Part shown: piece by piece, positions 1 to 64,000 of the stretch
How positions within the stretch are numbered: the stretch's first letter is position 1
Layout of the letters: every line of letters starts with the position of its first letter
The notes under the pieces: generated by a model
Seen by the model: only the letters and a program-made list of their open reading frames with translations
The model's database searches: none
Told to the model about the DNA's origin: nothing
Assembly: GCA_030603495.1 (NCBI GenBank)
Contig: JAUVXR010000003.1
Location: 73,189 to 137,188 of the forward strand
Reading direction: 5' to 3'
DNA from: a bacterium
GTDB lineage: Bacteria > Armatimonadota > Zipacnadia > Zipacnadales > Zipacnadaceae
Length of the DNA stretch: 64,000 bases
Translations under genes and position numbers: made by a program

Positions 1-555
1 GTCGGACAGGAACAACAGGCGATTGTCTCCGGGCGGGCGCTGAATGAAGTGCTACGGATGCTCGACGACGAGTCGGACGCGCCGGTAGCAGTTGCTATCT
101 CTGAGACGCTGGCCCGGTTCGAGGTGGGTCCGATTACGGTAGCGTCGAGGCTGATTGAGGGCGAGTTCCCTAACTACGAAAAGGTCATTCCCGATGAGGA
201 CAACCTCGACAAGCAGGTTACGGTCAGCACACAGGAGTTGGAAAACGCACTCGGACGGGCGCTGATTGTGGCCCGGGAGGACGCTAATCGCGTGGTCTTT
301 GAGACGATTGAGAGCGGCCTGCGGATAACGGCTAACAGTCTGGACGTCGGGCACGTCCAAGAAGAGATATCAGCTAGACTTGAGGGTGAGGCCATCGAGA
401 CGGCCTTCAACGCTACCTATATGCTCAATATGTTGGAGGCAGCCGGCAGCGAAGAGGTGACAATTAGTCTGTCCCGGCCGCTGGAGCCTGGTGTAATGCG
501 CCCGTCCGACCGCGATGACTACACCTACGTGGTTATGCCTATGCAGATAATGTAG
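1..555 (+). CDS. dnaN: DNA polymerase III beta sliding clamp, C-terminal part
   Basis: This is the 3' part of the beta clamp gene; the reading frame is open from base 1, so the start lies outside the window. The 184 visible residues cover the second half of a protein usually about 370 long. Visible family signatures are IVSGRALNEVLRML near the start of the fragment, FPNYEKVIP in the middle and the terminal YVVMPMQIM, which matches the usual (Y/H)xxMPMR end of the clamp. The clamp is a ring that tethers the replicative polymerase to DNA and recruits many repair proteins. It precedes recF, the usual dnaN-recF order near bacterial replication origins. Identity is secure. Confidence 0.93.
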   Translation, partial: VGQEQQAIVSGRALNEVLRMLDDESDAPVAVAISETLARFEVGPITVASRLIEGEFPNYEKVIPDEDNLDKQVTVSTQELENALGRALIVAREDANRVVFETIESGLRITANSLDVGHVQEEISARLEGEAIETAFNATYMLNMLEAAGSEEVTISLSRPLEPGVMRPSDRDDYTYVVMPMQIM

Positions 556-626
556 TAGCGGCCGGACAGCGTTGGCGGCGGCGATAACTTGAGCGGATCA
601 AGCAGCATAGCCACCCCTTTAGCACC

Positions 627-653
627 AGCCCCGGGCCGACGTGGACCGGGGCT
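627..653 (+). terminator. Hairpin between dnaN and recF
   Basis: AGCCCCGG at 627-634 is exactly complementary to CCGGGGCT at 646-653, with an 11-base loop that can add two more pairs. It lies 72 bases after the dnaN stop and 44 before the chosen recF start. The following bases are only mildly T-rich, so it may be an attenuator or a processing site rather than a strong terminator. Confidence 0.35.
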
Positions 654-696
654 ATTGCTTCTGTCCCTATTCGCACTCGTCTGCGAGGAAGATGAG

Positions 697-1908
697 TTGA
701 CTATATCGGAACTAGCCCTGCAAAACTTCCGTTGTTACGAGCACGTGGTGCTGGAGTTGCCCAGGGGGCTGAATATCTTCGTAGGGCCCAACGCCTCGGG
801 GAAGACCAGCCTGCTCGAGGCGGTGCTAGTACTCGCGACCACTAAGTCGCCCCGGACGCTCCACGACTACGAGTTAGTTCGCTGGGACAACGTCTGGGGG
901 CGGGTAAGTGGCCAGTTCAGATCTGGTGAAGGTCAAGCGGTGCGGATTGCCGTGACCCTAAAGGGCTCGGGCGAGCCAGTAGACGGAGCAGCCGCAGCGC
1001 CTTCGTATCTCACCGGGGCGAAGCACTTAGAGGTTGATGGCCAGACCTGTGACGCGGCGGCTCAGGTAGTAGGCCGGGCGCCGGCGGTGTTTTTCTCGCC
1101 GGATGGCCTCCAACTAGTGAAAGGCGCGCCGAGCCGGCGGCGGCGCTTCCTGAATACGGCGATCGCGCAGATAACCCCGCGCCACCTGGATGACCTGCGG
1201 CGCTACCGACGAGCTCTGGCCCAACGCAATGCGTTGCTCAAGCAAGTGGCGCGGGGTGAAGCAGACGGGGCGACCCTGGCACCGTGGACCAGTCAGCTGG
1301 TTGAGGCTGGTGCTCGCATCAGCGCCGACCGCGAGCGGTTCGTGGGCCAGCTTAGTACCGTAGCTGCGGACCTGGACGGGACGCTTACCGGCGGCCGGGA
1401 ATGCCTGGAGATGCGCTACCAAGGTGTGGTGGCGGGCGTGAGCGACGAGCAGGAGCGAGAAGCGGTTCTTCGCGAGCAACTGGACAAGCAGTGGTCTCGC
1501 GAGGTCCAGCTTGGGGCCACGCAGGTTGGTCCCCATCGTGATGAGGTAGCGGTCAGCGTCAACGGGCGGCCGCTGCGCCAGTTTGGCTCTCAAGGTCAAC
1601 AGCGTACGGCGGCGCTGGCGATAAAGCTCGCCGAAGCGCAGGTTATCGGCCAGCGCCGCGGCGAGCTGCCGGTGCTGCTGCTCGATGACTGTCTGTCGGA
1701 GCTGGATCCCAAGCGAGCGAGCTGGCTGCTCGAACTGCTGGCCGGGTTCGACCAAGTGTTCGTCACCAGTGCCGTGGCTACGGAGGCCCTCCAGCAGAGC
1801 AACTGGACGGCCTGGTACAATCTGGCCGAGGGAGCTATTGACCAAGAGCGGAGGGGGGCAGCCGGCAATGAATCGCAAACGAAGCGCGAAGATCAGCGGT
1901 GTCAGTGA
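697..1908 (+). CDS. recF: DNA replication and repair protein RecF
   Basis: RecF is an SMC-like ATPase that helps load RecA at single-stranded gaps. I chose the TTG at 697 because GAGGAAG lies five bases upstream and the protein then begins with the family's typical LTISELALQNFRCYEHV. A longer frame reaches back to a TTG at 589, but its extra residues are low-complexity and overlap a hairpin. Walker A is GPNASGKTSL at residues 30-39, the ABC signature region is FGSQGQQRTAALAI, and Walker B is LPVLLLDDCLSELD. The length of 403 residues is normal for the family. The 3' end overlaps the next gene by 41 bases, indicating translational coupling. Confidence 0.93.
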   Translation: MTISELALQNFRCYEHVVLELPRGLNIFVGPNASGKTSLLEAVLVLATTKSPRTLHDYELVRWDNVWGRVSGQFRSGEGQAVRIAVTLKGSGEPVDGAAAAPSYLTGAKHLEVDGQTCDAAAQVVGRAPAVFFSPDGLQLVKGAPSRRRRFLNTAIAQITPRHLDDLRRYRRALAQRNALLKQVARGEADGATLAPWTSQLVEAGARISADRERFVGQLSTVAADLDGTLTGGRECLEMRYQGVVAGVSDEQEREAVLREQLDKQWSREVQLGATQVGPHRDEVAVSVNGRPLRQFGSQGQQRTAALAIKLAEAQVIGQRRGELPVLLLDDCLSELDPKRASWLLELLAGFDQVFVTSAVATEALQQSNWTAWYNLAEGAIDQERRGAAGNESQTKREDQRCQ

Positions 1909-2518
1909 GATCCTCGGCGAGTACTTTGCCGAGCACGGCTTAGTGGCCAAGAGCCAGGAAATGCTGGCGGCCTTCGTATGGGCTGAGGTAGTCGGCTCGT
2001 GGTACGCCCGGCACACTCAGGTGACCCGGGTCAAAGACGGCGTGCTGATGGTCCACTGCGACTCAGCCCCGCGGGCCCAGCAGTTGCAGCTTGATTCGGC
2101 CGAGATTCGGCGCAAGCTCAACCAGCGGCTGGGCGGCGACTTCATCAAAGATATTCGCGCCGCCAGCGGGCGGGTCGGTCGGGGGCGGCCTGCGCCGGAA
2201 TTGGCGGAAAAAGAGGCCGAAGAGTTGCCCGGTGCTTCTGAGCTGGCTCAGGAGCAGGTTTCTGAGGAGCAATGCGAAATCATAGCAGCGCTCTCGCAGA
2301 ACGTGGAAGATGAACAACTGCGCCGGTGCTTCGCGGCGGCTATGCAAAACTTCTGCCGTCTCCAGCAGTGGCGGCGAGAGCAGGGCTACCAGCCCTGCGC
2401 GCAGTGCGGGCGGCTGGTAGCCACGGGGCGGCGGTGCGTAGTCTGCTTTCCGGGACGTTTGCCGCAGCAGGGCCAGCCGGATTTCGACGTGAGCAATGGT
2501 AGCTACGGAGGTCAGTGA
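1868..2518 (+). CDS. DUF721/DciA-like protein with C-terminal zinc-ribbon-like motif
   Basis: The N-terminal 110 residues fit the DUF721 (DciA) family: after a short basic leader comes a helix ending in FVWAEVVGSWYARHT, then GVLMVHCDSAPRAQQLQL and a KLNQRLGG segment. DciA assists loading of the replicative helicase DnaB and often sits beside recF, as here. The start ATG at 1868 is preceded by a GGAGGGG element and overlaps recF. Unlike short DciA proteins it continues with an acidic linker and a CAQCGRLVATGRRCVVC motif near residues 170-190, which resembles a four-cysteine zinc ribbon. DnaB itself is encoded at 11.9-13.4 kb. The family call is good; the role of the cysteine extension is unknown. 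Confidence 0.75.
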   Translation: MNRKRSAKISGVSEILGEYFAEHGLVAKSQEMLAAFVWAEVVGSWYARHTQVTRVKDGVLMVHCDSAPRAQQLQLDSAEIRRKLNQRLGGDFIKDIRAASGRVGRGRPAPELAEKEAEELPGASELAQEQVSEEQCEIIAALSQNVEDEQLRRCFAAAMQNFCRLQQWRREQGYQPCAQCGRLVATGRRCVVCFPGRLPQQGQPDFDVSNGSYGGQ

Positions 2519-2519
2519 A

Positions 2520-3980
2520 ATGGCGAAGCGCTACGAAGGACCGATTGAACAGGTTGACGACTACCGGTGGCGGCTGCCCCGCGTGGCCAATGCGGGTATG
2601 AACGCCGACGGGATACTGTACGCGGATGACGTGCTGTTCAAGGACCTCAAAGATGATGCCGCGCTCTGGCAGGTCGCCAACGTCGCCTGCATGCCCGGTA
2701 TCGTTGGGCCCTCCCTGGCGATGCCCGACTGCCATTACGGCTACGGCTTTCCCATCGGTGGCGTGGCCGCCTTTGATACCGCAGAGGGCGTCATCTCGCC
2801 CGGCGGCGTGGGCTACGACATCAACTGCGGGGTCCGCTTGCTGCGCACCAATCTGGAGCGCGCCGACCTCGGTACTCGTCTGGCCCAGCTTGTTGACAAG
2901 ATCTTCGCCGCCGTCCCGGCGGGTGTCGGGGAGAAGGGCAGGATCAGGATGAAAGGTCGTGAGCTGGAGGAGGTATTCGCCAAGGGGGCCCAAGCGGCGG
3001 TCAAGCGGGGGTTGGGGCGGCCCGAGGACATCGAGGCGACCGAGGAGCGCGGCAGCCTACCCGGTGCCGACCCCGCCGGCCTCAGCGACCGCGCGGTGAA
3101 GCGCGCCCGGCCGCAGTTGGCGACGCTGGGGAGCGGCAACCACTTTATCGAGATTCAGATCGTTGACGAGATATACGATCCCGCAGTCGCTGGCGTCTTT
3201 GGCCTCGGAGCGCCCGGCCAGGTGACGGTGATGATTCACACCGGCTCGCGCGGCTTCGGTCACCAGGTCTGCGACGATGCGCTGGATGTGATGCAGGCGG
3301 CCGTGCGCAAGTACAATATCGAGCTGCCCGACAAGCAACTGGCCTGCGCGCCGATTGGCTCGCCCGAAGGTCAGCGCTACTACGGGCATATGGCCTGCGC
3401 CGCCAACTACGCTTGGGCCAACCGCCAGGCGATCACCCACTTGGTGCGGGAGGCCTTTAGCGAGGTCTTCGGCGAGGGCGACGCCCGGCTGGGCCTGGAG
3501 CAGATTTGGGATGTGGCCCACAATATCGCCAAGTTTGAAGAGCATCGCGTAAATGGCGGCAGCAAGCGGCTGTGCGTCCATCGCAAGGGGGCCACGCGGG
3601 CCTTCGGACCGGGCCACCCGGAGCTGCCGGACAAGTACCGGCAGGTCGGTCAGCCGGTGCTGGTGCCCGGGGATATGGGCACAGCCTCGTACCTGCTGGT
3701 CGGCACGGAGGCGGCGATGGCGCAGACCTGGGGCTCGACCTGCCACGGGGCGGGGCGGCAGATGTCGCGGACCCAGGCGCGCAAGACCAAGTCTGGCGAG
3801 CAGGTCATCCGTGAGTTGGAGGCGCAGGGCATCATGATCCGCGCCGCCGGCAGAAAGACCGTCGCCGAGGAGATGCCGGAGGCGTACAAGGACGTAGACC
3901 GGGTGGTAGAGGTCTGCCACCAGGCGGGCATCTCCCGCAAAGTGGCACGGCTGGTGCCGATAGCAGTGATGAAAGGCTAG
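2520..3980 (+). CDS. rtcB: RNA-splicing ligase RtcB
   Basis: RtcB joins RNA 2',3'-cyclic phosphate or 3'-phosphate ends to 5'-OH ends, using GTP and Mn2+, in tRNA splicing and RNA repair. All key motifs are visible: GYDINCGVR with metal ligands D100 and C103, GSGNHFIEIQ, HTGSRGFGHQV, and STCHGAGR with H409 as the histidine expected to be guanylylated. The 486-residue length matches the long RtcB type. The ATG at 2520 follows the previous stop by one base and has GGAGG eight bases upstream, so it is co-transcribed with recF and the dciA-like gene. Where gyrB often follows recF-dciA, rtcB is found instead. No archease gene is seen nearby. Confidence 0.95.
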   Translation: MAKRYEGPIEQVDDYRWRLPRVANAGMNADGILYADDVLFKDLKDDAALWQVANVACMPGIVGPSLAMPDCHYGYGFPIGGVAAFDTAEGVISPGGVGYDINCGVRLLRTNLERADLGTRLAQLVDKIFAAVPAGVGEKGRIRMKGRELEEVFAKGAQAAVKRGLGRPEDIEATEERGSLPGADPAGLSDRAVKRARPQLATLGSGNHFIEIQIVDEIYDPAVAGVFGLGAPGQVTVMIHTGSRGFGHQVCDDALDVMQAAVRKYNIELPDKQLACAPIGSPEGQRYYGHMACAANYAWANRQAITHLVREAFSEVFGEGDARLGLEQIWDVAHNIAKFEEHRVNGGSKRLCVHRKGATRAFGPGHPELPDKYRQVGQPVLVPGDMGTASYLLVGTEAAMAQTWGSTCHGAGRQMSRTQARKTKSGEQVIRELEAQGIMIRAAGRKTVAEEMPEAYKDVDRVVEVCHQAGISRKVARLVPIAVMKG

Positions 3981-4097
3981 GCACGGGCTAGGAGAAAACG
4001 CTGAGGTATGCGTACAGTGTGTATGTGAGAGTGTAGGAAACGCGCGCACGCCGACCAATATGGTGATGCGGTGCTCTCCGTAGGAAGTGTGATAACC

Positions 4098-5480
4098 ATG
4101 GAATATGAAGACTTCGAAGTCGTCACGCAGCGAGCCTTACAACCGCTTGTCGCCTATCCACAGGAGCGACTCGAAACAGAGATTAAGGCATGGTTGAATC
4201 TCGATGACGAGTGTGATAAAGCGAACCTCGCACAGGCCTGCATCGCGTTGGCCAATCACGGCGGAGGACAGATAATAGTAGGGTTCCATGAAGTGAACAA
4301 TGAGTGGCGCCCGGCAGAGCCGCGGCCTACAGACTTAAGCAGGTACAACCAAGACTTGGTTAACGGGATATTGCAAAGGTACGCCGAGCCGTCTTTTCAC
4401 TGCGAGTTGCGCATGGTACCGCATCCTGACACTGAAGAGATGTTTCCGGTTATATTGGTGCCTGCTGGCCACACTGTGCCAATACGGTCAAAGAGAGACA
4501 GCCCTAGCGCAGGACACTTGCGAGCTAACGTCTACTACATCCGACGGCCTGGCCCGTCCAGTGAGGCGCCAAGATCAGGCCAAGAATGGGACGAGCTGAT
4601 ACGACGATGTCTTACTGCCGCCAAGGGACGACAGCTCGACGAGTTTAGAGCCATTCTTACGGCTGTCATGGGGCAGGCATTCGCTCCTGAAGAATTAGCG
4701 ACCGAGTCAGAACGAATTGAAACAGATTTCTCTGCCTGGATACAGCACTCAGACCAACGGTGGCAATCTCTCGTGGAGGAGAATCTTTCGGCAGACCATC
4801 CAGCACGCCTGGTTCACGGTTATTGGCGTGTGGCCTACTGGCTGTTGGGAGAATTCGAGCACCCTTCCGGACAAGAACTCAAAGACACATTGGAGAGGAT
4901 TCAGGCACGCGAGACGGGATGGCCGGCTTGGATCGTGATGGATGCCGAAGGGAGAAGGCCGCGGTCGCAAGATGGTCTAGTAGAGTGCTGGCTTTCGGAA
5001 ACGGTTTTCATGGAACCCGGACACTGCGATTTCTGGCGTGCGTCTCCGGATGGCAAAATGTTCCTGCGCCGTGGATATCAGGAAGACGACGGGTCTGACG
5101 AACGGACGCCAGGAACAATGTTTGATTTCATCTTGCCAATCTGGCGGATCGGTGAGTGCCTGCTGCATGCTGAACGTCTCGCCAATGCACTCGGAGTTCC
5201 TTCTACGGAGGTGCTTTTTGGGGCACAGTGGACAGGATTGGCAGGGCGCACTCTCGTCTCGTGGGCCAATCCCAACCGGCCTCTTTTCCGCACATACCAG
5301 TGCTGCCAGGACTCAGAAGATAGCAAAATAACGGTGGCGGCTGACCGCATCAGCGCAACTCTGCCCGAGATCGTCTCGAGTGTCACTGCGCCGCTCTACC
5401 AAGCGTTCGACTTCTTTGAGGCGCCGCCTCAGATGGTGCGCGGAGAGCTTTCGCGAATGACGGGACGGAAGTATGAATAA
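4098..5480 (+). CDS. Schlafen/AlbA_2-domain protein
   Basis: The N-terminal 150 residues match the AlbA_2 (Schlafen-type) domain: an ExxxxExK motif (E23, E28, K30), then [23 protein letters not shown], shown here only as family consensus positions 41-63. The rest of the 460-residue protein is unrecognised, with many Trp and acidic residues. In animal Schlafens an equivalent pair of glutamates five residues apart takes part in tRNA/rRNA cleavage; whether this protein is a nuclease is inference. The ATG at 4098 has GGAAG upstream; a GTG at 4071 is possible but lacks a good ribosome site. Codons look less GC-rich than in rtcB, suggesting an accessory, possibly acquired gene. It lies 117 bases downstream of rtcB on the same strand. 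Confidence 0.7.
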
Positions 5481-5587
5481 TGCGGGGTCGTCGCGACGGA
5501 ACTTCCCGAGACGGTCAGGTGTCAGATTATGAGGTCATGCGTCGCGGCCTGGCCGTGGTACCACTATGGCTCAAGGAGGCGGGAGCA

Positions 5588-5662
5588 GTGAACAGATTGC
5601 AGGCAGTCGTGATGGTTGGATTGGTCCTGGCGGTGACGTGCGCGGCAGGCGCCGGGGAATGA
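5588..5662 (+). CDS. 24-residue hydrophobic peptide
   Basis: A GTG codon preceded by a perfect AAGGAGG eight bases upstream opens a 24-residue frame: two polar residues, then a hydrophobic stretch ([10 protein letters not shown]) and an Ala/Gly-rich end. It looks like a signal peptide or single membrane helix. It ends 33 bases before the metal exporter start. It could be a leader peptide, a small membrane protein, or the stump of a truncated secreted protein. The strong ribosome site is the only real evidence for translation. Confidence 0.4.
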
Positions 5663-5695
5663 TTGCTTGGCAAGCTGGCAGCGGAGGAATGCGTT

Positions 5696-6652
5696 GTGTC
5701 CGAACATAACCACGATGAACAATTAACTTCGCCTGATGCGGTGAAAGAGCCGAAGCTGAAGTTTGCCATTGCGCTGACTTCGGTGACACTCGTCGGGGAG
5801 CTAATTGGCGGCTGGTGGACGGGCAGCCTGGCGCTGCTTAGCGATGCCGGGCACGTCTTCGGCGATGTCCTTGCGCTGGCGCTGGCGCTGGTGGCGTTCC
5901 GGCTGTCGCAGCGGGGGCCGACGCGCGAGCATACCTTCGGCCTGCACCGTGCCGAGGTTTTCGCGGCACTGATTAACAGCCTGCTGCTCGGGCTGATCGC
6001 CCTGACGATCTTCTTCCGAGCATACGACCGGCTCTTCGCGCACACCGAAATCAAGAGCGGCTGGATGCTGGCAATCGGACTGGTCGGCTTGCTCGTGAAC
6101 GTCATCGTGCTGACACGACTCAGCGGCCACGGCGGCGACATCAACCTACGCGGCGCGTACCTGCACGTGCTGGGCGACCTGCTGGCGTCGGTCGGCGTGG
6201 TGATTGCAGCGGTGCTGATTGCGCTCACCGGACAGTACATCTTTGACCCGGCAATCAGCGTGGCTATCGGGCTGCTGATTCTGTTCAGTGGCCTGCGTCT
6301 GGGCCGGGAGTCGGTGCATATATTGCTGGAAGGCGTTCCGCGGGGCGTTGACCTGAAGCAGGTTGCTGAGGACGTCACTGTGTTGGACAATGTGGTGAGT
6401 GTGCATCATCTCCACGCCTGGAGTCTGTGCTCCAACTATACGGCAATCAGCGCGCATGTCGTAGCCACTGTAAGCGATCCGCAGGAGCAGCGGGAAGTAC
6501 ACCTGGCGATAGAGAAGCTCCTGCGCGAGCGGTTTGGCTTTGCGGAGACGACAATTGAGATGGAAGCGGCGAGTGCTGACCAGGAAGCTCCGTTGGTCTT
6601 TCCCCTGTCTGAGGAGTCAGGGCAGGGCGGAGCGGGCCACTCTGGGCAGTGA
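5696..6652 (+). CDS. Cation diffusion facilitator family metal exporter
   Basis: This is a CDF (CzcD/ZitB-type) inner-membrane antiporter that exports Zn2+ or related divalent metals. Six hydrophobic segments lie at about residues 25-210. The metal-site motifs are LLSDAGHVFGD in TM2 (D..H..D) and HVLGDLLAS in TM5 (H..D), followed by the cytoplasmic domain with HHLHAWSL. The N-terminus (SEHNHDE) and C-terminus (GHSGQ) are slightly His-rich. I chose GTG 5696 because GGAGG lies eight bases upstream and the frame then starts with the usual polar N-terminus; a TTG at 5663 would add 11 residues. At 318 residues it is full length. Substrate specificity cannot be read from the sequence. Confidence 0.9.
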   Translation: MSEHNHDEQLTSPDAVKEPKLKFAIALTSVTLVGELIGGWWTGSLALLSDAGHVFGDVLALALALVAFRLSQRGPTREHTFGLHRAEVFAALINSLLLGLIALTIFFRAYDRLFAHTEIKSGWMLAIGLVGLLVNVIVLTRLSGHGGDINLRGAYLHVLGDLLASVGVVIAAVLIALTGQYIFDPAISVAIGLLILFSGLRLGRESVHILLEGVPRGVDLKQVAEDVTVLDNVVSVHHLHAWSLCSNYTAISAHVVATVSDPQEQREVHLAIEKLLRERFGFAETTIEMEAASADQEAPLVFPLSEESGQGGAGHSGQ

Positions 6653-6673
6653 CAGCGACTCAGTTCTGGGCAA

Positions 6674-6702
6674 TAGACAAAACAGCGGTTTTGTGATAGA
6701 CT
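6674..6702 (+). promoter_or_regulatory. Possible sigma-70 promoter upstream of etfB remnant
   Basis: TAGACA (6674-6679) and TAGACT (6697-6702) are separated by 17 bases. Within the spacer ACAAAAC and GTTTTGT (6677-6694) form a 7-base inverted repeat, which could be an operator or the 3' hairpin of the upstream exporter gene. Confidence 0.35.
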
Positions 6703-6809
6703 AAGGGTGCCTATTTGCGATCGGGCCTGCTTCCCGATTGTACCACATCATCGGGGTTGAAGAGGAAGATGCAGGGCTGGGCGGCGAATAGGCGCTGTTG
6801 AGGCTACAC

Positions 6810-6827
6810 GCGGCCGATGCCGGCCGC
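6810..6827 (+). terminator. GC-rich hairpin in the leader before the etfB remnant
   Basis: GCGGCCG and CGGCCGC form a perfect 7-base stem with a 4-base loop, followed by TTATTGTGTG. It may terminate or attenuate transcription before the truncated gene. Confidence 0.35.
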
Positions 6828-6862
6828 TTATTGTGTGTGATGATAAGAGAGTGAAACAACCG

Positions 6863-7216
6863 ATGCTCAAGATTGTGATATGCGTCAAACAGGTGCCAGA
6901 TACCACCGAAGTGCGCATTGATCCGGAGACTAACACGCTCATCCGCGAGGGCGTACCTGCCATTGTCAACCCCTTCGATGCTCACGCCACCCAGGCGGCG
7001 CAGCACTTGAAAGCGAAGTACGGTGCCCATCTGACGGTGCTGTCAATGGGGCCGCCCCAGGCGGTTGAGGCGATCAAGAAATGTGTGAGCATGGGGGCGG
7101 ACCGGGGGATTCTGCTGTCGGATCGCGCCTTTGCCGGAGCCGATACCTGGGCGACCAGCTATGCGCTGACCGCGGGGCTGCGGCGGCAGGCAGTATATGT
7201 GATAGTACGCAAGTAG
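6863..7216 (+). pseudogene. etfB: Truncated electron transfer flavoprotein beta subunit
   Basis: The first 110 residues are a textbook EtfB N-terminus: KIVICVKQVPDTTEVRIDPE, then NPFDAHATQAA, TVLSMGPPQA and ILLSDRAFAGADTWATSY. EtfB is normally about 255 residues; this frame stops at 117 just after the ADTWATSYAL helix, and the rest of the FAD/AMP-binding domain (including the usual CGKQAIDGDT motif) is absent in every frame downstream. No etfA follows. The remnant could not bind AMP or pair with EtfA, so I call it a pseudogene caused by a deletion near 7190. A GTG at 6851 is an alternative start. Identity of the remnant is certain; its lack of function is inferred. Confidence 0.85.
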
Positions 7217-7502
7217 CACCACTGCCTCCTGCAGGATCGATGCGCTGAACCATCCGGCAGCTGGGCCCATACTCTCGTCCCCAGCAGGATAATGTGGTGC
7301 GGAGAAAGCCTTCAGATATTCAACCGATAACGCAACTTCTATCGTGGCCGCCAGTATATACCAACGCGGGTTGACTGTCAAATGCTTGCGCGCTCTGCCA
7401 AGCACGCCAGGGCTCACTTTCGCAGACGATAGGCGTGATCCGGGCCGTGATATCTATGCCGAATTCCCTTATGAAGTAACCACCGATAAAGGCGTAGCCA
7501 AG
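7217..7502. other. Non-coding stretch after the etfB remnant
   Basis: No gene is supported here. The + strand frame ending at 7505 reads ...DIYAEFPYEVTTDKGVAKL and looks protein-like, so it might be the tail of a lost gene joined to etfB by deletion, but I could not assign a family. Confidence 0.3.
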
Positions 7503-8543
7503 CTATAGCATGTGCCCCCGCAGCTCGTCAGCACGGGTGGCCTGTACCTCACCAATAACATGTGCGGTATGCCCGCAATTGCTCAGGTGGCTCAGCGTCG
7601 CGTCGGCGTCGTCAGGTGCGACGACCAGGATCATACCCACGCCCATGTTGAAGGTCCGCCACATGTCGTCACGAGGTACGTTTCCCAGCTTCTGGATCAG
7701 CCCGAAGATCGGTTGAGGAGGTAGGGGAGAGGGGTCTACGGTCGCATTGAGGTGATCGGGTATCACCCGGGCGAGGTTGTCCGCGATGCCGCCGCCGGTA
7801 ACGTGCACGATTGCGTGGGGGCAGACACTCGCTTCAAATAGTGATACCAGGTCAGCGCAGTAGATCCGGGTCGGCTCAAGCAGCTCCTCGCCGAGCGTTC
7901 GGCCTATTTCCGGGAGATGCTTATCCAGCGGCAGCTCAGCCGCTTCTAATAGGACCTTGCGCGCCAGCGAGTAACCGTTGCTGTGGAGGCCCGACGAGGC
8001 CAGCCCGACCAGCACATCTCCTTCAGCGACGGTGGAGCCGTCAATAATCTCGTCACGCTCTACGACACCGACCGCAAACCCGACGAGATCGTACTCGCCC
8101 TCGGCGTAGAAGCCGGGCAGCTCCGCCGTCTCGCCGCCGATCAGCGCGCAGCCCGCGATCTGGCAGGCATTGGCTACGCCCTTGACCACCTCGGCGGCTA
8201 CATGCGGCTGGAGCTTGCCCACCCCGATGTAGTCGAGGATAAACAGCGGCCGCGCGCCTTGGCAAACAATATCGTCCACACACATCGCCACGCAGTCCTG
8301 GCCTACGGTATCGTGCCTATCCAGCGCGAAGGCGATCTTGAGCTTGGTGCCCACCGAGTCGGTGCCGGCTACCAGCACAGGATCGCGGTAGTCGCTGCCC
8401 AGGGCGAACATCCCCCCAAAGTCGGCCAGGCCGGTCAGGACCTGTTCGGTGTGGGTGGCGCGGACCGCCTCCCGCATCAGCGCCACGGCCCGCTCCCCGG
8501 CCTCAATATCAACACCGGCGTCCTTGTAGGTGAAATCAGACAT
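7503..8543 (-). CDS. purM: Phosphoribosylformylglycinamidine cyclo-ligase
   Basis: PurM (AIR synthetase) closes the imidazole ring in step five of purine synthesis: FGAM plus ATP gives AIR. The protein begins with the conserved YKDAGVDI and contains GTDSVGTKLK, VDDIVCQGARPLFILDY, the ATP-site GGETAELPG, and SSGLHSNGYSL. Its 346 residues are the normal length. It is the last gene of the minus-strand purine operon, 47 bases after purF. No lesions are seen. Confidence 0.96.
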   Translation of the reverse strand: MSDFTYKDAGVDIEAGERAVALMREAVRATHTEQVLTGLADFGGMFALGSDYRDPVLVAGTDSVGTKLKIAFALDRHDTVGQDCVAMCVDDIVCQGARPLFILDYIGVGKLQPHVAAEVVKGVANACQIAGCALIGGETAELPGFYAEGEYDLVGFAVGVVERDEIIDGSTVAEGDVLVGLASSGLHSNGYSLARKVLLEAAELPLDKHLPEIGRTLGEELLEPTRIYCADLVSLFEASVCPHAIVHVTGGGIADNLARVIPDHLNATVDPSPLPPQPIFGLIQKLGNVPRDDMWRTFNMGVGMILVVAPDDADATLSHLSNCGHTAHVIGEVQATRADELRGHML

Positions 8544-8590
8544 TAGTCAACTCCCGCTTTGGCGCAAACGCACACAATAAGAATCGGGAT

Positions 8591-10063
8591 CTACCGGACG
8601 GTCTGTGTTTCAAGAAGTGACTTGGAGAGTTTGACGTCCTCGGGGATAGCGATAGGATACTGGGCGTCGAAGCAGGCGGTGCAGAAGTTGGTCTTGGGCA
8701 ATCCGACCGCCTTAATGAGGTTGGGCATATTCAAGTATTCGAGGCTGTCGGCGCCAAGCTGCTGGCGGATCTCCTCAACGCTCATTCGCGCCGCAATTAG
8801 CTCCTCCTGTGTTGAGGTGTCAATGCCGTAGAAGCATGGATAGCGCAGTGGCGGACAGTTGATCCGCAGATGCACCTCGCGGGCACCGGCGTCGCGCAGC
8901 AGCTCGATCTCCGGCCCGGTCGTCGTGCCGCGCACAATCGAGTCATCCACTACTATCAGCCGCTTACCGGCTACCACCTCGCGCAGCGGGGTCAGCTTTA
9001 TGCGCACGCCCAACTCGCGCAGGCGCTGGTCAGGGGCAATGAAGGTCCGGTGGATGTAGCGGTTCTTGATGAAACCTTCGCCGAAGGGAATATCGGCGAC
9101 TTCTGCGTACCCGACCGCATGGGGGATGCCGGATTCCGGGATCCCCATGACCATATCCGCCTCCACCGGCGCCTGCTGGGCTAGCAGATTACCCATACGC
9201 CGCCGCGTGGTATATACGTTGCGCCCATAGATGTGGCTATCCGGCCGAGCGAAATAGATGAACTCGAAGATACACACCGCCTTACGCTCCGGGTCCATCA
9301 CCTGGATGCAGTTCATACCTGCCCTGTCCAGTGTCACTATCTCGCCGGGCTCAACCTCCTGCACGAATTTCGCGCCTACCACCGACAGTCCGCACGTCTC
9401 CGAGGAGGTGACCCAGCCATCGCTATCCAATCTTCCGATGCACAGTGGGCGAACCCCGTGGGGATCGCGGACCGCAATGACTCGATCCGGGGCCAGGATG
9501 CCCAGCGAGTATGCGCCCCGTATCCGGTGCATCGCCTCGGCGATGGCCTCTTCGAGAGTCGAGGCCGTAGACTGTTCGATGAGACGTACAATCACTTCGG
9601 TATCGGTGGTAGAAGCGAATTGCACGCCCTGCCCCGATAGCTCCTGATGCAGGGCGGCGGTATTGACCAGGTTGCCGTTGTGGGCCAACGCAAACGGCCC
9701 GCTGTGATGCTCACCGAGTAGCGGCTGAGCGTTGGCTGGCGAGCCGCTGCCCGTTGTCGAGTAACGGACATGCCCCAGCGCCACGTCGCCTTTCAAGCCA
9801 GCGATGATCTCCTCATCGAAGACCTGCGAGGCAAGACCCACGCCGACATGACAACTAATCTTCTCGTTACGACCCACTGCGATCCCGGCACTTTCCTGCC
9901 CGCGGTGTTGGAGAGCGTAGAGGCCGAAGTAGGTCAGACGGGCGACATCAGATCCCGGCGCGTATACCCCATATACTCCGCACTTGTCACTCCAGCGCAC
10001 CGGGGTAATTGGCTGGCAGTAGTCTGGCGTTCGCGCACTCGATGGGCAGTCAGCGCATTGCAT
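8591..10063 (-). CDS. purF: Amidophosphoribosyltransferase, Fe-S type
   Basis: PurF commits PRPP and glutamine to purine synthesis. I chose the ATG at 10063, giving a 27-residue propeptide before the N-terminal nucleophile cysteine of CGVYGVYAPG; a TTG at 10111 would add 16 residues. The Ntn glutaminase domain shows LQHRGQESAGIAV and HNGNLVN; the PRTase domain shows VVDDSIVRGTT, the PRPP loop. The four cysteines that hold the structural [4Fe-4S] cluster in Bacillus-type PurF are present (CIFEFIYFARPDS, INCPP, and FCTAC), so the enzyme is probably oxygen-sensitive and made as a processed precursor. It lies 56 bases after purE and before purM. Confidence 0.95.
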   Translation of the reverse strand: MQCADCPSSARTPDYCQPITPVRWSDKCGVYGVYAPGSDVARLTYFGLYALQHRGQESAGIAVGRNEKISCHVGVGLASQVFDEEIIAGLKGDVALGHVRYSTTGSGSPANAQPLLGEHHSGPFALAHNGNLVNTAALHQELSGQGVQFASTTDTEVIVRLIEQSTASTLEEAIAEAMHRIRGAYSLGILAPDRVIAVRDPHGVRPLCIGRLDSDGWVTSSETCGLSVVGAKFVQEVEPGEIVTLDRAGMNCIQVMDPERKAVCIFEFIYFARPDSHIYGRNVYTTRRRMGNLLAQQAPVEADMVMGIPESGIPHAVGYAEVADIPFGEGFIKNRYIHRTFIAPDQRLRELGVRIKLTPLREVVAGKRLIVVDDSIVRGTTTGPEIELLRDAGAREVHLRINCPPLRYPCFYGIDTSTQEELIAARMSVEEIRQQLGADSLEYLNMPNLIKAVGLPKTNFCTACFDAQYPIAIPEDVKLSKSLLETQTVR

Positions 10064-10119
10064 CTTCTTGGGCCACCTCGTCGCGTTGCTGTATGTTGTT
10101 GGCACAGCCAAGGGCGGCT

Positions 10120-10650
10120 CTATTCATCCGCAGAGCCGCCAAGCCGCTCTCGCCATTGCTTCTGTATGCCTGCTGCTTGTTCTTCAACGGACTCTTGCAT
10201 CTGTTTCTTGAGGCCGCGAAGTCGTTCTACCAGCCGAGGGTCGTCGAGCGCCAGTATCTGGGCCGCGAGGATTCCGGCATTCCGTGCCGTATCAATCCCC
10301 ACCGCCGCCACTGGCACACCGGGAGGCATCTGGACAATTGAGTAAAGCGCGTCCAGGCCCCCAATTGGCGAACTGGAGATTGGCACGCCAATAACCGGCA
10401 ACGTCGTGCGGGCGGCCAGGACCCCGGGCAGGTGCGCAGCCCAGCCGGCAGCGGCAATGATGATCTTCAGCCCTCGCTGCCGTGCGGTGGCGGCAATCTG
10501 CTGGGCACGTTCTGGGGAGCGGTGCGCCGACGCTACGGTGAGATCATAGGGGATCTCGAGCTGTGCCAATATCTCCAGGCAGGGGACCATAACCTCTAGA
10601 TCCGAATCGCTGCCCAGTACGATGGCTATCGGTGCTGGCTTATCAGACAC
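10120..10650 (-). CDS. purE: N5-carboxyaminoimidazole ribonucleotide mutase
   Basis: Class I PurE converts N5-CAIR to CAIR. The start GTG at 10650 overlaps the purD stop by 8 bases, and the protein then begins just before the conserved VLGSDSD phosphate loop. SAHRSPE carries the catalytic histidine region, and DALYSIVQMPPGVPVA is typical. The usual GAGGAAHLPG loop reads AAGWAAHLPG here, with Trp at a position that is generally Gly; the AAHLPG part is intact, so I still expect an active enzyme. At 176 residues the length is normal. No purK is seen, so the N5-CAIR supply gene must be elsewhere if present. Confidence 0.92.
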   Translation of the reverse strand: MSDKPAPIAIVLGSDSDLEVMVPCLEILAQLEIPYDLTVASAHRSPERAQQIAATARQRGLKIIIAAAGWAAHLPGVLAARTTLPVIGVPISSSPIGGLDALYSIVQMPPGVPVAAVGIDTARNAGILAAQILALDDPRLVERLRGLKKQMQESVEEQAAGIQKQWRERLGGSADE

Positions 10651-11926
10651 TCTCTTCGGCCTCCACGGTCCGCTGCGCGATATCGCTGCGGTGGTATTTG
10701 CCCTCAAAGTCAATCATCTCGGCCGCCTCGTATGCCCGCTCACGGGCTGCCCCAAAGGTCTCGCCCAGCGCAGTAACCCCTAGCACCCGCCCGCCGTTGG
10801 TCATAAACTGCCCACTCTGCTGGGCGGTTCCCGCGTGAAAGACCACCACGTCCTCGAGCTTCGCCGCATCCTCCAAACCTATTATGGGTTTGCCCGTCTC
10901 ATACTTGTCGGGGTAGCCTCCCGAAGCGACCACCACGCAAACACACCGCGCGTCGTGCCAGGCTATTTCCACCTCGTCGAGCCGACCCTCGACCGTCGCC
11001 TGCAGTATCTCAAGGAGGTCGGTATCAAGACGAGGCAGGACTACCTGGGTTTCGGGATCGCCAAAGCGGCAGTTATACTCCAAGAGCTTCGGACCTTTAT
11101 CGGTGAGGATGCAGCCGGCGTAGAGCGTTCCCACATACGGATAGCCCTCTTCAGCCAGTGCTGCCACGGTCGGCTTGACCAGCTTCTCCACGATGTAGTC
11201 AAAAGTTGCCTGATCCAGCGCTGGCACCGGCGAATAACAGCCCATCCCGCCGGTGTTGTTACCGGTGTCGCCGTCGCCGATGCGCTTGTAGTCCTGCGAT
11301 GAGACCATCGGCACAACAGTCTCCCCGTCGCTGAATACCTTGATGGAACATTCCGGGCCGACCAGACACTCCTCGACTACTACCACATCTCCCGCGCTAC
11401 CGAAGCCGCCCTCTTCCAGGCACAGGTCAATATGCGCTTCGGCCTCCTCGATGGTCTGAGCTACCTTGACCCCTTTGCCCGCAGCCAAACCGTCGGCCTT
11501 CACCACGATCGGTACGCCGCGACGGCGCACGTAAGCCTTTGCCGCACCGGCCTCGTCAAAGACCTCAAAGCGGATATCGTCAATGCTGTACTTGCGGAGT
11601 AGGTCCCGGGCGAATGACTTACTGCCCTCGAGCTGCATCGCTTGCTGGGTTGGTCCATATATCGGTAAGCCACGACGTGCAAATAAGTCGGCAATGCCCG
11701 CGACCAGCGGCGCTTCCGGGCCCACGATGGTGAGATCAATACTCTGTTGCTCGGCAAAATCGGCCAAGCCGTCCAGGTCATCTACTCTCAGGTCCACACA
11801 CTGGGCGATCTGCGCCATCCCCCCATTGCCCGGGGCACAGTAGATCTGGTCAACAGCACAGCTCTGCGCAGTCTTCCAGGTCAGGGTGTGCTCGCGGCCG
11901 CCGGAGCCGAGGATTAGTATCTTCAT
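10643..11926 (-). CDS. purD: Phosphoribosylamine-glycine ligase
   Basis: PurD (GARS) joins phosphoribosylamine and glycine with ATP. Landmarks: KILILGSGGREHTL at the N-terminus, IVGPEAPLVAGI, the ATP-grasp segments PIVVKADGLAAGKGV and GDGDTGNNTGGMGCYSP, and LEYNCRFGDPETQ near the metal site. At 427 residues it is full length. The ATG at 11926 overlaps the dnaB stop by one base (TGATG), and the 3' end overlaps purE, so the helicase and purine genes are translationally coupled. Confidence 0.96.
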   Translation of the reverse strand: MKILILGSGGREHTLTWKTAQSCAVDQIYCAPGNGGMAQIAQCVDLRVDDLDGLADFAEQQSIDLTIVGPEAPLVAGIADLFARRGLPIYGPTQQAMQLEGSKSFARDLLRKYSIDDIRFEVFDEAGAAKAYVRRRGVPIVVKADGLAAGKGVKVAQTIEEAEAHIDLCLEEGGFGSAGDVVVVEECLVGPECSIKVFSDGETVVPMVSSQDYKRIGDGDTGNNTGGMGCYSPVPALDQATFDYIVEKLVKPTVAALAEEGYPYVGTLYAGCILTDKGPKLLEYNCRFGDPETQVVLPRLDTDLLEILQATVEGRLDEVEIAWHDARCVCVVVASGGYPDKYETGKPIIGLEDAAKLEDVVVFHAGTAQQSGQFMTNGGRVLGVTALGETFGAARERAYEAAEMIDFEGKYHRSDIAQRTVEAEESV

Positions 11927-13356
11927 CAAGGTCCCTCAGCATTTGTGCGTTGCTCGGCCTCAAAGAACAAGCGATAGGCCGGGTGGAAGACGACATCAAC
12001 TGTTCCCACAGGCCCGTTGCGGTGCTTGGCGATGATTATCTCAGCTGGATCCGGGCGGTTGAAGTCGCCCCCGGGGGCATCACTCCCTGCGCCTTGCCGC
12101 CCCTGTTGCTGCCGCCGTTCGTAATAGGTGGGCCGATACAGGAAACAGACCAGGTCGGCTTCCGCTTCAATCGAGCCACTTTCCGCCAGGTCCGAGAGGA
12201 TTGGGCGCTTCTCCTCCCGCTGTTCGACCCGCCGACTCAGCTGCGAGAGTACCACCAGCGGCACATCCAACTCCCGGGCTAGGGCCTTTAGCGACCGGGC
12301 CACCAGTGAGACCTCTTGGTGGCGGCTTTCTCCCGTGTACCGTGTACCGGCCGAAATAAGCTGGAGGTAGTCTATGATTATCAAGCCGATGTCATATTGC
12401 GACTTGAGCCGCCGTGCCTTCGAACGCAGCTCGAGGATCGGGATAGCCGGCGTGTCATCTACATAGATAGGTGCCTGCGGCAGGTAGGTAAGGGCTTGCC
12501 CGATATTACTCCAGTCCTCTTCGCGAGCCATCCCCTGGCGCAGCGCCCAGCCATTTACCCGGGCCTGAGCGCACAGTAGCAGTTCCGCCATCTGCCCCTT
12601 GGACATCTCCAGGCTGAACATCCCCACGCCGGTGCCGTGCTGTACAGCGGCATGGAGGGCGAAGTTCGCCACCGCCAGGGAAGTCTTGCCCATTGACGGC
12701 CGACCGGCAATAATAATCAGGTCGCCATTCTGCAAGCCGGCGGTGCGTTTGTCCAGCTCCATAAGCCCGGTGGGCACACCGGTCAGGTAGCCCGGTTGAC
12801 GGAAGATCTTGTCAAGTTTCTCAAAAGTCTCAGTAATCAGTGGCCCCATCGGGGTAAAATCTGCGCTGGTCCGCCGCTGGGCGACCTGGAAGATCTGTTG
12901 TTCCGCCTGGTCCAGCATTACCCCCACATCCTCCGGGTCATCGTAGGCCATCGCCTGAATATCCGCCCCGGCGTGGATGAGCTTACGCATCAGCGACTTC
13001 TCGGCGACGATACTGGCGTAACGCGTCACGTGCGCTGCCGTCGGCACCTTCCCGATCAGCGCGGTCAGATACTCCCCGCTGCCGACGGTCTCGAGTTGGT
13101 CGGTGCGGCGCAGTTCGGCGCTGACCGTGATCAGGTCAACCGGCTCATTGCGTTGGGCTACCGCGGCCATCGCCTGGAATATTACCCGGTGTACTTCTGG
13201 GTAAAAGTCATCTTCTTCGACGATAGCCATCGCCCGCGCAGTAGCCCCAGGCTCGATCAGCATCGCGCCCAGTGTCGCCTGCTCGGCCTCAATATCGTGA
13301 GGCGGCGCCTTGTCGGCCAATGCCTCCCGATCATCCATACGATTACTCACCGCCAC
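11926..13356 (-). CDS. dnaB: Replicative DNA helicase
   Basis: DnaB is the hexameric 5'-3' helicase at the replication fork. The N-terminal helical domain begins around PPHDIEAEQATLGAMLIEP; the RecA-like motor has Walker A AGRPSMGKTSLA, Walker B IGLIIIDYLQLI, and the C-terminal EIIIAKHRNGP motif. No intein is present in the Walker A or later sites. Start choice is uncertain: the frame overlaps the end of rplI, and GTG 13356 (GAGGG about nine bases upstream) is preferred over TTG 13365, GTG 13350 or ATG 13338. About 476 residues. The rplI-dnaB order is common in bacteria; the coupling to purD is less so. Confidence 0.95.
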   Translation of the reverse strand: MAVSNRMDDREALADKAPPHDIEAEQATLGAMLIEPGATARAMAIVEEDDFYPEVHRVIFQAMAAVAQRNEPVDLITVSAELRRTDQLETVGSGEYLTALIGKVPTAAHVTRYASIVAEKSLMRKLIHAGADIQAMAYDDPEDVGVMLDQAEQQIFQVAQRRTSADFTPMGPLITETFEKLDKIFRQPGYLTGVPTGLMELDKRTAGLQNGDLIIIAGRPSMGKTSLAVANFALHAAVQHGTGVGMFSLEMSKGQMAELLLCAQARVNGWALRQGMAREEDWSNIGQALTYLPQAPIYVDDTPAIPILELRSKARRLKSQYDIGLIIIDYLQLISAGTRYTGESRHQEVSLVARSLKALARELDVPLVVLSQLSRRVEQREEKRPILSDLAESGSIEAEADLVCFLYRPTYYERRQQQGRQGAGSDAPGGDFNRPDPAEIIIAKHRNGPVGTVDVVFHPAYRLFFEAEQRTNAEGP

Positions 13357-13361
13357 GGTTA

Positions 13362-13946
13362 TCAACCCTCATTACGGTTTGCCGCCTGCACCTCGTCCTC
13401 GCCATCGCTGCCGAGATCACCACTCGCCGCCTCCTGCTCATCTGTCTCGGCCGCCTCTTCTACTTCCGCTACCTCTTCTTCGGGCCCCGGGATTTCCTCT
13501 TCAGAGCCGATCACCCTCAGTGGTAGCTCAACTTGAATATCCTGGTATATTGTGGCAGTTATCAGGTAGTTACCCGTCTCGCGAATCGAGATGGGAATGT
13601 CAATACCTCGACGTTCGATCTCTACCTGAAGCTGCTCGGCGACAGCGTCGGCGACATTCTGCTGCGTGACCTCTCCGTGCAACCGGCCACCTTCCCCGAC
13701 CGACGCCCGGATAAGGATCGTTACCTCTTTGAAGCGCTCAGCGAGTTGGGCCCATTCCGCCCGCTTGTGTGCCTCGCGCGCGGCGATGGCTCGCCCCCGC
13801 TGCTGCAGCTCCTTCAAACTGCCCTTGGTCGCCTCGGCGGCCATATTTTTGGGGATGAGGTAGTTGCGGGCGTATCCGTCGGCTACCCTCACTACTTCCC
13901 CCTCATGACCCAGATTCGCGATATCGTCAAGTAGGATTACTTGCAT
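13362..13946 (-). CDS. rplI: Ribosomal protein L9 with acidic tail
   Basis: The first 148 residues are a complete bL9: MQVILLDDIANLGHEGEVV, GYARNYLIPKNMA, the long connecting helix, and a C-terminal domain ending VELPLRVIG. L9 binds 23S rRNA and bridges neighbouring ribosomes. A further roughly 45 residues are almost wholly Glu, Asp, Ala and Gly, an extension not found in the E. coli protein. I prefer ATG 13946 (GAGGAG five bases upstream) to GTG 13952, which overlaps the mlaD stop. The gene lies between mlaD and dnaB with overlaps on both sides. Confidence 0.95.
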   Translation of the reverse strand: MQVILLDDIANLGHEGEVVRVADGYARNYLIPKNMAAEATKGSLKELQQRGRAIAAREAHKRAEWAQLAERFKEVTILIRASVGEGGRLHGEVTQQNVADAVAEQLQVEIERRGIDIPISIRETGNYLITATIYQDIQVELPLRVIGSEEEIPGPEEEVAEVEEAAETDEQEAASGDLGSDGEDEVQAANRNEG

Positions 13947-13948
13947 CT

Positions 13949-15586
13949 TCACTCCTCATCTTTCTGCGCTGGCCTCAAGGTGGTCCAGCGTCTCAATCCG
14001 ACAAATGGCTGTTTGCTACCGAACGAGTCGGCCATACCTAGTGTTAGATACCACTCCGGAGCCAACTGGTAGATGCCCCTCAGGTCAAACTGTGTCTCGT
14101 CCGGGTCATACGCCTCCAGTTGCCACCTCATATCTGGCGTCATCTGGTAGTTGAGGCTGGCGCCCACTTTTGACTTCAGCAGCCCAACCGCTCCCCACGT
14201 CCGCGGGCCAAGCCCGATTGAGCCCTGTAACGTCAGCGTCTCATCGCCACCCATGTCCCGGACACCGAATCGCCAGAAGTCCAAGGGATCTTCGCCATAC
14301 TGCAAACGTAGATTCATATCGGCCCGCAGCCCCACATCCTCGGTGGCTTCAAAGTCCCAATAAGCGGCAGCCTTGTGGGGTCGGAAGGGCCGGGCCAGCC
14401 CCCCCAGCCGATCCATCGTCTTGTCTACTCGCTGCAGCACCTGTGTGGCAGAGTGTGTTGCCTCAACGCCTTCTTCGGACATCGCCTTGATGTTCTGCAA
14501 GCTAGTCCGGATGTTCTCCAGCGTATCCTCTTCAAGCATGAACTCCTCGGTGCGTGTGCTGATCGCCTTCAAGCTCGCCGAGGTCGCCCGCAAATTCGCC
14601 AGCGTTGCCTTCATATCGACAGCAATCTGCTCGTCCCCAACTATCTCCACTACCGCCGCAGTGGCCTCTTCGACATTTGCCGCCGCCACCGCTATGCTCA
14701 CCAGCATCTGTTCCAGCCGGGGGGCACCCTCCGGCCCGGCGATTACCTCACGTACCACTTCGGTGGTTGCCCTAACATTCTCGCTGGCTTGGTGAATGTT
14801 GGCACTGGTCAGCGCCATCTGATGGGCCAGTGGCCCCTCCGCCAACGCCTTCACCACCCGTTTGACCTGTGTCGAGACATCCTTGAGGTCCGCAGCCGTC
14901 TCGGCTACCGTCGCCAGCGTTGCTGCGACCTGCGGCTGCCCTTGTTCAGCAGTCTGGGTCAGCACATCCGCCAGGCGCAGTATCCGATCAGCGATCAAGT
15001 TCGTCTTCGCCGTTGCGTTGTTGATGTTCAGAAGAATCTCGCGGACATGATCGCGCGTGTACACGTCGGCGAAGGTATCCCGAATTTGGCCAAGTGTCTT
15101 GTTGGCCTGCTCGAGGAGTTGCTGGGTCTGCTCGGTAACTTTGGCAAGCCCGACCACACCCGCCCCCGTATGGTGCCCGCCCGGCCCTAACGCCTTCGGC
15201 TCGTAGTCCTTCCCATACTTGGCTGACAGTTGCTCCTCATCCAGCCGCCGAATGCTCAGATGTTGATCTCCCAGCAAGCCCGCTTGCTGGATGACAAACT
15301 CGTCGGCATCGTACAGATTCGTGTTCGTATCAATCATCAGATATACGGCAACAGGCTTTTCCGGATAGTCCTCATGCTCTTCTAACGCTACCCGTTCTAC
15401 CTTGCCCACTTTCACTCCTGCCAGCCTCACTTCCGTCCCCGGTGCCAGCCCCTGCACGTCGTCAAAGTGGATGACCAACTTATACTGTCCCCACCCCGTG
15501 GTGTACTGTCCCAGAAACACCACCACGCCGGTAATCAGCAGTACCGCCGCCAAGAATAGGGCTCCGACTTTAGCTTCCGGTACCAT
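13949..15586 (-). CDS. mlaD: MlaD/MCE protein with long helical region and C-terminal beta-rich domain
   Basis: The protein has an N-terminal membrane anchor (about residues 8-28), an MCE domain (about 35-125, with FDDVQGLAPGTEVRLAGVKVGKV), a long alpha-helical region of about 250 residues rich in Ala, Thr and Glu, and a C-terminal region (about 400-535) of alternating beta strands such as LTLQGSIGLGPRTWGAVGLL and WYLTLGMADSFG. In diderm Terrabacteria MlaD is known as a single chain that bridges the envelope, with an outer-membrane barrel at its end; this architecture fits. It would carry phospholipids between the membranes together with MlaE and MlaF encoded just upstream. Its 3' end overlaps rplI. 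The MCE call is secure; the barrel is inferred from strand pattern. Confidence 0.88.
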   Translation of the reverse strand: MVPEAKVGALFLAAVLLITGVVVFLGQYTTGWGQYKLVIHFDDVQGLAPGTEVRLAGVKVGKVERVALEEHEDYPEKPVAVYLMIDTNTNLYDADEFVIQQAGLLGDQHLSIRRLDEEQLSAKYGKDYEPKALGPGGHHTGAGVVGLAKVTEQTQQLLEQANKTLGQIRDTFADVYTRDHVREILLNINNATAKTNLIADRILRLADVLTQTAEQGQPQVAATLATVAETAADLKDVSTQVKRVVKALAEGPLAHQMALTSANIHQASENVRATTEVVREVIAGPEGAPRLEQMLVSIAVAAANVEEATAAVVEIVGDEQIAVDMKATLANLRATSASLKAISTRTEEFMLEEDTLENIRTSLQNIKAMSEEGVEATHSATQVLQRVDKTMDRLGGLARPFRPHKAAAYWDFEATEDVGLRADMNLRLQYGEDPLDFWRFGVRDMGGDETLTLQGSIGLGPRTWGAVGLLKSKVGASLNYQMTPDMRWQLEAYDPDETQFDLRGIYQLAPEWYLTLGMADSFGSKQPFVGLRRWTTLRPAQKDEE

Positions 15587-15664
15587 CGAGCTTCCCCCCG
15601 GGCCTTGAGAGCATTACTGCGCTTGCCTGCTCTGCGACTACCTGTGCCCGTTCATCACTAAACC

Positions 15665-16456
15665 CTATACGGCAATCGGCCCATGCGCTTGGCCGCGCAC
15701 GAATTGCTGCACGTACGGGTTATCTGTCCCCCGCAGCGCCTCGGGAGTGTCGCAGGCAACCACCTTGCCCTGGTAGATCATCATTACCCGATCAGATATT
15801 CCAAACAGCTCCTCCACCTCGTGGGTAACCACGACCGAGGTCATCCCAAACTCGTCACGCAGTCCTACAATCAAGTTATCTATCACCGACGCCATAATGG
15901 GATCCAGGCCAGCGCTGGGCTCGTCATATAGGATTACTTGCGGCTCGGTTATCAACGCCCGGGCAATACCCACTCGCTTCTTCATCCCGCCGGACAGCTC
16001 AGCCGGCATCTGGTTCCCGGTGCCGCTCATACCTACTCTTTCCAGATGCTCCTCAACTTTCCTCTCGATTTCCTGCCGGGATAGATGAGACCGGCGGCGC
16101 AAGGCAAAGGCCACGTTGTCTGCTACCGTCATCGAGTCGAGCAGCGCGGCGTACTGAAAGCACATCCCCATCTGCTCACGGATCCGATTCAGTTCATACT
16201 CCGGCAAGCCGATGATTGACCGCCCCAGCACCTCGATATCGCCGCTAGTCGGTTGTACCAGTCCCATCAGCAGCCGCAGGACGCTGGTCTTTCCTGCCCC
16301 GGACATCCCCATTATCCCGAACACTTCCCCGCGGTGGACCTCGAAGCTCATCCCGTCGAGGATGACCTGAAACTCCCTCCCGTCTGCCATCGCCGTCTCT
16401 TCGGCGCGGTACACCAGGTCACAAGCCCTGATTATCGGCCTATTGCTCTCGGCCAT
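15665..16456 (-). CDS. mlaF: MlaF-type ABC transporter ATP-binding protein
   Basis: This is the ATPase of a phospholipid-transport (Mla) ABC complex. Walker A is GMSGAGKTSVL, the Q-loop follows at MCFQYAALLDSMTV, the signature is LSGGMKKRVGIARAL, Walker B is VILYDEPSAGLDPI, and the switch histidine lies in VVVTHEV. The GMKKR form of the signature is typical of the MlaF/Ttg2A group. At 263 residues it is full length. It lies 10 bases after the permease gene and before mlaD, giving the order mlaE-mlaF-mlaD. Confidence 0.93.
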   Translation of the reverse strand: MAESNRPIIRACDLVYRAEETAMADGREFQVILDGMSFEVHRGEVFGIMGMSGAGKTSVLRLLMGLVQPTSGDIEVLGRSIIGLPEYELNRIREQMGMCFQYAALLDSMTVADNVAFALRRRSHLSRQEIERKVEEHLERVGMSGTGNQMPAELSGGMKKRVGIARALITEPQVILYDEPSAGLDPIMASVIDNLIVGLRDEFGMTSVVVTHEVEELFGISDRVMMIYQGKVVACDTPEALRGTDNPYVQQFVRGQAHGPIAV

Positions 16457-16466
16457 CGCTCCTCGC

Positions 16467-17246
16467 TTACTTCGGATAAAGTATCGTCGTCAACACCAAG
16501 TTAGCTGCGTAGACCAGCATAATGCTGTAAACCACTGAACGCGTCGTGGCGCGCCCCACGTCCTCGCTCGCCCTCCGGCACGTCAGGCCCTGGTGGCAGC
16601 CAACCAAGGCGATGATCATTCCGAAAAAGGCCGCTTTGATGACGCCCGCGACGACGGTCCATACCTCCAAGTTTCCCGGAAGGCTGTCGAAGTAGACCGT
16701 CTGATTGATGCTCGGACTGAGCACGGCCATAACGTAGCCGCCCGTTACCCCCACGATGTCGCCGATAAACACCAGTAAAGGGACCATCACCAAGCAGGCC
16801 ACGTAACGCGGCAGGACCAAATAGTCAACCGGGTCAGTCGCCATTGCCCGTAGGGCATCAATCTGCTCGGTCACCCTCATCGAGCCCAGCTCCGCCGCCA
16901 TTGCCGACCCCACACGCGCCGCCACGACAAAAGCCACCAGAACCGGTCCCAGCTCCCGGCACATCGTCTCCGAGACAAACCAGCCGACCAGTTCGCTTAC
17001 TCCTAGCTTCCCCGCCTGCACCGACATATGGTAGCCGATGACCATACCGGAAAGCAACAGCGTCACCACGGCGATTGCCAGGGAGTTGACGCCGATCTCG
17101 GCTAGCTGCTGGACTGTAACGCGGTATCCCAGCCGGCCGGTAAGCAGCCCGCGCCAGATACTCAAGTGCAGTTGGGTAGTCTTGCCGAAATACGACAGGA
17201 AAGAAATGAATTGCCGTCCCAGCGCGGTGACCAATCCTATCAGCAC
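16467..17246 (-). CDS. mlaE: MlaE-type ABC transporter permease
   Basis: MlaE is the inner-membrane permease partner of MlaF. The protein shows an amphipathic N-terminal helix followed by five or six hydrophobic segments, and the family motif region RELGPVLVAFVVAARVGSAMAAELGSMRVTEQIDAL, cited by position around residues 115-150. The start is uncertain: the frame is open to 17303, and GTG 17246 with GGAAG three bases upstream is my choice; a TTG at 17234 is also possible. It is the first gene of the minus-strand operon that continues to purM. Confidence 0.9.
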   Translation of the reverse strand: MLIGLVTALGRQFISFLSYFGKTTQLHLSIWRGLLTGRLGYRVTVQQLAEIGVNSLAIAVVTLLLSGMVIGYHMSVQAGKLGVSELVGWFVSETMCRELGPVLVAFVVAARVGSAMAAELGSMRVTEQIDALRAMATDPVDYLVLPRYVACLVMVPLLVFIGDIVGVTGGYVMAVLSPSINQTVYFDSLPGNLEVWTVVAGVIKAAFFGMIIALVGCHQGLTCRRASEDVGRATTRSVVYSIMLVYAANLVLTTILYPK

Positions 17247-17395
17247 CTGCTTCCGGGGTCGGAGGCTGCGGCAAGCTTCATGCCCATTATAGGCGCACTC
17301 CACCCCCCTGTCAAGCGTGGTTTGTTTGCCCTAGTTTGCCGCTGTGACACCGACGTTAGCGTGCCATTACCGTTGCCTTATGTTATTGCTGGGGC

Positions 17396-17424
17396 TGGAC
17401 AATTTTGCCGCAAGCCGCTATACT
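17396..17424 (+). promoter_or_regulatory. Sigma-70 promoter for iscU
   Basis: TGGACA (17396-17401) and TATACT (17419-17424) are 17 bases apart, pointing toward iscU, which begins about 130 bases after the expected start point. The leader between shows no IscR-type palindrome that I can recognise. Confidence 0.5.
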
Positions 17425-17560
17425 ACCTTAGAAGATCTGTAGAGGCTATGCAGGCAAGCAACGGGGAGTGCGTCGTGGTGTCAAGGCTCTGCAGAAGGGG
17501 ATATGTAATAGTATTATATGCCTATCGCGATTGACCAGTCCAGTAGGCAAGAGGGCAATC

Positions 17561-18046
17561 ATGGCACCTATGTATACCGAAGAGGTACTTGAACACTTCC
17601 GCAACCCGCGCAATATGGGCGAAATCGAGGAACCTGACGGTGTCGGCGATGTCGGCAATCCGGTCTGCGGCGATTTGATGCGGATCACCATCAAGGTGGC
17701 CGAGCAAACTGAGACGATTACTGACATCAAGTTCAAGACCTTCGGCTGCGGCGCCGCTATTGCCAGTAGCTCGGCGGTGACTGAACTGGTCAAGGGGAAG
17801 ACTATTCGCGAGGCCATCGAGGTCAGCAATAAGACGGTCGTGGAGATGCTAGGCGGTCTACCGCCCGTCAAGATGCACTGCTCGGTACTGGCCGAGCAGG
17901 GCATTGCCGCTGCGGCCAGAGACTACTACGAGCGCCATCCCGAGAAGCAGGTGCCGCCGGAGGTGCAGGAGAAGATCAACAAGTTGGACAAGACCGACCC
18001 CCATGCCGCGGAAGAGGTAGTACCCTCACAACACCACGAGAAGTAA
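17561..18046 (+). CDS. iscU: Iron-sulfur cluster scaffold protein IscU/NifU-N
   Basis: IscU assembles Fe-S clusters before transfer to client proteins. Three ligand cysteines are present: C36 in NPVCGD, C63 in FGCGAAIASSSA, and C107 in HCSVLAEQGI; D38 accompanies the first. The ATG at 17561 follows an AAGAGGG element. The protein has 161 residues, with about 30 extra charged residues after the scaffold domain (ending SQHHEK), and lacks the ferredoxin and Nfu domains of full NifU. No iscS or iscA lies nearby, so it acts with a sulfur donor encoded elsewhere. PurF in this window is a likely Fe-S client. Confidence 0.92.
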   Translation: MAPMYTEEVLEHFRNPRNMGEIEEPDGVGDVGNPVCGDLMRITIKVAEQTETITDIKFKTFGCGAAIASSSAVTELVKGKTIREAIEVSNKTVVEMLGGLPPVKMHCSVLAEQGIAAAARDYYERHPEKQVPPEVQEKINKLDKTDPHAAEEVVPSQHHEK

Positions 18047-18304
18047 CCCTCAGGTCCAAGCTCTCATTCTCGGTTGTGCTCGCGACGGCGAGCGCTGGGA
18101 CCTGCCCACGCTCTTCGGCGCGCCGACCACATGTATTGGACGCCACGCTACAGCGTAGGGTCAAATTTGCCATGCTTCCGACGCCGTGCGCCGTCTATCA
18201 CAGAGTGAATCGGCGTTACTTGCGCCCCTTGTGAGAGCCGCTGCTAGTCGTGGGCGTGCTAGGCGTGGCCTCTAGGGGAGAGCGCTTCAACCCGTCTCGG
18301 CGAT

Positions 18305-19540
18305 CTACTTTATGAGCATTGCAAGACAGACCAGTGTCACAGAAACTAGAGTGCATAGCGCTGCACTCAACTTCAGAGGGTTGTCATGAGCCTGCCCCTT
18401 ACCCAACCACCATCGCACGCATCGCACGGGGATCAGCAAGGCCTTCTCTAGCCAGCAGAGGAGTATCAAGGACATATACAGAAGCGTAGGAAGGAAGGTC
18501 GTATGCATTGCCCAGAAACAGGGGCCGATCTCGAATTCACTGGCGTCGGGGGATAAGGCCACAAAAACACTGGTAACTTGCCTCCATCCCAGTTGGTTCT
18601 CTGTGAAAAGTAGACCAGCGTAAAGAGAAGAGCATGCCAAGAGTGCTGCAAGAAGCACATCCGCCCCTATTGCCACGGGGATCCGAAATAGGGACTTGCG
18701 CGAGATGGCCCACCTGAGCAAATAGATAGTCGCGACGAGGGTCACCCCGTCGAAGAACACGTTCGAGAACAGCATTTGATACGTTTGGGGGATCCATGCC
18801 GTCGGGTCAGCAATGTGTCCTAAGAAGAGCGCAAGAAGTGTAACGGTGAAACTGGCAGAGACGCCGGATCCAAAGAGAACGAGCATCTCATTTCGTTTCA
18901 CCTTTGCGCCCGCGTCATCGGATACCGTCTTTCCAATATACTCTAGGAAGACCCAGACGGCCATAATCAGGATGATTACACCGAAGGAATACACGGGGAT
19001 CAGGAGGAGTGCCACCAGTCCAGCAAAGGCAATGTTGACATCCAGGAGAATGGGCAGCCACACTATTGCAGGCAGGCTGAGTCCGAGACCCAAATATGCC
19101 ACAAAGAGAGTCCCAAGTATCCAGTGACGACCAAGCATAACAACGTCTCGATCAGCTAACGCTACCCATAGGACAGAGCAATAGGAGAGGAAGGCTCCAG
19201 CGGCCACATAAGGCCCCCCCCGTATCCAAGATCCAACCACCACGGACACGCCGCAAGCAACGAGAATGTAGCGGAAACTGACGGGGTCCTCAAATCGATC
19301 GGCTAACCATGAAGCAAGTGAGTGTACCAAATCCAGCCCCTCCCGGATGACCTTCTCTGCCATAATCGGCCACCGGGTTTCGCTCACACTGATCCACTTA
19401 TTACGGAACCACATCTTGACGGGTTCGTAGTTCTTGTTCTGAGCAACCTCAAAGTAGCCCAGCAGGGCTGCCCCGATTGCGAACAAGCCTGCCATGACTT
19501 TGAGAATGTTGCTAATCAAGCTAAGGCTGCTTGCGTCCAT
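18305..19540 (-). CDS. Unknown multi-pass membrane protein
   Basis: I do not recognise a family. The 411-residue protein has an N-terminal hydrophobic helix (residues 9-30), a soluble stretch to about 90, and then eight to ten hydrophobic segments spread to the C-terminus, so it is an integral inner-membrane protein. No catalytic motif stands out. It is convergent with iscU and flanked by gene-poor DNA on both sides; codon use looks less GC-rich than in the purine operon. It may be an accessory gene. Confidence 0.6.
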   Translation of the reverse strand: MDASSLSLISNILKVMAGLFAIGAALLGYFEVAQNKNYEPVKMWFRNKWISVSETRWPIMAEKVIREGLDLVHSLASWLADRFEDPVSFRYILVACGVSVVVGSWIRGGPYVAAGAFLSYCSVLWVALADRDVVMLGRHWILGTLFVAYLGLGLSLPAIVWLPILLDVNIAFAGLVALLLIPVYSFGVIILIMAVWVFLEYIGKTVSDDAGAKVKRNEMLVLFGSGVSASFTVTLLALFLGHIADPTAWIPQTYQMLFSNVFFDGVTLVATIYLLRWAISRKSLFRIPVAIGADVLLAALLACSSLYAGLLFTENQLGWRQVTSVFVALSPDASEFEIGPCFWAMHTTFLPTLLYMSLILLCWLEKALLIPVRCVRWWLGKGQAHDNPLKLSAALCTLVSVTLVCLAMLIK

Positions 19541-20264
19541 ATTGTCCCTTCGGATAGGTCTTTGCGTGTGGGTTCATCGAGAATTGAATCTGGGATTTCC
19601 CAGGCGCTTTGTTGCTGCGTGTAGCGTTCTGTGTTTATCGTACTGACTCCTCCCTAGCGGAGTTAACATAAGATATATTATACGTACCCCTGTCATTATA
19701 CCTCGTTTCCGTCACTATTCTGCCGTACCCGCGATCTATAGCGCTTTACGGTGGCAAGCAGCCTACGCAAGTACGCACACCTGTGTCCCGGGCAGGAACT
19801 GGCGCCTCTGACCCCATAGCCCAACATTCGCCCCAGGGTACCAGAGATCGCGTGGCCACATCCGCCATCAGAATGTCTTGTGCGATTAACTCTGTGGCCG
19901 GCGTCTGGACAAGAAGCCGCAATTACATGGTCTCCGGGTGCTGAATCAGCGCGCACGACGATGCAAGTGTGAAGGCGCCGCAACACTATGAAACATATGT
20001 ACCATACACTGCCGTATATTTTAGCTTGCGCAGGTTCGGCAGCGGCTAGGCCTGGCAGAACGGCCGCCGAGATATTCAGGTATTTAGGCTAGGGTGAGGA
20101 GACTCAGGGAGCACACCGGGCTACGCCCTCTCCCTTACTTTGACGGGCTCCAGTGGGAGGCGATGGTTGCCGGCTTGCAGCGGTGATGGAACCTTCTTGA
20201 CAGTGCTCAAGTCTGACTGAACAGTGTCACGAACCAACACCAGCTTGTCGGGAGATGATCATCA
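19541..20264. other. Gene-poor interval upstream of the macroglobulin gene
   Basis: About 720 bases with no supported gene. On the minus strand two TATAAT-like boxes occur near 19670-19695 and could serve the membrane protein gene. On the + strand TTGACA at 20197-20202 with a weak AACAGT 17 bases later may be the promoter of the macroglobulin gene. Nothing else could be assigned. Confidence 0.35.
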
Positions 20265-23200
20265 ATGTCCTTGCCCAAGAGTGCAGACCGAGTTCGCGCC
20301 AATCACATGGCCGCCGGTATTATTGCCGTCGCCACACTTGTGCTTGTCTGGAGCATGCTCAGCCCAGCTACCGGGCAGGAGCCGCGGCTCAATCCGCTGG
20401 GCATCGAGATCATCGGCCCTACCGAACTGCTCACGGGCAGCCGCGCTGCCCTGCGCGTGGTGGTCACCGACCACCAACAGCGCGTACCGGCCGCAGGCGC
20501 GCTGGTCTCGATCCGCCTGGCGGCCCCCGACAGTGAGCGCACCAGGCAGCTCTTCTTCGGACGAACCGATGACAAGGGTACACTGCAGGCCGGCTTCAGC
20601 ATCCCCAAACTCGAACCGGGCAGCTACGACCTGGTTGTCCGCGCCCAGTACAACAACTACCGCGACTCGATTACGCAAAGGATCACCCTCAAACGAGTCT
20701 ACCAGGTCCTGCTGACGACCGACAAACCCATCTACCAGCCCGGCCAGCTCATGCACCTGCGCGCACTGGCCCTGCGCCGTCCCAATCTCCACGCAGTCAA
20801 GGATACTCCGCTGACCCTGGAAGTCGCTGACGCCAAGGGCAACAAGGTCTTCAAGCAGACGCAAAAGACCAACGAGTTCGGCATAGTCGGCATTGACTTC
20901 CAACTAGCTGATGAAGTCAACATGGGCCGCTACACCATCCGTGCAATCATCGAGGACCAAGAGACCGAAAAGAATGTCACCGTCAAGCGCTACGTCCTGC
21001 CTAAGTTCAAGGTCACGCTGACCACGGACCGCGACTACTACCTCCCCGGTGAGCCGGTCGAAGGCACCGTCCAGGCCGACTATTTCTTCGGCAAACCGGT
21101 GGCGGGCGGCGAAGTGCAGATTACGGTGAAAACCTTCGACGTTGACTATACCGAGATCGCCCAGATTGAAGGCAATACCGATGAGCAGGGCACTTTCGAC
21201 TTCGAAGTCAAGCTCCCCACCAGCTTCGTCGGCCAGCCGCTGGAGCAGGGCAATGCCTTCCTGGAGTTTGAGGTCAATGTCACCGATGCTGCCGAACACA
21301 CCGAGAAGATTATCAAGACCTCCACGGTCGCAGCATCCCACATAATAATCAACGCGGTTCCTGAGTCCGGTAACCTCGTGCCCAATCTGGAAAATCGTGT
21401 CTACATTATGACCACCAAGCCCGACGGCACACCGGTCAGCGCCACAGTCGAGTCAATGGAGCTACGGGACGCCGGCGGCGAGCCGATTGAGTTGACCGAG
21501 ATGCCCCAGCGCACCGACGAGATGGGCATGGGCACGGTCACTTTCATCGTTGCTGAGACGCCCGCTGAAGCAAGTGGTGGTCGGCTTGGGCGGCCGATGT
21601 TCTTTGAGCGCCAGGGGCCTGCCTCTCCCCCACTCTCGGCCCCGGTTACACTCACGATTCGGGCCCGCACTGCTAACGGCTTTACCACTGAGAGGCAGAT
21701 TGAGCTACCCACCGAGAGCCAGCCAACGGGGGGCAACATCCTCCTGCGCAGTGACGCCGCGCTCTACCGTGTGGGTGACAACATCCTGGCCACAGCTCTG
21801 ACCGTTCCCGCCGAACGGGGCACGATCTATTTCGATGTCGTCAAGGACCGCCAGACGATGCTGACGCGCGCCGCAGACGTGCGGGCCGGTCGTGCCGAAA
21901 TAAGCATCCCGCTCAGCCAGGAGCTGGGCGGCACGATCTACCTGAGCGCCTACCGGATTATGCCCAACGGCCAGATTGTGCGCGATACCCGCCCGCTGTA
22001 CGTCGAGCCGGCGGCAGACCTCAATATCGGTATTGATGCCGACAAGGATACCTATCTACCCGGCGGCGAGGCCACCCTGAACTTTACGGTGACCAACAGT
22101 GACGGTGAGCCGGTGGCGGCAGCGCTGGGTATCAATGTGGTGGACGAGGCCGTCTTTGCCCTCCAGGAACTGCAGCCAGGGATGGAGAAGGTCTACTTCT
22201 ACCTCGAGCGGGAGCTGATGAAGCCCCGCTTCGAGATTCACGGGTTGGAGCTGCCCGGTATCATCATACCGCTCCCCGGAGCAGTCGTGCCTCTGACCGA
22301 GGATGCCCGCAAGCAGCAGGCGGCGCAGTTCCTCTTTGCGGCTGTGGACGTGCCCGAGCCGGATGTCTTCCAGGTGGACAGCTATGCCGAGCGCCTGGCT
22401 GCGGCGCGCGAAGAGTGGGCCGAGCAACTTCGCCCTCTGGTCGAGCACATCGCAACAGCGCTGCGCAAGTATATCAATGAGCACGACAACCAGGCGCCAC
22501 CTGCGGACACGGCGGTGCGCGATCTGCTCAACAGCGGGCTACTCAGGCAACAGGAACTCAACGATCCCTGGGGCAATCGCCTCACACTTACGCCGGCGAA
22601 TGATCCGGCGTGGGCGCTTATTGTCTTCTCCGCCGGACCAGATGGCAAGAAAGACACCGAAGACGACTTCTACTTCAATACGCAGTTTCCTCAGCAAGCG
22701 TTTGACGACAAGGATAGCGCGCGGCAGCCGATGGTTTTCATGGATTTCGGGATGGCCAGAGGAGTACCACGGCCCATGGCGGCCGGGATGGGCGGCGCCA
22801 TGGCCGAGGCCATCAGAATGAAGGCTATGCCTGCCCTTCGTCCGCCGGCTGAAGAGGCAGAAATGCGCGACGGTGGCGCAATGCCGGACAAGAAGACAGT
22901 GCGCATTCGCGAGTACTTCCCCGAGACGCTCTTCTTCGAGCCGGCGCTAATCACCGGCGGCGACGGCAAGGCCACACTCACTATGCCGATGGCCGACTCG
23001 ATAACCACCTGGCGGCTGGCGGCGCTGGCCAATAGCGCGATCGGCCAACTCGGCTCGACGACCAAGGGCCTGCGCTGCTTCCAGGACTTCTTCGTAGACA
23101 TTGACCTGCCGGTGGCGCTCACCCAGAACGACCAGGTCTCGATACCGGTGGCTGTCTACAACTACCTGCCGACCAATCAGAAGGTCCGCATCGAGCTGAG

Positions 23201-25019
23201 CGAAGCCGACTGGTTCAAGCTCACTGGCGATGAGGCCTACGAGCTTACCATTGCGCCGAACGAGGTGACGGTGCGCTACTTCACGATCACCGCCAAGGAA
23301 CTCGGTGCGCATAAGCTGACGGTGCACGGCCTGGGCAGCAAGATGAGCGATGCCATCTCCCGCGACATCCGCATCGAGCCTGACGGTAAGAAGATCGAAG
23401 AGACCGTCAACGACCGGCTCAGCGAGGACATCGTGCACACGATGACCATCCCCGAAGGGGCCATTGACGACGCCTCCAAGATTCTGGTCAAGATCTATCC
23501 GGGCATCTTCTCCCAGGCCGTCGAGGGCCTTGACAGCATGCTGCGGATGCCCTTCGGCTGCTTCGAGCAGACCTCGTCGGTGACTTATCCGAACGTGTTG
23601 GTCATGGACTATATGAAGTCCACGAACCAGGTCAACCCCGAAATCCAGATGAAAGCCGAGGGCTTCATTAACACTGGCTACCAGCACCTGGTCTCCTACG
23701 AGGTCGCCGGCGGCGGGTTCTCGTGGTTCGGCGACCCGCCCGCCAACAAGATTCTCACCGCCTACGGCTTGATGCTGTTCCACGATATGGATGCCGTCCA
23801 TCCCGTGGATGCTAATGTTATCTCTCGTACTCAGCAGTGGCTGATAAGTCAACAGGAGAATGACGGAAGCTGGAAACCGGATGAGGCGTACCTGCACCAG
23901 GAGAGTTGGAAGCGCATCCAGGCCAAGGACCTCCCCCCCACTGCATATGCAACCTGGGGCCTGGCGTGGTCGGAGTACAAAGGCGCTGAACTGGATAAGG
24001 CGGTCAGTTTCGTTCGCGATCACGCGGCGGAAGCTAAAGACCCTTATGTGCTCAGCATCGTGGGCAATGCGCTGGTCGCAGCGGATGTGCTTCAGGGCGA
24101 CAGTCTGGATGACCGCACTATCGAGGTGCTCGACCGACTCCGCGATATGGCCAAGACCGAGGGCGAGAAGATGTGGTGGGAGAGCGAAATCAGCGGTATT
24201 ACCCACTCCAGCGGCAAGTCAGCCGATCTGGAAGCTACCGGCATGGCCGCCATTGCCTTCATCAAGTCGGGCCGCTATCCGCAGGTCGCCAGCCGCGTGC
24301 TGAACTACCTAATCTCCCAGAAGGACGCCAACGGCACCTGGCACTCGACGAATGCAACTGTGCTGGCGCTGCGAGCACTGTTGCTTGCCCAGAAAGGCGC
24401 AACGACCCAAGTAGACGCACACGTCGCAGTATTGGTCAACGGTAAACAGGCCGCGAATTTCAGGATCACCCAGGCTGACGCCGACGTGCTCCGCCAGGTG
24501 GACTGCCAGCAATGGACCGAAGAGGGCGAAAATGAGATCGAGATTCGCTTCGAGGGCGAGGGCACCACGCTCTACCAGATCGTCAGTCGCTACTACCTGC
24601 CCTGGAAACAGATCCGCCCACCGGCCCAGGAAGTCCTCGACATCACCGTGGACTACGACAAGACCAAGCTAGTCCAGGACGACATCGTCACCGCCAACGT
24701 CACGGTCCGCAACAATACACCCGGCACGACCAGCATGATCATCGTGGACCTGGGCATCCCGCCCGGCTTCCAGGTGCAGAGCGGCGACCTGGCCGAGCTG
24801 GTCGGCAGCAATATCATTGACAAGTTCAAGATGACCGGTCGGCAGATTATCGTCTACCTGGAGAAGCTGACGCCGAAGCAGACAGTCAAGTTCAGCTACC
24901 GGCTCAAGGCCAAGTTTCCCATCAAGGCCAAGACGCCGAAGAGCACTGTCTACGAATACTACAACCCGGACAACCGCGCCGACGCCAAGCCCGTCGAGAT
25001 AGAGGTCGTAGGCGGGTAA
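20265..25019 (+). CDS. Bacterial alpha-2-macroglobulin with thioester and a pseudopilin-like insert
   Basis: Bacterial alpha-2-macroglobulins are envelope protease traps. The 1584-residue protein starts with a signal peptide or anchor (about residues 15-37), followed by macroglobulin domains with the family motif TTDKPIYQPGQLMHLRALAL, the central A2M domain (REYFPETLFFEPALIT, then DSITTWRLAALA), and the thioester C1099-F-E-Q1102 in PFGCFEQTSS, then the alpha-helical thioester-domain barrel and a receptor-like C-terminus. Between residues about 685 and 805 sits an unexpected segment with DPWGNRL (767-773) and SAGPDGKKDTEDDF (789-802), the calcium-loop motif of GspG-type pseudopilins. A Met/Gly/Ala-rich stretch just after it may be the bait region. 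No pbpC partner is adjacent. The start ATG has GGGAG ten bases upstream. Confidence 0.9.
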   Translation: MSLPKSADRVRANHMAAGIIAVATLVLVWSMLSPATGQEPRLNPLGIEIIGPTELLTGSRAALRVVVTDHQQRVPAAGALVSIRLAAPDSERTRQLFFGRTDDKGTLQAGFSIPKLEPGSYDLVVRAQYNNYRDSITQRITLKRVYQVLLTTDKPIYQPGQLMHLRALALRRPNLHAVKDTPLTLEVADAKGNKVFKQTQKTNEFGIVGIDFQLADEVNMGRYTIRAIIEDQETEKNVTVKRYVLPKFKVTLTTDRDYYLPGEPVEGTVQADYFFGKPVAGGEVQITVKTFDVDYTEIAQIEGNTDEQGTFDFEVKLPTSFVGQPLEQGNAFLEFEVNVTDAAEHTEKIIKTSTVAASHIIINAVPESGNLVPNLENRVYIMTTKPDGTPVSATVESMELRDAGGEPIELTEMPQRTDEMGMGTVTFIVAETPAEASGGRLGRPMFFERQGPASPPLSAPVTLTIRARTANGFTTERQIELPTESQPTGGNILLRSDAALYRVGDNILATALTVPAERGTIYFDVVKDRQTMLTRAADVRAGRAEISIPLSQELGGTIYLSAYRIMPNGQIVRDTRPLYVEPAADLNIGIDADKDTYLPGGEATLNFTVTNSDGEPVAAALGINVVDEAVFALQELQPGMEKVYFYLERELMKPRFEIHGLELPGIIIPLPGAVVPLTEDARKQQAAQFLFAAVDVPEPDVFQVDSYAERLAAAREEWAEQLRPLVEHIATALRKYINEHDNQAPPADTAVRDLLNSGLLRQQELNDPWGNRLTLTPANDPAWALIVFSAGPDGKKDTEDDFYFNTQFPQQAFDDKDSARQPMVFMDFGMARGVPRPMAAGMGGAMAEAIRMKAMPALRPPAEEAEMRDGGAMPDKKTVRIREYFPETLFFEPALITGGDGKATLTMPMADSITTWRLAALANSAIGQLGSTTKGLRCFQDFFVDIDLPVALTQNDQVSIPVAVYNYLPTNQKVRIELSEADWFKLTGDEAYELTIAPNEVTVRYFTITAKELGAHKLTVHGLGSKMSDAISRDIRIEPDGKKIEETVNDRLSEDIVHTMTIPEGAIDDASKILVKIYPGIFSQAVEGLDSMLRMPFGCFEQTSSVTYPNVLVMDYMKSTNQVNPEIQMKAEGFINTGYQHLVSYEVAGGGFSWFGDPPANKILTAYGLMLFHDMDAVHPVDANVISRTQQWLISQQENDGSWKPDEAYLHQESWKRIQAKDLPPTAYATWGLAWSEYKGAELDKAVSFVRDHAAEAKDPYVLSIVGNALVAADVLQGDSLDDRTIEVLDRLRDMAKTEGEKMWWESEISGITHSSGKSADLEATGMAAIAFIKSGRYPQVASRVLNYLISQKDANGTWHSTNATVLALRALLLAQKGATTQVDAHVAVLVNGKQAANFRITQADADVLRQVDCQQWTEEGENEIEIRFEGEGTTLYQIVSRYYLPWKQIRPPAQEVLDITVDYDKTKLVQDDIVTANVTVRNNTPGTTSMIIVDLGIPPGFQVQSGDLAELVGSNIIDKFKMTGRQIIVYLEKLTPKQTVKFSYRLKAKFPIKAKTPKSTVYEYYNPDNRADAKPVEIEVVGG

Positions 25020-25040
25020 CGACAAAAGGGAAGAAGACGG

Positions 25041-25103
25041 CATTGCGGAGAAACCCCTTTCTGAAGAAAGTGGCTTTCCCCGCACCCCTTCCGCAAAGAC
25101 TTT
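25041..25103. repeat. Hairpin repeat, copy 1 (also likely terminator)
   Basis: Starting 22 bases after the macroglobulin stop. Bases 25045-25061 pair with 25066-25083 in a long stem around a TGAA loop. Read on the minus strand it aligns closely with copy 2 at 25498-25565, sharing the outer GCGGAAGGGGTGCGG-like block. It probably ends transcription of the macroglobulin gene. Confidence 0.6.
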
Positions 25104-25111
25104 TGTATTGC

Positions 25112-25144
25112 GCAGTGGACTGGGCAACAAGCCCAGCCCACTGC
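25112..25144. repeat. 14-base-arm palindrome
   Basis: GCAGTGGACTGGGC (25112-25125) and GCCCAGCCCACTGC (25131-25144) pair at 13 of 14 positions around an AACAA loop. It is the second of three successive hairpins in this interval. Confidence 0.6.
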
Positions 25145-25173
25145 CGAGAGCAACAATAGCCGGTAAATGCCGG

Positions 25174-25199
25174 GGCGGATGTTGCCTGCAACATCCGCC
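25174..25199. repeat. Perfect 12-base palindrome
   Basis: GGCGGATGTTGC and GCAACATCCGCC are perfectly complementary with a two-base spacer. A degenerate relative (GATGTTGCCT...AGGCAACGTTCC) occurs near 60078-60105, so this looks like a dispersed palindromic element. Confidence 0.6.
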
Positions 25200-25497
25200 G
25201 GTTGTTTCGTTGTTCAGTGGGACGGCATCCTGCCTATGCCCCTCGGCAATGTCAACACTGGCGGGAAGCCGAGGCCGCCGATCTGCACACAGAAGGATTG
25301 CTCCAGGAACTCGGAGAATAGAAATCCCACGATATGACGACTTTGACCATCACGTTCCCTATCCTGCACTATTCACGAAGATAAAGGGGATGAGCATTGG
25401 GAAGACGTGCAGGCGCTCCTCAAGAGGCAACGGCGGCAGTTCACAGTCCGTTCTGAGCAGCGACACGATGCAACTATCAACTGCCCTACTCAACTTT

Positions 25498-25565
25498 CAA
25501 AGTTTTTGCCGGAAGGGTGTGGAAAACCGGCTTTTTTTCCTAAAAAGCGGGTTTCCCACAAGCCG
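25498..25565. repeat. Hairpin repeat, copy 2 (inverted relative to copy 1)
   Basis: Bases 25521-25536 pair with 25542-25557 at 14 of 16 positions; the stem ends in a run of T paired with A. The left flank TTTTTGCCGGAAGGGTGTGG matches the reverse complement of copy 1. It lies 33 bases before the kdgK start. The rest of 25200-25497 holds no gene that I can support. Confidence 0.6.
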
Positions 25566-25597
25566 TTCATGAATAATCCGGGATAGGAGGGATGGTA

Positions 25598-26590
25598 ATG
25601 TACGACATAGTAACTTTTGGTGAGGCGATGATTCGGCTCACACCGCCGGACAAGAAGCGTTTGGAGCAGACTGACAGCTTTGACGCAGTCGCCGGCGGTG
25701 GCGAGTTCAACGTGGCCGTCGGTGGCGCCCGCCTGGGCCTGACCACGGCCTGGGTCTCGGCGCTGCCCAACAATCCGCTGGGCTGTCTCGTGCGCAACAA
25801 GGCCCGCGAGCAGGGCGTCTACACCGACCACATCGTCTGGCACGAGGGCGAGCGCGTGGGGCTGTACTTCCTGGAGGTGGGCAGTGCGCCCCGGCCTAAC
25901 TCGGTGATGTACGACCGCGCCCACTCGGCGATCTCTAACCTCAAGCCCGGCGAGGTGGATTGGGACAAGATCTTCGCGGGCAGCAAGATATTCCATACCT
26001 CAGGCATCACGCCAGCGCTGTCAGAGAACTGTGCGGAGGTCACCGCCAACGCCCTCGCCGCGGCAAAGGACAACGGCCTGTTTGTCAGCTACGACCTCAA
26101 CTACCGCAAGCGCCTGTGGACTCTGGAAGAGGCGGCCGTTGCTCAAGAGCCGATGATGGCGAACGTGGACCTGCTCATCACCACCGAAGACGACGCCAAT
26201 GAAGTCTTCGGCCACCAGGGCGAACCGGGTGACGTCGCCCGCGAGCTTAAAGAGCGCTTCGACCTGACCGCTTGCGCCATTACCGTGCGGCGCATTGATA
26301 CGGTCTGGACCGGCGGCTGGACCTCTATTCTCTACGCTGACAAGCTCTACGAGGACATCACCTACGACCTGGAGAATGCCGACCGCGTGGGCGGCGGCGA
26401 CGCCTTCTCGGCAGGCTGCCTGTTCGGCTGGTTGACGTTCGGCGACTGGGAGCAGGCGCTCAAGTACGGCGACGCTTTCAGCGCGATCAAGCACTCCATC
26501 CCCGGCGACTACCACTGGGGCACCCGTGAAGAAACCGAACGCATAATGAAGTCGGCCGGAGAAAAGCTCCGCTTTAAGATCCAGCGGTAG
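25598..26590 (+). CDS. kdgK: 2-keto-3-deoxygluconate kinase (PfkB family)
   Basis: KdgK phosphorylates 2-keto-3-deoxygluconate to KDPG. The 330-residue protein starts DIVTFGEAMIRL, carries the substrate loop AVAGGGEFNVAVGGARLG, and has the PfkB signature NADRVGGGDAFSAGCL with the catalytic Asp. Start ATG 25598 is preferred to 25592 because GGAGG then lies seven bases upstream. The next gene is eda, whose product splits KDPG, so the pair forms the lower branch shared by uronate/pectin breakdown and the Entner-Doudoroff route. The substrate call rests on similarity of the motifs plus the eda neighbour. Confidence 0.9.
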   Translation: MYDIVTFGEAMIRLTPPDKKRLEQTDSFDAVAGGGEFNVAVGGARLGLTTAWVSALPNNPLGCLVRNKAREQGVYTDHIVWHEGERVGLYFLEVGSAPRPNSVMYDRAHSAISNLKPGEVDWDKIFAGSKIFHTSGITPALSENCAEVTANALAAAKDNGLFVSYDLNYRKRLWTLEEAAVAQEPMMANVDLLITTEDDANEVFGHQGEPGDVARELKERFDLTACAITVRRIDTVWTGGWTSILYADKLYEDITYDLENADRVGGGDAFSAGCLFGWLTFGDWEQALKYGDAFSAIKHSIPGDYHWGTREETERIMKSAGEKLRFKIQR

Positions 26591-26712
26591 GCGAAGGAAA
26601 GTGCGAAACAGCATTTGCGCAAAGCACGCTTTTGACAAAGGCCGGTTCGCGCTTTGGTGAACTCATCGAAGAGCGTGCCCTTCGGGCAGAAACTCTGAAA
26701 GGAAGCCATGCC

Positions 26713-27369
26713 ATGGCAACGAGAATTGAAACCCTGGACAAGATCCTGTCCACGGGCATCACCGCAGTGATCCGCGCCCGGAGCAGCGACCACCTGGCGC
26801 AAGTGGCTGACGCACTGCGCGAAGGCGGCGTGGAGTGCATCGAGGTCACCATGACCACGCCTGATGCGCTGAGAGTCATCGAAGAGACCGCTACGCGCTT
26901 CGCCGGTCAGGACGTAAGTATAGGGGTGGGCTCGGTGCTCGACGCCGAAACAGCCCGGGCGGCAATCCTAGCGGGCGCCGAGTTTGTGGTCAGCCCGATA
27001 CTGGACATCCCCATGGTCCAGATGGCCCACCGTTACGATAAGGTGGCGGTGCCCGGCACCTTCACACCCACCGAGATTGTGACCGCCTGGACCGCTGGCG
27101 CTGACCTCATCAAGGTCTTCCCCGCCGGGCGCGTGGGCCCCGCCTTCTTCAAGGACATACTCGGTCCGCTACCCCAGGTGCGCTTGGTTCCCACCGGTGG
27201 CGTGAACCTCGATACCGCCGCCGAATTCATCAAGAACGGAGCGGCGGCACTCTGCGTAGGCAGTGCGATGATGCCTAAGGACGCTATGGCCGCCGGCGAC
27301 TTCGCTAAGATCACCGGCCTGGCGCGCCGCTTCGTGGAGATCGTCAAAGAGGCCCGCGCGGAGATGTAA
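26713..27369 (+). CDS. eda: KDPG aldolase
   Basis: Eda cleaves 2-keto-3-deoxy-6-phosphogluconate to pyruvate and glyceraldehyde 3-phosphate. The 218-residue TIM barrel shows ITAVIRA near the start, GVECIEVTMTTPDAL, the GVGSVLD strand, PGTFTPTEI and DLIKVFPAG with the Schiff-base lysine, then VRLVPTGGVNL for phosphate binding. The ATG at 26713 follows AAAGGAAG by eight bases; the frame runs open to 26632 but those codons overlap a degenerate repeat-like segment. It lies 122 bases after kdgK on the same strand. Confidence 0.93.
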   Translation: MATRIETLDKILSTGITAVIRARSSDHLAQVADALREGGVECIEVTMTTPDALRVIEETATRFAGQDVSIGVGSVLDAETARAAILAGAEFVVSPILDIPMVQMAHRYDKVAVPGTFTPTEIVTAWTAGADLIKVFPAGRVGPAFFKDILGPLPQVRLVPTGGVNLDTAAEFIKNGAAALCVGSAMMPKDAMAAGDFAKITGLARRFVEIVKEARAEM

Positions 27370-27423
27370 CCACGACCCGACTGGACCCTGGCGCGCTCGG
27401 GCCGTGCCCGCAGTGGTCGTGCA

Positions 27424-27957
27424 CTATCGCCCGCCGATGATGATCACCGCGATGACGAATAGAACTATGCCCAGCAGGAGCAGGCATTCAAATAGCCCAG
27501 GCAGCCTAATGCCAGATCTGCGTCGAGATATCGTCTCAGCGCTGCCCCTGTGGTCTTGCCCGGCCAGCTCATCCTTCTCTCCGCCTATCGCTTTATTGAT
27601 GGCGGCCACCAGTTCAGATGCATCGAAGGGCTTCTTCAAGAAGCCTCTCAACCTGGGCTTAAGTCGTCTGCCGGTGGGTTCATCCACCAGGTACGAATAG
27701 CCGGTGAACAACACTATCTTGGCCTGCGGATCAATCTCCAGCAAGCAGTCGACCAGTTCCTCGCCGCGCAAGCCAGGCAAGATCCAATCCAGGACAACTA
27801 CGCTGATCGTATTGTGGTCAATACGAAATGTCCGTGTGGCCTCTTCCCCATCCCGAGCCAGCAGTACACGATAGCCGGCCTTTACAAGTATCTCACGACA
27901 TACGGTGAGCATCCTGATATCGTCGTCTACCACCAAGACAGTCCGCTGTCCGTCCAT
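27424..27957 (-). CDS. Response-regulator receiver protein with C-terminal membrane helix
   Basis: Residues 5-120 form a full receiver domain: the acidic cluster D11-D12-D13, phosphoacceptor D57 in VVVLDWILPG, the T/S position in VLFTGYS and the lysine in FLKKPFD. After a short polar linker (SRRRSG) comes a single strongly hydrophobic helix at about 150-174 followed by a Gly-Gly-Arg end. There is no DNA-binding or enzymatic output domain, so this looks like a receiver tethered to the membrane by its C-terminus. The ATG at 27957 begins the conserved part. It lies downstream of the small TM/CxxC protein on the same strand and may work with it. Confidence 0.85.
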   Translation of the reverse strand: MDGQRTVLVVDDDIRMLTVCREILVKAGYRVLLARDGEEATRTFRIDHNTISVVVLDWILPGLRGEELVDCLLEIDPQAKIVLFTGYSYLVDEPTGRRLKPRLRGFLKKPFDASELVAAINKAIGGEKDELAGQDHRGSAETISRRRSGIRLPGLFECLLLLGIVLFVIAVIIIGGR

Positions 27958-28119
27958 TGTCGTACCCCCCTGCAATTCAATGGGCCATCCACCACACTAG
28001 CTGCCTGCTCGATCAGCTCCGCTTCGGCCTTCGTGAGCATGGAGGCCTCGGGTACGTTTTCGCCAACTCAAACTCGAGGAATCTTCCTCGGTACGTCCAC
28101 ATGGCGAAGCTCTCGCTAT

Positions 28120-28560
28120 TCAGTCATTATCAACCACTTCGTTGTCAGAGATGCCCTGGGTACTTAGGGGATACAGTTTCCTAAAGCAGTCTGGGCAAAT
28201 GCCATGACTGAACTCGGCACCTGATCGCTGGCCGATATATGCCTCCAGTTCTTGCCAGTGTCCCTCGTCATCTCTGATCTTCTTGCAGTTAGCGCAGATT
28301 GGCAGAATACCGCGCAGCACGCTGATCTCCTCAAGTGCCTCCTGCTGCCGAGCCATGACTCTACACACGAGTATGCCGAATACGAGGAAGCACACTAGCA
28401 CCAAGGAGCGCGTGTAGAGGTCATGCCGGGGCACGTTAATAATCAGCAGGTCCCAGAATGTCGCCGTGTGGATGAAGAAGTAAGTCAGGACAGAGTCAAC
28501 CATCCATGTAACCAGCCCCAGAATCAAGGCAGCAGTCACGACCTTATCCTCGGGTCTCAC
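28120..28560 (-). CDS. Two-helix membrane protein with sensor-tail CxxC module
   Basis: The GTG at 28560 has GGAGGTGG four bases upstream. The 146-residue protein has two hydrophobic helices in its first 70 residues, then a short helical linker and a module LPICANCKKIRDDEGHW ... ELEAYIGQRSGAEFSHGICPDC. This module is common at the C-terminus of PAS-containing sensor proteins and contains two cysteine pairs that may bind metal. Here it lacks PAS, histidine-kinase or GGDEF domains, so the protein is either a stand-alone adaptor or the product of a shortened sensor gene. The membrane receiver protein is encoded next. Confidence 0.75.
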   Translation of the reverse strand: MRPEDKVVTAALILGLVTWMVDSVLTYFFIHTATFWDLLIINVPRHDLYTRSLVLVCFLVFGILVCRVMARQQEALEEISVLRGILPICANCKKIRDDEGHWQELEAYIGQRSGAEFSHGICPDCFRKLYPLSTQGISDNEVVDND

Positions 28561-28710
28561 AATACCACCTCCACGCGATACCAGCTCTCTTGAGAGAGCT
28601 ACTAGTCGAGAGTTGCACGCCACGGCCGGTTCGGACGCATTGGCTGGGACAGGAGGCAGGTAAGTCGCCGATACACCTCACATTGTCCCGGAGCAGCAGC
28701 ATAGCGTGGC

Positions 28711-29094
28711 CTATTCTGCAGCCATCGCTGTGACTATATCCGCCCGGCTCACGATTCCCACCAGGCGCCCTGCATCGTCAATTACAGGGACTCGCTTGAT
28801 GTTCCTCTCCGCCAGACTCTTGATAACCTCGCTAAGAGGGCTATCTGGCCGCACCGCCACCACATCACGGCTCATAACCGATTCCACGGGGGCACTCAAG
28901 GGGGCGGTGAGGATATCAGCCTCGCTGATTATGCCCACTACCTTGTTCAACAGGCCGGGCACCTCGCCCTCGGTCACGACCGGCATGCCGCTGATGCGGT
29001 TGCTGCTGAGAAGCTTAGCAACTTCCCCAACCGTCGCCGAAGGGGTAATAGTCACAACCCTGGCCGTCATAATATCATTGGCTGTCTTTCCCAT
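28711..29094 (-). CDS. CBS-domain-pair protein
   Basis: The 127-residue protein is two CBS motifs: TANDIMTARVVTITPSATVGE... with SGMPVVTEGE, and ESVMSRDVVAVRPDSPLSE... with KRVPVIDDAGRLVGIVSRADI. Such stand-alone pairs bind adenine nucleotides and regulate partners or act as sensors of energy state. The ATG at 29094 is favoured by a GGAG upstream and by the start of the domain; a longer frame to 29166 is low-complexity. The partner is not evident from the neighbours. Confidence 0.9.
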   Translation of the reverse strand: MGKTANDIMTARVVTITPSATVGEVAKLLSSNRISGMPVVTEGEVPGLLNKVVGIISEADILTAPLSAPVESVMSRDVVAVRPDSPLSEVIKSLAERNIKRVPVIDDAGRLVGIVSRADIVTAMAAE

Positions 29095-29329
29095 TGTACC
29101 TGCTCCTTGCCCAACGCTGCCACTGGGCTCCTGGGTTGCCCCGTTTGTTGTCCGGCCTCCAGCCAATACTTTGGTGAGGCCTTCTGCTCACCATTAGATT
29201 CTTTTATCCAGACAGCAATTCCTGCTCATACCTGCTGTATACCCGGCCCCAGCGCCTTTCCTAAGTACCGGAACTAGGGTAACCCTCGTCCTATATCTGC
29301 GCTCCCACAGTAGCGCGACAGACGACGAT

Positions 29330-31681
29330 TCACTGCTGGGCCGGCTCCAAGCCGGCGGTGAGGACATCATCCACGCTGTCCACGAAGACGAAGCCGATGC
29401 CCTCGCGTAGGTCCTCCTCCATGTCCAGAACCGCGCCTTCGTTCTCGGCAGGCAGGATGACTGTATGCAGCCCGGCGCGCTTAGCCGCGAGCACCTTCTC
29501 CTTGATCCCGCCGACGGGCAGGACCTTACCACGCAGGGTGATCTCACCAGTCATCGCCACATCACCCTTGGCCAGCCGCCCGCTCAACAGCGAAGCAAGG
29601 GCGGCAGCCATCGCCACGCCGGCGGAGGGACCGTCTTTCGGAGTCGCCCCGCTGGGCACGTGTAGGTGGATGTCGCTCTTCTCGTAGAAGTCGCGCTCGA
29701 TGCCGATGGCTTGCGCGTTAGCACGCACCCAACTGAGCGCAGCCTGGGCCGACTCCTGCATCACATCGCCCAGTTGGCCGGTGAGTGTTAGCGTCTTTTT
29801 CCCGGGCATTCGGGAGGCTTCGACAAACAGGATTTCGCCACCGGCCTCGGTCCACGCCAATCCGGTGGCCACCCCCGGCACCGTGATCCGCTCTGCAGCC
29901 TCGTGGAAGAACTGCTGATGCCCCAGGAACTCCTCCAGGTCGTCTCGTTTCACCGAAACAAGCCCGGTCTCTCCGGCGGCGACCCGGCGGGCCACCTTGC
30001 GGCAGATTGTCCCGATAGCACGCTCCAGGTTGCGGACGCCGGCTTCGCGGGTGTAATTGCTAATGATGCGACGTAGCGCTCCCTTCGTGATGCGCAGCTC
30101 ACGGGCCCGTAACCCATGCTCCGCACGCTGCCGCGGTACTAGGTAGCGCGTAGCGATGTGCATCTTGTCTTCATCGCTATAGCCGGGCAGGCGCAGAATT
30201 TCCATACGGTCAAGCAGTGCCGGCGGAATGGTCGCAGTGACGTTGCCGGTGGTAATGAACATAACCCGCGACAGATCGAAGGGAATCTCCAGGTAGTGAT
30301 CCGAGAAGGTATCATTCTGAGCGGGGTCGAGCACCTCCAGAAGCGCCGCGGACGGATCGCCGCGGAAGTCGGCGCCAATCTTGTCTACCTCGTCGAGCAT
30401 AAAGACGGGATTGCTGGTGCCCACCGTGCGCAGGCCCTGGATTATACGTCCGGGCAGCGCCCCGACGTAAGTACGGCGGTGGCCGCGGATCTCAGCTTCG
30501 TCCCGTACCCCGCCCAGCGAGATGCGAATGAATTCGCGCCCGGTAGCCCGGGCGATACTTTGGCCCAGCGAAGTCTTGCCTACTCCGGGTGGCCCAATAA
30601 AGCACAGTATCGGACCTTTTAGGTCAGGCTTAATCTGCCGGACGGCGAGGTATTCGACGATGCGGTCTTTGACGTCGTTGAGATCGTAGTGGTCCTTGTC
30701 GAGCACACACTGGGCTTGCTCGACGTCAATGTGCTCCTCCGACCTCTCCAGCCAGGGGAGTTCAAGGATCCATTCCAGATAGGTGCGTACCACGCTGTAC
30801 TCAGCGGCTGCCGGGTTCATCCGCGCCAGCCGATCCAGTTCTCGCTCGGCGACTTCGCGTCCCCCCTCGGTCAGCTCCGCCTCCGCCAGGCGCTGGCGCA
30901 GCTCGGCGATCTCCTCTCCTTCACCCTCCTCGCCCAACTGCTTCTGAATAGCTTTGAGCTGCTCACGCAGGTAGTAGTCACGCTGGGTCTTCTCGATCTC
31001 TTCCTGAATGTCGGTGGAAAGGCGATGGGCAGCTTGCAGGCGGATGAGCTGTTCGTGAGCTGCCTTGTGGACCAGCGCTAGCCGCTGGCGCACGTCCACG
31101 GACTCCAGGATTTCCTGCCGGGCGGAGAGGCTCACCTCTAGCGCCGAGACGACCAGGTCGCCGAGCATAGAGATATCGGGGACATTGAGCGCCTGCACAA
31201 AAGCCTCCTCCGGCAGGGCTGGCGAAAGCTCCACAATCTCCTCGAAGGTATTAAGCAGGCTCTGCTTAAGCGCCTGGATCTCTTCGTCAGATTCGTCCAC
31301 CTCGATATCCTCCAAGACCGTCACCCGCGCCACCTGGTACGGCTCGGTCGCGATAAATTCATCAATGCGAATCCGCACCACACCGCGAATCAGGATGCGG
31401 CGAGTTTCGTCAGGCATCTGGAGCATCTTATGAAGCTGCGTCGCACAGCCGATCCGGTGCAGCGGTGGCTGTTCGCCGATAGCTTCTTCGCTCTCCGGCT
31501 GTCGGGTCACGCAGCCGAGGAAGCGATCGCCCGCCACCACAGCATTGACCAACTCCGCATCGGTTTCCCGCACGACCAGGGGCACGATCATATGGGGAAA
31601 AATGACCATATCGTCTATCGTAAGAATTGGCAGCTCGGCAGGTAGACTGGCTTCGAGTATAGTACCATCGGGTTCCATCAA
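29330..31681 (-). CDS. lon: ATP-dependent protease Lon (LonA)
   Basis: Lon degrades misfolded and selected regulatory proteins in the cytoplasm. The 783-residue protein has the N-terminal substrate domain (LPILTIDDMVIFPHM), a coiled-coil hairpin, the AAA+ module with Walker A GPPGVGKTSLG at residues 363-373 and Walker B PVFMLDEVDKI, and the peptidase domain with catalytic S686 in PKDGPSAGVAM and K729 in GGIKEK, spaced 43 residues as in E. coli. The neighbouring hsp20 gene, transcribed in the same direction just upstream, suggests a shared protein-quality role. Confidence 0.96.
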   Translation of the reverse strand: MMEPDGTILEASLPAELPILTIDDMVIFPHMIVPLVVRETDAELVNAVVAGDRFLGCVTRQPESEEAIGEQPPLHRIGCATQLHKMLQMPDETRRILIRGVVRIRIDEFIATEPYQVARVTVLEDIEVDESDEEIQALKQSLLNTFEEIVELSPALPEEAFVQALNVPDISMLGDLVVSALEVSLSARQEILESVDVRQRLALVHKAAHEQLIRLQAAHRLSTDIQEEIEKTQRDYYLREQLKAIQKQLGEEGEGEEIAELRQRLAEAELTEGGREVAERELDRLARMNPAAAEYSVVRTYLEWILELPWLERSEEHIDVEQAQCVLDKDHYDLNDVKDRIVEYLAVRQIKPDLKGPILCFIGPPGVGKTSLGQSIARATGREFIRISLGGVRDEAEIRGHRRTYVGALPGRIIQGLRTVGTSNPVFMLDEVDKIGADFRGDPSAALLEVLDPAQNDTFSDHYLEIPFDLSRVMFITTGNVTATIPPALLDRMEILRLPGYSDEDKMHIATRYLVPRQRAEHGLRARELRITKGALRRIISNYTREAGVRNLERAIGTICRKVARRVAAGETGLVSVKRDDLEEFLGHQQFFHEAAERITVPGVATGLAWTEAGGEILFVEASRMPGKKTLTLTGQLGDVMQESAQAALSWVRANAQAIGIERDFYEKSDIHLHVPSGATPKDGPSAGVAMAAALASLLSGRLAKGDVAMTGEITLRGKVLPVGGIKEKVLAAKRAGLHTVILPAENEGAVLDMEEDLREGIGFVFVDSVDDVLTAGLEPAQQ

Positions 31682-31704
31682 ATCACTCCGTGAGTAGCTG
31701 GGGA

Positions 31705-32160
31705 CTATTCAATCGGCATCGAATGAGAAGGGTTGGCGTGGGATTGCACCTTTGGGAAGGTGACGACCAGGAAGCCGTCACTGTAATGGGCCGACGCCTT
31801 GGCCTCGTCTATCTCCGCAGGTAAGCGAATCTGGCGACTGAACGGGCCACACTCAATCTCCATGCTCTGATACTTGCGCGGTTGGCCGGCGGCGGGGTCA
31901 CTGCGCTGGCCGCTTATGGTCACCAGACGCTCCCGGCTCATTATCGCAATATTGACGCCACTAGGGTCAATACCCGCGATCTCCATACGCACCAGCACTT
32001 CGCTGTCGGTCTCGTAGACGTCCACCGGCGGAGCAAAACTGGGGTCCGGCGGTCGCAGTACCGACTTCTGCACGGAGAAGACCGAGACCGCCCGCCAGCC
32101 GCCGCGGGCGTCCTGCGACGTTCCCCGACTCAATCTAGGCATTAGAAAGGTGAAAGACAT
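31705..32160 (-). CDS. Small heat shock protein (Hsp20 family)
   Basis: An ATP-independent holdase chaperone. The alpha-crystallin domain covers about residues 45-140: PPVDVYETDSEVLVRMEIAG, then RLVTISGQR and the closing AHYSDGFLVVTFPK. The C-terminal tail lacks a clear I-x-I motif, which may affect oligomer assembly. Start ATG 32160 begins the typical short N-terminal arm (SFTFLMPRLSRG); a frame extends to 32235 but overlaps likely promoter DNA. The gene is divergent from the secreted protein at 32313, and precedes lon by 23 bases, so the two are probably co-transcribed. Confidence 0.9.
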   Translation of the reverse strand: MSFTFLMPRLSRGTSQDARGGWRAVSVFSVQKSVLRPPDPSFAPPVDVYETDSEVLVRMEIAGIDPSGVNIAIMSRERLVTISGQRSDPAAGQPRKYQSMEIECGPFSRQIRLPAEIDEAKASAHYSDGFLVVTFPKVQSHANPSHSMPIE

Positions 32161-32312
32161 CCCCTGTTCTCCCCGGTGAGTGACATTAATTGTTAGTTTC
32201 GCGCGATATAGAGTGAGACGCGGCTTATAACTCAATTATAACGGGTGACGCCGGTTGCTGCAAGGCGAGCTGGCAGAAGGTTTCCGACCTCCCCCCGTCG
32301 AATAATTGGTTG

Positions 32313-34829
32313 ATGCGAACGACCACACCGATATTCTGGGCTGCACTTACGGTACTGCTCGGCGGCTGGGCGGGAGCTGCCCCGCCAGTGGGCGAAGATG
32401 GGTCTGCCGAGCTTGGCGCCGAGCGCACTGTAATAGAAGAGCTGGGCATCTCTCTGGAACTGCCGCAGGGCTGGCGTATCCGCAAGGTCAGCACAAGTGC
32501 GGTGCTGCTCATCCCCAGCGATGAACGCGTGCGGTCAGTGGAGATCGTTACCTGGACCACACCGGCACCAGAACGCACTTGTGAACTGGCCGTGACCGGC
32601 CATGAGAAGCTGTTGGCGCATAGATGGCGGTATGAACGACGAACTCTCGAGCCGTTCACGACCGCAGCCGGCTGGCCAGGGCTGGCCGTAACCGGGACTA
32701 TTGCCACTGACGACGCTACCACATACACCGCTCTATTTGCCGCTTATGTGTTGCCCGAAGGCTACCTGCTGATCGGCACTTTCTACCGGCCCGAGCCCGA
32801 GCAGTCGGTAGTACCAGCCATATTCGGCCCGCTGATCGCGAGCATAGGCCCAGCCTCGTTGCTCGAAGCCGCTTCACCAACATCGCCGCCGTTATCTGTC
32901 CGGGGGCCACAAACCGATAGACCATCTACCGTGCCTCCCCTGACAGAGCTACCTGAACCAGCGCAACCACCACTATCCCTGCAGCCGCAAGCGCCAACCC
33001 GACTCGGTCAGTCCAGCACGATGGTGGAGCCGCGCCCTGCACCCGTTGTTCTGCCCCCAGAAACCGACAGACCGGCAACGGCCGCCTTCCCACCCCAACC
33101 AGGCATAGCACCTGAGCTGCAGGCTCCGGCCCAGCCCGCTGTAGCCGTCCGCTCTGCCGAGCCGTCTCGCCGGGCTTCTCTGGTATTGCAACCGCGACTT
33201 GTCGCGCCGGCCCTCACGGGTAGGTTGAACACTACCCCGGTCCTACTGCAACCGGCCGCGCCAGCGGGCCTCCAAGTTGCGACGAAGCCGGAGACATCGC
33301 TTCGCTCGGATCAGCCGGCTCGCGCCCCTGCTCTCGTGCCGCCACCACCCCGAGTCCCCACCTCACCACGGCCCATCCCGGCACCGCTAGTAGATAGACC
33401 GGGAACTCCTCCGGAGCCCCTGCAACCGCGCCAACCAGTCTCGCCTTCTGCACCGCCCGGACCCCCGGTGCCAACCGAGGCAGATCAGCCCCTCGCGACT
33501 CCTCAGTGGCCGCAAGCCCTCGGGCCAGCCGGGCCTACCCTGCCGACGCTCGCCGAAGAGGAATGGGTCGAACGGGCTCTCTCGGAGGGCCTGACGGCGA
33601 AGCTGCCAGCGCGATGGGCAGCACAACTGGCCAGAGGCGTCTTTCACGGCTACGACCCGGCCCGCCCCCAGGGCATTGTGGTCTGTCCGCTGGTGCCTCT
33701 GCCCGTTGGCAAGGGTGAGCAGACTACGCAGACTACTGACACACAAACAGTGCTGGCCTACTGTCAGGAACTGATTGGCGCTACGCTCAGTGGGACGCGG
33801 GAGCGCCACGTTCGACGCGGCAATACAGAGTTTGATATCATAACAGGTCGTATGCGCCTCGGGACAACAGACAATGTGAGCACGATCGTAGTGGTTGCCC
33901 GCGCAGCAGAGGTGGTCATGTTCAGCGCGGCCTATGCTGCAGAAGCTCAATTCGAACGGGTTCTGCCACACCTACGGCGCATACTGGCCAGTGTGTCAAT
34001 AGCGCGGCTGACAGCAGCCGTGCCGGAGCTGCTGCGCGAGCTGACCCAGACGTGGACTTCGCCGGATGGGCAACTGACGCTGGAGCTTCCTGCGGGCTGG
34101 CAGGCACGTGGCGGTGTTAGCGAGTACCATGGCCACATCGCTATAGATTTCGAAGGGTACTTCGCCGGCCCCCCCCGTCTGTGGTTGGCTTGGCAGCAGC
34201 CTCATACGCCGTTCTTCCGGGAGCTTACTCCGTTACTGCGCGGGTACGGCCGCCTACCTGGACAACCTTACCAAGAGCGGGCCGCGGAAAGTCCCTTGCT
34301 GATAATGTCGAGATTGCCGCCGGCGCAGTTCGTGACCCAGTACTTGATCACGCGCGCGCCCCCCTCCTGGGAACAGCCCCAGGTCAGCCGCGAGGTGTCC
34401 TACGCATCAGCGCTCAATCTCCTCGAGGGCAGGGCAGCATCGGGGACCATGCTTGAGATCGAGGGCAGGTCTGTAGCGGGGCCGTTCACCGCAACATATC
34501 TCTTGGGCATGGCCGACCTGCCGATCGTCGAGGGAAGCTTCCGCTGGCAGACCGCCTATCTGATGTGGGCGGGGCCCAGCGATTTCAAGTGGGCGGCCCA
34601 GCGTGCGCTCCACACCGTAGTCAGCAGTGCACAGGTCAACGCAGTGGGAGCCGATGCGGCGGAATTGACTAAGCTCGTCATTAGCGCGCAAGATGCACTG
34701 CCGCAGACAGAGGAATTGGCCCCGCCCAGGCTGGTGCCCTTACTTGCGCCTGCTTTCCGCCCACAGGCGGCCGGGACAATCCGGGTGCCTGGTTCGCTGC
34801 TCTCATACTGGCAGGCGACCAGCGATTAG
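32313..34829 (+). CDS. Secreted protein with proline-rich linker and repeated globular domains
   Basis: No known family recognised. The 838-residue protein opens with a signal peptide cut near GGWAGAAPP, then a globular domain of about 140 residues (LGISLELPQGWRIRKV), a linker of about 230 residues dominated by Pro, Ala, Gln and Thr, and two further domains that begin similarly (EGLTAKLPARWAAQL and GQLTLELPAGWQARG). The recurrent L-P-x-G/R-W motif suggests three copies of one fold, similar to small PsbP-like or surface-binding modules. The linker would span the periplasm or cell surface. The start lacks a strong ribosome site. It is divergent from hsp20. Confidence 0.75.
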   Translation: MRTTTPIFWAALTVLLGGWAGAAPPVGEDGSAELGAERTVIEELGISLELPQGWRIRKVSTSAVLLIPSDERVRSVEIVTWTTPAPERTCELAVTGHEKLLAHRWRYERRTLEPFTTAAGWPGLAVTGTIATDDATTYTALFAAYVLPEGYLLIGTFYRPEPEQSVVPAIFGPLIASIGPASLLEAASPTSPPLSVRGPQTDRPSTVPPLTELPEPAQPPLSLQPQAPTRLGQSSTMVEPRPAPVVLPPETDRPATAAFPPQPGIAPELQAPAQPAVAVRSAEPSRRASLVLQPRLVAPALTGRLNTTPVLLQPAAPAGLQVATKPETSLRSDQPARAPALVPPPPRVPTSPRPIPAPLVDRPGTPPEPLQPRQPVSPSAPPGPPVPTEADQPLATPQWPQALGPAGPTLPTLAEEEWVERALSEGLTAKLPARWAAQLARGVFHGYDPARPQGIVVCPLVPLPVGKGEQTTQTTDTQTVLAYCQELIGATLSGTRERHVRRGNTEFDIITGRMRLGTTDNVSTIVVVARAAEVVMFSAAYAAEAQFERVLPHLRRILASVSIARLTAAVPELLRELTQTWTSPDGQLTLELPAGWQARGGVSEYHGHIAIDFEGYFAGPPRLWLAWQQPHTPFFRELTPLLRGYGRLPGQPYQERAAESPLLIMSRLPPAQFVTQYLITRAPPSWEQPQVSREVSYASALNLLEGRAASGTMLEIEGRSVAGPFTATYLLGMADLPIVEGSFRWQTAYLMWAGPSDFKWAAQRALHTVVSSAQVNAVGADAAELTKLVISAQDALPQTEELAPPRLVPLLAPAFRPQAAGTIRVPGSLLSYWQATSD

Positions 34830-34952
34830 CCGAAGCAGGCCCGTCATCTTGCCCAGTATCCTTCACAGAGGCCGGCATCTCTTGGGCAATATGACGGACT
34901 CAGACCAGGGCGTGGGCTTGAGAAAGACAGTCAACGATAAAGGAGGGCGTCT

Positions 34953-35165
34953 ATGGGACAAAGCCTAGTCGAGTGTGAACACTGTGGGGGTAAGCGCACC
35001 TGTACGGCCAGCGGCGGCCGCAGTTGCCGCGACTGCCTGGCCGCTGCGGGACGCAGTATTCGCCAGTGGGGCACCGTGCGGTGCTCCTACTGTGGCGGTA
35101 CGGGCAAAGTCTGGGTAGAAGTCGAAGATGATGACGAAGAGGGCTCTGCCAACCAGGAAGACTAG
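34953..35165 (+). CDS. Small zinc-ribbon protein
   Basis: A 70-residue protein with CEHCGGKRTC, CRDC and CSYCGGTGKV motifs, resembling the CxxCxG repeats of DnaJ zinc centres, followed by an acidic tail (VEDDDEEG). It is preceded by AAAGGAGGG, an excellent ribosome site, and an ATG. Likely a metal-binding protein that contacts another macromolecule. It lies 123 bases after the secreted protein gene; a functional link is not evident. Confidence 0.8.
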   Translation: MGQSLVECEHCGGKRTCTASGGRSCRDCLAAAGRSIRQWGTVRCSYCGGTGKVWVEVEDDDEEGSANQED

Positions 35166-35232
35166 AGAGTATCGAGCTATCCTTGGGAATGGCAAGCAAT
35201 ACTTCCTGGTGGATGCTGTATCTAAACACTTG

Positions 35233-35269
35233 ACCTGCCGGGCTCAGTATGCTTGACTCTCCGGCAGGT
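35233..35269 (+). terminator. 9-base inverted repeat after the zinc-ribbon gene
   Basis: ACCTGCCGG (35233-35241) and CCGGCAGGT (35261-35269) pair perfectly around 19 bases. It lies 67 bases past the stop codon; no T-run follows, so termination is only a suggestion. Confidence 0.35.
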
Positions 35270-35309
35270 GCCGAGTGGGATTAGCCATTTGGCAACGCTC
35301 TGAGCACCT

Positions 35310-35370
35310 AATCCGGCTGTCAATTGATACCAGACCCAGAAGCGAGGGTAGCTCACAGCCGGATTGACAG
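35310..35370. repeat. Inverted repeat with two alternative pairings
   Basis: AATCCGGCTGT (35310-35320) pairs with ACAGCCGGATT (35355-35365), and CTGTCAAT (35317-35324) pairs with ATTGACAG (35363-35370). The two stems overlap and are mutually exclusive. It lies directly before a protein-like remnant and may be the end of a lost mobile element. Confidence 0.5.
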
Positions 35371-35529
35371 TCGGTCAGCGATTACCAAGCCCAGCAGCTC
35401 GCGGACGGCGTTAATGTCACTCTAACGTATGCCCGGCAGGAAGTCTCCAAGGAGGCTACTATCAGGAAGAACGGCTGGCTGGACGACGTGCAACTGCTCG
35501 TCGCGGTGTCGTCGTTCCGTTCTAACTAA
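35368..35529 (+). pseudogene. Possible C-terminal gene remnant
   Basis: A 53-codon open frame with no start codon context reads as good protein: QSVSDYQAQQLADGVNVTL, later EATIRKNGWLDDVQLLVAV and a stop. Composition and codon choice look coding, with alternating strands reminiscent of a beta-barrel end, but I cannot name a family. The frame is closed by a stop at 35365-35367, exactly at the edge of the inverted repeat, suggesting the 5' part was lost there. Confidence 0.35.
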
Positions 35530-35632
35530 GGGACGCAACAGCCGACGGAACCGATTCGGGGCATGGGTAACCAGGTCCCCGTTTTCTTTGTCACCACTGT
35601 TCCCTGGCTCTCTTGGCATCCCGCTACGGTTC

Positions 35633-35661
35633 TTTACACAGGTGAACCGTTGTGCTATAAT
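35633..35661 (+). promoter_or_regulatory. Strong sigma-70 promoter for tRNA-Val
   Basis: TTTACA (35633-35638) and a perfect TATAAT (35656-35661) are 17 bases apart, and the tRNA begins 13 bases later. It may also read on into thrS. Confidence 0.8.
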
Positions 35662-35674
35662 CCTCCCAGTGCTT

Positions 35675-35749
35675 GGGCGCTTAGTTCAGAGGGAGAACGC
35701 CACCTTGACACGGTGGAGGTCGGAGGTTCAAGTCCTCCAGCGCCCACCA
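35675..35749 (+). tRNA. tRNA-Val, anticodon GAC
   Basis: A complete cloverleaf is visible. The acceptor stem GGGCGCT (35675-35681) pairs with AGCGCCC (35739-35745); the anticodon stem CCACC/GGTGG encloses loop TTGACAC, giving anticodon GAC at 35707-35709 (valine codons GUC and GUU). The T arm is GGAGG TTCAAGT CCTCC, the discriminator base is A, and CCA is encoded (35747-35749). It lies between its promoter and thrS. Confidence 0.95.
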
Positions 35750-35850
35750 CTTGTTTGGATCAGTCCAGGGAACTACCTGTCATTCGATTGCCAAGCTGTA
35801 CGCCGTCAGGATAACCCCTTCCCCTAAGTTCCAGTCTGCACGGAGGCACC

Positions 35851-37779
35851 ATGGCACAAATCACCGTCACGTTACCCGATGGCTCCACGATCCAGGTGCC
35901 TACCGGCACCACCGCTGGCCAGGTAGCCAAGGAGATTGGTCCCGGGCTGGCTCGCGACGCTGTGGCCGCTCAGATTAACGATCAGATCGTTGACTTATCC
36001 ACACCAATAGATAGCGACGCTGAGCTGACCATCTTAACTGTAGATAGTCCCGAAGGCCTGGAAATCTACCGCCACTCAGCAGCACACATAATGGCTGACG
36101 CCGTCGTCTGCCTCTTCCCCGACGCCAAGCCCACTATCGGCCCATCCATCGCGGATGGCTTCTACTACGACTTCGATGTGGACGAAGCGTTCACCCAGGA
36201 CGATCTGGTGCGGATCGAGGCCGAGATGGAGAGCATCATTGAGGCGGACTTACCGTTCGAGCGCCGGGAGGTATCAGCAGCCGACGCTCGGACCTTGTTC
36301 GAAGCTCAGGATAACCCGTACAAGGTCGAGCTGATTGACGATTTGGTCGAGCAGGGCGAAGAGACCATCTCGCTGTATCAGCACGGCCAATTCACCGACC
36401 TGTGCCGTGGCCCTCATCTGCCCTCCACCGGGAAGATCGTCGCCGTCAAGCTCCTGTCAGTGGCGGGTGCATACTGGCGGGGCCGAGAAACCAACCCGAT
36501 GCTTCAGCGCATCTACGGGACCGCATATCCTGCCCCGAAGATGCTCGAGGAGCACCTCCAGCGCATCGAGGAAGCCAAACAGCGCGATCACCGCAAACTC
36601 GGCCGCGATCTAAAGCTATTCAGCTTCTTTGAGGAGGCCGGCGCCGGGCTGGTCTACTATCATCCCAACGGCGCTATGCTACGCCAACTGGTCACCGACT
36701 TCACCATCAGAGAGCATCTCAGGCGCGGCTACCAACTAGTGCGTACGCCCCATCTCATCAAGAGCACCATCTGGGAGATATCCGGGCACGCCCAGCAAGA
36801 CTACCCCATGTACTACACCGATGTAGAGGGCCAGTCCTACGGCATCAAGCCAATGAACTGTCCTGGCCACATCCTGATCTACAATTCCGAGACGCGCTCC
36901 TACCGCGATCTGCCCATCCGCTACTTCGAGCTGGGCACCGTCTACCGCCATGAACGCAGCGGTGTGCTGCACGGCTTGCTGCGGGTGCGCGGCTTCACCC
37001 AGGACGATGCCCACATCTTCTGCACGCCCGAGCAGCTCACCGATGAGATCATCGGGGTTATTGACTTCTCCCAGGATATGCTCAGCACGTTCGGCTTCGA
37101 CGAGTACGAGATCTTCCTGGCGACCAGGCCGGATAAGGCGATAGGCACCGCCGAGATGTGGGAGCAAGCCACCCAAGCGCTTGCGGATGCTCTTGAGCAG
37201 TGCGAGTTGGATTACCAGGTGGTGCCCAAAGACGGCGCCTTCTATGGGCCCAAGATTGACATCGCCCTCAAAGACGCCCTGGGCCGGCTGTGGGACGGCC
37301 CGACTATCCAGTGCGATTTTGCCATGCCCGAACGCTTTGATATCACCTATGTCGGCACCGATGGCCAGGAGCATCGCCCGGTCATGATTCACCGCGTCGT
37401 CCTGGCAGGCATCGAGCGCTTCCTGGGGGCCATGATCGAGAATTATGCGGGCAACTTCCCCATGTGGCTGGCCCCGGTGCAAGTCCGCGTCCTCCCCATC
37501 ACCGACCGGAACGTTGATTACGCCAGGCAGGTCGCTCAGGAACTCCGCGACCACGACATGCGCGTAGAGATAGACGAGGCTTCGGCTACACTTCAAGCCA
37601 AGATCCGCGATGCTGAGCTGATGAAGATTCCGCATATGCTGGTGGTCGGCGACCGCGAGCAGGAGTCGGGGCAGGTGGCCGTCCGCAGCCGTGAGGACGG
37701 CGACCTCGGCCCCCGGCCGCTGGATGAGTTCATCGAGCAGGTCCGCGCCGAGGCGGCACTGCCGCACACGAGCACGTAG
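35851..37779 (+). CDS. thrS: Threonyl-tRNA synthetase
   Basis: ThrS charges tRNA-Thr. The 642-residue enzyme is complete: an N-terminal TGS domain (ITVTLPDGSTIQV), the second additional editing domain with HSAAH (H75, H79) and DLCRGPHLPSTG, the class II core with zinc ligand C337 in MNCPGH, motif 2 YRHERSGVLHGLLRVRGFTQDD, motif 3 HRVVLAGIERFLGAMIE, and an anticodon-binding domain with LPITDRN. It lies 101 bases after tRNA-Val; no T-box leader is evident. The infC-rpmI-rplT genes that often follow are absent. Confidence 0.96.
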   Translation: MAQITVTLPDGSTIQVPTGTTAGQVAKEIGPGLARDAVAAQINDQIVDLSTPIDSDAELTILTVDSPEGLEIYRHSAAHIMADAVVCLFPDAKPTIGPSIADGFYYDFDVDEAFTQDDLVRIEAEMESIIEADLPFERREVSAADARTLFEAQDNPYKVELIDDLVEQGEETISLYQHGQFTDLCRGPHLPSTGKIVAVKLLSVAGAYWRGRETNPMLQRIYGTAYPAPKMLEEHLQRIEEAKQRDHRKLGRDLKLFSFFEEAGAGLVYYHPNGAMLRQLVTDFTIREHLRRGYQLVRTPHLIKSTIWEISGHAQQDYPMYYTDVEGQSYGIKPMNCPGHILIYNSETRSYRDLPIRYFELGTVYRHERSGVLHGLLRVRGFTQDDAHIFCTPEQLTDEIIGVIDFSQDMLSTFGFDEYEIFLATRPDKAIGTAEMWEQATQALADALEQCELDYQVVPKDGAFYGPKIDIALKDALGRLWDGPTIQCDFAMPERFDITYVGTDGQEHRPVMIHRVVLAGIERFLGAMIENYAGNFPMWLAPVQVRVLPITDRNVDYARQVAQELRDHDMRVEIDEASATLQAKIRDAELMKIPHMLVVGDREQESGQVAVRSREDGDLGPRPLDEFIEQVRAEAALPHTST

Positions 37780-37809
37780 ACAAGACGCTCACGCCGCCTT
37801 GAGAAAGAC

Positions 37810-39450
37810 TCAATAGGTCTGCCCCTCGCCTCCTTGATCTTCCGCTTTCATGGAGCGAGCCTTTTCCAAGAGTTCTTCGGTGGGTCTGTGGGTCTTGATG
37901 AACTTGCTGATGATTGTGCCGCAGAAGTCCTCCACTGGCTCATATCGCCCGGCTTCAAGGAGCTTGCGCGCCAAATGCAGGGGCATCCCCTGCGTAGTGG
38001 TGTGGCAGCAGGGCTCGACCGAGACTGCGCTCAGCAGGTGCTTGCTGGCGGTCTCGACATCGTGGTCCTGCTCCAATGCTATGCGGCCCAGCATCAGGTA
38101 GGCGTAGGCCGCGTAATGGCCCGGACCGCCGTCGAAACCCTCGTGGTCCGCCGCAATGACCTCCTGGAGAGCATTTCTCGCGTCCTCGATTCTATCTGCC
38201 TCGCGTAGGCATGTAGCGTAAGACAAGTAAAGGCCCGGCTTAGAGACTTCTTCGACGTGTGGCAGCGCGGCCTCGCAGGCGACAAGGGCTTCCTCGTATC
38301 GCTCCAGTGCCATGAGCAGATCTGCTAACTGCTCCGAGTAAAATGCAGGATAGAAGTCTTCTCCCTCCGCAGCGGCGATGGCGCGACGGTAGTAGGCGAT
38401 GGCCTTTTCAGCGCGTTCGTGGTTAATCTCCACGGGAATCTGGTAATCAGACGGCAGACCGTAATACTGAAGCCACCTCTCGCGGTCCACCGCCTGCTCG
38501 CATTTCGGGGGGATGGCATTGTGCTCACAGGTCATCGCTAAGACCCAGAAGAAGTGGTGGTCATCAGTGTACTGTTCGATTTGAGCTTCCAACACGTCTG
38601 TAACCCGCTCCCGGTACTCTGGGTCCAGGTAGAACAATGTGATGTTCGTGAAAAACAGTTCGTCGCTGTTGGGATGCCATCGGGCCATCTCAAAAGTATG
38701 AGCCTTCAGCTTTTGATCATCTGGCTCTCTGAAGCTGTACCACACCAGCGCAGCTTCGCGGCGGGCCAAATCGTCCGGGTGCGCTGCAAGGTAGGGCTCG
38801 AAAGCCTCCGGCTTCTGCTCCTTTTCCGGAAGCATCCCGAACCAAACCTGCTCTCCCGCGTTCCGGGGAACCGTCTTGACAAGCACGGCACTTCCAACCA
38901 CCACCAGCACAAGGGGGACTACAACGAACAATACTACCTGATATCGCGGCCTTTTCTTACCCGTCACCGTCACCATCTTGCTCTTCGCCGGGAAGAACAA
39001 CTGTCGGCGCGTTGCTAGTAGCCAGATGATGAGGCCATAGAAGGCAGCTGTGACGAGGCTTGCTGTCAGCGAAACTTCGGCTATCCCAAGGTTCACCGTC
39101 AAGAAGACGTGCCAGAGAGAATATGCTGCGAGCCATATGACAGCACACCACCACCCCCAGGAGCGCAACCTCGCTGCGGCGACAGCCGTGACGATTCCAA
39201 ACAACCCATGAAGACCAAACAGGGGTGCGTATGGAACCAGGCGCTGCATCATGTGCGCAAACTGGTGAGCGCCCGGCGAAAGCTGCTGAAAGTACTGGGG
39301 ATACTCTGTATACCCCTGCGCCATCCAAGGTACCAACCAAACCCAAGCCAGGGATATCAAACTGAGCAGGCCAATGACAACGCTCATCACATACACCGGC
39401 CAGACGGACGGCTTAGCCTTGCCCTCGTCAGTGTCTCTAAGCGTGTTCAT
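37810..39450 (-). CDS. Membrane protein with C-terminal TPR-like repeats
   Basis: The N-terminal half has four hydrophobic segments (about residues 18-155) and a further anchor near 170-195. The remaining 350 residues are helical with tetratricopeptide character: ERAEKAIAYYRRAIAAAEG, ALERYEEALVACEAALPHV, and IEDARNALQEVIAADHEG fit the 34-residue TPR spacing. TPR regions act as protein-docking scaffolds; the partner is unknown. The start lies within the tail of a broken radical SAM gene, overlapping it by 14 bases. Not assigned to a named family. Confidence 0.7.
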   Translation of the reverse strand: MNTLRDTDEGKAKPSVWPVYVMSVVIGLLSLISLAWVWLVPWMAQGYTEYPQYFQQLSPGAHQFAHMMQRLVPYAPLFGLHGLFGIVTAVAAARLRSWGWWCAVIWLAAYSLWHVFLTVNLGIAEVSLTASLVTAAFYGLIIWLLATRRQLFFPAKSKMVTVTGKKRPRYQVVLFVVVPLVLVVVGSAVLVKTVPRNAGEQVWFGMLPEKEQKPEAFEPYLAAHPDDLARREAALVWYSFREPDDQKLKAHTFEMARWHPNSDELFFTNITLFYLDPEYRERVTDVLEAQIEQYTDDHHFFWVLAMTCEHNAIPPKCEQAVDRERWLQYYGLPSDYQIPVEINHERAEKAIAYYRRAIAAAEGEDFYPAFYSEQLADLLMALERYEEALVACEAALPHVEEVSKPGLYLSYATCLREADRIEDARNALQEVIAADHEGFDGGPGHYAAYAYLMLGRIALEQDHDVETASKHLLSAVSVEPCCHTTTQGMPLHLARKLLEAGRYEPVEDFCGTIISKFIKTHRPTEELLEKARSMKAEDQGGEGQTY

Positions 39451-39796
39451 CTGTTCTCACCACCTCCCGATTTGCCGGTGAGTAACTTCCCCGCCGACTC
39501 CATACTGACCTCTGCCAGCGAGTCTGCCACGAGGTCAGGGGCGGCTCACCCAGACCGCTGAAGGTGATATAGTCGGCCTGCCCGTCCTGCTTGACCCACC
39601 GGCGCAGCTCGCCGAGTATCTCCCCGGCATCAACGTATGGCCGCCGCTCTAGCGTCTTATTCGTAGTCCGGCCTAGTTGGCAGTATATACAGTCAAAACT
39701 GCATATATTGTGCGGCACCAGGTCCACACCCAACGATCGCCCCAGCCGGCGTGAGGGAACTGGCCCGTACAGATGCTGCCACTTAGCTTGCCCCAT
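39437..39796 (-). pseudogene. Truncated radical SAM protein
   Basis: The first 80 residues are a typical radical SAM N-terminus: YGPVPSRRLGRSLGVDLVP, the cluster-binding CSFDCIYC and the ADYITFSGLGEP strand. Such proteins (COG0731-like) are 300 or more residues; here homology ends at about residue 86 and the rest of the frame is Arg/Trp/Ser-rich. In the +1 frame the same DNA (39460-39550) reads PDLVADSLAEVSMESAGKLL and ends at its own stop, so the gene seems to be fused by deletion to the tail of another gene. It cannot form the full SAM barrel. Confidence 0.8.
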
Positions 39797-39828
39797 AGCA
39801 GTCTCCTGGGCGTAGAAGACGTATTACT

Positions 39829-40671
39829 TCACCGTGGGCTCAATTCGGGCCCTGCCTTCAGCACCATATCCCCAATCTTAACCCCGAGCTCTCGCGCCAC
39901 CACCTCACACTTGGCCACCAGCAGGTAGAACAGTGGGCCCGATGCCTCAGAATATGCTTCGTAGTTGGCCTGCCCCTTCGAGATGATAAGATCTGCCGAA
40001 GCCCAGGCTGCTTCGCGCTCAGCATTGGTGCCTGGATACATCGGCACCGGCAGGATGCGGATCGCCTCATCAAAATCAGCTGTCTCGGCATCGGCCACCA
40101 TCGCATCATTGATAAACGGCTCATCTTTCACGGTAAGTGTGACCTCAGATGCCGAAAACTGCTCAATCAATACCCGATCGAAGATAATTTCGCCGGCATT
40201 GTCTGCCAGGTACAGTATCCTCGAAGCCTTGCTTACCTTTTCCGCAAAGGCGCGAAAGTCATCCACCACGAAAGCCGTCTGCATAATACGGTCGAGTGTG
40301 CCCTCCAGATCGAGACGATTCGGCACGCCGAAGTCAATGATGTTGCCAGCGATAGCGATCCTGGTAGCTACATTGAGCGGGTCATCGGCGCCGGCTACAA
40401 TCTGCTTCATTGCCGGGTACTTAGCCAGAGCGTAGGCATTAGATTGCTGTTTGATCTCCTCGTAGGGATCGTTAATTTCCGTGACCTCGCGCACAGCGCA
40501 GTAGACCGCTTGGCTCAGCTCCACCGGCGTTACGCCCAGCTTCGCTAGGGACAGCCGGCGTAGAGCTTCACGGATAACACGCTCCTGGAGCAAGGGATCA
40601 GCGGTGGCAATACGCGCGGCCTCCACGGCCTGCCGCGCGAAACACGGTACACATTCAAACTTGGCTTGCAT
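39829..40671 (-). CDS. DUF89/ARMT1-family protein
   Basis: A DUF89 protein, a family of metal-dependent damage-control phosphatases. The 280-residue chain shows the N-terminal CVPCFARQAVEAAR helix, GNIIDFGV, the central LADNAGEIIFDRVLIE with metal-binding Asp/Asn, and a late ISKGQANYEA segment. The Cys pair near the N-terminus is typical of the archaeal/bacterial subfamily. Substrate cannot be inferred. It appears intact, in contrast to its neighbours on both sides. Confidence 0.85.
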   Translation of the reverse strand: MQAKFECVPCFARQAVEAARIATADPLLQERVIREALRRLSLAKLGVTPVELSQAVYCAVREVTEINDPYEEIKQQSNAYALAKYPAMKQIVAGADDPLNVATRIAIAGNIIDFGVPNRLDLEGTLDRIMQTAFVVDDFRAFAEKVSKASRILYLADNAGEIIFDRVLIEQFSASEVTLTVKDEPFINDAMVADAETADFDEAIRILPVPMYPGTNAEREAAWASADLIISKGQANYEAYSEASGPLFYLLVAKCEVVARELGVKIGDMVLKAGPELSPR

Positions 40672-40749
40672 ACATACATTACCCCTGTCTGTGCCACTAA
40701 CCCGGCCTTACCAGCACACTGAATGGCCTGGGCAGCGGCCTGTATCTGG

Positions 40750-40910
40750 CTAGTGGGGCAGCCTGGCGACGATTCCCCTCAATGCCTCCCACACCGCCTC
40801 CGGGACGACGTCAGGTCCCAGGGGGATGCCCTGGTCAGTAGCTTCAACCACAGCTGGAGCACCTCGTGGACCCGGCCACAGTGTAGGCATTCGTACTCGT
40901 ACAACGGCAC
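40750..40910 (-). pseudogene. Degenerate FmdB-like zinc-ribbon gene with out-of-frame tail
   Basis: A GTG at 40910 with GAGGAGG eight bases upstream starts MPLYEYECLHCGRVHEVLQ, the characteristic beginning of FmdB-type zinc ribbons, but the second CxxC never appears and the frame ends at 40779. From about 40875 the next frame reads APAVVEATDQGIPLGPDVV and continues as a plausible protein C-terminus to a stop at 40750; it resembles the tail of an Mrp/MinD-type ATPase. I infer a deletion fusion or frameshift. Confidence 0.55.
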
Positions 40911-40942
40911 AGTCCTGTCCTCCTCGCTCTTGACTCTTGTCA

Positions 40943-41395
40943 CTAAGCGCTGAGCAATTGGCTTAGTCTATCCCACGCTTTGCGGATGCCCTCAGTTACT
41001 GGCCCATCTCGGTACTCGACCAGCGGCATCTGCTCGGCCATTGCTTCAGTGACCGACTCGTCATATGGCAATTCTGCGACTAATTCCAGGCCGTTTTGCG
41101 CGCAATAGTCACGGATCTGCTGTGTGTTTGTAGCGTTGATGTCAGCCTTGTTGATCATTACCGTAACAGTAGTCTAAAACTGCTTGCAGAGCTGGACAAT
41201 CCGTTCCATGTCGTGAATTCCGGAGAGAGTCGGCTCGGTGACGACCAGCGCCAGATCGGTATCCGTGATGGCCGCGACGGCGGTGCAACCAATGCCCGGA
41301 GCGCCGTCAATCAGCACCAGAGGAATTCCCCCCTCGATCGCTGCATCCTCGGCTTTCTGGCGTACCATCGTGACCAGTCGCACCGTCTCTTTCGT
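40943..41395 (-). pseudogene. MinD-superfamily P-loop ATPase, broken C-terminal part
   Basis: The frame reads ETVRLVTMVRQKAEDAA, PLVLIDGAPGIGCTAVAAI, ALVVTEPTLSGIHDMERIV, then an in-frame TAG at 41174-41176, and continues MINKADINATNTQQI to LVEYRDGPVTEGI. These are the Walker B region and C-terminal half of the MinD-type ATPases that carry inserted ferredoxins and cluster with NifX-like genes. The N-terminal half with Walker A is missing, replaced at about 41396 by a hydrogenase fragment in another frame. A truncation plus a nonsense codon makes it a clear pseudogene. Confidence 0.85.
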
Positions 41396-41524
41396 ATCTC
41401 AATTGCGTCCGGCAAACGGGCGCGTATCCGCGTGAGTTCGTCTTCGTCCTGGGCGAAGCTGAAGCCACCGACGGTCATAGCCACCGGATGGGTATGGCGT
41501 CCCGCCACCGCCACGCACAGATCA
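41396..41524 (-). pseudogene. NiFe-hydrogenase large-subunit fragment
   Basis: About 42 codons read VAVAGRHTHPVAMTVGGF followed by EDELTRIRARLPDA. The G-R-x-x-H-P-x(5)-GGF pattern is the conserved segment found after the first nickel-ligand motif in NiFe hydrogenase large subunits. Nothing of the rest of the gene is present. The fragment begins at the stop of the nuclease-STAND gene and ends where the MinD remnant begins, so both edges look like rearrangement joints. Confidence 0.55.
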
Positions 41525-44329
41525 TAAGAGAGTGCATTGGGCGGGGATTCGGCAACGACCGCCGGATCTCTCTATCAACTCTGCAAATTCTAGCCAATTG
41601 GCCAGGATATTGGCCAAGCTTGCAGTGGTTGTTGGATGCAGTTCCTTGCCTTTTCTCGTGTTGATTTCCGACACCACTTGGCGAGCTGAGACCCACTGAG
41701 GCTCAGCAGTCGCTACTGTTTCGTAGAAATAAGCGACCACTGGGACATCCAGAATCCGCTTCCGGACAATTGCCCTCTGGTTGTTGACCTCGCTATCTGC
41801 GAACAGCTCTCCATCCGCAGTCAGACGCCGACGACCATCCACGAGTCTCTCACACAATCCCATTAGGCGTGCATCGACCAATGATTTCTCAACCATCGTC
41901 TCCGATCGGCTAATACTCACAGCAATCTGCTCCTTGCTCATGGGTCCCTTATTGCGTAGTTGCTTGATCAGTCGGCGCGTACCACTGATGTAGCCCTCAG
42001 GCTGTTGCGCACCGGATTGTGCACCGATCAAGTACCTAGCAATAGGCAGGCCGCGGAGTTGGATAGGTCCGTCACCGGTCGCGCCAACTGAGTTCAGCCA
42101 GGCTACCATTGTGCTCGCATATCTTTCCCACGTCCTTTGTTGGGCAGCGACCGCCGGGAATTCCCCTTGGAGTATTGCGATAACATCCCCTAGGGTCCGA
42201 AGTTGTGCTTCATCCCAGAGTTCGAGTATTCGCTTAGTACAAGTATTCCGGACAAGTCGCTGTCTAATTGCTGCACTCAAGTCATCCTCGGTTGCAATGA
42301 TGCCGATATCAGAAGGAAGCCAAACATCGTCTCCTGCGTAATCGACGACACCTATGGCCCGAAGGTCGCGCAGGTAGTTGGATAGAGAGCCTGGCGCCAC
42401 GGCTAGGTCGGACGCCAGTTGCTCTATTGAGGCCTTATCACTCCCCGCAGCCAGTCGCTCGATCGCCTTGAGCGCTCTCCGAGGTCGAGTGCGAAGCAAA
42501 TACACTTCATCAATCGGTAGACGGTCTGTGCGGAGGAACTCGGCGAAGATGTCGTGATATACGTTGTACACATCTCCTTCCCGCAATAACAGCCGCATGT
42601 CGACGAATTTGTTGAGGAGCTGACCGATGTCCCGTCCTGGGAACCGCTCCGCCAACGTGCGCGAATCCGCAGGCATCACAGAGGCTAACTTACGTAACGA
42701 ATCCTTTTCATCCTCGTCCAAGCTTTGGATATCAGCCTCGAACAGATTGCGGAGGTCAAGTTGTCGTTCCACGAGTTCTCGCTGCCCAGCGCCGTCGGCG
42801 ATCTGCTGGTTGATGTGCCAACAGACCTTCTTGAGCAACCAGGGGTAGCCTCTGCTAAACTCGCGGACCTCCTGCTCTAAGGCGGTCATTAGTCCTGCGT
42901 TGATTCTGGCCTCGAGTGCTCGAAGCAATACATTGGTCTCATCTGGACCGAACTGCTTGACGGGCACTGATCGAGCCCTCTTCCGGAGTGCTTCGCGAAC
43001 GAAGGCAATCTCTTCGTCTTGCCACCAGAAGTCTGTCTTCCAAGCAAAGCCGAGGACTAGATTCGCTTGGGACTCCTCGACCGCCAGCGCCATCTCCAGC
43101 GTGGCTTCCGCAAGTGACAAATCGTGCAGCACCGCCTCGAACTGGTCAAAGAACAGCACGGGGGTAATGCCGCACTCCCGCGCTCTTTCGCCTACGTCGT
43201 ATAAACCCTCCGGAAGAGACAGGGTGCCACCAACCGACACGCCAGCGAAAGCCTCACCCGTCTGAGCATCCTCGTCAAGAGTCTCAATGAGCCGCAAGAC
43301 GGAAGCTGTAAGAAACCCCCGACTCTGGCCAGACACACCGCTTACTGATATGCCACGAGCACCGTCTTGATGCGCCTCCTTCAACATCTTGAGGATCAAG
43401 GAACTCTTGCCGATACCAGAGAGTCCGGTCACAATGCACAGACGCTCAGCACTTTCCCCGGAACGCACTTGCCTCACCAGAGAACGGAAAGCTTCCACTT
43501 CCTCATTGCGCCCTGCGAAGCAGTCTGGAGGAGCCGGAAACTTGTAGTCGAACCAGCCTTTTCCCGGGGTCACCACGTGCGCCCGGGCGGCGGTCGCCCG
43601 GTCAGGGGGCTGGGGGGCCATTGTCTCTGGAGGTTCATTGAGCATCGCCAATTCGGCGAGGTCTGAACTGTTCTCGCGTAACCCCCTAGAAATGGTGGCC
43701 AACAGGTCATCTTCAACGATAAGCTGACCAGTTGGAGCCAGGATGTAGAACCCAGAAGGGGTGCGCTCACCCTCGTCGAGGACCAATAGGGCCCAGTGTG
43801 CCCCTTTTTCGCCGTATAGGAGGCGCACCTCACCAACCTTGCCGGTCCCGCGTTCCTCCACCAGTGCTGTGACCGTCTCTGGCGAGTGCCAGTCTGCCTG
43901 TTCGCACAATGCTCGGATCAGATCTGCCTCTTCGCAAAGCCTAACACGCTTCGTAGCCTCATCGAGAAGTTCCGACCGGTAGTAATCCCAGGCCTTGCCA
44001 CTGAACCCCGGAATCGCAACAAAGAGGCCGTGTGCGCGCGGATCTCTGTCTGCCTGATTTAGTACGTCCATTGCCAGTTCCTTCAAGGGGCCTGGGGAGA
44101 CTGCTTCGTGTTGACACTTGCATGAAACGATTAGCTCTGCTCGGGTCAGACCCGCTCGTCCCACCACGTCCAACTCGGTACCGGTACGTTCTACATTTAA
44201 TTCAACGTCCGGGTAGCCTGAAGCCTTAAGGTATTCCGCGACCAACTGCTCGAGCAAATGGCCCTTGGCGTTGTCGCGCGCCTTCTTACTCTTGCCCCGG
44301 GGAAGGAACTCAATCCGCGCTGCTTCCAT
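41522..44329 (-). CDS. PD-(D/E)xK-like nuclease fused to a STAND-type ATPase
   Basis: The 935-residue protein is intact. Residues about 20-115 resemble a restriction-endonuclease-like fold: LLEQLVAEYLKASGY, then ELDVVGRAG (D54) and IVSCKCQ (K71), though the usual acidic residue two before the lysine is Ser. A large P-loop NTPase follows, with Walker A GLSGIGKSS (302-310) and Walker B VLFFDQFE (D395), and the helical sensor region YPWLLKKVCWHINQQI. The C-terminal third has winged-helix-like units (ASIEQLASDLAVAPGSLSNYL; GPMSKEQIAVSISRSE). This layout matches STAND defence NTPases with a nuclease effector. ATG 44329 has GGAGG seven bases upstream. Third-position GC is visibly lower than in neighbouring housekeeping genes. 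Confidence 0.75.
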   Translation of the reverse strand: MEAARIEFLPRGKSKKARDNAKGHLLEQLVAEYLKASGYPDVELNVERTGTELDVVGRAGLTRAELIVSCKCQHEAVSPGPLKELAMDVLNQADRDPRAHGLFVAIPGFSGKAWDYYRSELLDEATKRVRLCEEADLIRALCEQADWHSPETVTALVEERGTGKVGEVRLLYGEKGAHWALLVLDEGERTPSGFYILAPTGQLIVEDDLLATISRGLRENSSDLAELAMLNEPPETMAPQPPDRATAARAHVVTPGKGWFDYKFPAPPDCFAGRNEEVEAFRSLVRQVRSGESAERLCIVTGLSGIGKSSLILKMLKEAHQDGARGISVSGVSGQSRGFLTASVLRLIETLDEDAQTGEAFAGVSVGGTLSLPEGLYDVGERARECGITPVLFFDQFEAVLHDLSLAEATLEMALAVEESQANLVLGFAWKTDFWWQDEEIAFVREALRKRARSVPVKQFGPDETNVLLRALEARINAGLMTALEQEVREFSRGYPWLLKKVCWHINQQIADGAGQRELVERQLDLRNLFEADIQSLDEDEKDSLRKLASVMPADSRTLAERFPGRDIGQLLNKFVDMRLLLREGDVYNVYHDIFAEFLRTDRLPIDEVYLLRTRPRRALKAIERLAAGSDKASIEQLASDLAVAPGSLSNYLRDLRAIGVVDYAGDDVWLPSDIGIIATEDDLSAAIRQRLVRNTCTKRILELWDEAQLRTLGDVIAILQGEFPAVAAQQRTWERYASTMVAWLNSVGATGDGPIQLRGLPIARYLIGAQSGAQQPEGYISGTRRLIKQLRNKGPMSKEQIAVSISRSETMVEKSLVDARLMGLCERLVDGRRRLTADGELFADSEVNNQRAIVRKRILDVPVVAYFYETVATAEPQWVSARQVVSEINTRKGKELHPTTTASLANILANWLEFAELIERSGGRCRIPAQCTLL

Positions 44330-44463
44330 CGTATGCCCTCCGTTGCGCACGTTGTGAGCATCAGCTGGCGTGTAGCCAGCTAAAGAGGCCTATCTGCCAC
44401 GCTTCTGCTACACATGTTACCATTTCTCGCAGCATTGATCCAGCCTTTCCCAGCTCATTCGAT

Positions 44464-44676
44464 GTGGCCGTTACCACGATGGTAGATGCCATCAACCCCA
44501 GCGAGATGCAGGGGCCTCAAGCTGAACTCGTGGTGGAAGCATTGGAGGTGTTGGCGCCAGCATTGCAGAGCCATCACAAGGACCCGATAAGGACGGCCGA
44601 CAATCGTGCTCAACAAGGCGGATGGGACTCGGTGAGTACAAGCATTGAGAAGCTATTGACGCAATGTCCTAGATGA
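44464..44676 (+). CDS. Short unassigned open frame
   Basis: A 70-codon frame starting with GTG, reading MVDAINPSEMQGPQAELVV and further acidic/helical sequence to a stop. The composition is compatible with a real or remnant protein, but there is no ribosome site and it partly overlaps the NifX remnant on the other strand. It could be the trace of a lost gene. Confidence 0.2.
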   Translation: MAVTTMVDAINPSEMQGPQAELVVEALEVLAPALQSHHKDPIRTADNRAQQGGWDSVSTSIEKLLTQCPR

Positions 44677-44853
44677 GTCAGAGCAGGTCCTCGCGCTCCG
44701 CAGGCGAGGCAGTTGCCCGGGACTGTGCCCGGGGCTCGATATCCGTTCTCGTCCGCTCACTGCCCCGTTTTCAACGTCAATCAAGGCGTAGTACTCACAG
44801 CGGCCAAAATGTGTGGCGACCTCTTCTCCATCAGCCGATATGGCGTAGCGCAT
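44653..44853 (-). pseudogene. Truncated NifX/NafY-like (dinitrogenase FeMo-cofactor family) gene
   Basis: The first 50 residues are typical of the family: MRYAISADGEEVATHFGRC, ALIDVENGAV and SSPGHSPGQLPRL. Full proteins have about 110-120 residues with a Gly-rich second half. Homology ends near 44700, after which the frame is arbitrary and stops. The 3' part is gone. These proteins usually sit next to MinD-type ATPases, whose remains lie at 40.9-41.4 kb beyond the nuclease-STAND gene. Confidence 0.8.
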
Positions 44854-44904
44854 GGCAGGTTTCCTCTCCTACGGACTTGGCTGCGTAATGAGCAGCCTAA
44901 CAGA

Positions 44905-45309
44905 TCACGACTTGTCATCAATGCCTACCGACCGGCACATATCCACGAAGTTGCCCAGTGCCTGGACCCGCTGGCCAATGACCGCGACCCAACCAGCCAA
45001 ACGCTGTCTGCCGGCGGGCGTGAGTTGATAAACGCGGCGAGCTGGCCCGCTGCCGGAGGTATCCCAGTTCGAGATCACGCAGCCGTCGGCTTCCAGCCCG
45101 CGTAGACAGCGATAGATAGCGCCGGGGTCAACGAGCGTCTCGGCCAGCCCCAGACCGTTCACCGCCACGGATAGCTCGTAGCCGTGGATAGCTGTGCCAC
45201 TGGCCAGCAAGTAAAGAACGCTGGGCTCAATCATCCGAGAGAGTCGTCTTGGTATCTGTCCACGTCCCGCTCTCCTAGCATGACCTTGTGGGCCGGCTCT
45301 TCGTCTCAT
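44905..45309 (-). CDS. PadR-family transcriptional regulator
   Basis: A winged-helix repressor of 134 residues: an Arg/Gly-rich leader ending GRGQIPRRLSR, then IEPSVLYLLASGTAIHGYEL, the recognition region DPGAIYRCLRGLEADGCV, the wing YQLTPAGRQRLAGW and a C-terminal helix for dimerisation. The leader is characteristic of PadR proteins encoded with NifX-like/MinD genes, so it probably controlled the now broken cluster. A promoter with an overlapping palindrome lies just upstream, suggesting autoregulation. Confidence 0.88.
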   Translation of the reverse strand: MRRRAGPQGHARRAGRGQIPRRLSRMIEPSVLYLLASGTAIHGYELSVAVNGLGLAETLVDPGAIYRCLRGLEADGCVISNWDTSGSGPARRVYQLTPAGRQRLAGWVAVIGQRVQALGNFVDMCRSVGIDDKS

Positions 45310-45335
45310 AATCTCACCTATATGCTATCTACACT

Positions 45336-45366
45336 TATAGTATATCGTACTATATATGCTTTGTAA
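45336..45366 (-). promoter_or_regulatory. padR promoter and likely operator
   Basis: On the minus strand a TTACAA box (45366-45361) and a TATACT box (45344-45339) are 16 bases apart and point at the PadR gene. A perfect inverted repeat TATAGTA-5-TACTATA (45336-45354) overlaps the -10 box, which suits a dimeric repressor. Confidence 0.55.
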
Positions 45367-45540
45367 GCCCCTGGGCGCCAAAGTTTTTCCGGGCCACCCC
45401 AAACGGTGACTTACACCGGCTCCAGAGACGCAACCAGCGTTCCCAATGCGGAACAATATTGCCTCCCTTCGGCGTTAGCTAGTGGTGGAGTTGCACTACG
45501 ATTCCCCACTACAAGCTCTGGGCTGCAGGTAGATTGTCAG

Positions 45541-46110
45541 ATGAGTGAATTGAATGGACAACAGCCACGTCCCTACGGCTGGAGAACGCTGATTGTCGAC
45601 TGGTGGCAACGCGCCGACGTAGGCACCGACATCCAACGGATAGCGGCGTTAGTTCTGCTGGCTCTGGGCGTAGGTCTGCTTTTCAACGTGTGCCGCATCT
45701 GGCCGCAGGAGCGCCGCATAGCGGTCATCCCCCAGGCTCAGCCTGAGGCGAGGTCCATTAGCATGGCCGAGGCCTACCGTCTGGCCACCAGTGGTGAAGC
45801 CCTGGTGGTATGCGCGGAGGAGCCAGAGTGGTACGAGGAGCAGCACATTGCAGGCGCCGTCAATCTACCCGACAACGAAGATGGCGACTTTGAGCAGTAC
45901 TGGACGGATTTCACCGGCAAAGTCCCCCAGGACCAAATCCTGATTCTCTACTGCGAACCGGGCTGCATGTCCAAGGAGGGCGTGGCCGAACAGTTGCTCG
46001 ATCTCGGCTACCGCGATGTTAGACTGATGAACGAGGGCCCGGAGCAGTGGGAAGCAGCGGGCCACGCGATAGTGCACGGGCCTGCCGCTGGCTCCATGGT
46101 CGAGGAGTGA
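45541..46110 (+). CDS. Membrane-anchored rhodanese-domain protein
   Basis: The protein has one hydrophobic helix at about residues 35-52 (IAALVLLALGVGLLF) and then a rhodanese domain: SMAEAYRLATSGEALVV, EQHIAGAVNLP and the active-site strand ILILYCEPGCMSKEGVA with the catalytic Cys. The domain would face the periplasm. Rhodaneses transfer sulfane sulfur or act as thiol-redox modules. ATG 45541 is chosen because the upstream frame overlaps the PadR promoter region. It ends 5 bases before the MauE-like gene, so the two form an operon. Confidence 0.85.
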   Translation: MSELNGQQPRPYGWRTLIVDWWQRADVGTDIQRIAALVLLALGVGLLFNVCRIWPQERRIAVIPQAQPEARSISMAEAYRLATSGEALVVCAEEPEWYEEQHIAGAVNLPDNEDGDFEQYWTDFTGKVPQDQILILYCEPGCMSKEGVAEQLLDLGYRDVRLMNEGPEQWEAAGHAIVHGPAAGSMVEE

Positions 46111-46115
46111 CTTGT

Positions 46116-46616
46116 ATGTCCCAGCCAGGCAGTCGAGTTAGCCAGGCCGTCCGCAATCCCGCTCTGTTATTCCTCTTGCGGCTGGTTATCGCAGGTATAT
46201 TCATCTACGCCAGTTGGGAGAAGATCCTTTACTCCGAGGCCTTCATCGAGATCATTAAGGGTTACGGGCTCGAGCCAGTGGTCAACGAGTCGGTGGTTCT
46301 CCTGATAGCAATCTGGCTGCCGTGGGCCGAACTAGCCGGAGGCCTGGCCCTGCTAGTCGGCATCTGGCCGCGGGCCATGGGGCTGTTGTTCACCTTCCTC
46401 ACGGTGATGTTCATCGTCGGCCTGGCCCAAGCCATCCTGCGAGGCATAGACATCCGTTGCGGCTGTTTCACCCTCTCACCCGAGGCTGCTACACGCGACT
46501 GGATATCACTGTGGCAGGAGGCGTTGCTGCTGCTGGGTTGCTTGTGGGTGTGGATCGGGCACTGGCCGCAGTTCCGGCCTGGCGTTCCCCTCAGCAAGCT
46601 TGACTCGAGTGTCTAG
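46116..46616 (+). CDS. DoxX/MauE-like membrane protein
   Basis: A 166-residue inner-membrane protein with four hydrophobic helices: LLRLVIAGIFIYASWEKI, a second starting SVVLLIAIWLPWAEL, GLLFTFLTVMFIVGLAQAIL, and ALLLLGCLWVWIG. The loop GIDIRCGCF with paired cysteines is the hallmark of the MauE/DoxX branch linked to thiol-disulfide redox. GAGGAG lies eight bases before ATG 46116, overlapping the end of the rhodanese gene. Together they suggest a periplasmic sulfur or disulfide function; the reaction is unknown. Confidence 0.85.
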   Translation: MSQPGSRVSQAVRNPALLFLLRLVIAGIFIYASWEKILYSEAFIEIIKGYGLEPVVNESVVLLIAIWLPWAELAGGLALLVGIWPRAMGLLFTFLTVMFIVGLAQAILRGIDIRCGCFTLSPEAATRDWISLWQEALLLLGCLWVWIGHWPQFRPGVPLSKLDSSV

Positions 46617-46634
46617 CTGGCAGCGACGCAGTGG

Positions 46635-48707
46635 TCAGGCGAAATAGTCGCGGAGGGGCTTGTTACGTCGGGGCTGCCGCAATTTATTGAGGGCCTTCGC
46701 TTCAATCTGCCGGATGCGCTCGCGCGTTACCTCGAAGATATGCCCGACCTCCTCCAGCGTGCGCGGGTAGCCATCTTCCAGGCCGAACCGCAACTTCAGC
46801 ACCTCGCGCTCGCGCTCGGTGAGCTGGCCCAGCAGCCTATCGAGCTGCTCGCGCAGAGCCATATTGGACGCCACATCCACCGGCGTCTCATCTTCCTCAT
46901 CGGGTACGAAGTCGCCTAGATGGCTGTCGTTTTCTTCACCGACCGGTGCTTCCAGCGAAAGCGGCTTGGGCGCAATTCGCTTAATCTCGGCGACACGCTC
47001 CATCGGCATATCTATCTCGGCGGCTACGTCCTCCAGGGTAGGCTCGCGGCCAAGCTCCTGAAGCAGCTCGCGCGACGCCTTGACCAGGCGATTGATCGTC
47101 TCAACCATGTGGACAGGCACGCGGATGATCCGGCTTTGATCGGCAATGGCACGGGAGATGGCCTGGCGTATCCACCAGGTAGCATAGGTGCTGAACTTGT
47201 AGCCTTTGCGGTAGTCGAATTTCTCAACCGCCCTCATCAGCCCAACATTGCCCTCTTGAATCAGGTCAAGAAAGCTCATCGCGGAGCGGCCAGTATACTT
47301 GCGCGCGATGCTGACCACCAAGCGCAGGTTCGCTTCGGTTAGCGACTGCACGGCATCTTCGTCTCTGACGCGCAGGCTCGCGCCATCAACACTCCCGGCA
47401 CTGACTTGTCGGCTCAAGACGACCTCAACCGGTCTACTCAGTCCAACGTTCTGCTCCCCGTCCACAGGAAAGGCCGCTTGCACCGCCAGCGTGGCTGGAT
47501 CGGCGGCCGTGGTGAAATCAATCTTGAATGGCTCCTGTAGCGGATACCCACTCGCCCCCATAATGCCCTTCTTACCCGCTTCCAGCGTCAGGGTGTAGAT
47601 CATTTGTCTGGTTAACGGATCGGCGGGGATGAAGCGTACCTCGCGGCGTTCATCGTCGTAGTGGACCTCCCCGGCTACCGGATGGTTCATGGCATCATGC
47701 ACTCGCACAGTCCGGGCCCCTACCGAACGCGGGACCAGGCGGCGGTCAAACGTGATAACCACGGGGCGAGCTACGTCGAAATCCGTGGCCCCATCTTCAG
47801 GATCAGTCTTCACGACGCGCGGTGCCGCCTTGGCACTGGTTGTGCGAAAACTGAACTTATGATTCTTGGCCAGCCGCCGGCCCTCTTCTGCCGTGGCGAC
47901 GCCTTCGGCCCTCGCGCGAACCGTCGCCGTGAACTTATTGCGATGCTTGAGCGACTTGGCTGGCCGGAAGCGCGCACGCCACGGCTGCATCTCGTCGAGG
48001 CTGACGGTGCCTGCTACTTCGCGGCCCTTGCCGTCCACTACTGTTACGACACCGGCGCGGACCGAATCGGCCGCCAGCACATCGCTGAACTCGATGACAA
48101 TGTCGCGATCAACTTCAACATCCCGTTTCCCGTGCTCGGGCAGGCTGCCGGTGACAGTTAAAGGCGCACTACCGTTGGCGGTGCGGAACGTCCAGAGGAT
48201 GTCCCGGGCCATCGGCTTAGCCGCGACGTCGCGTATGCCGTGCTCCCCGCCTCGCACGGCCACGGTATACTCGCGATCCGGGTCGCGCGCCTCCTCGGGC
48301 TCGAACCGCAGACAATTGCGCAAGCGATCGTAGACCACCCGTCCGTTGCCCTTCTGGACGCGACGTGCTATTTCGACCTCCTCGCTGGGGCTGAGCAGAG
48401 GGACCTGACCGATGCTGCGCAAGTACATCCGCACCGAGTCGTCTACCGGCACAGATTCGACGTCTTTTTCGTCCTCCAGATCGGCCTCGGCTTCCTCGGT
48501 GGCAGATTCTCCGTCGGAGCTGACATTTATGCCCGCCTTGTGCAGAATCCGGTATATATCCTCAATATCGGAGGTATCCAGGAATTCGCACTCCCCGAGC
48601 ACTTCCTGGATATCTTCGTAGGTTAGATAGCCCTGTTCCTGGCCCTTGCCAACAAGCTGCTGAACCTGTTTGAGCTCGCTGATCTCGACTGCCTCGCCCT
48701 CGGGCAA
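46635..48707 (-). CDS. rpoD: Housekeeping sigma-70 factor with Ig-like insert
   Basis: Regions 1.1 ([11 protein letters not shown]), 1.2 ([20 protein letters not shown]), 2 ([19 protein letters not shown], then [13 protein letters not shown]), 3 ([16 protein letters not shown]) and 4 ([18 protein letters not shown], then [14 protein letters not shown]) are all intact, ending in the usual LRDYF. Residues about 122-449 are not sigma sequence. They form tandem Ig-like units of the SbsA/Big_5 type, for example [19 protein letters not shown] and [20 protein letters not shown]. The flanks would join as ...[16 protein letters not shown]..., a normal sigma junction. The non-conserved region of other sigma-70 factors lies at this point but is helical. 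Directly downstream of dnaG, as usual for rpoD. 690 residues. Confidence 0.93.
47361..48344 (-). other. Ig-like (SbsA/Big_5) insert within rpoD
   Basis: The 984 bases are an exact multiple of three and contain no stop. They encode a C-terminal half unit (residues 122-178), two full units (about 182-290 and 296-400) and an N-terminal half unit (407-449), each period being about 111-114 residues. The insert starts at the G-x-V-x-Y-D strand and ends just after the R-V-x-D strand, neighbouring positions in the unit, so the two halves could complete one Ig fold and bring both ends together. No inverted repeats or intein motifs mark the edges. Confidence 0.8.
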
Positions 48708-48713
48708 CTACCT

Positions 48714-50729
48714 TCAACTCCTTTCGTCATTCTGCTCCGCGTTGTTCTGCTGCCCGGATAAGTCCTCCGGACTCTCTACCCGGTTCGTCCCCTGGATAGC
48801 TCCTGGACCTTCGAGAAAATCAAACTGGCCTTTGCCATGGAATCTAGCCGCCAGAGCAACGTACCGCTGATAGTCCGGATGATCGTGTGTGAATTCGTCG
48901 GACTTCATCAATTCAGCGATGCGCTGTTGTAACTTCTGGAAGTCCTCGACGCTATTCTCCTCAGTGACGAGGGGGCTTTCTGCGGATTGCAGCTCGTATT
49001 CCTCGCGTAGGCCTGTAACCCGCCGGTGCTTGCGCAGCTTTCGAGCACTGGCCTCAAGGAGCTCGTTCGTCAGATCATCAGGTGGCTCCGCAAGTAAGAG
49101 TTCCACGGCCCGACGGTAAGTACCTTCCTGCGCTGAGAGCTCATCGGGCACGCGCTGCGGCTCGTACTCACCATTCACCTGAAGCTGCGCCCCAATCGCT
49201 CGGGCAATAGCCTGGTGCTCAGGCGTCAGGAAATCATCCGGACACAATACCGCGAATACCCTTTCGGCAAAGTCTCTGCTCTCTAAAGCCGCGCACAACA
49301 ACTCTCGTTCCAGCCTCTCTAATATCGCGCCGCGGTATTCGACGTCCTGAACGATAGTCTCGGTGACAAAGCTGCGGTCCCGCCGGCCACTGCCCGCCGT
49401 CTTAGCCCGCCGGCGCTGGCCTTTGCTGGTGCGCCGCTGCATCTCCATGCGCAGGGCTGCCTGCATGCCTCCTACCCGCTCCGGCTGCCCCTGAGCCCAG
49501 CGGTCGGCTGCCCGCACCACGAACTCCTCGCGGCGGGTCCGATCTGGTATGTGCCGCAGTACATCTACCGCCTCCCGTGCTGCTCGCGCCAGTCCCTCGG
49601 AGCCACCGTCTCGATGACCGCCAAAGACCATCTCCAGGCGATACTCAACCAGGTCCACGGCCTGCTGGGCAAGCTGCTGAAACTGCTCGACGCCGTGTGC
49701 ACGGATGGACTGATCCGGATCAATGCCCTGGGGCAAGAGCATTACCCGGGCCTCGAGTGTGCTGCCCTCGAACAAGTCAATGTTGCGCAGCGCCGCCGCC
49801 ATCCCCGCCGCATCCGCGTCGAAGCAGAGGATAACTCGCTCAACGTACCGCCGCAGTAGCAACAGATGGTCAGCGGTCATCGCCGTGCCCAATGTTGCCA
49901 CTGCGTTCTTGAGACCAGCTTGGTGCAGGGCCAAGACGTCCGTGTACCCTTCAACCACTATCGCAGACTTCGCCGCGACCAGCGCCTGCCGACCGTGGGC
50001 CAGCGCATACAGATTGCGACTCTTGCTAAACAGCGGCGTGTCCGGCGAATTGAGGTACTTCGCCGATTCAGCCGGATCCATCGCCCGTCCCCCAAAGCCG
50101 ATCACCGCCCCCGCCGCATCGCTAATCGGAAACATTATCCGGTTGCGAAAGACGTCGTAATCGCTGCCCCGTTCGCTGCGTTTGACCAGTCCGGCTTCTC
50201 GCATCAGTTGAGCTGCAAGCCCCTTGCTGGACAAGAACTTCAGCAGCTCGTCCCACGCCTCCACAGCGAAACCCAAGCGGAATCCTGTGATCGTTTCATC
50301 AGAGAAGCCACGTTTATACAAGTAATCGAGTGCGGCTTTGCCGCCGGTGCTGCGCAGATTGTCCTCAAAGTGGCACGTCGCCGACTCCACGGCGCGGCGC
50401 AGCAGCTTGCTGCGCTCAACCCGTGCCTGCTCCCCCGGTTCAATCCGCCAAGTCAAGCCACAGCGTTCGGCGAGCCGCTCACCAGCTTCCGAGAAGCTAA
50501 TCCCTTCGATCTGTTGCAGGAACGAGAACAAGTCTCCGCCCGCCCCACAGCCGAAGCAGTGCCACAGGCCCGCCGCTGGATCAACGGACAACGATGGAGT
50601 CTTCTCCTGATGGAAAGGACACAGTGCCTTGAACCGCCGCCCGGCTCGCCTCACAGGAATGTACTGGGAGATAAGCTCGACGATGTCAATCCGTCGCTTG
50701 ATTTCTTCTTTGGTGTCTTCGATAGGCAT
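48714..50729 (-). CDS. dnaG: DNA primase
   Basis: DnaG makes RNA primers at the fork and works with DnaB. The 671-residue protein has the N-terminal zinc finger CPFHQEKTPSL ... HCFGCGAGGDLFSF, the RNA-polymerase basic domain FRNRIMFPISDAAGAVIGFGGRA (cited as a motif region near residue 205), the TOPRIM motifs IVVEGYTDVLAL and ILCFDADAAG, and a C-terminal region of helices for helicase interaction ending in a polar tail. The stop is 6 bases before the rpoD start, the classic dnaG-rpoD arrangement. Confidence 0.95.
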   Translation of the reverse strand: MPIEDTKEEIKRRIDIVELISQYIPVRRAGRRFKALCPFHQEKTPSLSVDPAAGLWHCFGCGAGGDLFSFLQQIEGISFSEAGERLAERCGLTWRIEPGEQARVERSKLLRRAVESATCHFEDNLRSTGGKAALDYLYKRGFSDETITGFRLGFAVEAWDELLKFLSSKGLAAQLMREAGLVKRSERGSDYDVFRNRIMFPISDAAGAVIGFGGRAMDPAESAKYLNSPDTPLFSKSRNLYALAHGRQALVAAKSAIVVEGYTDVLALHQAGLKNAVATLGTAMTADHLLLLRRYVERVILCFDADAAGMAAALRNIDLFEGSTLEARVMLLPQGIDPDQSIRAHGVEQFQQLAQQAVDLVEYRLEMVFGGHRDGGSEGLARAAREAVDVLRHIPDRTRREEFVVRAADRWAQGQPERVGGMQAALRMEMQRRTSKGQRRRAKTAGSGRRDRSFVTETIVQDVEYRGAILERLERELLCAALESRDFAERVFAVLCPDDFLTPEHQAIARAIGAQLQVNGEYEPQRVPDELSAQEGTYRRAVELLLAEPPDDLTNELLEASARKLRKHRRVTGLREEYELQSAESPLVTEENSVEDFQKLQQRIAELMKSDEFTHDHPDYQRYVALAARFHGKGQFDFLEGPGAIQGTNRVESPEDLSGQQNNAEQNDERS

Positions 50730-50923
50730 TGCTGAGAATGACGCTGGTTAGTTTGCGAGAAAGGTGCTCTGGACAGTAGTTTCGTCGCGAAGGGCAAAAG
50801 GCCTTCCGGCGAAGGGAAGTTTTCGCGGTGCAGCACAAATGCGCGGGAACATCCGCAGAGGAGCATTTCCCCGCCCCCAGTACCTTCAGAGAAGGGGAAT
50901 GCCGGCCAGCTCATTATGGGGCC

Positions 50924-50970
50924 AAAGAGAAACGGCCCCGCCGACAGGAGCCCTGTCCTGGACGAGGCCG
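50924..50970 (-). terminator. Rho-independent terminator of the secreted-protein gene
   Basis: On the minus strand CGGCC ... GGACAGG-GCT-CCTGTC ... GGCCG forms a two-part stem followed by TTTCTCTTT. It lies just past the stop of the gene at 51002-51871 and between that gene and dnaG, separating the two transcripts. Confidence 0.6.
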
Positions 50971-51001
50971 CTTGCTGGTTTGACTACAGGTCCGGGGATG
51001 A

Positions 51002-51871
51002 TCAGTCCCAGATATGCATCCTTACAATCCGGAAATCGTGTAGGGTGAAGTCAATATTGTTGCCGTTCTCCGTATAGCGCATAATACAATCCCGGCTGAA
51101 AGTCTTGGAACTACTCTGGAAGCTGACTGTGGCTCCTGCAACGCTGCCCGCCAGTCCGCTGGCCTGGTAGGTGATCGTGTCATCGGGCCAGCCATAGCGC
51201 TGGAGCACGCGTGCGTAATGGTCGCCCATCTTGAGGTATTTGTGCGGCTCCCACATCGCACTGCGCGCATAACTGCATTCATCGGCGGCAACTGCAATGG
51301 CCTGAACATAGCCGTCCAAGTCCAGCAGGAATCCCAGCGTCACTCCCCCGCGCTGGTAGAGCCACATCATCTCACCAGGCGCGGTGTCAATGTATATCGG
51401 CAAGGCCCAATTGGGCACCACACCGGCAGGTGCGCCTACCGCCGCCGCGCCCGGAGCGCCCATTTCCCCTGGCGCTCCGGGGAATGCGCCCGGCCCCATC
51501 CTCCTCATCTCCTCCTCCATCAACAACGGGTCCATCATCATCTCGGCCACCCCACCAACTACTCCAGCTATACCTGCCTCCTCTGGTGTTGCACCTGCAA
51601 AACCAGCTAGTGCTCCCGCCCCACGCGCGGCAGCCATGGCGCGGTCCATTGTACCCAGACCAGGTGCCGCGACGGGAAAGGCCGGCCCTGCTGGACCCGT
51701 CACTATTCCGTCCGGCGGGCCATAGAGTTCCAGAAGCGCAACGGCATGCTCATTCAACCGAACGCCCGCGAGCTGCCGCTCCTTGGCGTACGCGCTTCCC
51801 CCAGTCAGAAGAACTACGCTAATAAGTGCCACTGCTACCAGGATTGCTCGGCTATAGCTCGCCCGTGTCAT
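51002..51871 (-). CDS. Secreted protein of unknown function with Gly/Ala/Met-rich centre
   Basis: A clear signal peptide (ILVAVALISVVLLTGGSAYA, cleavage after AYA) is followed by an N-terminal segment HAVALLELYGPPDGI, a low-complexity central stretch rich in Gly, Ala, Pro and Met (residues about 60-150), and a globular C-terminal domain with LPIYIDTAPGEMMWLYQRGG, LDGYVQAIAVA and LQRYGWPDDTI. The two YG(P/W)P(D)D-type motifs suggest that the two halves belong to one domain split by the low-complexity insert. I do not recognise the family. Monocistronic, with its own terminator. Confidence 0.75.
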   Translation of the reverse strand: MTRASYSRAILVAVALISVVLLTGGSAYAKERQLAGVRLNEHAVALLELYGPPDGIVTGPAGPAFPVAAPGLGTMDRAMAAARGAGALAGFAGATPEEAGIAGVVGGVAEMMMDPLLMEEEMRRMGPGAFPGAPGEMGAPGAAAVGAPAGVVPNWALPIYIDTAPGEMMWLYQRGGVTLGFLLDLDGYVQAIAVAADECSYARSAMWEPHKYLKMGDHYARVLQRYGWPDDTITYQASGLAGSVAGATVSFQSSSKTFSRDCIMRYTENGNNIDFTLHDFRIVRMHIWD

Positions 51872-52020
51872 AATGCGGCCTCCCTATTGCCCATTCGTAT
51901 AGTATCTGTGCCTCTGATGCCGTGACTTCTGCTGCTGATAGCACGTCAACAGTTGCAGCTGGGTTACACTCTTCCGCGAGTAGTATACCCATATTCGCGA
52001 AATTTTTCAACCCCCTCACC

Positions 52021-52929
52021 TCAACCGGACCAGTAACGGCGCCCCCCGACCTGCTCAACCAGGCTAGCCAGGTAATCAGCCTGCTCGCGCAGAAGCTGCT
52101 TGCGCTCGCCCTTATTGCACCTGGCCAGCGACTCATCTTCGATGTGCAGTCCGCCCTGGTAGCCCGCCTCCGTGAGCATAGCAACGATCTTCTCGTGATC
52201 AATGTCGCCCTGGTGAATCGGGACAACGTACTGACCGTATCTCCACCCCAACCGTCGGCGCCGCTCCCGGTACTTCGGTGGATACTCTATATTCTTGCAA
52301 TGCACGTGGCAAACGCGAGCAGCCACTGCCTCGATCGTCTGGTAAACGCGACTGAGCGGATGGCCGGCCCAGTAGAAGTTCGCAGTGTCGAGGGTTATGC
52401 CTAAGCGAGGCGAGTCAATCCGCGCCAGAAGAGCAGCCAGCCAGTTGGGGTCATTGCCCTGATGGCCGTGGTTCTCGACAGCCAGCGGTACTGTGCCACC
52501 GTCGCTCTGTGCTAATATCTCCTCGACCGCCGTGCCAAAGATATCCACGCGTTGAGTCACCGATAGCGTCCGTTGACCGCTCATCGCCGCATCAAGCCGC
52601 ACGGCCTCCACGCCCATCAACTCGGCAGCCGTCAGCGCTCGCACTGCCCATTCAATTTCGGCCGCTCGATTCTCTGCATTGAAATTGTTGGCTAGCAATA
52701 GCGCCGATATATGGATGCCAAGTCTCGCGTAGTACTCGCTAGCCTCGGTTGCTGCTAGCTCATTTGCTATGGACAACTCCCAGTTCCCGATGGGCTTATC
52801 GGGCGCTGGAATCAGCATGTTGCGCTCGACTGCCAACTCGACGCTATCCAGCTCCAGGTCGTCCATCGCCTCGGCGATATTGTTGTAGCCCGCCTGGAAG
52901 ATGCAAACGTCTCGAATGCCTACATACAT
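52021..52929 (-). CDS. Sugar phosphate isomerase/epimerase-like TIM barrel protein
   Basis: A 302-residue member of the AP-endonuclease-2/xylose-isomerase-like superfamily. Metal-site strands are recognisable: VPLAVENHGHQGNDP (Glu), RLGITLDTANFYWAG (Asp), RVCHVHCKNIEY (His) and GGLHIEDESLA (Glu). Members isomerise or epimerise sugars and sugar acids such as hydroxypyruvate, inosose or ketoses. The substrate is not evident; other carbohydrate genes (kdgK, eda, GH4) occur in the window. It stands alone on its strand. Confidence 0.82.
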   Translation of the reverse strand: MYVGIRDVCIFQAGYNNIAEAMDDLELDSVELAVERNMLIPAPDKPIGNWELSIANELAATEASEYYARLGIHISALLLANNFNAENRAAEIEWAVRALTAAELMGVEAVRLDAAMSGQRTLSVTQRVDIFGTAVEEILAQSDGGTVPLAVENHGHQGNDPNWLAALLARIDSPRLGITLDTANFYWAGHPLSRVYQTIEAVAARVCHVHCKNIEYPPKYRERRRRLGWRYGQYVVPIHQGDIDHEKIVAMLTEAGYQGGLHIEDESLARCNKGERKQLLREQADYLASLVEQVGGRRYWSG

Positions 52930-53050
52930 CTCGGCTTTTCACCTGCTGTGGCGTAGACTCCCTATGGCGGACTATTCGCTGCCCGCTCCACTTTCACCTG
53001 TCGGCGACCTGTCATAACTCCGCTACCCTTCGCCGCGTGCGTCGCGAAGC

Positions 53051-53080
53051 TTGACGCAGGTACACCGCTGCACGTATAAT
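53051..53080 (+). promoter_or_regulatory. Sigma-70 promoter upstream of the propeller lipoprotein
   Basis: TTGACG (53051-53056) and a perfect TATAAT (53075-53080) are 18 bases apart. The expected transcript has a leader of about 185 bases before the ATG at 53273; I found no riboswitch in it. Confidence 0.6.
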
Positions 53081-53272
53081 TGGCTTAAGAGTGTCACGCA
53101 CGATGACCGCAGCCCGACCGAGCCTTTTCGTCTTAGTACTAATTCTCGTCCCGCCTCGTACGGTGCCGTGGAGCAGTCCGAGAAGGTGTCGGAGCCGGGT
53201 GCAACGAACATCAGTTAGAAATGTCTGTATTCAATAAGAAGGCTCGCGTATTCGCGAAAGGAGTCTAACCCG

Positions 53273-54202
53273 ATGTCTAAGTCGAGTCTGTTGCTAGGTA
53301 TATTGGTCGTAGCTGTGCTGGCGGCACCGGTGGTTCTGGGAGGATGCGGCGGAGGCGCAGACACCGTATTGTTTTTTAACGTGGTCGAACGACCCTCGTG
53401 GTCCCTAGGCGACCGCTTGGCCTTCGCCTCCTACGGTGGCGATGGGCTGCCCTACATCTGGAGCGTAGATTCCAGCGGCGGGGGCCCAGCCTCCCTGACC
53501 CCGACCACCGGCGACGACGGCTGGCATCCGGCCTACAGTCCCGACGACACCGAGCTTGCCTTCGTCTCCGGACGGGGACTCAGCCCGGCTCTTTACATCA
53601 TGGACGCGGCCAACGGCGACCGGGAGGGCACTGACAAGGTTACCGACGACGATGACACCGGCGGTGACATGCAGCCGAGCTGGAAGCCCGATGGGATCGG
53701 ACTTATCTACACCAGCACCCGTCGCAGCAACAACCACGACATTCGTACCATTGACGCCGATGGTACCAATGTCAATAACTGCTTTCTCGATAGTGATGAC
53801 GACGAGCAGTGGGCGAGCTACAATCCTACTGACGACGATGAAATAGCCTTGCAGTCAGATCGAGACAAGGACAACGATGAGGACACCGACATATTCACTT
53901 ACGAGATCTCGACGACCACATTCACTAAGATTGCGGACAGCCCATACAGCGACGGAGCACCGGCGTGGAATCTCGACGGCGATAAGATCGCGTTCCATTC
54001 CGACCGTCGGGGCAACTTTGATATCTGGGTCTGTGATCTGGCTGATCCCGGCAACCCTTCCGCCGTGACCAGCGGCTCCTACGAGGATGGCTACCCGGTG
54101 TGGAATTCCGACGGGACCCGCATAGCCTTCTGGCGGGACGGCCAGCTCTATTCCGTGGCCGCCGACGGCACCGACGAGCAACGCATAACCCGTCGGTACT
54201 AA
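53273..54202 (+). CDS. TolB-like beta-propeller lipoprotein
   Basis: A lipoprotein signal sequence ends in the lipobox VLGGC (Cys25), followed by repeated WD40/PD40-type blades: WHPAYSPDDTELAFVSGRG, PSWKPDGIGLIYTSTRR, PAWNLDGDKIAFHSDRRG and PVWNSDGTRIAFWRDGQ. About six blades form a propeller. Many Asp residues (DDDDTGG, DRDKDNDEDTD) suggest calcium binding. GAAAGGAG lies upstream of the ATG. Such proteins act in envelope protein interaction; no tol-pal genes are nearby. Confidence 0.88.
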   Translation: MSKSSLLLGILVVAVLAAPVVLGGCGGGADTVLFFNVVERPSWSLGDRLAFASYGGDGLPYIWSVDSSGGGPASLTPTTGDDGWHPAYSPDDTELAFVSGRGLSPALYIMDAANGDREGTDKVTDDDDTGGDMQPSWKPDGIGLIYTSTRRSNNHDIRTIDADGTNVNNCFLDSDDDEQWASYNPTDDDEIALQSDRDKDNDEDTDIFTYEISTTTFTKIADSPYSDGAPAWNLDGDKIAFHSDRRGNFDIWVCDLADPGNPSAVTSGSYEDGYPVWNSDGTRIAFWRDGQLYSVAADGTDEQRITRRY

Positions 54203-54286
54203 TAGTGCGGCTGCCGCTCTCAGCTAGTTACGCCTCAGGCAGGGCCGGACGCAGCGAATACACGCAACAACAAGGTGCCTGTAACC

Positions 54287-54315
54287 GTGGCCGAGACACC
54301 CTGTGCCTCGGCCAC
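54287..54315 (+). terminator. Terminator-like hairpin after the propeller gene
   Basis: GTGGCCGAG (54287-54295) pairs perfectly with CTCGGCCAC (54307-54315), followed by TCATTCTTCG. It separates the lipoprotein gene from the rhomboid gene. Confidence 0.5.
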
Positions 54316-54337
54316 TCATTCTTCGTACGACCGGGCA

Positions 54338-55060
54338 ATGATACCACTCCGCGATAACATCCGGTCCACGCGCTACCCGCTGGTCAACACCGCGATCATT
54401 GCTACCTGCGTTGTTGTCTTTCTCTATCAGTGGCTTGACCCTCAGGTAATGGCAGCCTATGCCTTTCGTCCTGCGTACCTGGCATCGTTGAGTACTCTCG
54501 GAGATGCCGACGCCGCAACGGCGGGTGGCAGCCTGGTACTGTCAATGTTCATGCACGGTGGCCTGCTCCATCTGGGCTTTAATATGCTCTTCCTATGGGT
54601 GTTCGGCGACAACGTCGAGGATCGCATGGGCCATCTGCGCTACCTCATCTTCTATCTGCTCTGCGGTATCCTGGCCACGCTGGCCCACAGCGCGATATCG
54701 TTCCTGAGTGTGCCGATTAGCGGGGTCGCGGGGTTGCAGATCGGACTGATTGGAGCCAGCGGCGCCATCGCTGGCGTACTGGGAGCCTACTACAAGCTCT
54801 TCAAGGGGGCGTACATCCGCACGCTGGTACCCATATTCATCATTTTCACCACAGTGGACTTGCCCGCGGGCCTGTTCATCATAATCTGGTTCGCCCTACA
54901 GCTTCTTTACGGGCTGGGCTCACTGGGCAGCGTCGGTGGGGGCATCGCTTTCTGGGCGCATATCGGCGGTTTCGTGGCGGGTGTCTATCTGGTGCGCCTA
55001 TTTGTCCGAGGCACTCGACCTCCCCGCGCCCCCCGCATCCTCCACGTCGATTTCCACTGA
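54338..55060 (+). CDS. Rhomboid-family intramembrane serine protease
   Basis: The 240-residue protein has six or seven hydrophobic segments. The catalytic dyad is visible: S141 in IGASGAIAGVLGAYY and H208 in FWAHIGGFVAGV. The L1-loop HGGLLHLGFNMLFLWVFGDNVEDRMG carries the structural motif of the family (cited as residues about 75-100). ATG 54338 starts the usual short cytoplasmic segment IPLRDNIRSTRYPLVN; a longer frame from 54275 runs through the terminator hairpin. Substrates cannot be inferred. Confidence 0.93.
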   Translation: MIPLRDNIRSTRYPLVNTAIIATCVVVFLYQWLDPQVMAAYAFRPAYLASLSTLGDADAATAGGSLVLSMFMHGGLLHLGFNMLFLWVFGDNVEDRMGHLRYLIFYLLCGILATLAHSAISFLSVPISGVAGLQIGLIGASGAIAGVLGAYYKLFKGAYIRTLVPIFIIFTTVDLPAGLFIIIWFALQLLYGLGSLGSVGGGIAFWAHIGGFVAGVYLVRLFVRGTRPPRAPRILHVDFH

Positions 55061-55174
55061 CCCGCCAGCTGATCACGATGGATTCCTACTCCGTGGCACA
55101 GGCTTGCGGCCTGCGTGCTCCTTAGCGTTGTCATACCGTCCCCACGGGGAGAGAGCCCCGGGGGCGTGCGGCCT

Positions 55175-56080
55175 TCATTCCTCATTCTCGACCGTCTGTT
55201 TTCCGAACACCCGCCGCAGGTGCCACTGCCCGATAAGAGCCACCGCGCGCAGACGCACCCCCAGCCAGATGAGCCAGCGGCTGCCGAACCAGCGGCTCCA
55301 GTGCTTGCTGTACAGACGATACATGCTCTGGTGCGTGTGCCGGATCGTGCTGATTTCGGCTTGCCGGCTGCTGCGACCAATGGCATGGACGATCTGCGGG
55401 CTCGGCGTATACAGGACCTGCCAGCCGGCCTTGTGCGCCCGCAAGCAGTAGTCAACGTCCTCGGAACCCCAGAAGAAATCCTCGTCTAGCAGGCCAATCT
55501 CCTCGACCAACTCCGCGCGGATGAGCATGGCCGCCCCCGAAATCCAGTCCACCTCCCGCACTTCAGCGTGGTCCCAGTCCGTCATCAGATAATGACGGAC
55601 GCTCTTGACTCCGGGGCTGAGCAGTTCGAGAAGGGTATGGCGAAAGATGGCGGCAACCGGTGTAGGAAACCGTCGGCAAGAATACTGGAGTCGGCCATCG
55701 GGGTACAGCAGTTTCGGGCCGATGACGCCAGCTTGCGGATGGGCCGCGGCGAAGCTGACCAGCTCATCCAGCCCCCCGGGCGGGACGACAGTGTCAGGGT
55801 TAAGCAGGAAGTAGTACCGTCCGCAGCCTGTGCTGATCGCCTGATTCGAGGCGGCCGCAAAGCCCCGATTACTGTCGTTTGCCAACAGCTTGACTTGGGG
55901 GAACTGGTGCGGCAGCCGTGCGAGCGTCGCATCCGTAGAGCTGTTGTCCACGACGATGACTTCGAAGCTCGCCCGGTTCTCGCCCTGATAAAGGGACTCC
56001 AGGCAAGCCCGCAACTCGTCCCAGACGTTCCAGCTCACGATGCAGACGCTCAGGTCAGTCGCTGCTATCCGCCTCACCAC
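55175..56080 (-). CDS. Family 2 glycosyltransferase (rhamnosyltransferase-like)
   Basis: GT-A fold: DLSVCIVSWNVWDELRACLES, VIVVDNSSTDATL, the donor motif FLLNPDTVVPPGGL (DxD-like) and EIGLLDEDFFWGSEDVDYCLRA, typical of the GT2 group that builds polysaccharides or O-antigen. GTG 56080 is my preferred start; the frame is open to ATG 56107, which would overlap the Trm112-like gene more deeply. The two genes are in the same direction and overlap, so they are co-translated. About 301 residues, no membrane helix of note. Confidence 0.85.
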   Translation of the reverse strand: MVRRIAATDLSVCIVSWNVWDELRACLESLYQGENRASFEVIVVDNSSTDATLARLPHQFPQVKLLANDSNRGFAAASNQAISTGCGRYYFLLNPDTVVPPGGLDELVSFAAAHPQAGVIGPKLLYPDGRLQYSCRRFPTPVAAIFRHTLLELLSPGVKSVRHYLMTDWDHAEVREVDWISGAAMLIRAELVEEIGLLDEDFFWGSEDVDYCLRAHKAGWQVLYTPSPQIVHAIGRSSRQAEISTIRHTHQSMYRLYSKHWSRWFGSRWLIWLGVRLRAVALIGQWHLRRVFGKQTVENEE

Positions 56081-56246
56081 CCTCGGCCTCAGGCTCCTCG
56101 GCTTCATCGACCAGCATAATTGGGATGCCGTTTCTGATCGGGTAGCGCCGGCCGCACTGCTGGCAGACTATGCGATCATCCTGCAGTTCAATCGCACCCT
56201 TGCAGGCCGGACAGGCCAGTATCTCCAGAAGCTTTTCGTCTATCAC
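56055..56246 (-). CDS. Trm112-like zinc-ribbon protein
   Basis: A 63-residue protein with LLEILACPACKGAIEL and IVCQQCGRRYPIRNGIPIML, the two CxxC knuckles and the YPIRxGIPxML block of the Trm112/UPF0434 family. Small Trm112-like proteins often act as partners of methyltransferases. The GTG at 56246 has AAGGAGGT five bases upstream. It overlaps the glycosyltransferase start and ends in an acidic tail. Confidence 0.88.
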   Translation of the reverse strand: MIDEKLLEILACPACKGAIELQDDRIVCQQCGRRYPIRNGIPIMLVDEAEEPEAEGGEADSSD

Positions 56247-56648
56247 TGTTGACCTCCTTAGCATTGGCGAGACACTTGGGGAAACTCGGTGCAGCCCAGG
56301 CTGCAACAAGAGAATTCGCCGGAGGCTGCCTCAATTCCTGCCGGCTGGCATCCCGCCAGCGCAGGCGGAGCCTTGCTTTTCGAGAATAGGTACATATGTT
56401 ATGGTGAATTTCTACGCGCGAGGTCCCAACTCAAGCGACTCAGTCGGAGGACAATACCGTGGACAGTCCCAGTCAGTCTGAAGTGTTTGACCCCAGCGCC
56501 TTTTCGATACGGATGGACAGTTAGCTAAGGTGTAGTCTAGGGGCGGTGGTGAGGGCGCCTTCCCGGCATCTCGCTCACGCACTACGTACAAGAACGGGCC
56601 ACGCCGGGTAGACGCGGCCCATTCGCTACTCTTTGGTCCAGTTAGGGG
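56247..56648. other. Gene-free interval
   Basis: About 400 bases between the Trm112-like gene and the SPFH gene. I see no credible open frame, RNA gene or strong hairpin in it. Confidence 0.4.
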
Positions 56649-57782
56649 CTACTCCGTGCTGTCTCCCCCACCCTCGGGCGGGCCGCTGGGTGGAGGGGCC
56701 TGTGCTGGCGACTCGGTCGCCTGCCCACATTCGGCGCAGAACTTGGCTCCGGCCGGGAGCTCCGTGCCACAGTTCGCACATGCGCCGGCAGTCATCGGCT
56801 GGCCGCACTGGGGGCAGAACTTCGCCCCGGCTGGCGTCTGAGCCTGACAGTTCGGACAGATTGGCCCGGGCGGCGGAGCGGCAGCGGATCCCGCAGGCTG
56901 GGCGCCCTGCTGCTGACCGGTAAAGGCGCCGGTCATAGCCCCGACCATGGCTGCGCCCATACCCACGCCAGCCCCCAGACCTGCACCAGCCGCGGCCGGG
57001 CCACCAGCGGCGCCCCCAGCGCCGGCCTGGGGCATGTCGCGGATGGCTCGGGCGGTTTCGTAGCGCATAAAGCGATCCATATCACCGACCGCCTCCATGC
57101 CGCCGCGCTCGTCTATCATCTCGGCAAGCTCATCAGGAGGGACAACGGCATTGATTATGAAGTCCACCAGCTCGACACCGTAGCGGTCGAAGTCCTCAAT
57201 AAGCCGGGAGCGGACCGCCACAGAGAGCTCTTCGTACATCTGGGGCAGGTCCAGGATAGTCTCGACCTGCTCGCCAAGCGTATCATTGAAGCGCGCGACG
57301 ATGAAGTCCCGCAGCCACGATCCAACGTCGTCAGTAGTGTAGTTGTGTTCAGTGCCCACGACTATGTTGACAAAGAGTTGTGGGGCGCTGATACGCATGG
57401 TGTAAAGACCGTGGGCGCGCAGCCGGATCATCTTGAACTCGGAATCGCGGAAGGGCACCGGCTGGGGTGTGCCCCACTTCATATCGGTGAAGGTCCGCAT
57501 ATTGACGAAGTAGACCTCAGCCTGGAAGGGCGTAGTGCCCTCGAACGGAATGTTGATCACGCTTTGAAGCAGGGGCAGGTTCAGGGCGGTGAGGGTGTGC
57601 CTACCCGGACCAAACGTATCGAGGGCTTGCCCGTCACGGAAGAAGATCGCGGCCTGACTTTCGCGGACCGTAAGCTGGGCACCGATGCTGACATCGCCCG
57701 ACCCTTCTTCCGGCACCCGATGAACAATCTCTTTACCAGTTACATCTCGCCATTCAAGTACTTGGATGCCACGCATGGCCAA
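56649..57782 (-). CDS. SPFH-domain protein with double zinc ribbon
   Basis: Residues 1-240 form an SPFH/band-7-like domain of the virion-core/YdjI type (AIFFRDGQALDTFGPGRHTL, FVNMRTFTDMKWGTPQPVPF). A Gly/Ala-rich hydrophobic stretch (about 255-300) follows, then two zinc ribbons, CPNCQAQTPAGAKFCPQCG and CANCGTELPAGAKFCAECG. Proteins of this build form large homo-oligomers and may scaffold other factors. A helical protein is encoded just upstream in the same direction. The function is not established. Confidence 0.85.
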   Translation of the reverse strand: MAMRGIQVLEWRDVTGKEIVHRVPEEGSGDVSIGAQLTVRESQAAIFFRDGQALDTFGPGRHTLTALNLPLLQSVINIPFEGTTPFQAEVYFVNMRTFTDMKWGTPQPVPFRDSEFKMIRLRAHGLYTMRISAPQLFVNIVVGTEHNYTTDDVGSWLRDFIVARFNDTLGEQVETILDLPQMYEELSVAVRSRLIEDFDRYGVELVDFIINAVVPPDELAEMIDERGGMEAVGDMDRFMRYETARAIRDMPQAGAGGAAGGPAAAGAGLGAGVGMGAAMVGAMTGAFTGQQQGAQPAGSAAAPPPGPICPNCQAQTPAGAKFCPQCGQPMTAGACANCGTELPAGAKFCAECGQATESPAQAPPPSGPPEGGGDSTE

Positions 57783-57823
57783 TTACCTCCGTTTTCAGGA
57801 TTCGTGGGCAGTAAATGGGCACA

Positions 57824-58345
57824 TCACTCCGGTACCAGCCGGGCCGTTATCTCATCACGCTTCTCGACGGCCTCGGCCAGATAGTCAATGGCTGACAGGG
57901 CTTCGGAGATGCGCTCGCCGACGTTCTCCTGGGTTGCTTCGGTCAGGCTCTGGACAGCGTGCCCAACCTGGACGATCTGTTCCCGCATAGCCAGATCGTA
58001 GTCGTACAACGAGTTTAGCTCCGATTCTTTAACTTTGGCTGCGTCGAACCATCCGGTGTAGCCGTAGTCAGCAAAGCGGAGCTTGTCGCGGGCCTCGCCA
58101 AGCTGGCGGCGGACACGATCGAGGTCATCTAGCAGCGCCAGGCCTTGCTGGCGCGTCCAGCGACCGAGGAACTCGTTTATGTCCTCGCGAATATCGTCGA
58201 GCATGCCCACCAAGTGGTCGCGCAGCATCTGGTCGGCCTTACGGCGGATCTGTCGCTCTCGGTATCCGGCAAAGCCGGGGATGTAAGCGGCCAGCCGCTG
58301 CAAGGAACCTTCGTCTTCGGTTATGCGCTTGCGCAGATCGGGCAT
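57824..58345 (-). CDS. Helical protein encoded with the SPFH gene
   Basis: The 173-residue protein is almost entirely alpha-helical and charged, with heptad-like stretches (LDDLDRVRRQLGEARDKL; LSAIDYLAEAVEKRDEI) and one YGYTGWFDA loop. ATG 58345 is preferred because GGAGG lies seven bases upstream; ATG 58351 would be too close. It lies 41 bases upstream of the SPFH gene and likely acts with it, perhaps as a coiled-coil partner. No family name recognised. Confidence 0.75.
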   Translation of the reverse strand: MPDLRKRITEDEGSLQRLAAYIPGFAGYRERQIRRKADQMLRDHLVGMLDDIREDINEFLGRWTRQQGLALLDDLDRVRRQLGEARDKLRFADYGYTGWFDAAKVKESELNSLYDYDLAMREQIVQVGHAVQSLTEATQENVGERISEALSAIDYLAEAVEKRDEITARLVPE

Positions 58346-58643
58346 AGGCATTCCTCCTGTAGACATATCAACGGATTGCATTTGCCACCACTATCTGTTA
58401 ATTCGCTGTCTGCGAGGTCTTTCCTGCATCTTCAGGACCAGACTTCGCCCGGTGCGGCGGAGAAGACGTCGCCGGTGGAGGATGGCTGCTAGAAGCGCTT
58501 CAGGACCCCGAGGTCAGCCGCCTCGATGCCCCGTTCCTGGGTAAGACGCTCTGGCAGGTCTCACGCGATGAGGAAGGAACTATTCGATCAGGTCTACCGG
58601 CACATCTCTGAGCAACGAATTGTACCGAAGGCAGGAGACTGAT

Positions 58644-59951
58644 ATGCCCAAGATTGCGATGATCGGGGCGGGGTCTATTGGCTTTGCCCAGAAGCTCATG
58701 AGCGACATTCTCAGCTTCGAAGCGCTGCGGCACAGCCACTTTGCACTGATGGATATTGATGAGGAACGGCTGCATGTCACCCGGCAGGTCACGGAGAAGC
58801 TAATTGAACAGGAAGGCTTGCCCGCCAGTATAAGCGCTACCACGAACCGCCAGGAAGCGCTCGATGGTGCCAACTATGCCATCTGTATGATTCTGGCCAA
58901 CGGCATCGAGCCGTTCGAGAACGAGATCAATATTCCGTTCAAATACGGTATCACCCAACCGGTGGGCGATACGCTGTGCGTCGGTGGCATCTTCCGGGCA
59001 CTGCGCACAATTCCCATACTGGTGGATATTTGCCGCGATATGGAAGAGATCTGCCCGGAGGCCTGGATGCTGAACTACACCAACCCGATGCCGATGGTCA
59101 CTTGGGCATGCAACGTTGCTACAGACATCAAGTTCATAGGCTTGTGCCACGGGGTACAGGGCACCGCGGGCGAGATGGCCAGGTTCATTGGGATGGCGTC
59201 GGAGGATGTGCGCTACTGGGTAGCGGGGATCAATCACCTAGCGTGGTTTCTGCGCTTCGAGAATACGGCCGGGGAAGACCTCTACCCGCTGTTCTGGCAG
59301 ACACTGGAACAGAAGGGCCCGCCCGAGGGCGACAAATACCGCTTCGATTTCGCCCGGCATATCGGCTACTTCATGACCGAGAGCAGCGGCCATTTCTCCG
59401 AGTACATTCCGTACTACCGCACCAGCGAAGCAGCGATGGCCGAGATGGACTGGGAGGGCTTTGCCGGGAGACATGGCAACCTCCTGGAGCAGTATCACAC
59501 CCATTGGAAACCCCACGCCGAGAAGGCTTTTCGGCAGATCCGGGGCGAGGACCCGATTCCCTTCGGCAAGCGCAGTGCCGAGTACGCCTCCAATATCATC
59601 AACTCGTTGGAAACGAACGAGCTTTTCCGGCTGAATGGCAACGTTATGAACCACGGGCTGATCACCAATCTGCCCGAGGGCTGCTGCGTCGAGGTGCCGT
59701 GCTTCGTAGACAGCCTGGGCCTTCACCCGTGCATCGTCGGGGCACTGCCGCCCCAGTGCGCGGCCCTTGACATCACCAACATCAATGTGCAAACCCTTGC
59801 GGTGCAAGCGGCGCTGGAAGGCGACTGCGAGAAGGCCTACCATGCGGTCCTCCTGGATCCGCTCACCGCCGCAGTGCTCACGCCCAAAGAGATCCGGACG
59901 ATGTTTGACGAACTCTTCGCAGCGAACCGGCAGTGGATGCCACAGTTCTGA
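58644..59951 (+). CDS. GH4-family alpha-glycosidase (alpha-galactosidase/galacturonidase-like)
   Basis: A glycoside hydrolase family 4 enzyme, which uses NAD+ and Mn2+ and works by oxidation-elimination. The N-terminal Rossmann motif is IAMIGAGSIGFAQ; the metal and substrate motifs are MLNYTNPMPM, GLCHGVQGT (C168-H169) and GINHLAWFL. The 435-residue length matches the MelA group. ATG 58644 follows AGGAGA by six bases. It would cleave alpha-galactosides or galacturonides in the cytoplasm; with kdgK and eda this suits pectin-type sugars, but the substrate is not proven. Confidence 0.9.
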   Translation: MPKIAMIGAGSIGFAQKLMSDILSFEALRHSHFALMDIDEERLHVTRQVTEKLIEQEGLPASISATTNRQEALDGANYAICMILANGIEPFENEINIPFKYGITQPVGDTLCVGGIFRALRTIPILVDICRDMEEICPEAWMLNYTNPMPMVTWACNVATDIKFIGLCHGVQGTAGEMARFIGMASEDVRYWVAGINHLAWFLRFENTAGEDLYPLFWQTLEQKGPPEGDKYRFDFARHIGYFMTESSGHFSEYIPYYRTSEAAMAEMDWEGFAGRHGNLLEQYHTHWKPHAEKAFRQIRGEDPIPFGKRSAEYASNIINSLETNELFRLNGNVMNHGLITNLPEGCCVEVPCFVDSLGLHPCIVGALPPQCAALDITNINVQTLAVQAALEGDCEKAYHAVLLDPLTAAVLTPKEIRTMFDELFAANRQWMPQF

Positions 59952-59996
59952 ACGGTGGGCAGTGGGCAGTACAGAGCCAGACGGAGACGATAAGAT

Positions 59997-60200
59997 ATGA
60001 AACTGAATGCAAAATGGATCTGGGCGGCGGAGGAATACGCAAATGCTTATTGCTATATGCGGCGGCAATTCATGGTCGCGGATGTTGCCTACCAGGCAAC
60101 GTTCCGGATTGCCGCCCAATCATTGACGGTATTGCCGCACAACCAGTATACTGGCAGTGTACAGTGCAGATGGCGGCGGGTAGACATAAGTGGATTGTGA
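59997..60200 (+). pseudogene. N-terminal stub of a rhamnosidase-like glycosidase
   Basis: The frame begins AKWIWAAEEYANAYCYMRRQF, close to the N-terminal sandwich of many alpha-L-rhamnosidases (AxWIW...ENxYxxFRxxF), which are enzymes of 700 or more residues. Homology fades where a GTTGCCT...AGGCAAC palindrome occurs and the frame ends after 67 codons. It is probably the remains of a gene lost downstream of the GH4 gene. Confidence 0.45.
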
Positions 60201-60231
60201 GTTGGGTGAAGCGGGGAGGAGAGGATGGCGT

Positions 60232-61617
60232 ATGCGCTCGTGCTGGGTCAAGGCAATCGCTATAGTCCTGCTTGCCGTGGTGCTGCTGGCGGGGATCTGG
60301 CTCTACTTTAATATCAAGTACCAGCGCATGATTGACGCGGAGCTGGCCCGCATCCGCGCCGAGGGCTGGCCAGTGACGGCCGCCGAGTGCGCCCCCGAGC
60401 CCGTCCCCAACGAACAAAACGCGGCGGTCCTGTACCAGCAGGTCTTTCAGATTGACTTCGACGCTCCGGACCCCGGGGCAGGAAGCGATCTGCTGCCAGA
60501 CATAGATTACGATCTCATCAAGGCGCTCCGCGAGGAGCCAACTGCCGAGATTGAGAGGCAAGTACAGACCCTGCTGACCGACCCTGAAACTACCAAAGCC
60601 CTCCAGATTCTGCGGCAGGCGTCGGAGCGTCCGTACAGCGTCTTCCCAATACATTGGGAGGAGGGCGTGGCACTCGCATTTCCGCACTACGCCAGATTCA
60701 GGGCGGCGTGCATGCTTGTAAGTCTTCGGGCCCTGGCTTCCGCCAGGGAGCAGCGAATTGGTGAGGCGCTGGATTGGTGTCGGGTCGGCCTACGTATGTC
60801 TGAGCACGTCGCCGCCGAGCATACCTTGATAGCACAACTGGTCAGCATGGCAATGAATTCGATCATCATCGTCGAGCCCAAGCGGTTCCTCGACACGGCC
60901 GCTGTCTCCCCGCAGGATGCCCGGCAGATGGAATTCTATCTACGCCAGATTGACCTCAATGAGCCATTCACAAACGCATTGGCAATGGAGCGAGCGATGT
61001 ATCTGACCTGCGAATGGACTGTCAGCCCAATTGTACTATGGCGCGAAGTGTGGGGCGATGTCATCAAGGTGTGGCCCGATGATCCAGTTGATGCAGTCAC
61101 AATCGCGATCTACTGGACCGGCGTAGGGCGCCCCATTCGCAAACGCCATATCCTTCAGTATCTGCCGGTAATGCGCCAGATAATCAAACTCAGCAGACAA
61201 CCTTATCGGCAGGCAAGAGCAGGATACGCCGCACAGGAGGAAGCATTGGCCGACATTCCCGCAAGCCAGGTGCTGCTCAGCAAGGGACAAGCCAAAGCCG
61301 AAGCGCTTGCTGCGGCACACCGCGACCAGAGCATGGCCGAAATCGGCCTCTTCCGCGTGGTGTTGGGGCTGAAGGCGTACAAGTACGAGCGTGGTGTCTA
61401 TCCCGACAGTCTGGAAAAGCTCAAAGAGACGCTGGACTGGCAACTGCCGGAGGACCCGTTTACTGGTAATGACTTCGTCTACCGGCGCCAGGCAGACGGT
61501 TTCAAGCTCTACAGTTGGGGCTCGGACCTTGAGGACGACGGCGGCATAGGACCCCTCGAGCCACCGCAGAAGCTGTGGTGGGGTGAGGCCGACATCATCT
61601 GGGAGTGCAGCCGGTAG
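60232..61617 (+). CDS. Membrane-anchored protein with pseudopilin-like C-terminus, paralogue A
   Basis: A 461-residue protein with one N-terminal membrane helix (AIVLLAVVLLAGIWLYF), a long helical middle, and a C-terminal segment ALKAYKYERGVYPDSLEKL then DPFTGNDFVYRRQADGFKLYSWGSDLEDDGG, cited here as motifs. The DPFTG...YR...LYSxGxDxxDDGG pattern resembles the C-terminal loop of type II secretion pseudopilins and occurs in secreted proteins of planctomycete-like bacteria. The start ATG has GGAGGAGAGG upstream. A second copy follows immediately. The function is unknown. Confidence 0.8.
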   Translation: MRSCWVKAIAIVLLAVVLLAGIWLYFNIKYQRMIDAELARIRAEGWPVTAAECAPEPVPNEQNAAVLYQQVFQIDFDAPDPGAGSDLLPDIDYDLIKALREEPTAEIERQVQTLLTDPETTKALQILRQASERPYSVFPIHWEEGVALAFPHYARFRAACMLVSLRALASAREQRIGEALDWCRVGLRMSEHVAAEHTLIAQLVSMAMNSIIIVEPKRFLDTAAVSPQDARQMEFYLRQIDLNEPFTNALAMERAMYLTCEWTVSPIVLWREVWGDVIKVWPDDPVDAVTIAIYWTGVGRPIRKRHILQYLPVMRQIIKLSRQPYRQARAGYAAQEEALADIPASQVLLSKGQAKAEALAAAHRDQSMAEIGLFRVVLGLKAYKYERGVYPDSLEKLKETLDWQLPEDPFTGNDFVYRRQADGFKLYSWGSDLEDDGGIGPLEPPQKLWWGEADIIWECSR

Positions 61618-61676
61618 CGCGCGGGCGGGCAGAACTGAAATCTGAGTTGGCTGAACCAGGGAGGAGAGGATGGCGC

Positions 61677-63104
61677 ATGCGTTCGTGCTGGGTCAAGGCA
61701 ATCACTGTAGTCCTGCTTGCCGTGTTGCTGCTGGCGGGGGTCTGGCTCTACTTCGACATCAAGTATCAGCGCATGATTGATGTGGAGCTGGCCCGCATCC
61801 GCGCCGAGGGCTGGCCGACTACACTGGCGGAAGGCGCTCCGAAGCCCGTTTCCGACGAGCAAAACGCGGCGGTGCTTTACCAGCAGGTCTTTCAGATTGA
61901 CTTCGACGCTCCGGACCCCTGGGCAGGCAGCGATCTACTGCCAGACATAGATTACGATCTCATGAAGGCGTTTCGCGAGCAGCCAACGTCCGAGATTAAG
62001 AAGCAAGTGCGCACCCTCCTGACCAATCCCGAAACTGCGAAACTCCTCAATATTCTGCGGCAGGCGTCGGAACGTCCGCACAGTGTCTTCCCCGTACAAT
62101 GGGAGCAATGGCCGGGAACATTTGTGCCCCATTATGGTAAGTTCCGGAAGGCCTGCTACCTCATCAGCCTACGGGCCCTGGCTTCAGCACGCGCGGGGAG
62201 GATCGGGGAAGCGCTGGATTGGTGCCGGGTCGGGCTGCGTATGTCCGAGCACGTGGCCGCCGAGAACACCTTGATAGGACAACTGGTCAGCATCGCGATG
62301 AATTCGATCATCGTCGCCGAGCCCAGGCGATTCCTGAACACAGCCGCCGTCTCCCCGCAGGATGCCCGGCGGATGGAAGTCTATCTGCGCCAGATTGACC
62401 TGTATGCCCACTTCACTAAGGCGATGATCATGGAGCGAGCGCTGGGCCTGGCCGAATTTCGAGTGCATCACGATAACCCAACGACCTGCTACAATATCTT
62501 CTGTCCAGACTATCGAAATACTATAGGAGACTTCGGAGAGTTGTTTGAAATGCTTTCGGGGTGTCCAGATTTTCTCTCTGAGTTTACCGTGAAAATATAC
62601 TGTAGTCCGTTCGCCTGGCCCTTACAGAAAGTGGACCAGCTTTACTACCTCACGATGATGCGGGAGCAGATCGAGTTCAGCAAGCAACCTTATCACCTCG
62701 TAAAGACACGTTACGATGCGCAGCAGCAAGCCCTGGAAGAGATGGCCAGCTACCAGGTGCCAGCGACTAGAATATTGACCCCTGTCTACGGACGTGCTGC
62801 AGCCAAGCGGGGCTACAGTATCGCCGGAATCGGCCTCTTCCGGGTGGTGTTGGCGTTGAAGGCGTACAAGTACGAGCGTGGTGCCTATCCCGACAGCCTG
62901 GAAAAGCTCAAAGAGACGCTGGACTGGCAACTGCCTGACGACCCGTTTACTGGTAATGACTTCGTCTACCGGCGCCAGGCAGAAGGTTTCAAGCTCTACA
63001 GTTGGGGCCCGGATCTGGAAGATGACGGCGGCATGCCCGAGCAGGACGAACGGGGCAAGTGGCGTGGTCTTGAGTCAGACATCGTCTGGGAGTGCAGCCG
63101 GTAG
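61677..63104 (+). CDS. Membrane-anchored protein with pseudopilin-like C-terminus, paralogue B
   Basis: The neighbour of paralogue A and clearly its duplicate: the same N-terminus (MRSCWVKAI), the same AVLYQQVFQIDFDAPDP and ALDWCRVGLRMSEHVAAE segments, and the same DPFTGNDFVYRRQAEGFKLYSWGPD end. The region around residues 255-330 differs strongly and is longer by about 14 residues in all. Even the ribosome site and the first bases after the stop (CCGGTAGCGCGCGGGCG) are shared, so the duplication included the flanks. 475 residues. Confidence 0.8.
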   Translation: MRSCWVKAITVVLLAVLLLAGVWLYFDIKYQRMIDVELARIRAEGWPTTLAEGAPKPVSDEQNAAVLYQQVFQIDFDAPDPWAGSDLLPDIDYDLMKAFREQPTSEIKKQVRTLLTNPETAKLLNILRQASERPHSVFPVQWEQWPGTFVPHYGKFRKACYLISLRALASARAGRIGEALDWCRVGLRMSEHVAAENTLIGQLVSIAMNSIIVAEPRRFLNTAAVSPQDARRMEVYLRQIDLYAHFTKAMIMERALGLAEFRVHHDNPTTCYNIFCPDYRNTIGDFGELFEMLSGCPDFLSEFTVKIYCSPFAWPLQKVDQLYYLTMMREQIEFSKQPYHLVKTRYDAQQQALEEMASYQVPATRILTPVYGRAAAKRGYSIAGIGLFRVVLALKAYKYERGAYPDSLEKLKETLDWQLPDDPFTGNDFVYRRQAEGFKLYSWGPDLEDDGGMPEQDERGKWRGLESDIVWECSR

Positions 63105-63202
63105 CGCGCGGGCGCATCGGGCAGAAGGCCGGTGCGGCTGCCGAAATCCGCCGTCACCTGCGAGATGTCAATCATGACTGTGCCCCTCACCTCGAATGCT
63201 GC

Positions 63203-63838
63203 TCAGAACTTCCCATAGTTGTGGGCCTCGTCGTACATCGCGATTATGTTATCCACGGGCGTGACCGCCTGGAGATTATGACAGGGAGCCAGGATGTAGC
63301 CGGTGCCGTCGCTGGCCAGTGCATCAATCGCGTGGCGTACCTCGGCGCGGACCTCCTCGGGGCTGCGGAAGGGGAGTACATCCTGATTGTCAATAGCGCC
63401 GTGGAAGCAGATATACTGGCCGAAATCGCGCTTCAGCCCCTCCATCTCCATCCCTGGACACTGGGTCTGGATAGGGTTGAGGATGTCAATGCCCACCTCC
63501 ACAAGATCGGGCAGCAGGGGCCGGATGGCCCCGTCGTCGTGATGGAAGACCTTAATGCCGAAGCTGTGACATAGGTCAATGAAGCGCTGCATCTGCGGGC
63601 GATAGAAGGTATGGAATGTCTCCGGGCTGATCAACAGGCCGGTCTGACTGCCAAAGTCATCAGTGACCTGGGCGGTGTCAATCAGCCCCTGGCAGGTCTC
63701 GAATATGCGCAGGTGGTACTCATAGAAAAAGTCGCTGATGCGGGCGATGATGTGGTGAGTCAGCTCGGCATCATCGTAGGGATCCACCAGTGACTGCTCC
63801 AGGCCCCGCAGGAGGTTGTGATGAGACTGTTGCGAAAG
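63203..63838 (-). pseudogene. Uroporphyrinogen-decarboxylase-family protein, 5' truncated
   Basis: The C-terminal 210 residues of a URO-D-like barrel: RGLEQSLVDPYDDAELTHH, DDFGSQTGLLISPETFHTFY, GIKVFHHDDGAIRPLLPDLV, GIDILNPIQTQCPGM and GYILAPCHNLQAVTPVDNI. Full proteins have 340-390 residues. Upstream of HHNLLRG the frame meets a stop at 63839-63841 and unrelated sequence follows. A GTG at 63787 could start a short product, but the N-terminal third of the barrel would be missing. Such enzymes in environmental bacteria often act on methyl-corrinoid or other substrates rather than haem. Confidence 0.85.
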
Positions 63839-63867
63839 TTACATTCGCATTATAGCAGAGGGGGGGC

Positions 63868-63896
63868 TTGCTGTCAAGTGGGCGATGTGCTAGAAT
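63868..63896 (+). promoter_or_regulatory. Promoter for the right-edge open frame
   Basis: TTGCTG (63868-63873) and TAGAAT (63891-63896) are 17 bases apart and lie about 50 bases before ATG 63945. Confidence 0.45.
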
Positions 63897-63944
63897 CATC
63901 GGTAGTAATTGAACCATTATTCTGTAGCAATGGTGATTGAGCTT

Positions 63945-64000
63945 ATGCAAGGCGAACACAGCAATCAAAGCAGCTTCTTTAGCATGATCTATGAAGAGTT
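63945..64000 (+). CDS. Probable transposase, first codons only
   Basis: The last 56 bases read MQGEHSNQSSFFSMIYEE with no stop, much like the start of IS1182/IS5-type transposases (MxG...LFSxxxxEDxVPxDH). The window ends before any diagnostic motif. The abrupt loss of the URO-D gene 100 bases upstream is what an insertion sequence would produce. Low to moderate certainty. Confidence 0.4.
   Translation, partial: MQGEHSNQSSFFSMIYEE

Follow-up and report, generated by a model that had tools for sequence, protein, structure and literature searches.

The rpoD locus and its Ig block

The window, a stretch of 64,000 nucleotides on contig JAUVXR010000003.1, stems from a draft genome of the class Zipacnadia (UBA5377 in GTDB) of the phylum Armatimonadota. 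Its minus strand encodes a housekeeping sigma factor next to dnaG, the usual neighbour of rpoD. The features of the locus, all on the minus strand, are listed in transcriptional order.

48714–50729, minus strand: dnaG, directly upstream of rpoD with a gap of 6 bases (TIGR01391 dnaG, 438.4 bits)
46635–48707, minus strand: rpoD, housekeeping sigma factor with the Ig block (690 amino acids, TTG start)
48462–48671, minus strand: sigma region 1.1, residues 13–82 (PF03979, 4.7e-14)
48345–48440, minus strand: sigma region 1.2, residues 90–121 (PF00140, 3.6e-15)
47361–48344, minus strand: Ig block, residues 122–449, three Big_5 units, one of them putatively split (Pfam, profile and model evidence)
48180–48344, minus strand: putative C-terminal half of Ig0, residues 122–176, strands D to G (Big_5 profile positions 64–105)
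47838–48179, minus strand: Ig1, complete Big_5, residues 177–290 (53.5 bits; CopC/PcoC fold, Z 14.4 and 13.7)
47502–47837, minus strand: Ig2, complete Big_5, residues 291–402 (61.7 bits; CopC and TssM Ig fold, Z 13.5 and 12.7)
47361–47501, minus strand: putative N-terminal half of Ig0, residues 403–449, strands A to C (Big_5 profile positions 4–42)
47130–47360, minus strand: sigma region 2, residues 450–526 (PF04542, 7e-23)
46875–47102, minus strand: sigma region 3, residues 536–611 (PF04539, 4.4e-25)
46674–46835, minus strand: sigma region 4, residues 625–678 (PF04545, 5.1e-21)

Regions 1.1, 1.2, 2, 3 and 4 were found in this order along the protein, each above its curated Pfam cut-off, and the equivalog model for the C-terminal part of RpoD (TIGR02393 RpoD_Cterm) gave 366.1 bits against a cut-off of 354. 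The full-length NCBIfam models for RpoD, which represent other lineages, reached at best 486.4 bits against 555, with matches that were split by the insert. By its Pfam regions and the TIGR02393 match RpoD is a group-1 sigma-70 factor, in agreement with its initial annotation as a housekeeping sigma factor. The gene had also been taken for the only rpoD of the cell. Among the 11 region 2 matches in the 2.67-Mb genome, RpoD alone was located in a long frame, and the remaining matches belonged to frames of 208–274 amino acids. A second RpoD-type frame was not found in this draft of 62 contigs, and a second, uninterrupted rpoD was likewise not detected in related genomes. In this genome, which is 93.5% complete, no group-1 sigma factor other than RpoD was found. 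A DnaG-like frame was present upstream of rpoD in 13 of the 16 named loci checked.

The insert comprises 328 residues between sigma regions 1.2 and 2.1. The open frame runs unbroken across both joints, and residues 122–449 correspond exactly to positions 47361–48344, which confirms the proposed in-frame Ig block inside rpoD. Pfam searches revealed four stretches of Big_5 (PF13205) between regions 1.2 and 2, at 5.3e-39 for the protein and 7.4e-40 for the segment alone. Ig1 and Ig2 both exceeded the curated cut-off of this family, 23.6 bits. The two outer stretches matched opposite ends of the Big_5 profile: the last 47 residues of the block are similar to its start (positions 4–42) and the first approximately 57 residues to its end (positions 64–105). 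Tested separately, these Ig0 halves reached 17.2 and 17.8 bits; in the order in which they occur in the protein they gave 30.8 bits in two pieces; and when rejoined in natural order they were recognized as one Big_5 domain that scored 36.5 bits and ran without interruption from profile position 4 to 105. Four strands were predicted for each Ig0 half and eight for each full unit in both of our AlphaFold2 models (see below).

By sequence and fold, the insert is Big_5. Judged from the profile matches, it would consist of the C-terminal half of Ig0, Ig1, Ig2 and the N-terminal half of Ig0, in this order, and hence of three Ig units, one of which is circularly split. The cut in Ig0 appears to lie in the C–D loop, with the outer halves as putative complementary parts of one Ig domain. 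The block had initially been described as tandem Ig repeats. This held for the type of domain, for which a Big_5 pattern had already been named, but the arrangement is not a simple string, as two whole units are flanked by two apparently complementary halves.

Apart from RpoD, no protein of the genome contained a Big_5 domain above the cut-off; one weak match (16.3 bits, in a 734-amino-acid frame) remained below it. The idea of a multi-Ig donor gene in the same genome was thus rejected at this cut-off. Within the phylum, the Big_5 proteins closest to the block are built as tandem arrays, and several of them begin with lipoprotein-like signal sequences, consistent with the earlier statement that Ig units of this type are normally secreted. 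Three proteins from another family of Armatimonadota (L121, L122 and L123), arrays of 4–8 Big_5 units of which two have lipobox-like starts, ranked among the non-sigma proteins most similar to the insert. When individual Ig units were placed in a tree (111 columns, 90 rows), those of Ig0 grouped together (98/84). This tree resolved neither the donor nor the order of the units, and it singled out no particular secreted array of the phylum as the source.

Distribution and evolution of the Ig block

A profile of the insert was used to search the genomes of the class. Matches were obtained in 43 of the 46 Zipacnadia genomes, including 22 of the 22 of good quality, and covered ten families. The three genomes without a match are 80–85% complete and lacked any RpoD in a whole-protein search too, suggesting gaps rather than losses. 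At each rank from genus up to class, RpoD proteins of relatives matched from end to end and lay in open frames of approximately 690 residues or more, whereas RpoD proteins from other classes of the phylum matched only from region 2 on. The segment between conserved anchors on either side of the insert measured 338–355 residues in the 40 RpoD proteins aligned from Zipacnadia (the query included), compared with 14–20 residues in four sigma factors from outside the class and 239 in one. Loss or shortening of the block was not found in any complete copy of the class. Among 291 genomes of the phylum searched, no RpoD with the insert was detected outside the class, where the matches were other proteins. 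Named records with the block are labelled as Candidatus Zipacnadia, candidate division WS1 or Armatimonadetes bins and originate from several independent projects; the scan of named genomes, by which alone the distribution beyond Armatimonadota was covered, used a narrow family alignment. With one exception, each genome of the class showed one RpoD-type sigma factor, compared with two or three in many of the phylum's other classes. The exception is a genome of the same genus (G002) with one complete and two partial RpoD frames (L081, L079 and L055), all of which contain the Ig block; this bin is probably mixed.

Pairwise distances of the insert and of the sigma core were strongly correlated (Mantel r 0.80; none of 2000 permutations gave a value as high), as expected if the block arrived once and was then inherited with the gene. 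Hence the insert, initially reported for one genome with the advice to search related ones, is indeed present in relatives, as a class-wide and, by this measure, vertically inherited feature rather than the oddity of a single genome. Most simply, the block would have been acquired a single time, ahead of the diversification of the class, and retained in all of the RpoD proteins found.

To describe selection on the block, dN/dS was estimated by simple Nei–Gojobori counts for the eight closest pairs. Values ranged from 0.07 to 0.31 for the insert and from 0.004 to 0.07 for the core. The mean entropy per position was 1.98 bits in the insert compared with 0.42 in regions 2–4. The block is thus under purifying selection, though much weaker than that on the core, and it evolves several-fold faster. 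Most of the positions of the block that are conserved in the class are positions of the Ig fold, equivalent in all three units. Polar residues conserved in one unit only are few, for example D127 and N131 in Ig0 and R256 in Ig1. Across the class, net charges of the block between −30 and +7 were observed. This pattern argues against a conserved DNA-binding face; it is equally compatible with a steric role, with a partner that co-evolves and with the lack of any role.

For a draft in 62 contigs it had to be considered whether the gene is a chimera produced by assembly, or a pseudogene with an intact rpoD elsewhere. This explanation is close to refuted. The same joints occur in many genomes of the class, assembled in several independent projects, and misassembly was rejected on these grounds. 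A pseudogene is difficult to reconcile with the lack of a second RpoD-type frame in the genome and with the purifying selection on both insert and core.

Predicted structure and comparison with known sigma inserts

Structures were predicted with AlphaFold2. The model of the full RpoD (17 sequences) had a pLDDT of 72.6 and a pTM of 0.58, with a confident Ig block and mediocre confidence elsewhere. The model of residues 87–526, comprising region 1.2, the block and region 2, reached a pLDDT of 90.8 and a pTM of 0.83, and structural conclusions were drawn from this shorter model. In it, regions 1.2 and 2 superimposed on S. aureus sigma-A (8x6f_E) over 107 residues at 0.9 Å (Z 19.1). Ig1 and Ig2 matched the Ig folds of CopC, PcoC and TssM (Z 12.7–14.4). 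Thus, sigma domain 2 is predicted with confidence to fold normally around the block. From the model confidence, the strand order and the profile match we infer that the two Ig0 halves pair in space. Since both ends of the block would then belong to Ig0, the chain would leave and re-enter sigma at one spot, and this might be the reason why domain 2 can fold normally around an insert of this size.

E. coli sigma-70, also a primary sigma factor, is likewise interrupted by a large insertion between regions 1.2 and 2.1. This is the non-conserved region (residues 128–372; PF04546), and the shared site had been noted initially. The two insertions are unrelated by sequence: the Zipacnadia block is composed of three Big_5 units, one of them apparently split, and PF04546 gave no match to RpoD at E up to 1. 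An ordinary non-conserved region of the E. coli type, which had been considered as an alternative identity of the segment, is ruled out by sequence. A further insert between the same anchors (regions 1.2–2.1) was found in the sigma factor of another Armatimonadota class (L049, genome G053). It has a length of 239 residues, matches neither Big_5 nor any other Pfam family and is unrelated to the Zipacnadia block. The block has family and fold in common with Big_5 tandem arrays (PF13205) and with the Ig folds of CopC/PcoC and LdtMt2. The Big_5 arrays compared are whole and belong to proteins that, where their start is visible, mostly have a signal- or lipobox-like beginning, whereas the units of the block appear to include a split one and are embedded in a transcription factor of the cytoplasm.

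In E. coli, the non-conserved region sits next to the DNA-loading gate, on sigma domain 2, and rotates together with region 1.2; it contacts the β′ clamp toe and affects the DNA-loading gate, promoter escape and early pausing (PMC7822876). The initial annotation had placed the Ig domains near the upstream edge of the promoter. From the position of the E. coli counterpart, they would lie by the gate rather than simply at that edge. The SI3–sigma arch of cyanobacteria offers a second comparison, in which a large β′ insertion meets sigma region 1.2/domain 2, seals the main cleft and stabilizes the open complex (PMC10120043). Both SI3 and the Zipacnadia block bring a large lineage-specific domain against sigma region 1.2/domain 2, but SI3 is an insertion in the β′ trigger loop that reaches sigma, while in Zipacnadia the insertion is in sigma itself.

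Candidate partners in RNA polymerase were also considered. A class-specific partner at the β′ clamp toe was rejected because the helical clamp-toe extension is present throughout the phylum and so does not match the distribution of the sigma insert. Replacement of CarD was rejected too, as nearly all CarD-domain matches were in long frames typical of Mfd, without a difference between the inside and the outside of the class. In RpoC (L092:828–5495, minus strand; contig C5 of genome G000), an insertion of approximately 100 residues at about residues 657–766 was present in 6 of 6 class genomes compared and short or absent in 5 of 7 from other classes; no Pfam domain was assigned to it. After residue 997 of the same protein, 48–54 residues lie between anchors in the class compared with 14–19 in most others, and in the source genome this neighbourhood contains two CxxC pairs. 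One rpoC match (L098, contig C108 of genome G018) showed one in-frame TAG.

Possible roles of the block in transcription initiation

Cells cannot do without the primary sigma factor, whose domain 2 both recognizes the −10 element and melts it. With the block on this domain, its position suggests that it most probably acts where its E. coli and cyanobacterial counterparts do. The reading we prefer, and to which we assign about an even chance, is a class-defining Ig version of the non-conserved region that would modulate initiation at the DNA-loading gate. Ig0 would form a foot on sigma domain 2, and Ig1 and Ig2 a rigid extension beside the gate. Through contacts with the β′ clamp or the β lobe, the block might tune the movement of clamp and gate, the stability of the open complex or promoter escape, and in this way serve as the non-conserved region of the lineage. 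It is a sigma domain new by its content at a known regulatory site. A built-in initiation factor is conceivable, albeit doubtful: a rigid Ig arm might reach the core enzyme, perhaps the class-wide β′ insertion, and set promoter opening or escape. If true, this would make an Ig domain from the stock of surface proteins a part of the basal transcription machine of bacteria.

The main rival to a modulating role at the gate is a serious one, although we think it rather unlikely. A piece of a tandem-Ig gene could have landed once at a tolerant site and been retained as a neutral insertion, and selection might now, with the same limited likelihood, only keep the block folded. The insertion would have been harmless because the ends of the block complete one Ig fold, and it would be hard to lose since its removal must be exact and in frame within an essential gene. 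Conservation concentrated on fold positions common to the three units, the wide variation in charge and the fast evolution relative to the core all fit such a history, as does the known tolerance of the site, where L049 has its unrelated insert. Less easily explained are the near-constant length over ten families, with neither loss nor shortening in any complete copy, and the few polar residues conserved in single units (D127, N131 and R256).

Ig folds are common binding scaffolds, so the block might also be a docking platform: a receptor within sigma itself that would bind a distinct regulator of the class and deliver this protein to the promoter. The differences in surface between families are compatible with a co-evolving partner, and a single RpoD-type match per class genome, compared with often two or three elsewhere, leaves room for regulation of this kind. 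On the other hand, conservation across the class extends to few residues of the surface type, and our search yielded no candidate partner. Taken together, docking appears improbable.

Returning to the Ig version of the non-conserved region, the sequence comparisons establish a real, class-wide variant of the primary sigma factor, which is apparently undescribed. An earlier description of an Ig-bearing RpoD was not found in the open-access literature searched, and the main text of the description of class UBA5377 (PMC10290634) mentions neither sigma factors nor Ig domains. A whole class of bacteria runs on an essential sigma factor whose three Ig domains are of a kind known elsewhere chiefly from exported proteins. 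This constitutes a natural experiment on the extent to which basal initiation tolerates remodelling of its machinery. The block provides a second, structurally unrelated version for comparison with the poorly understood non-conserved region. It also points to a route by which a domain may enter an essential protein without breaking it, as a split domain would keep the points of entry and exit together.
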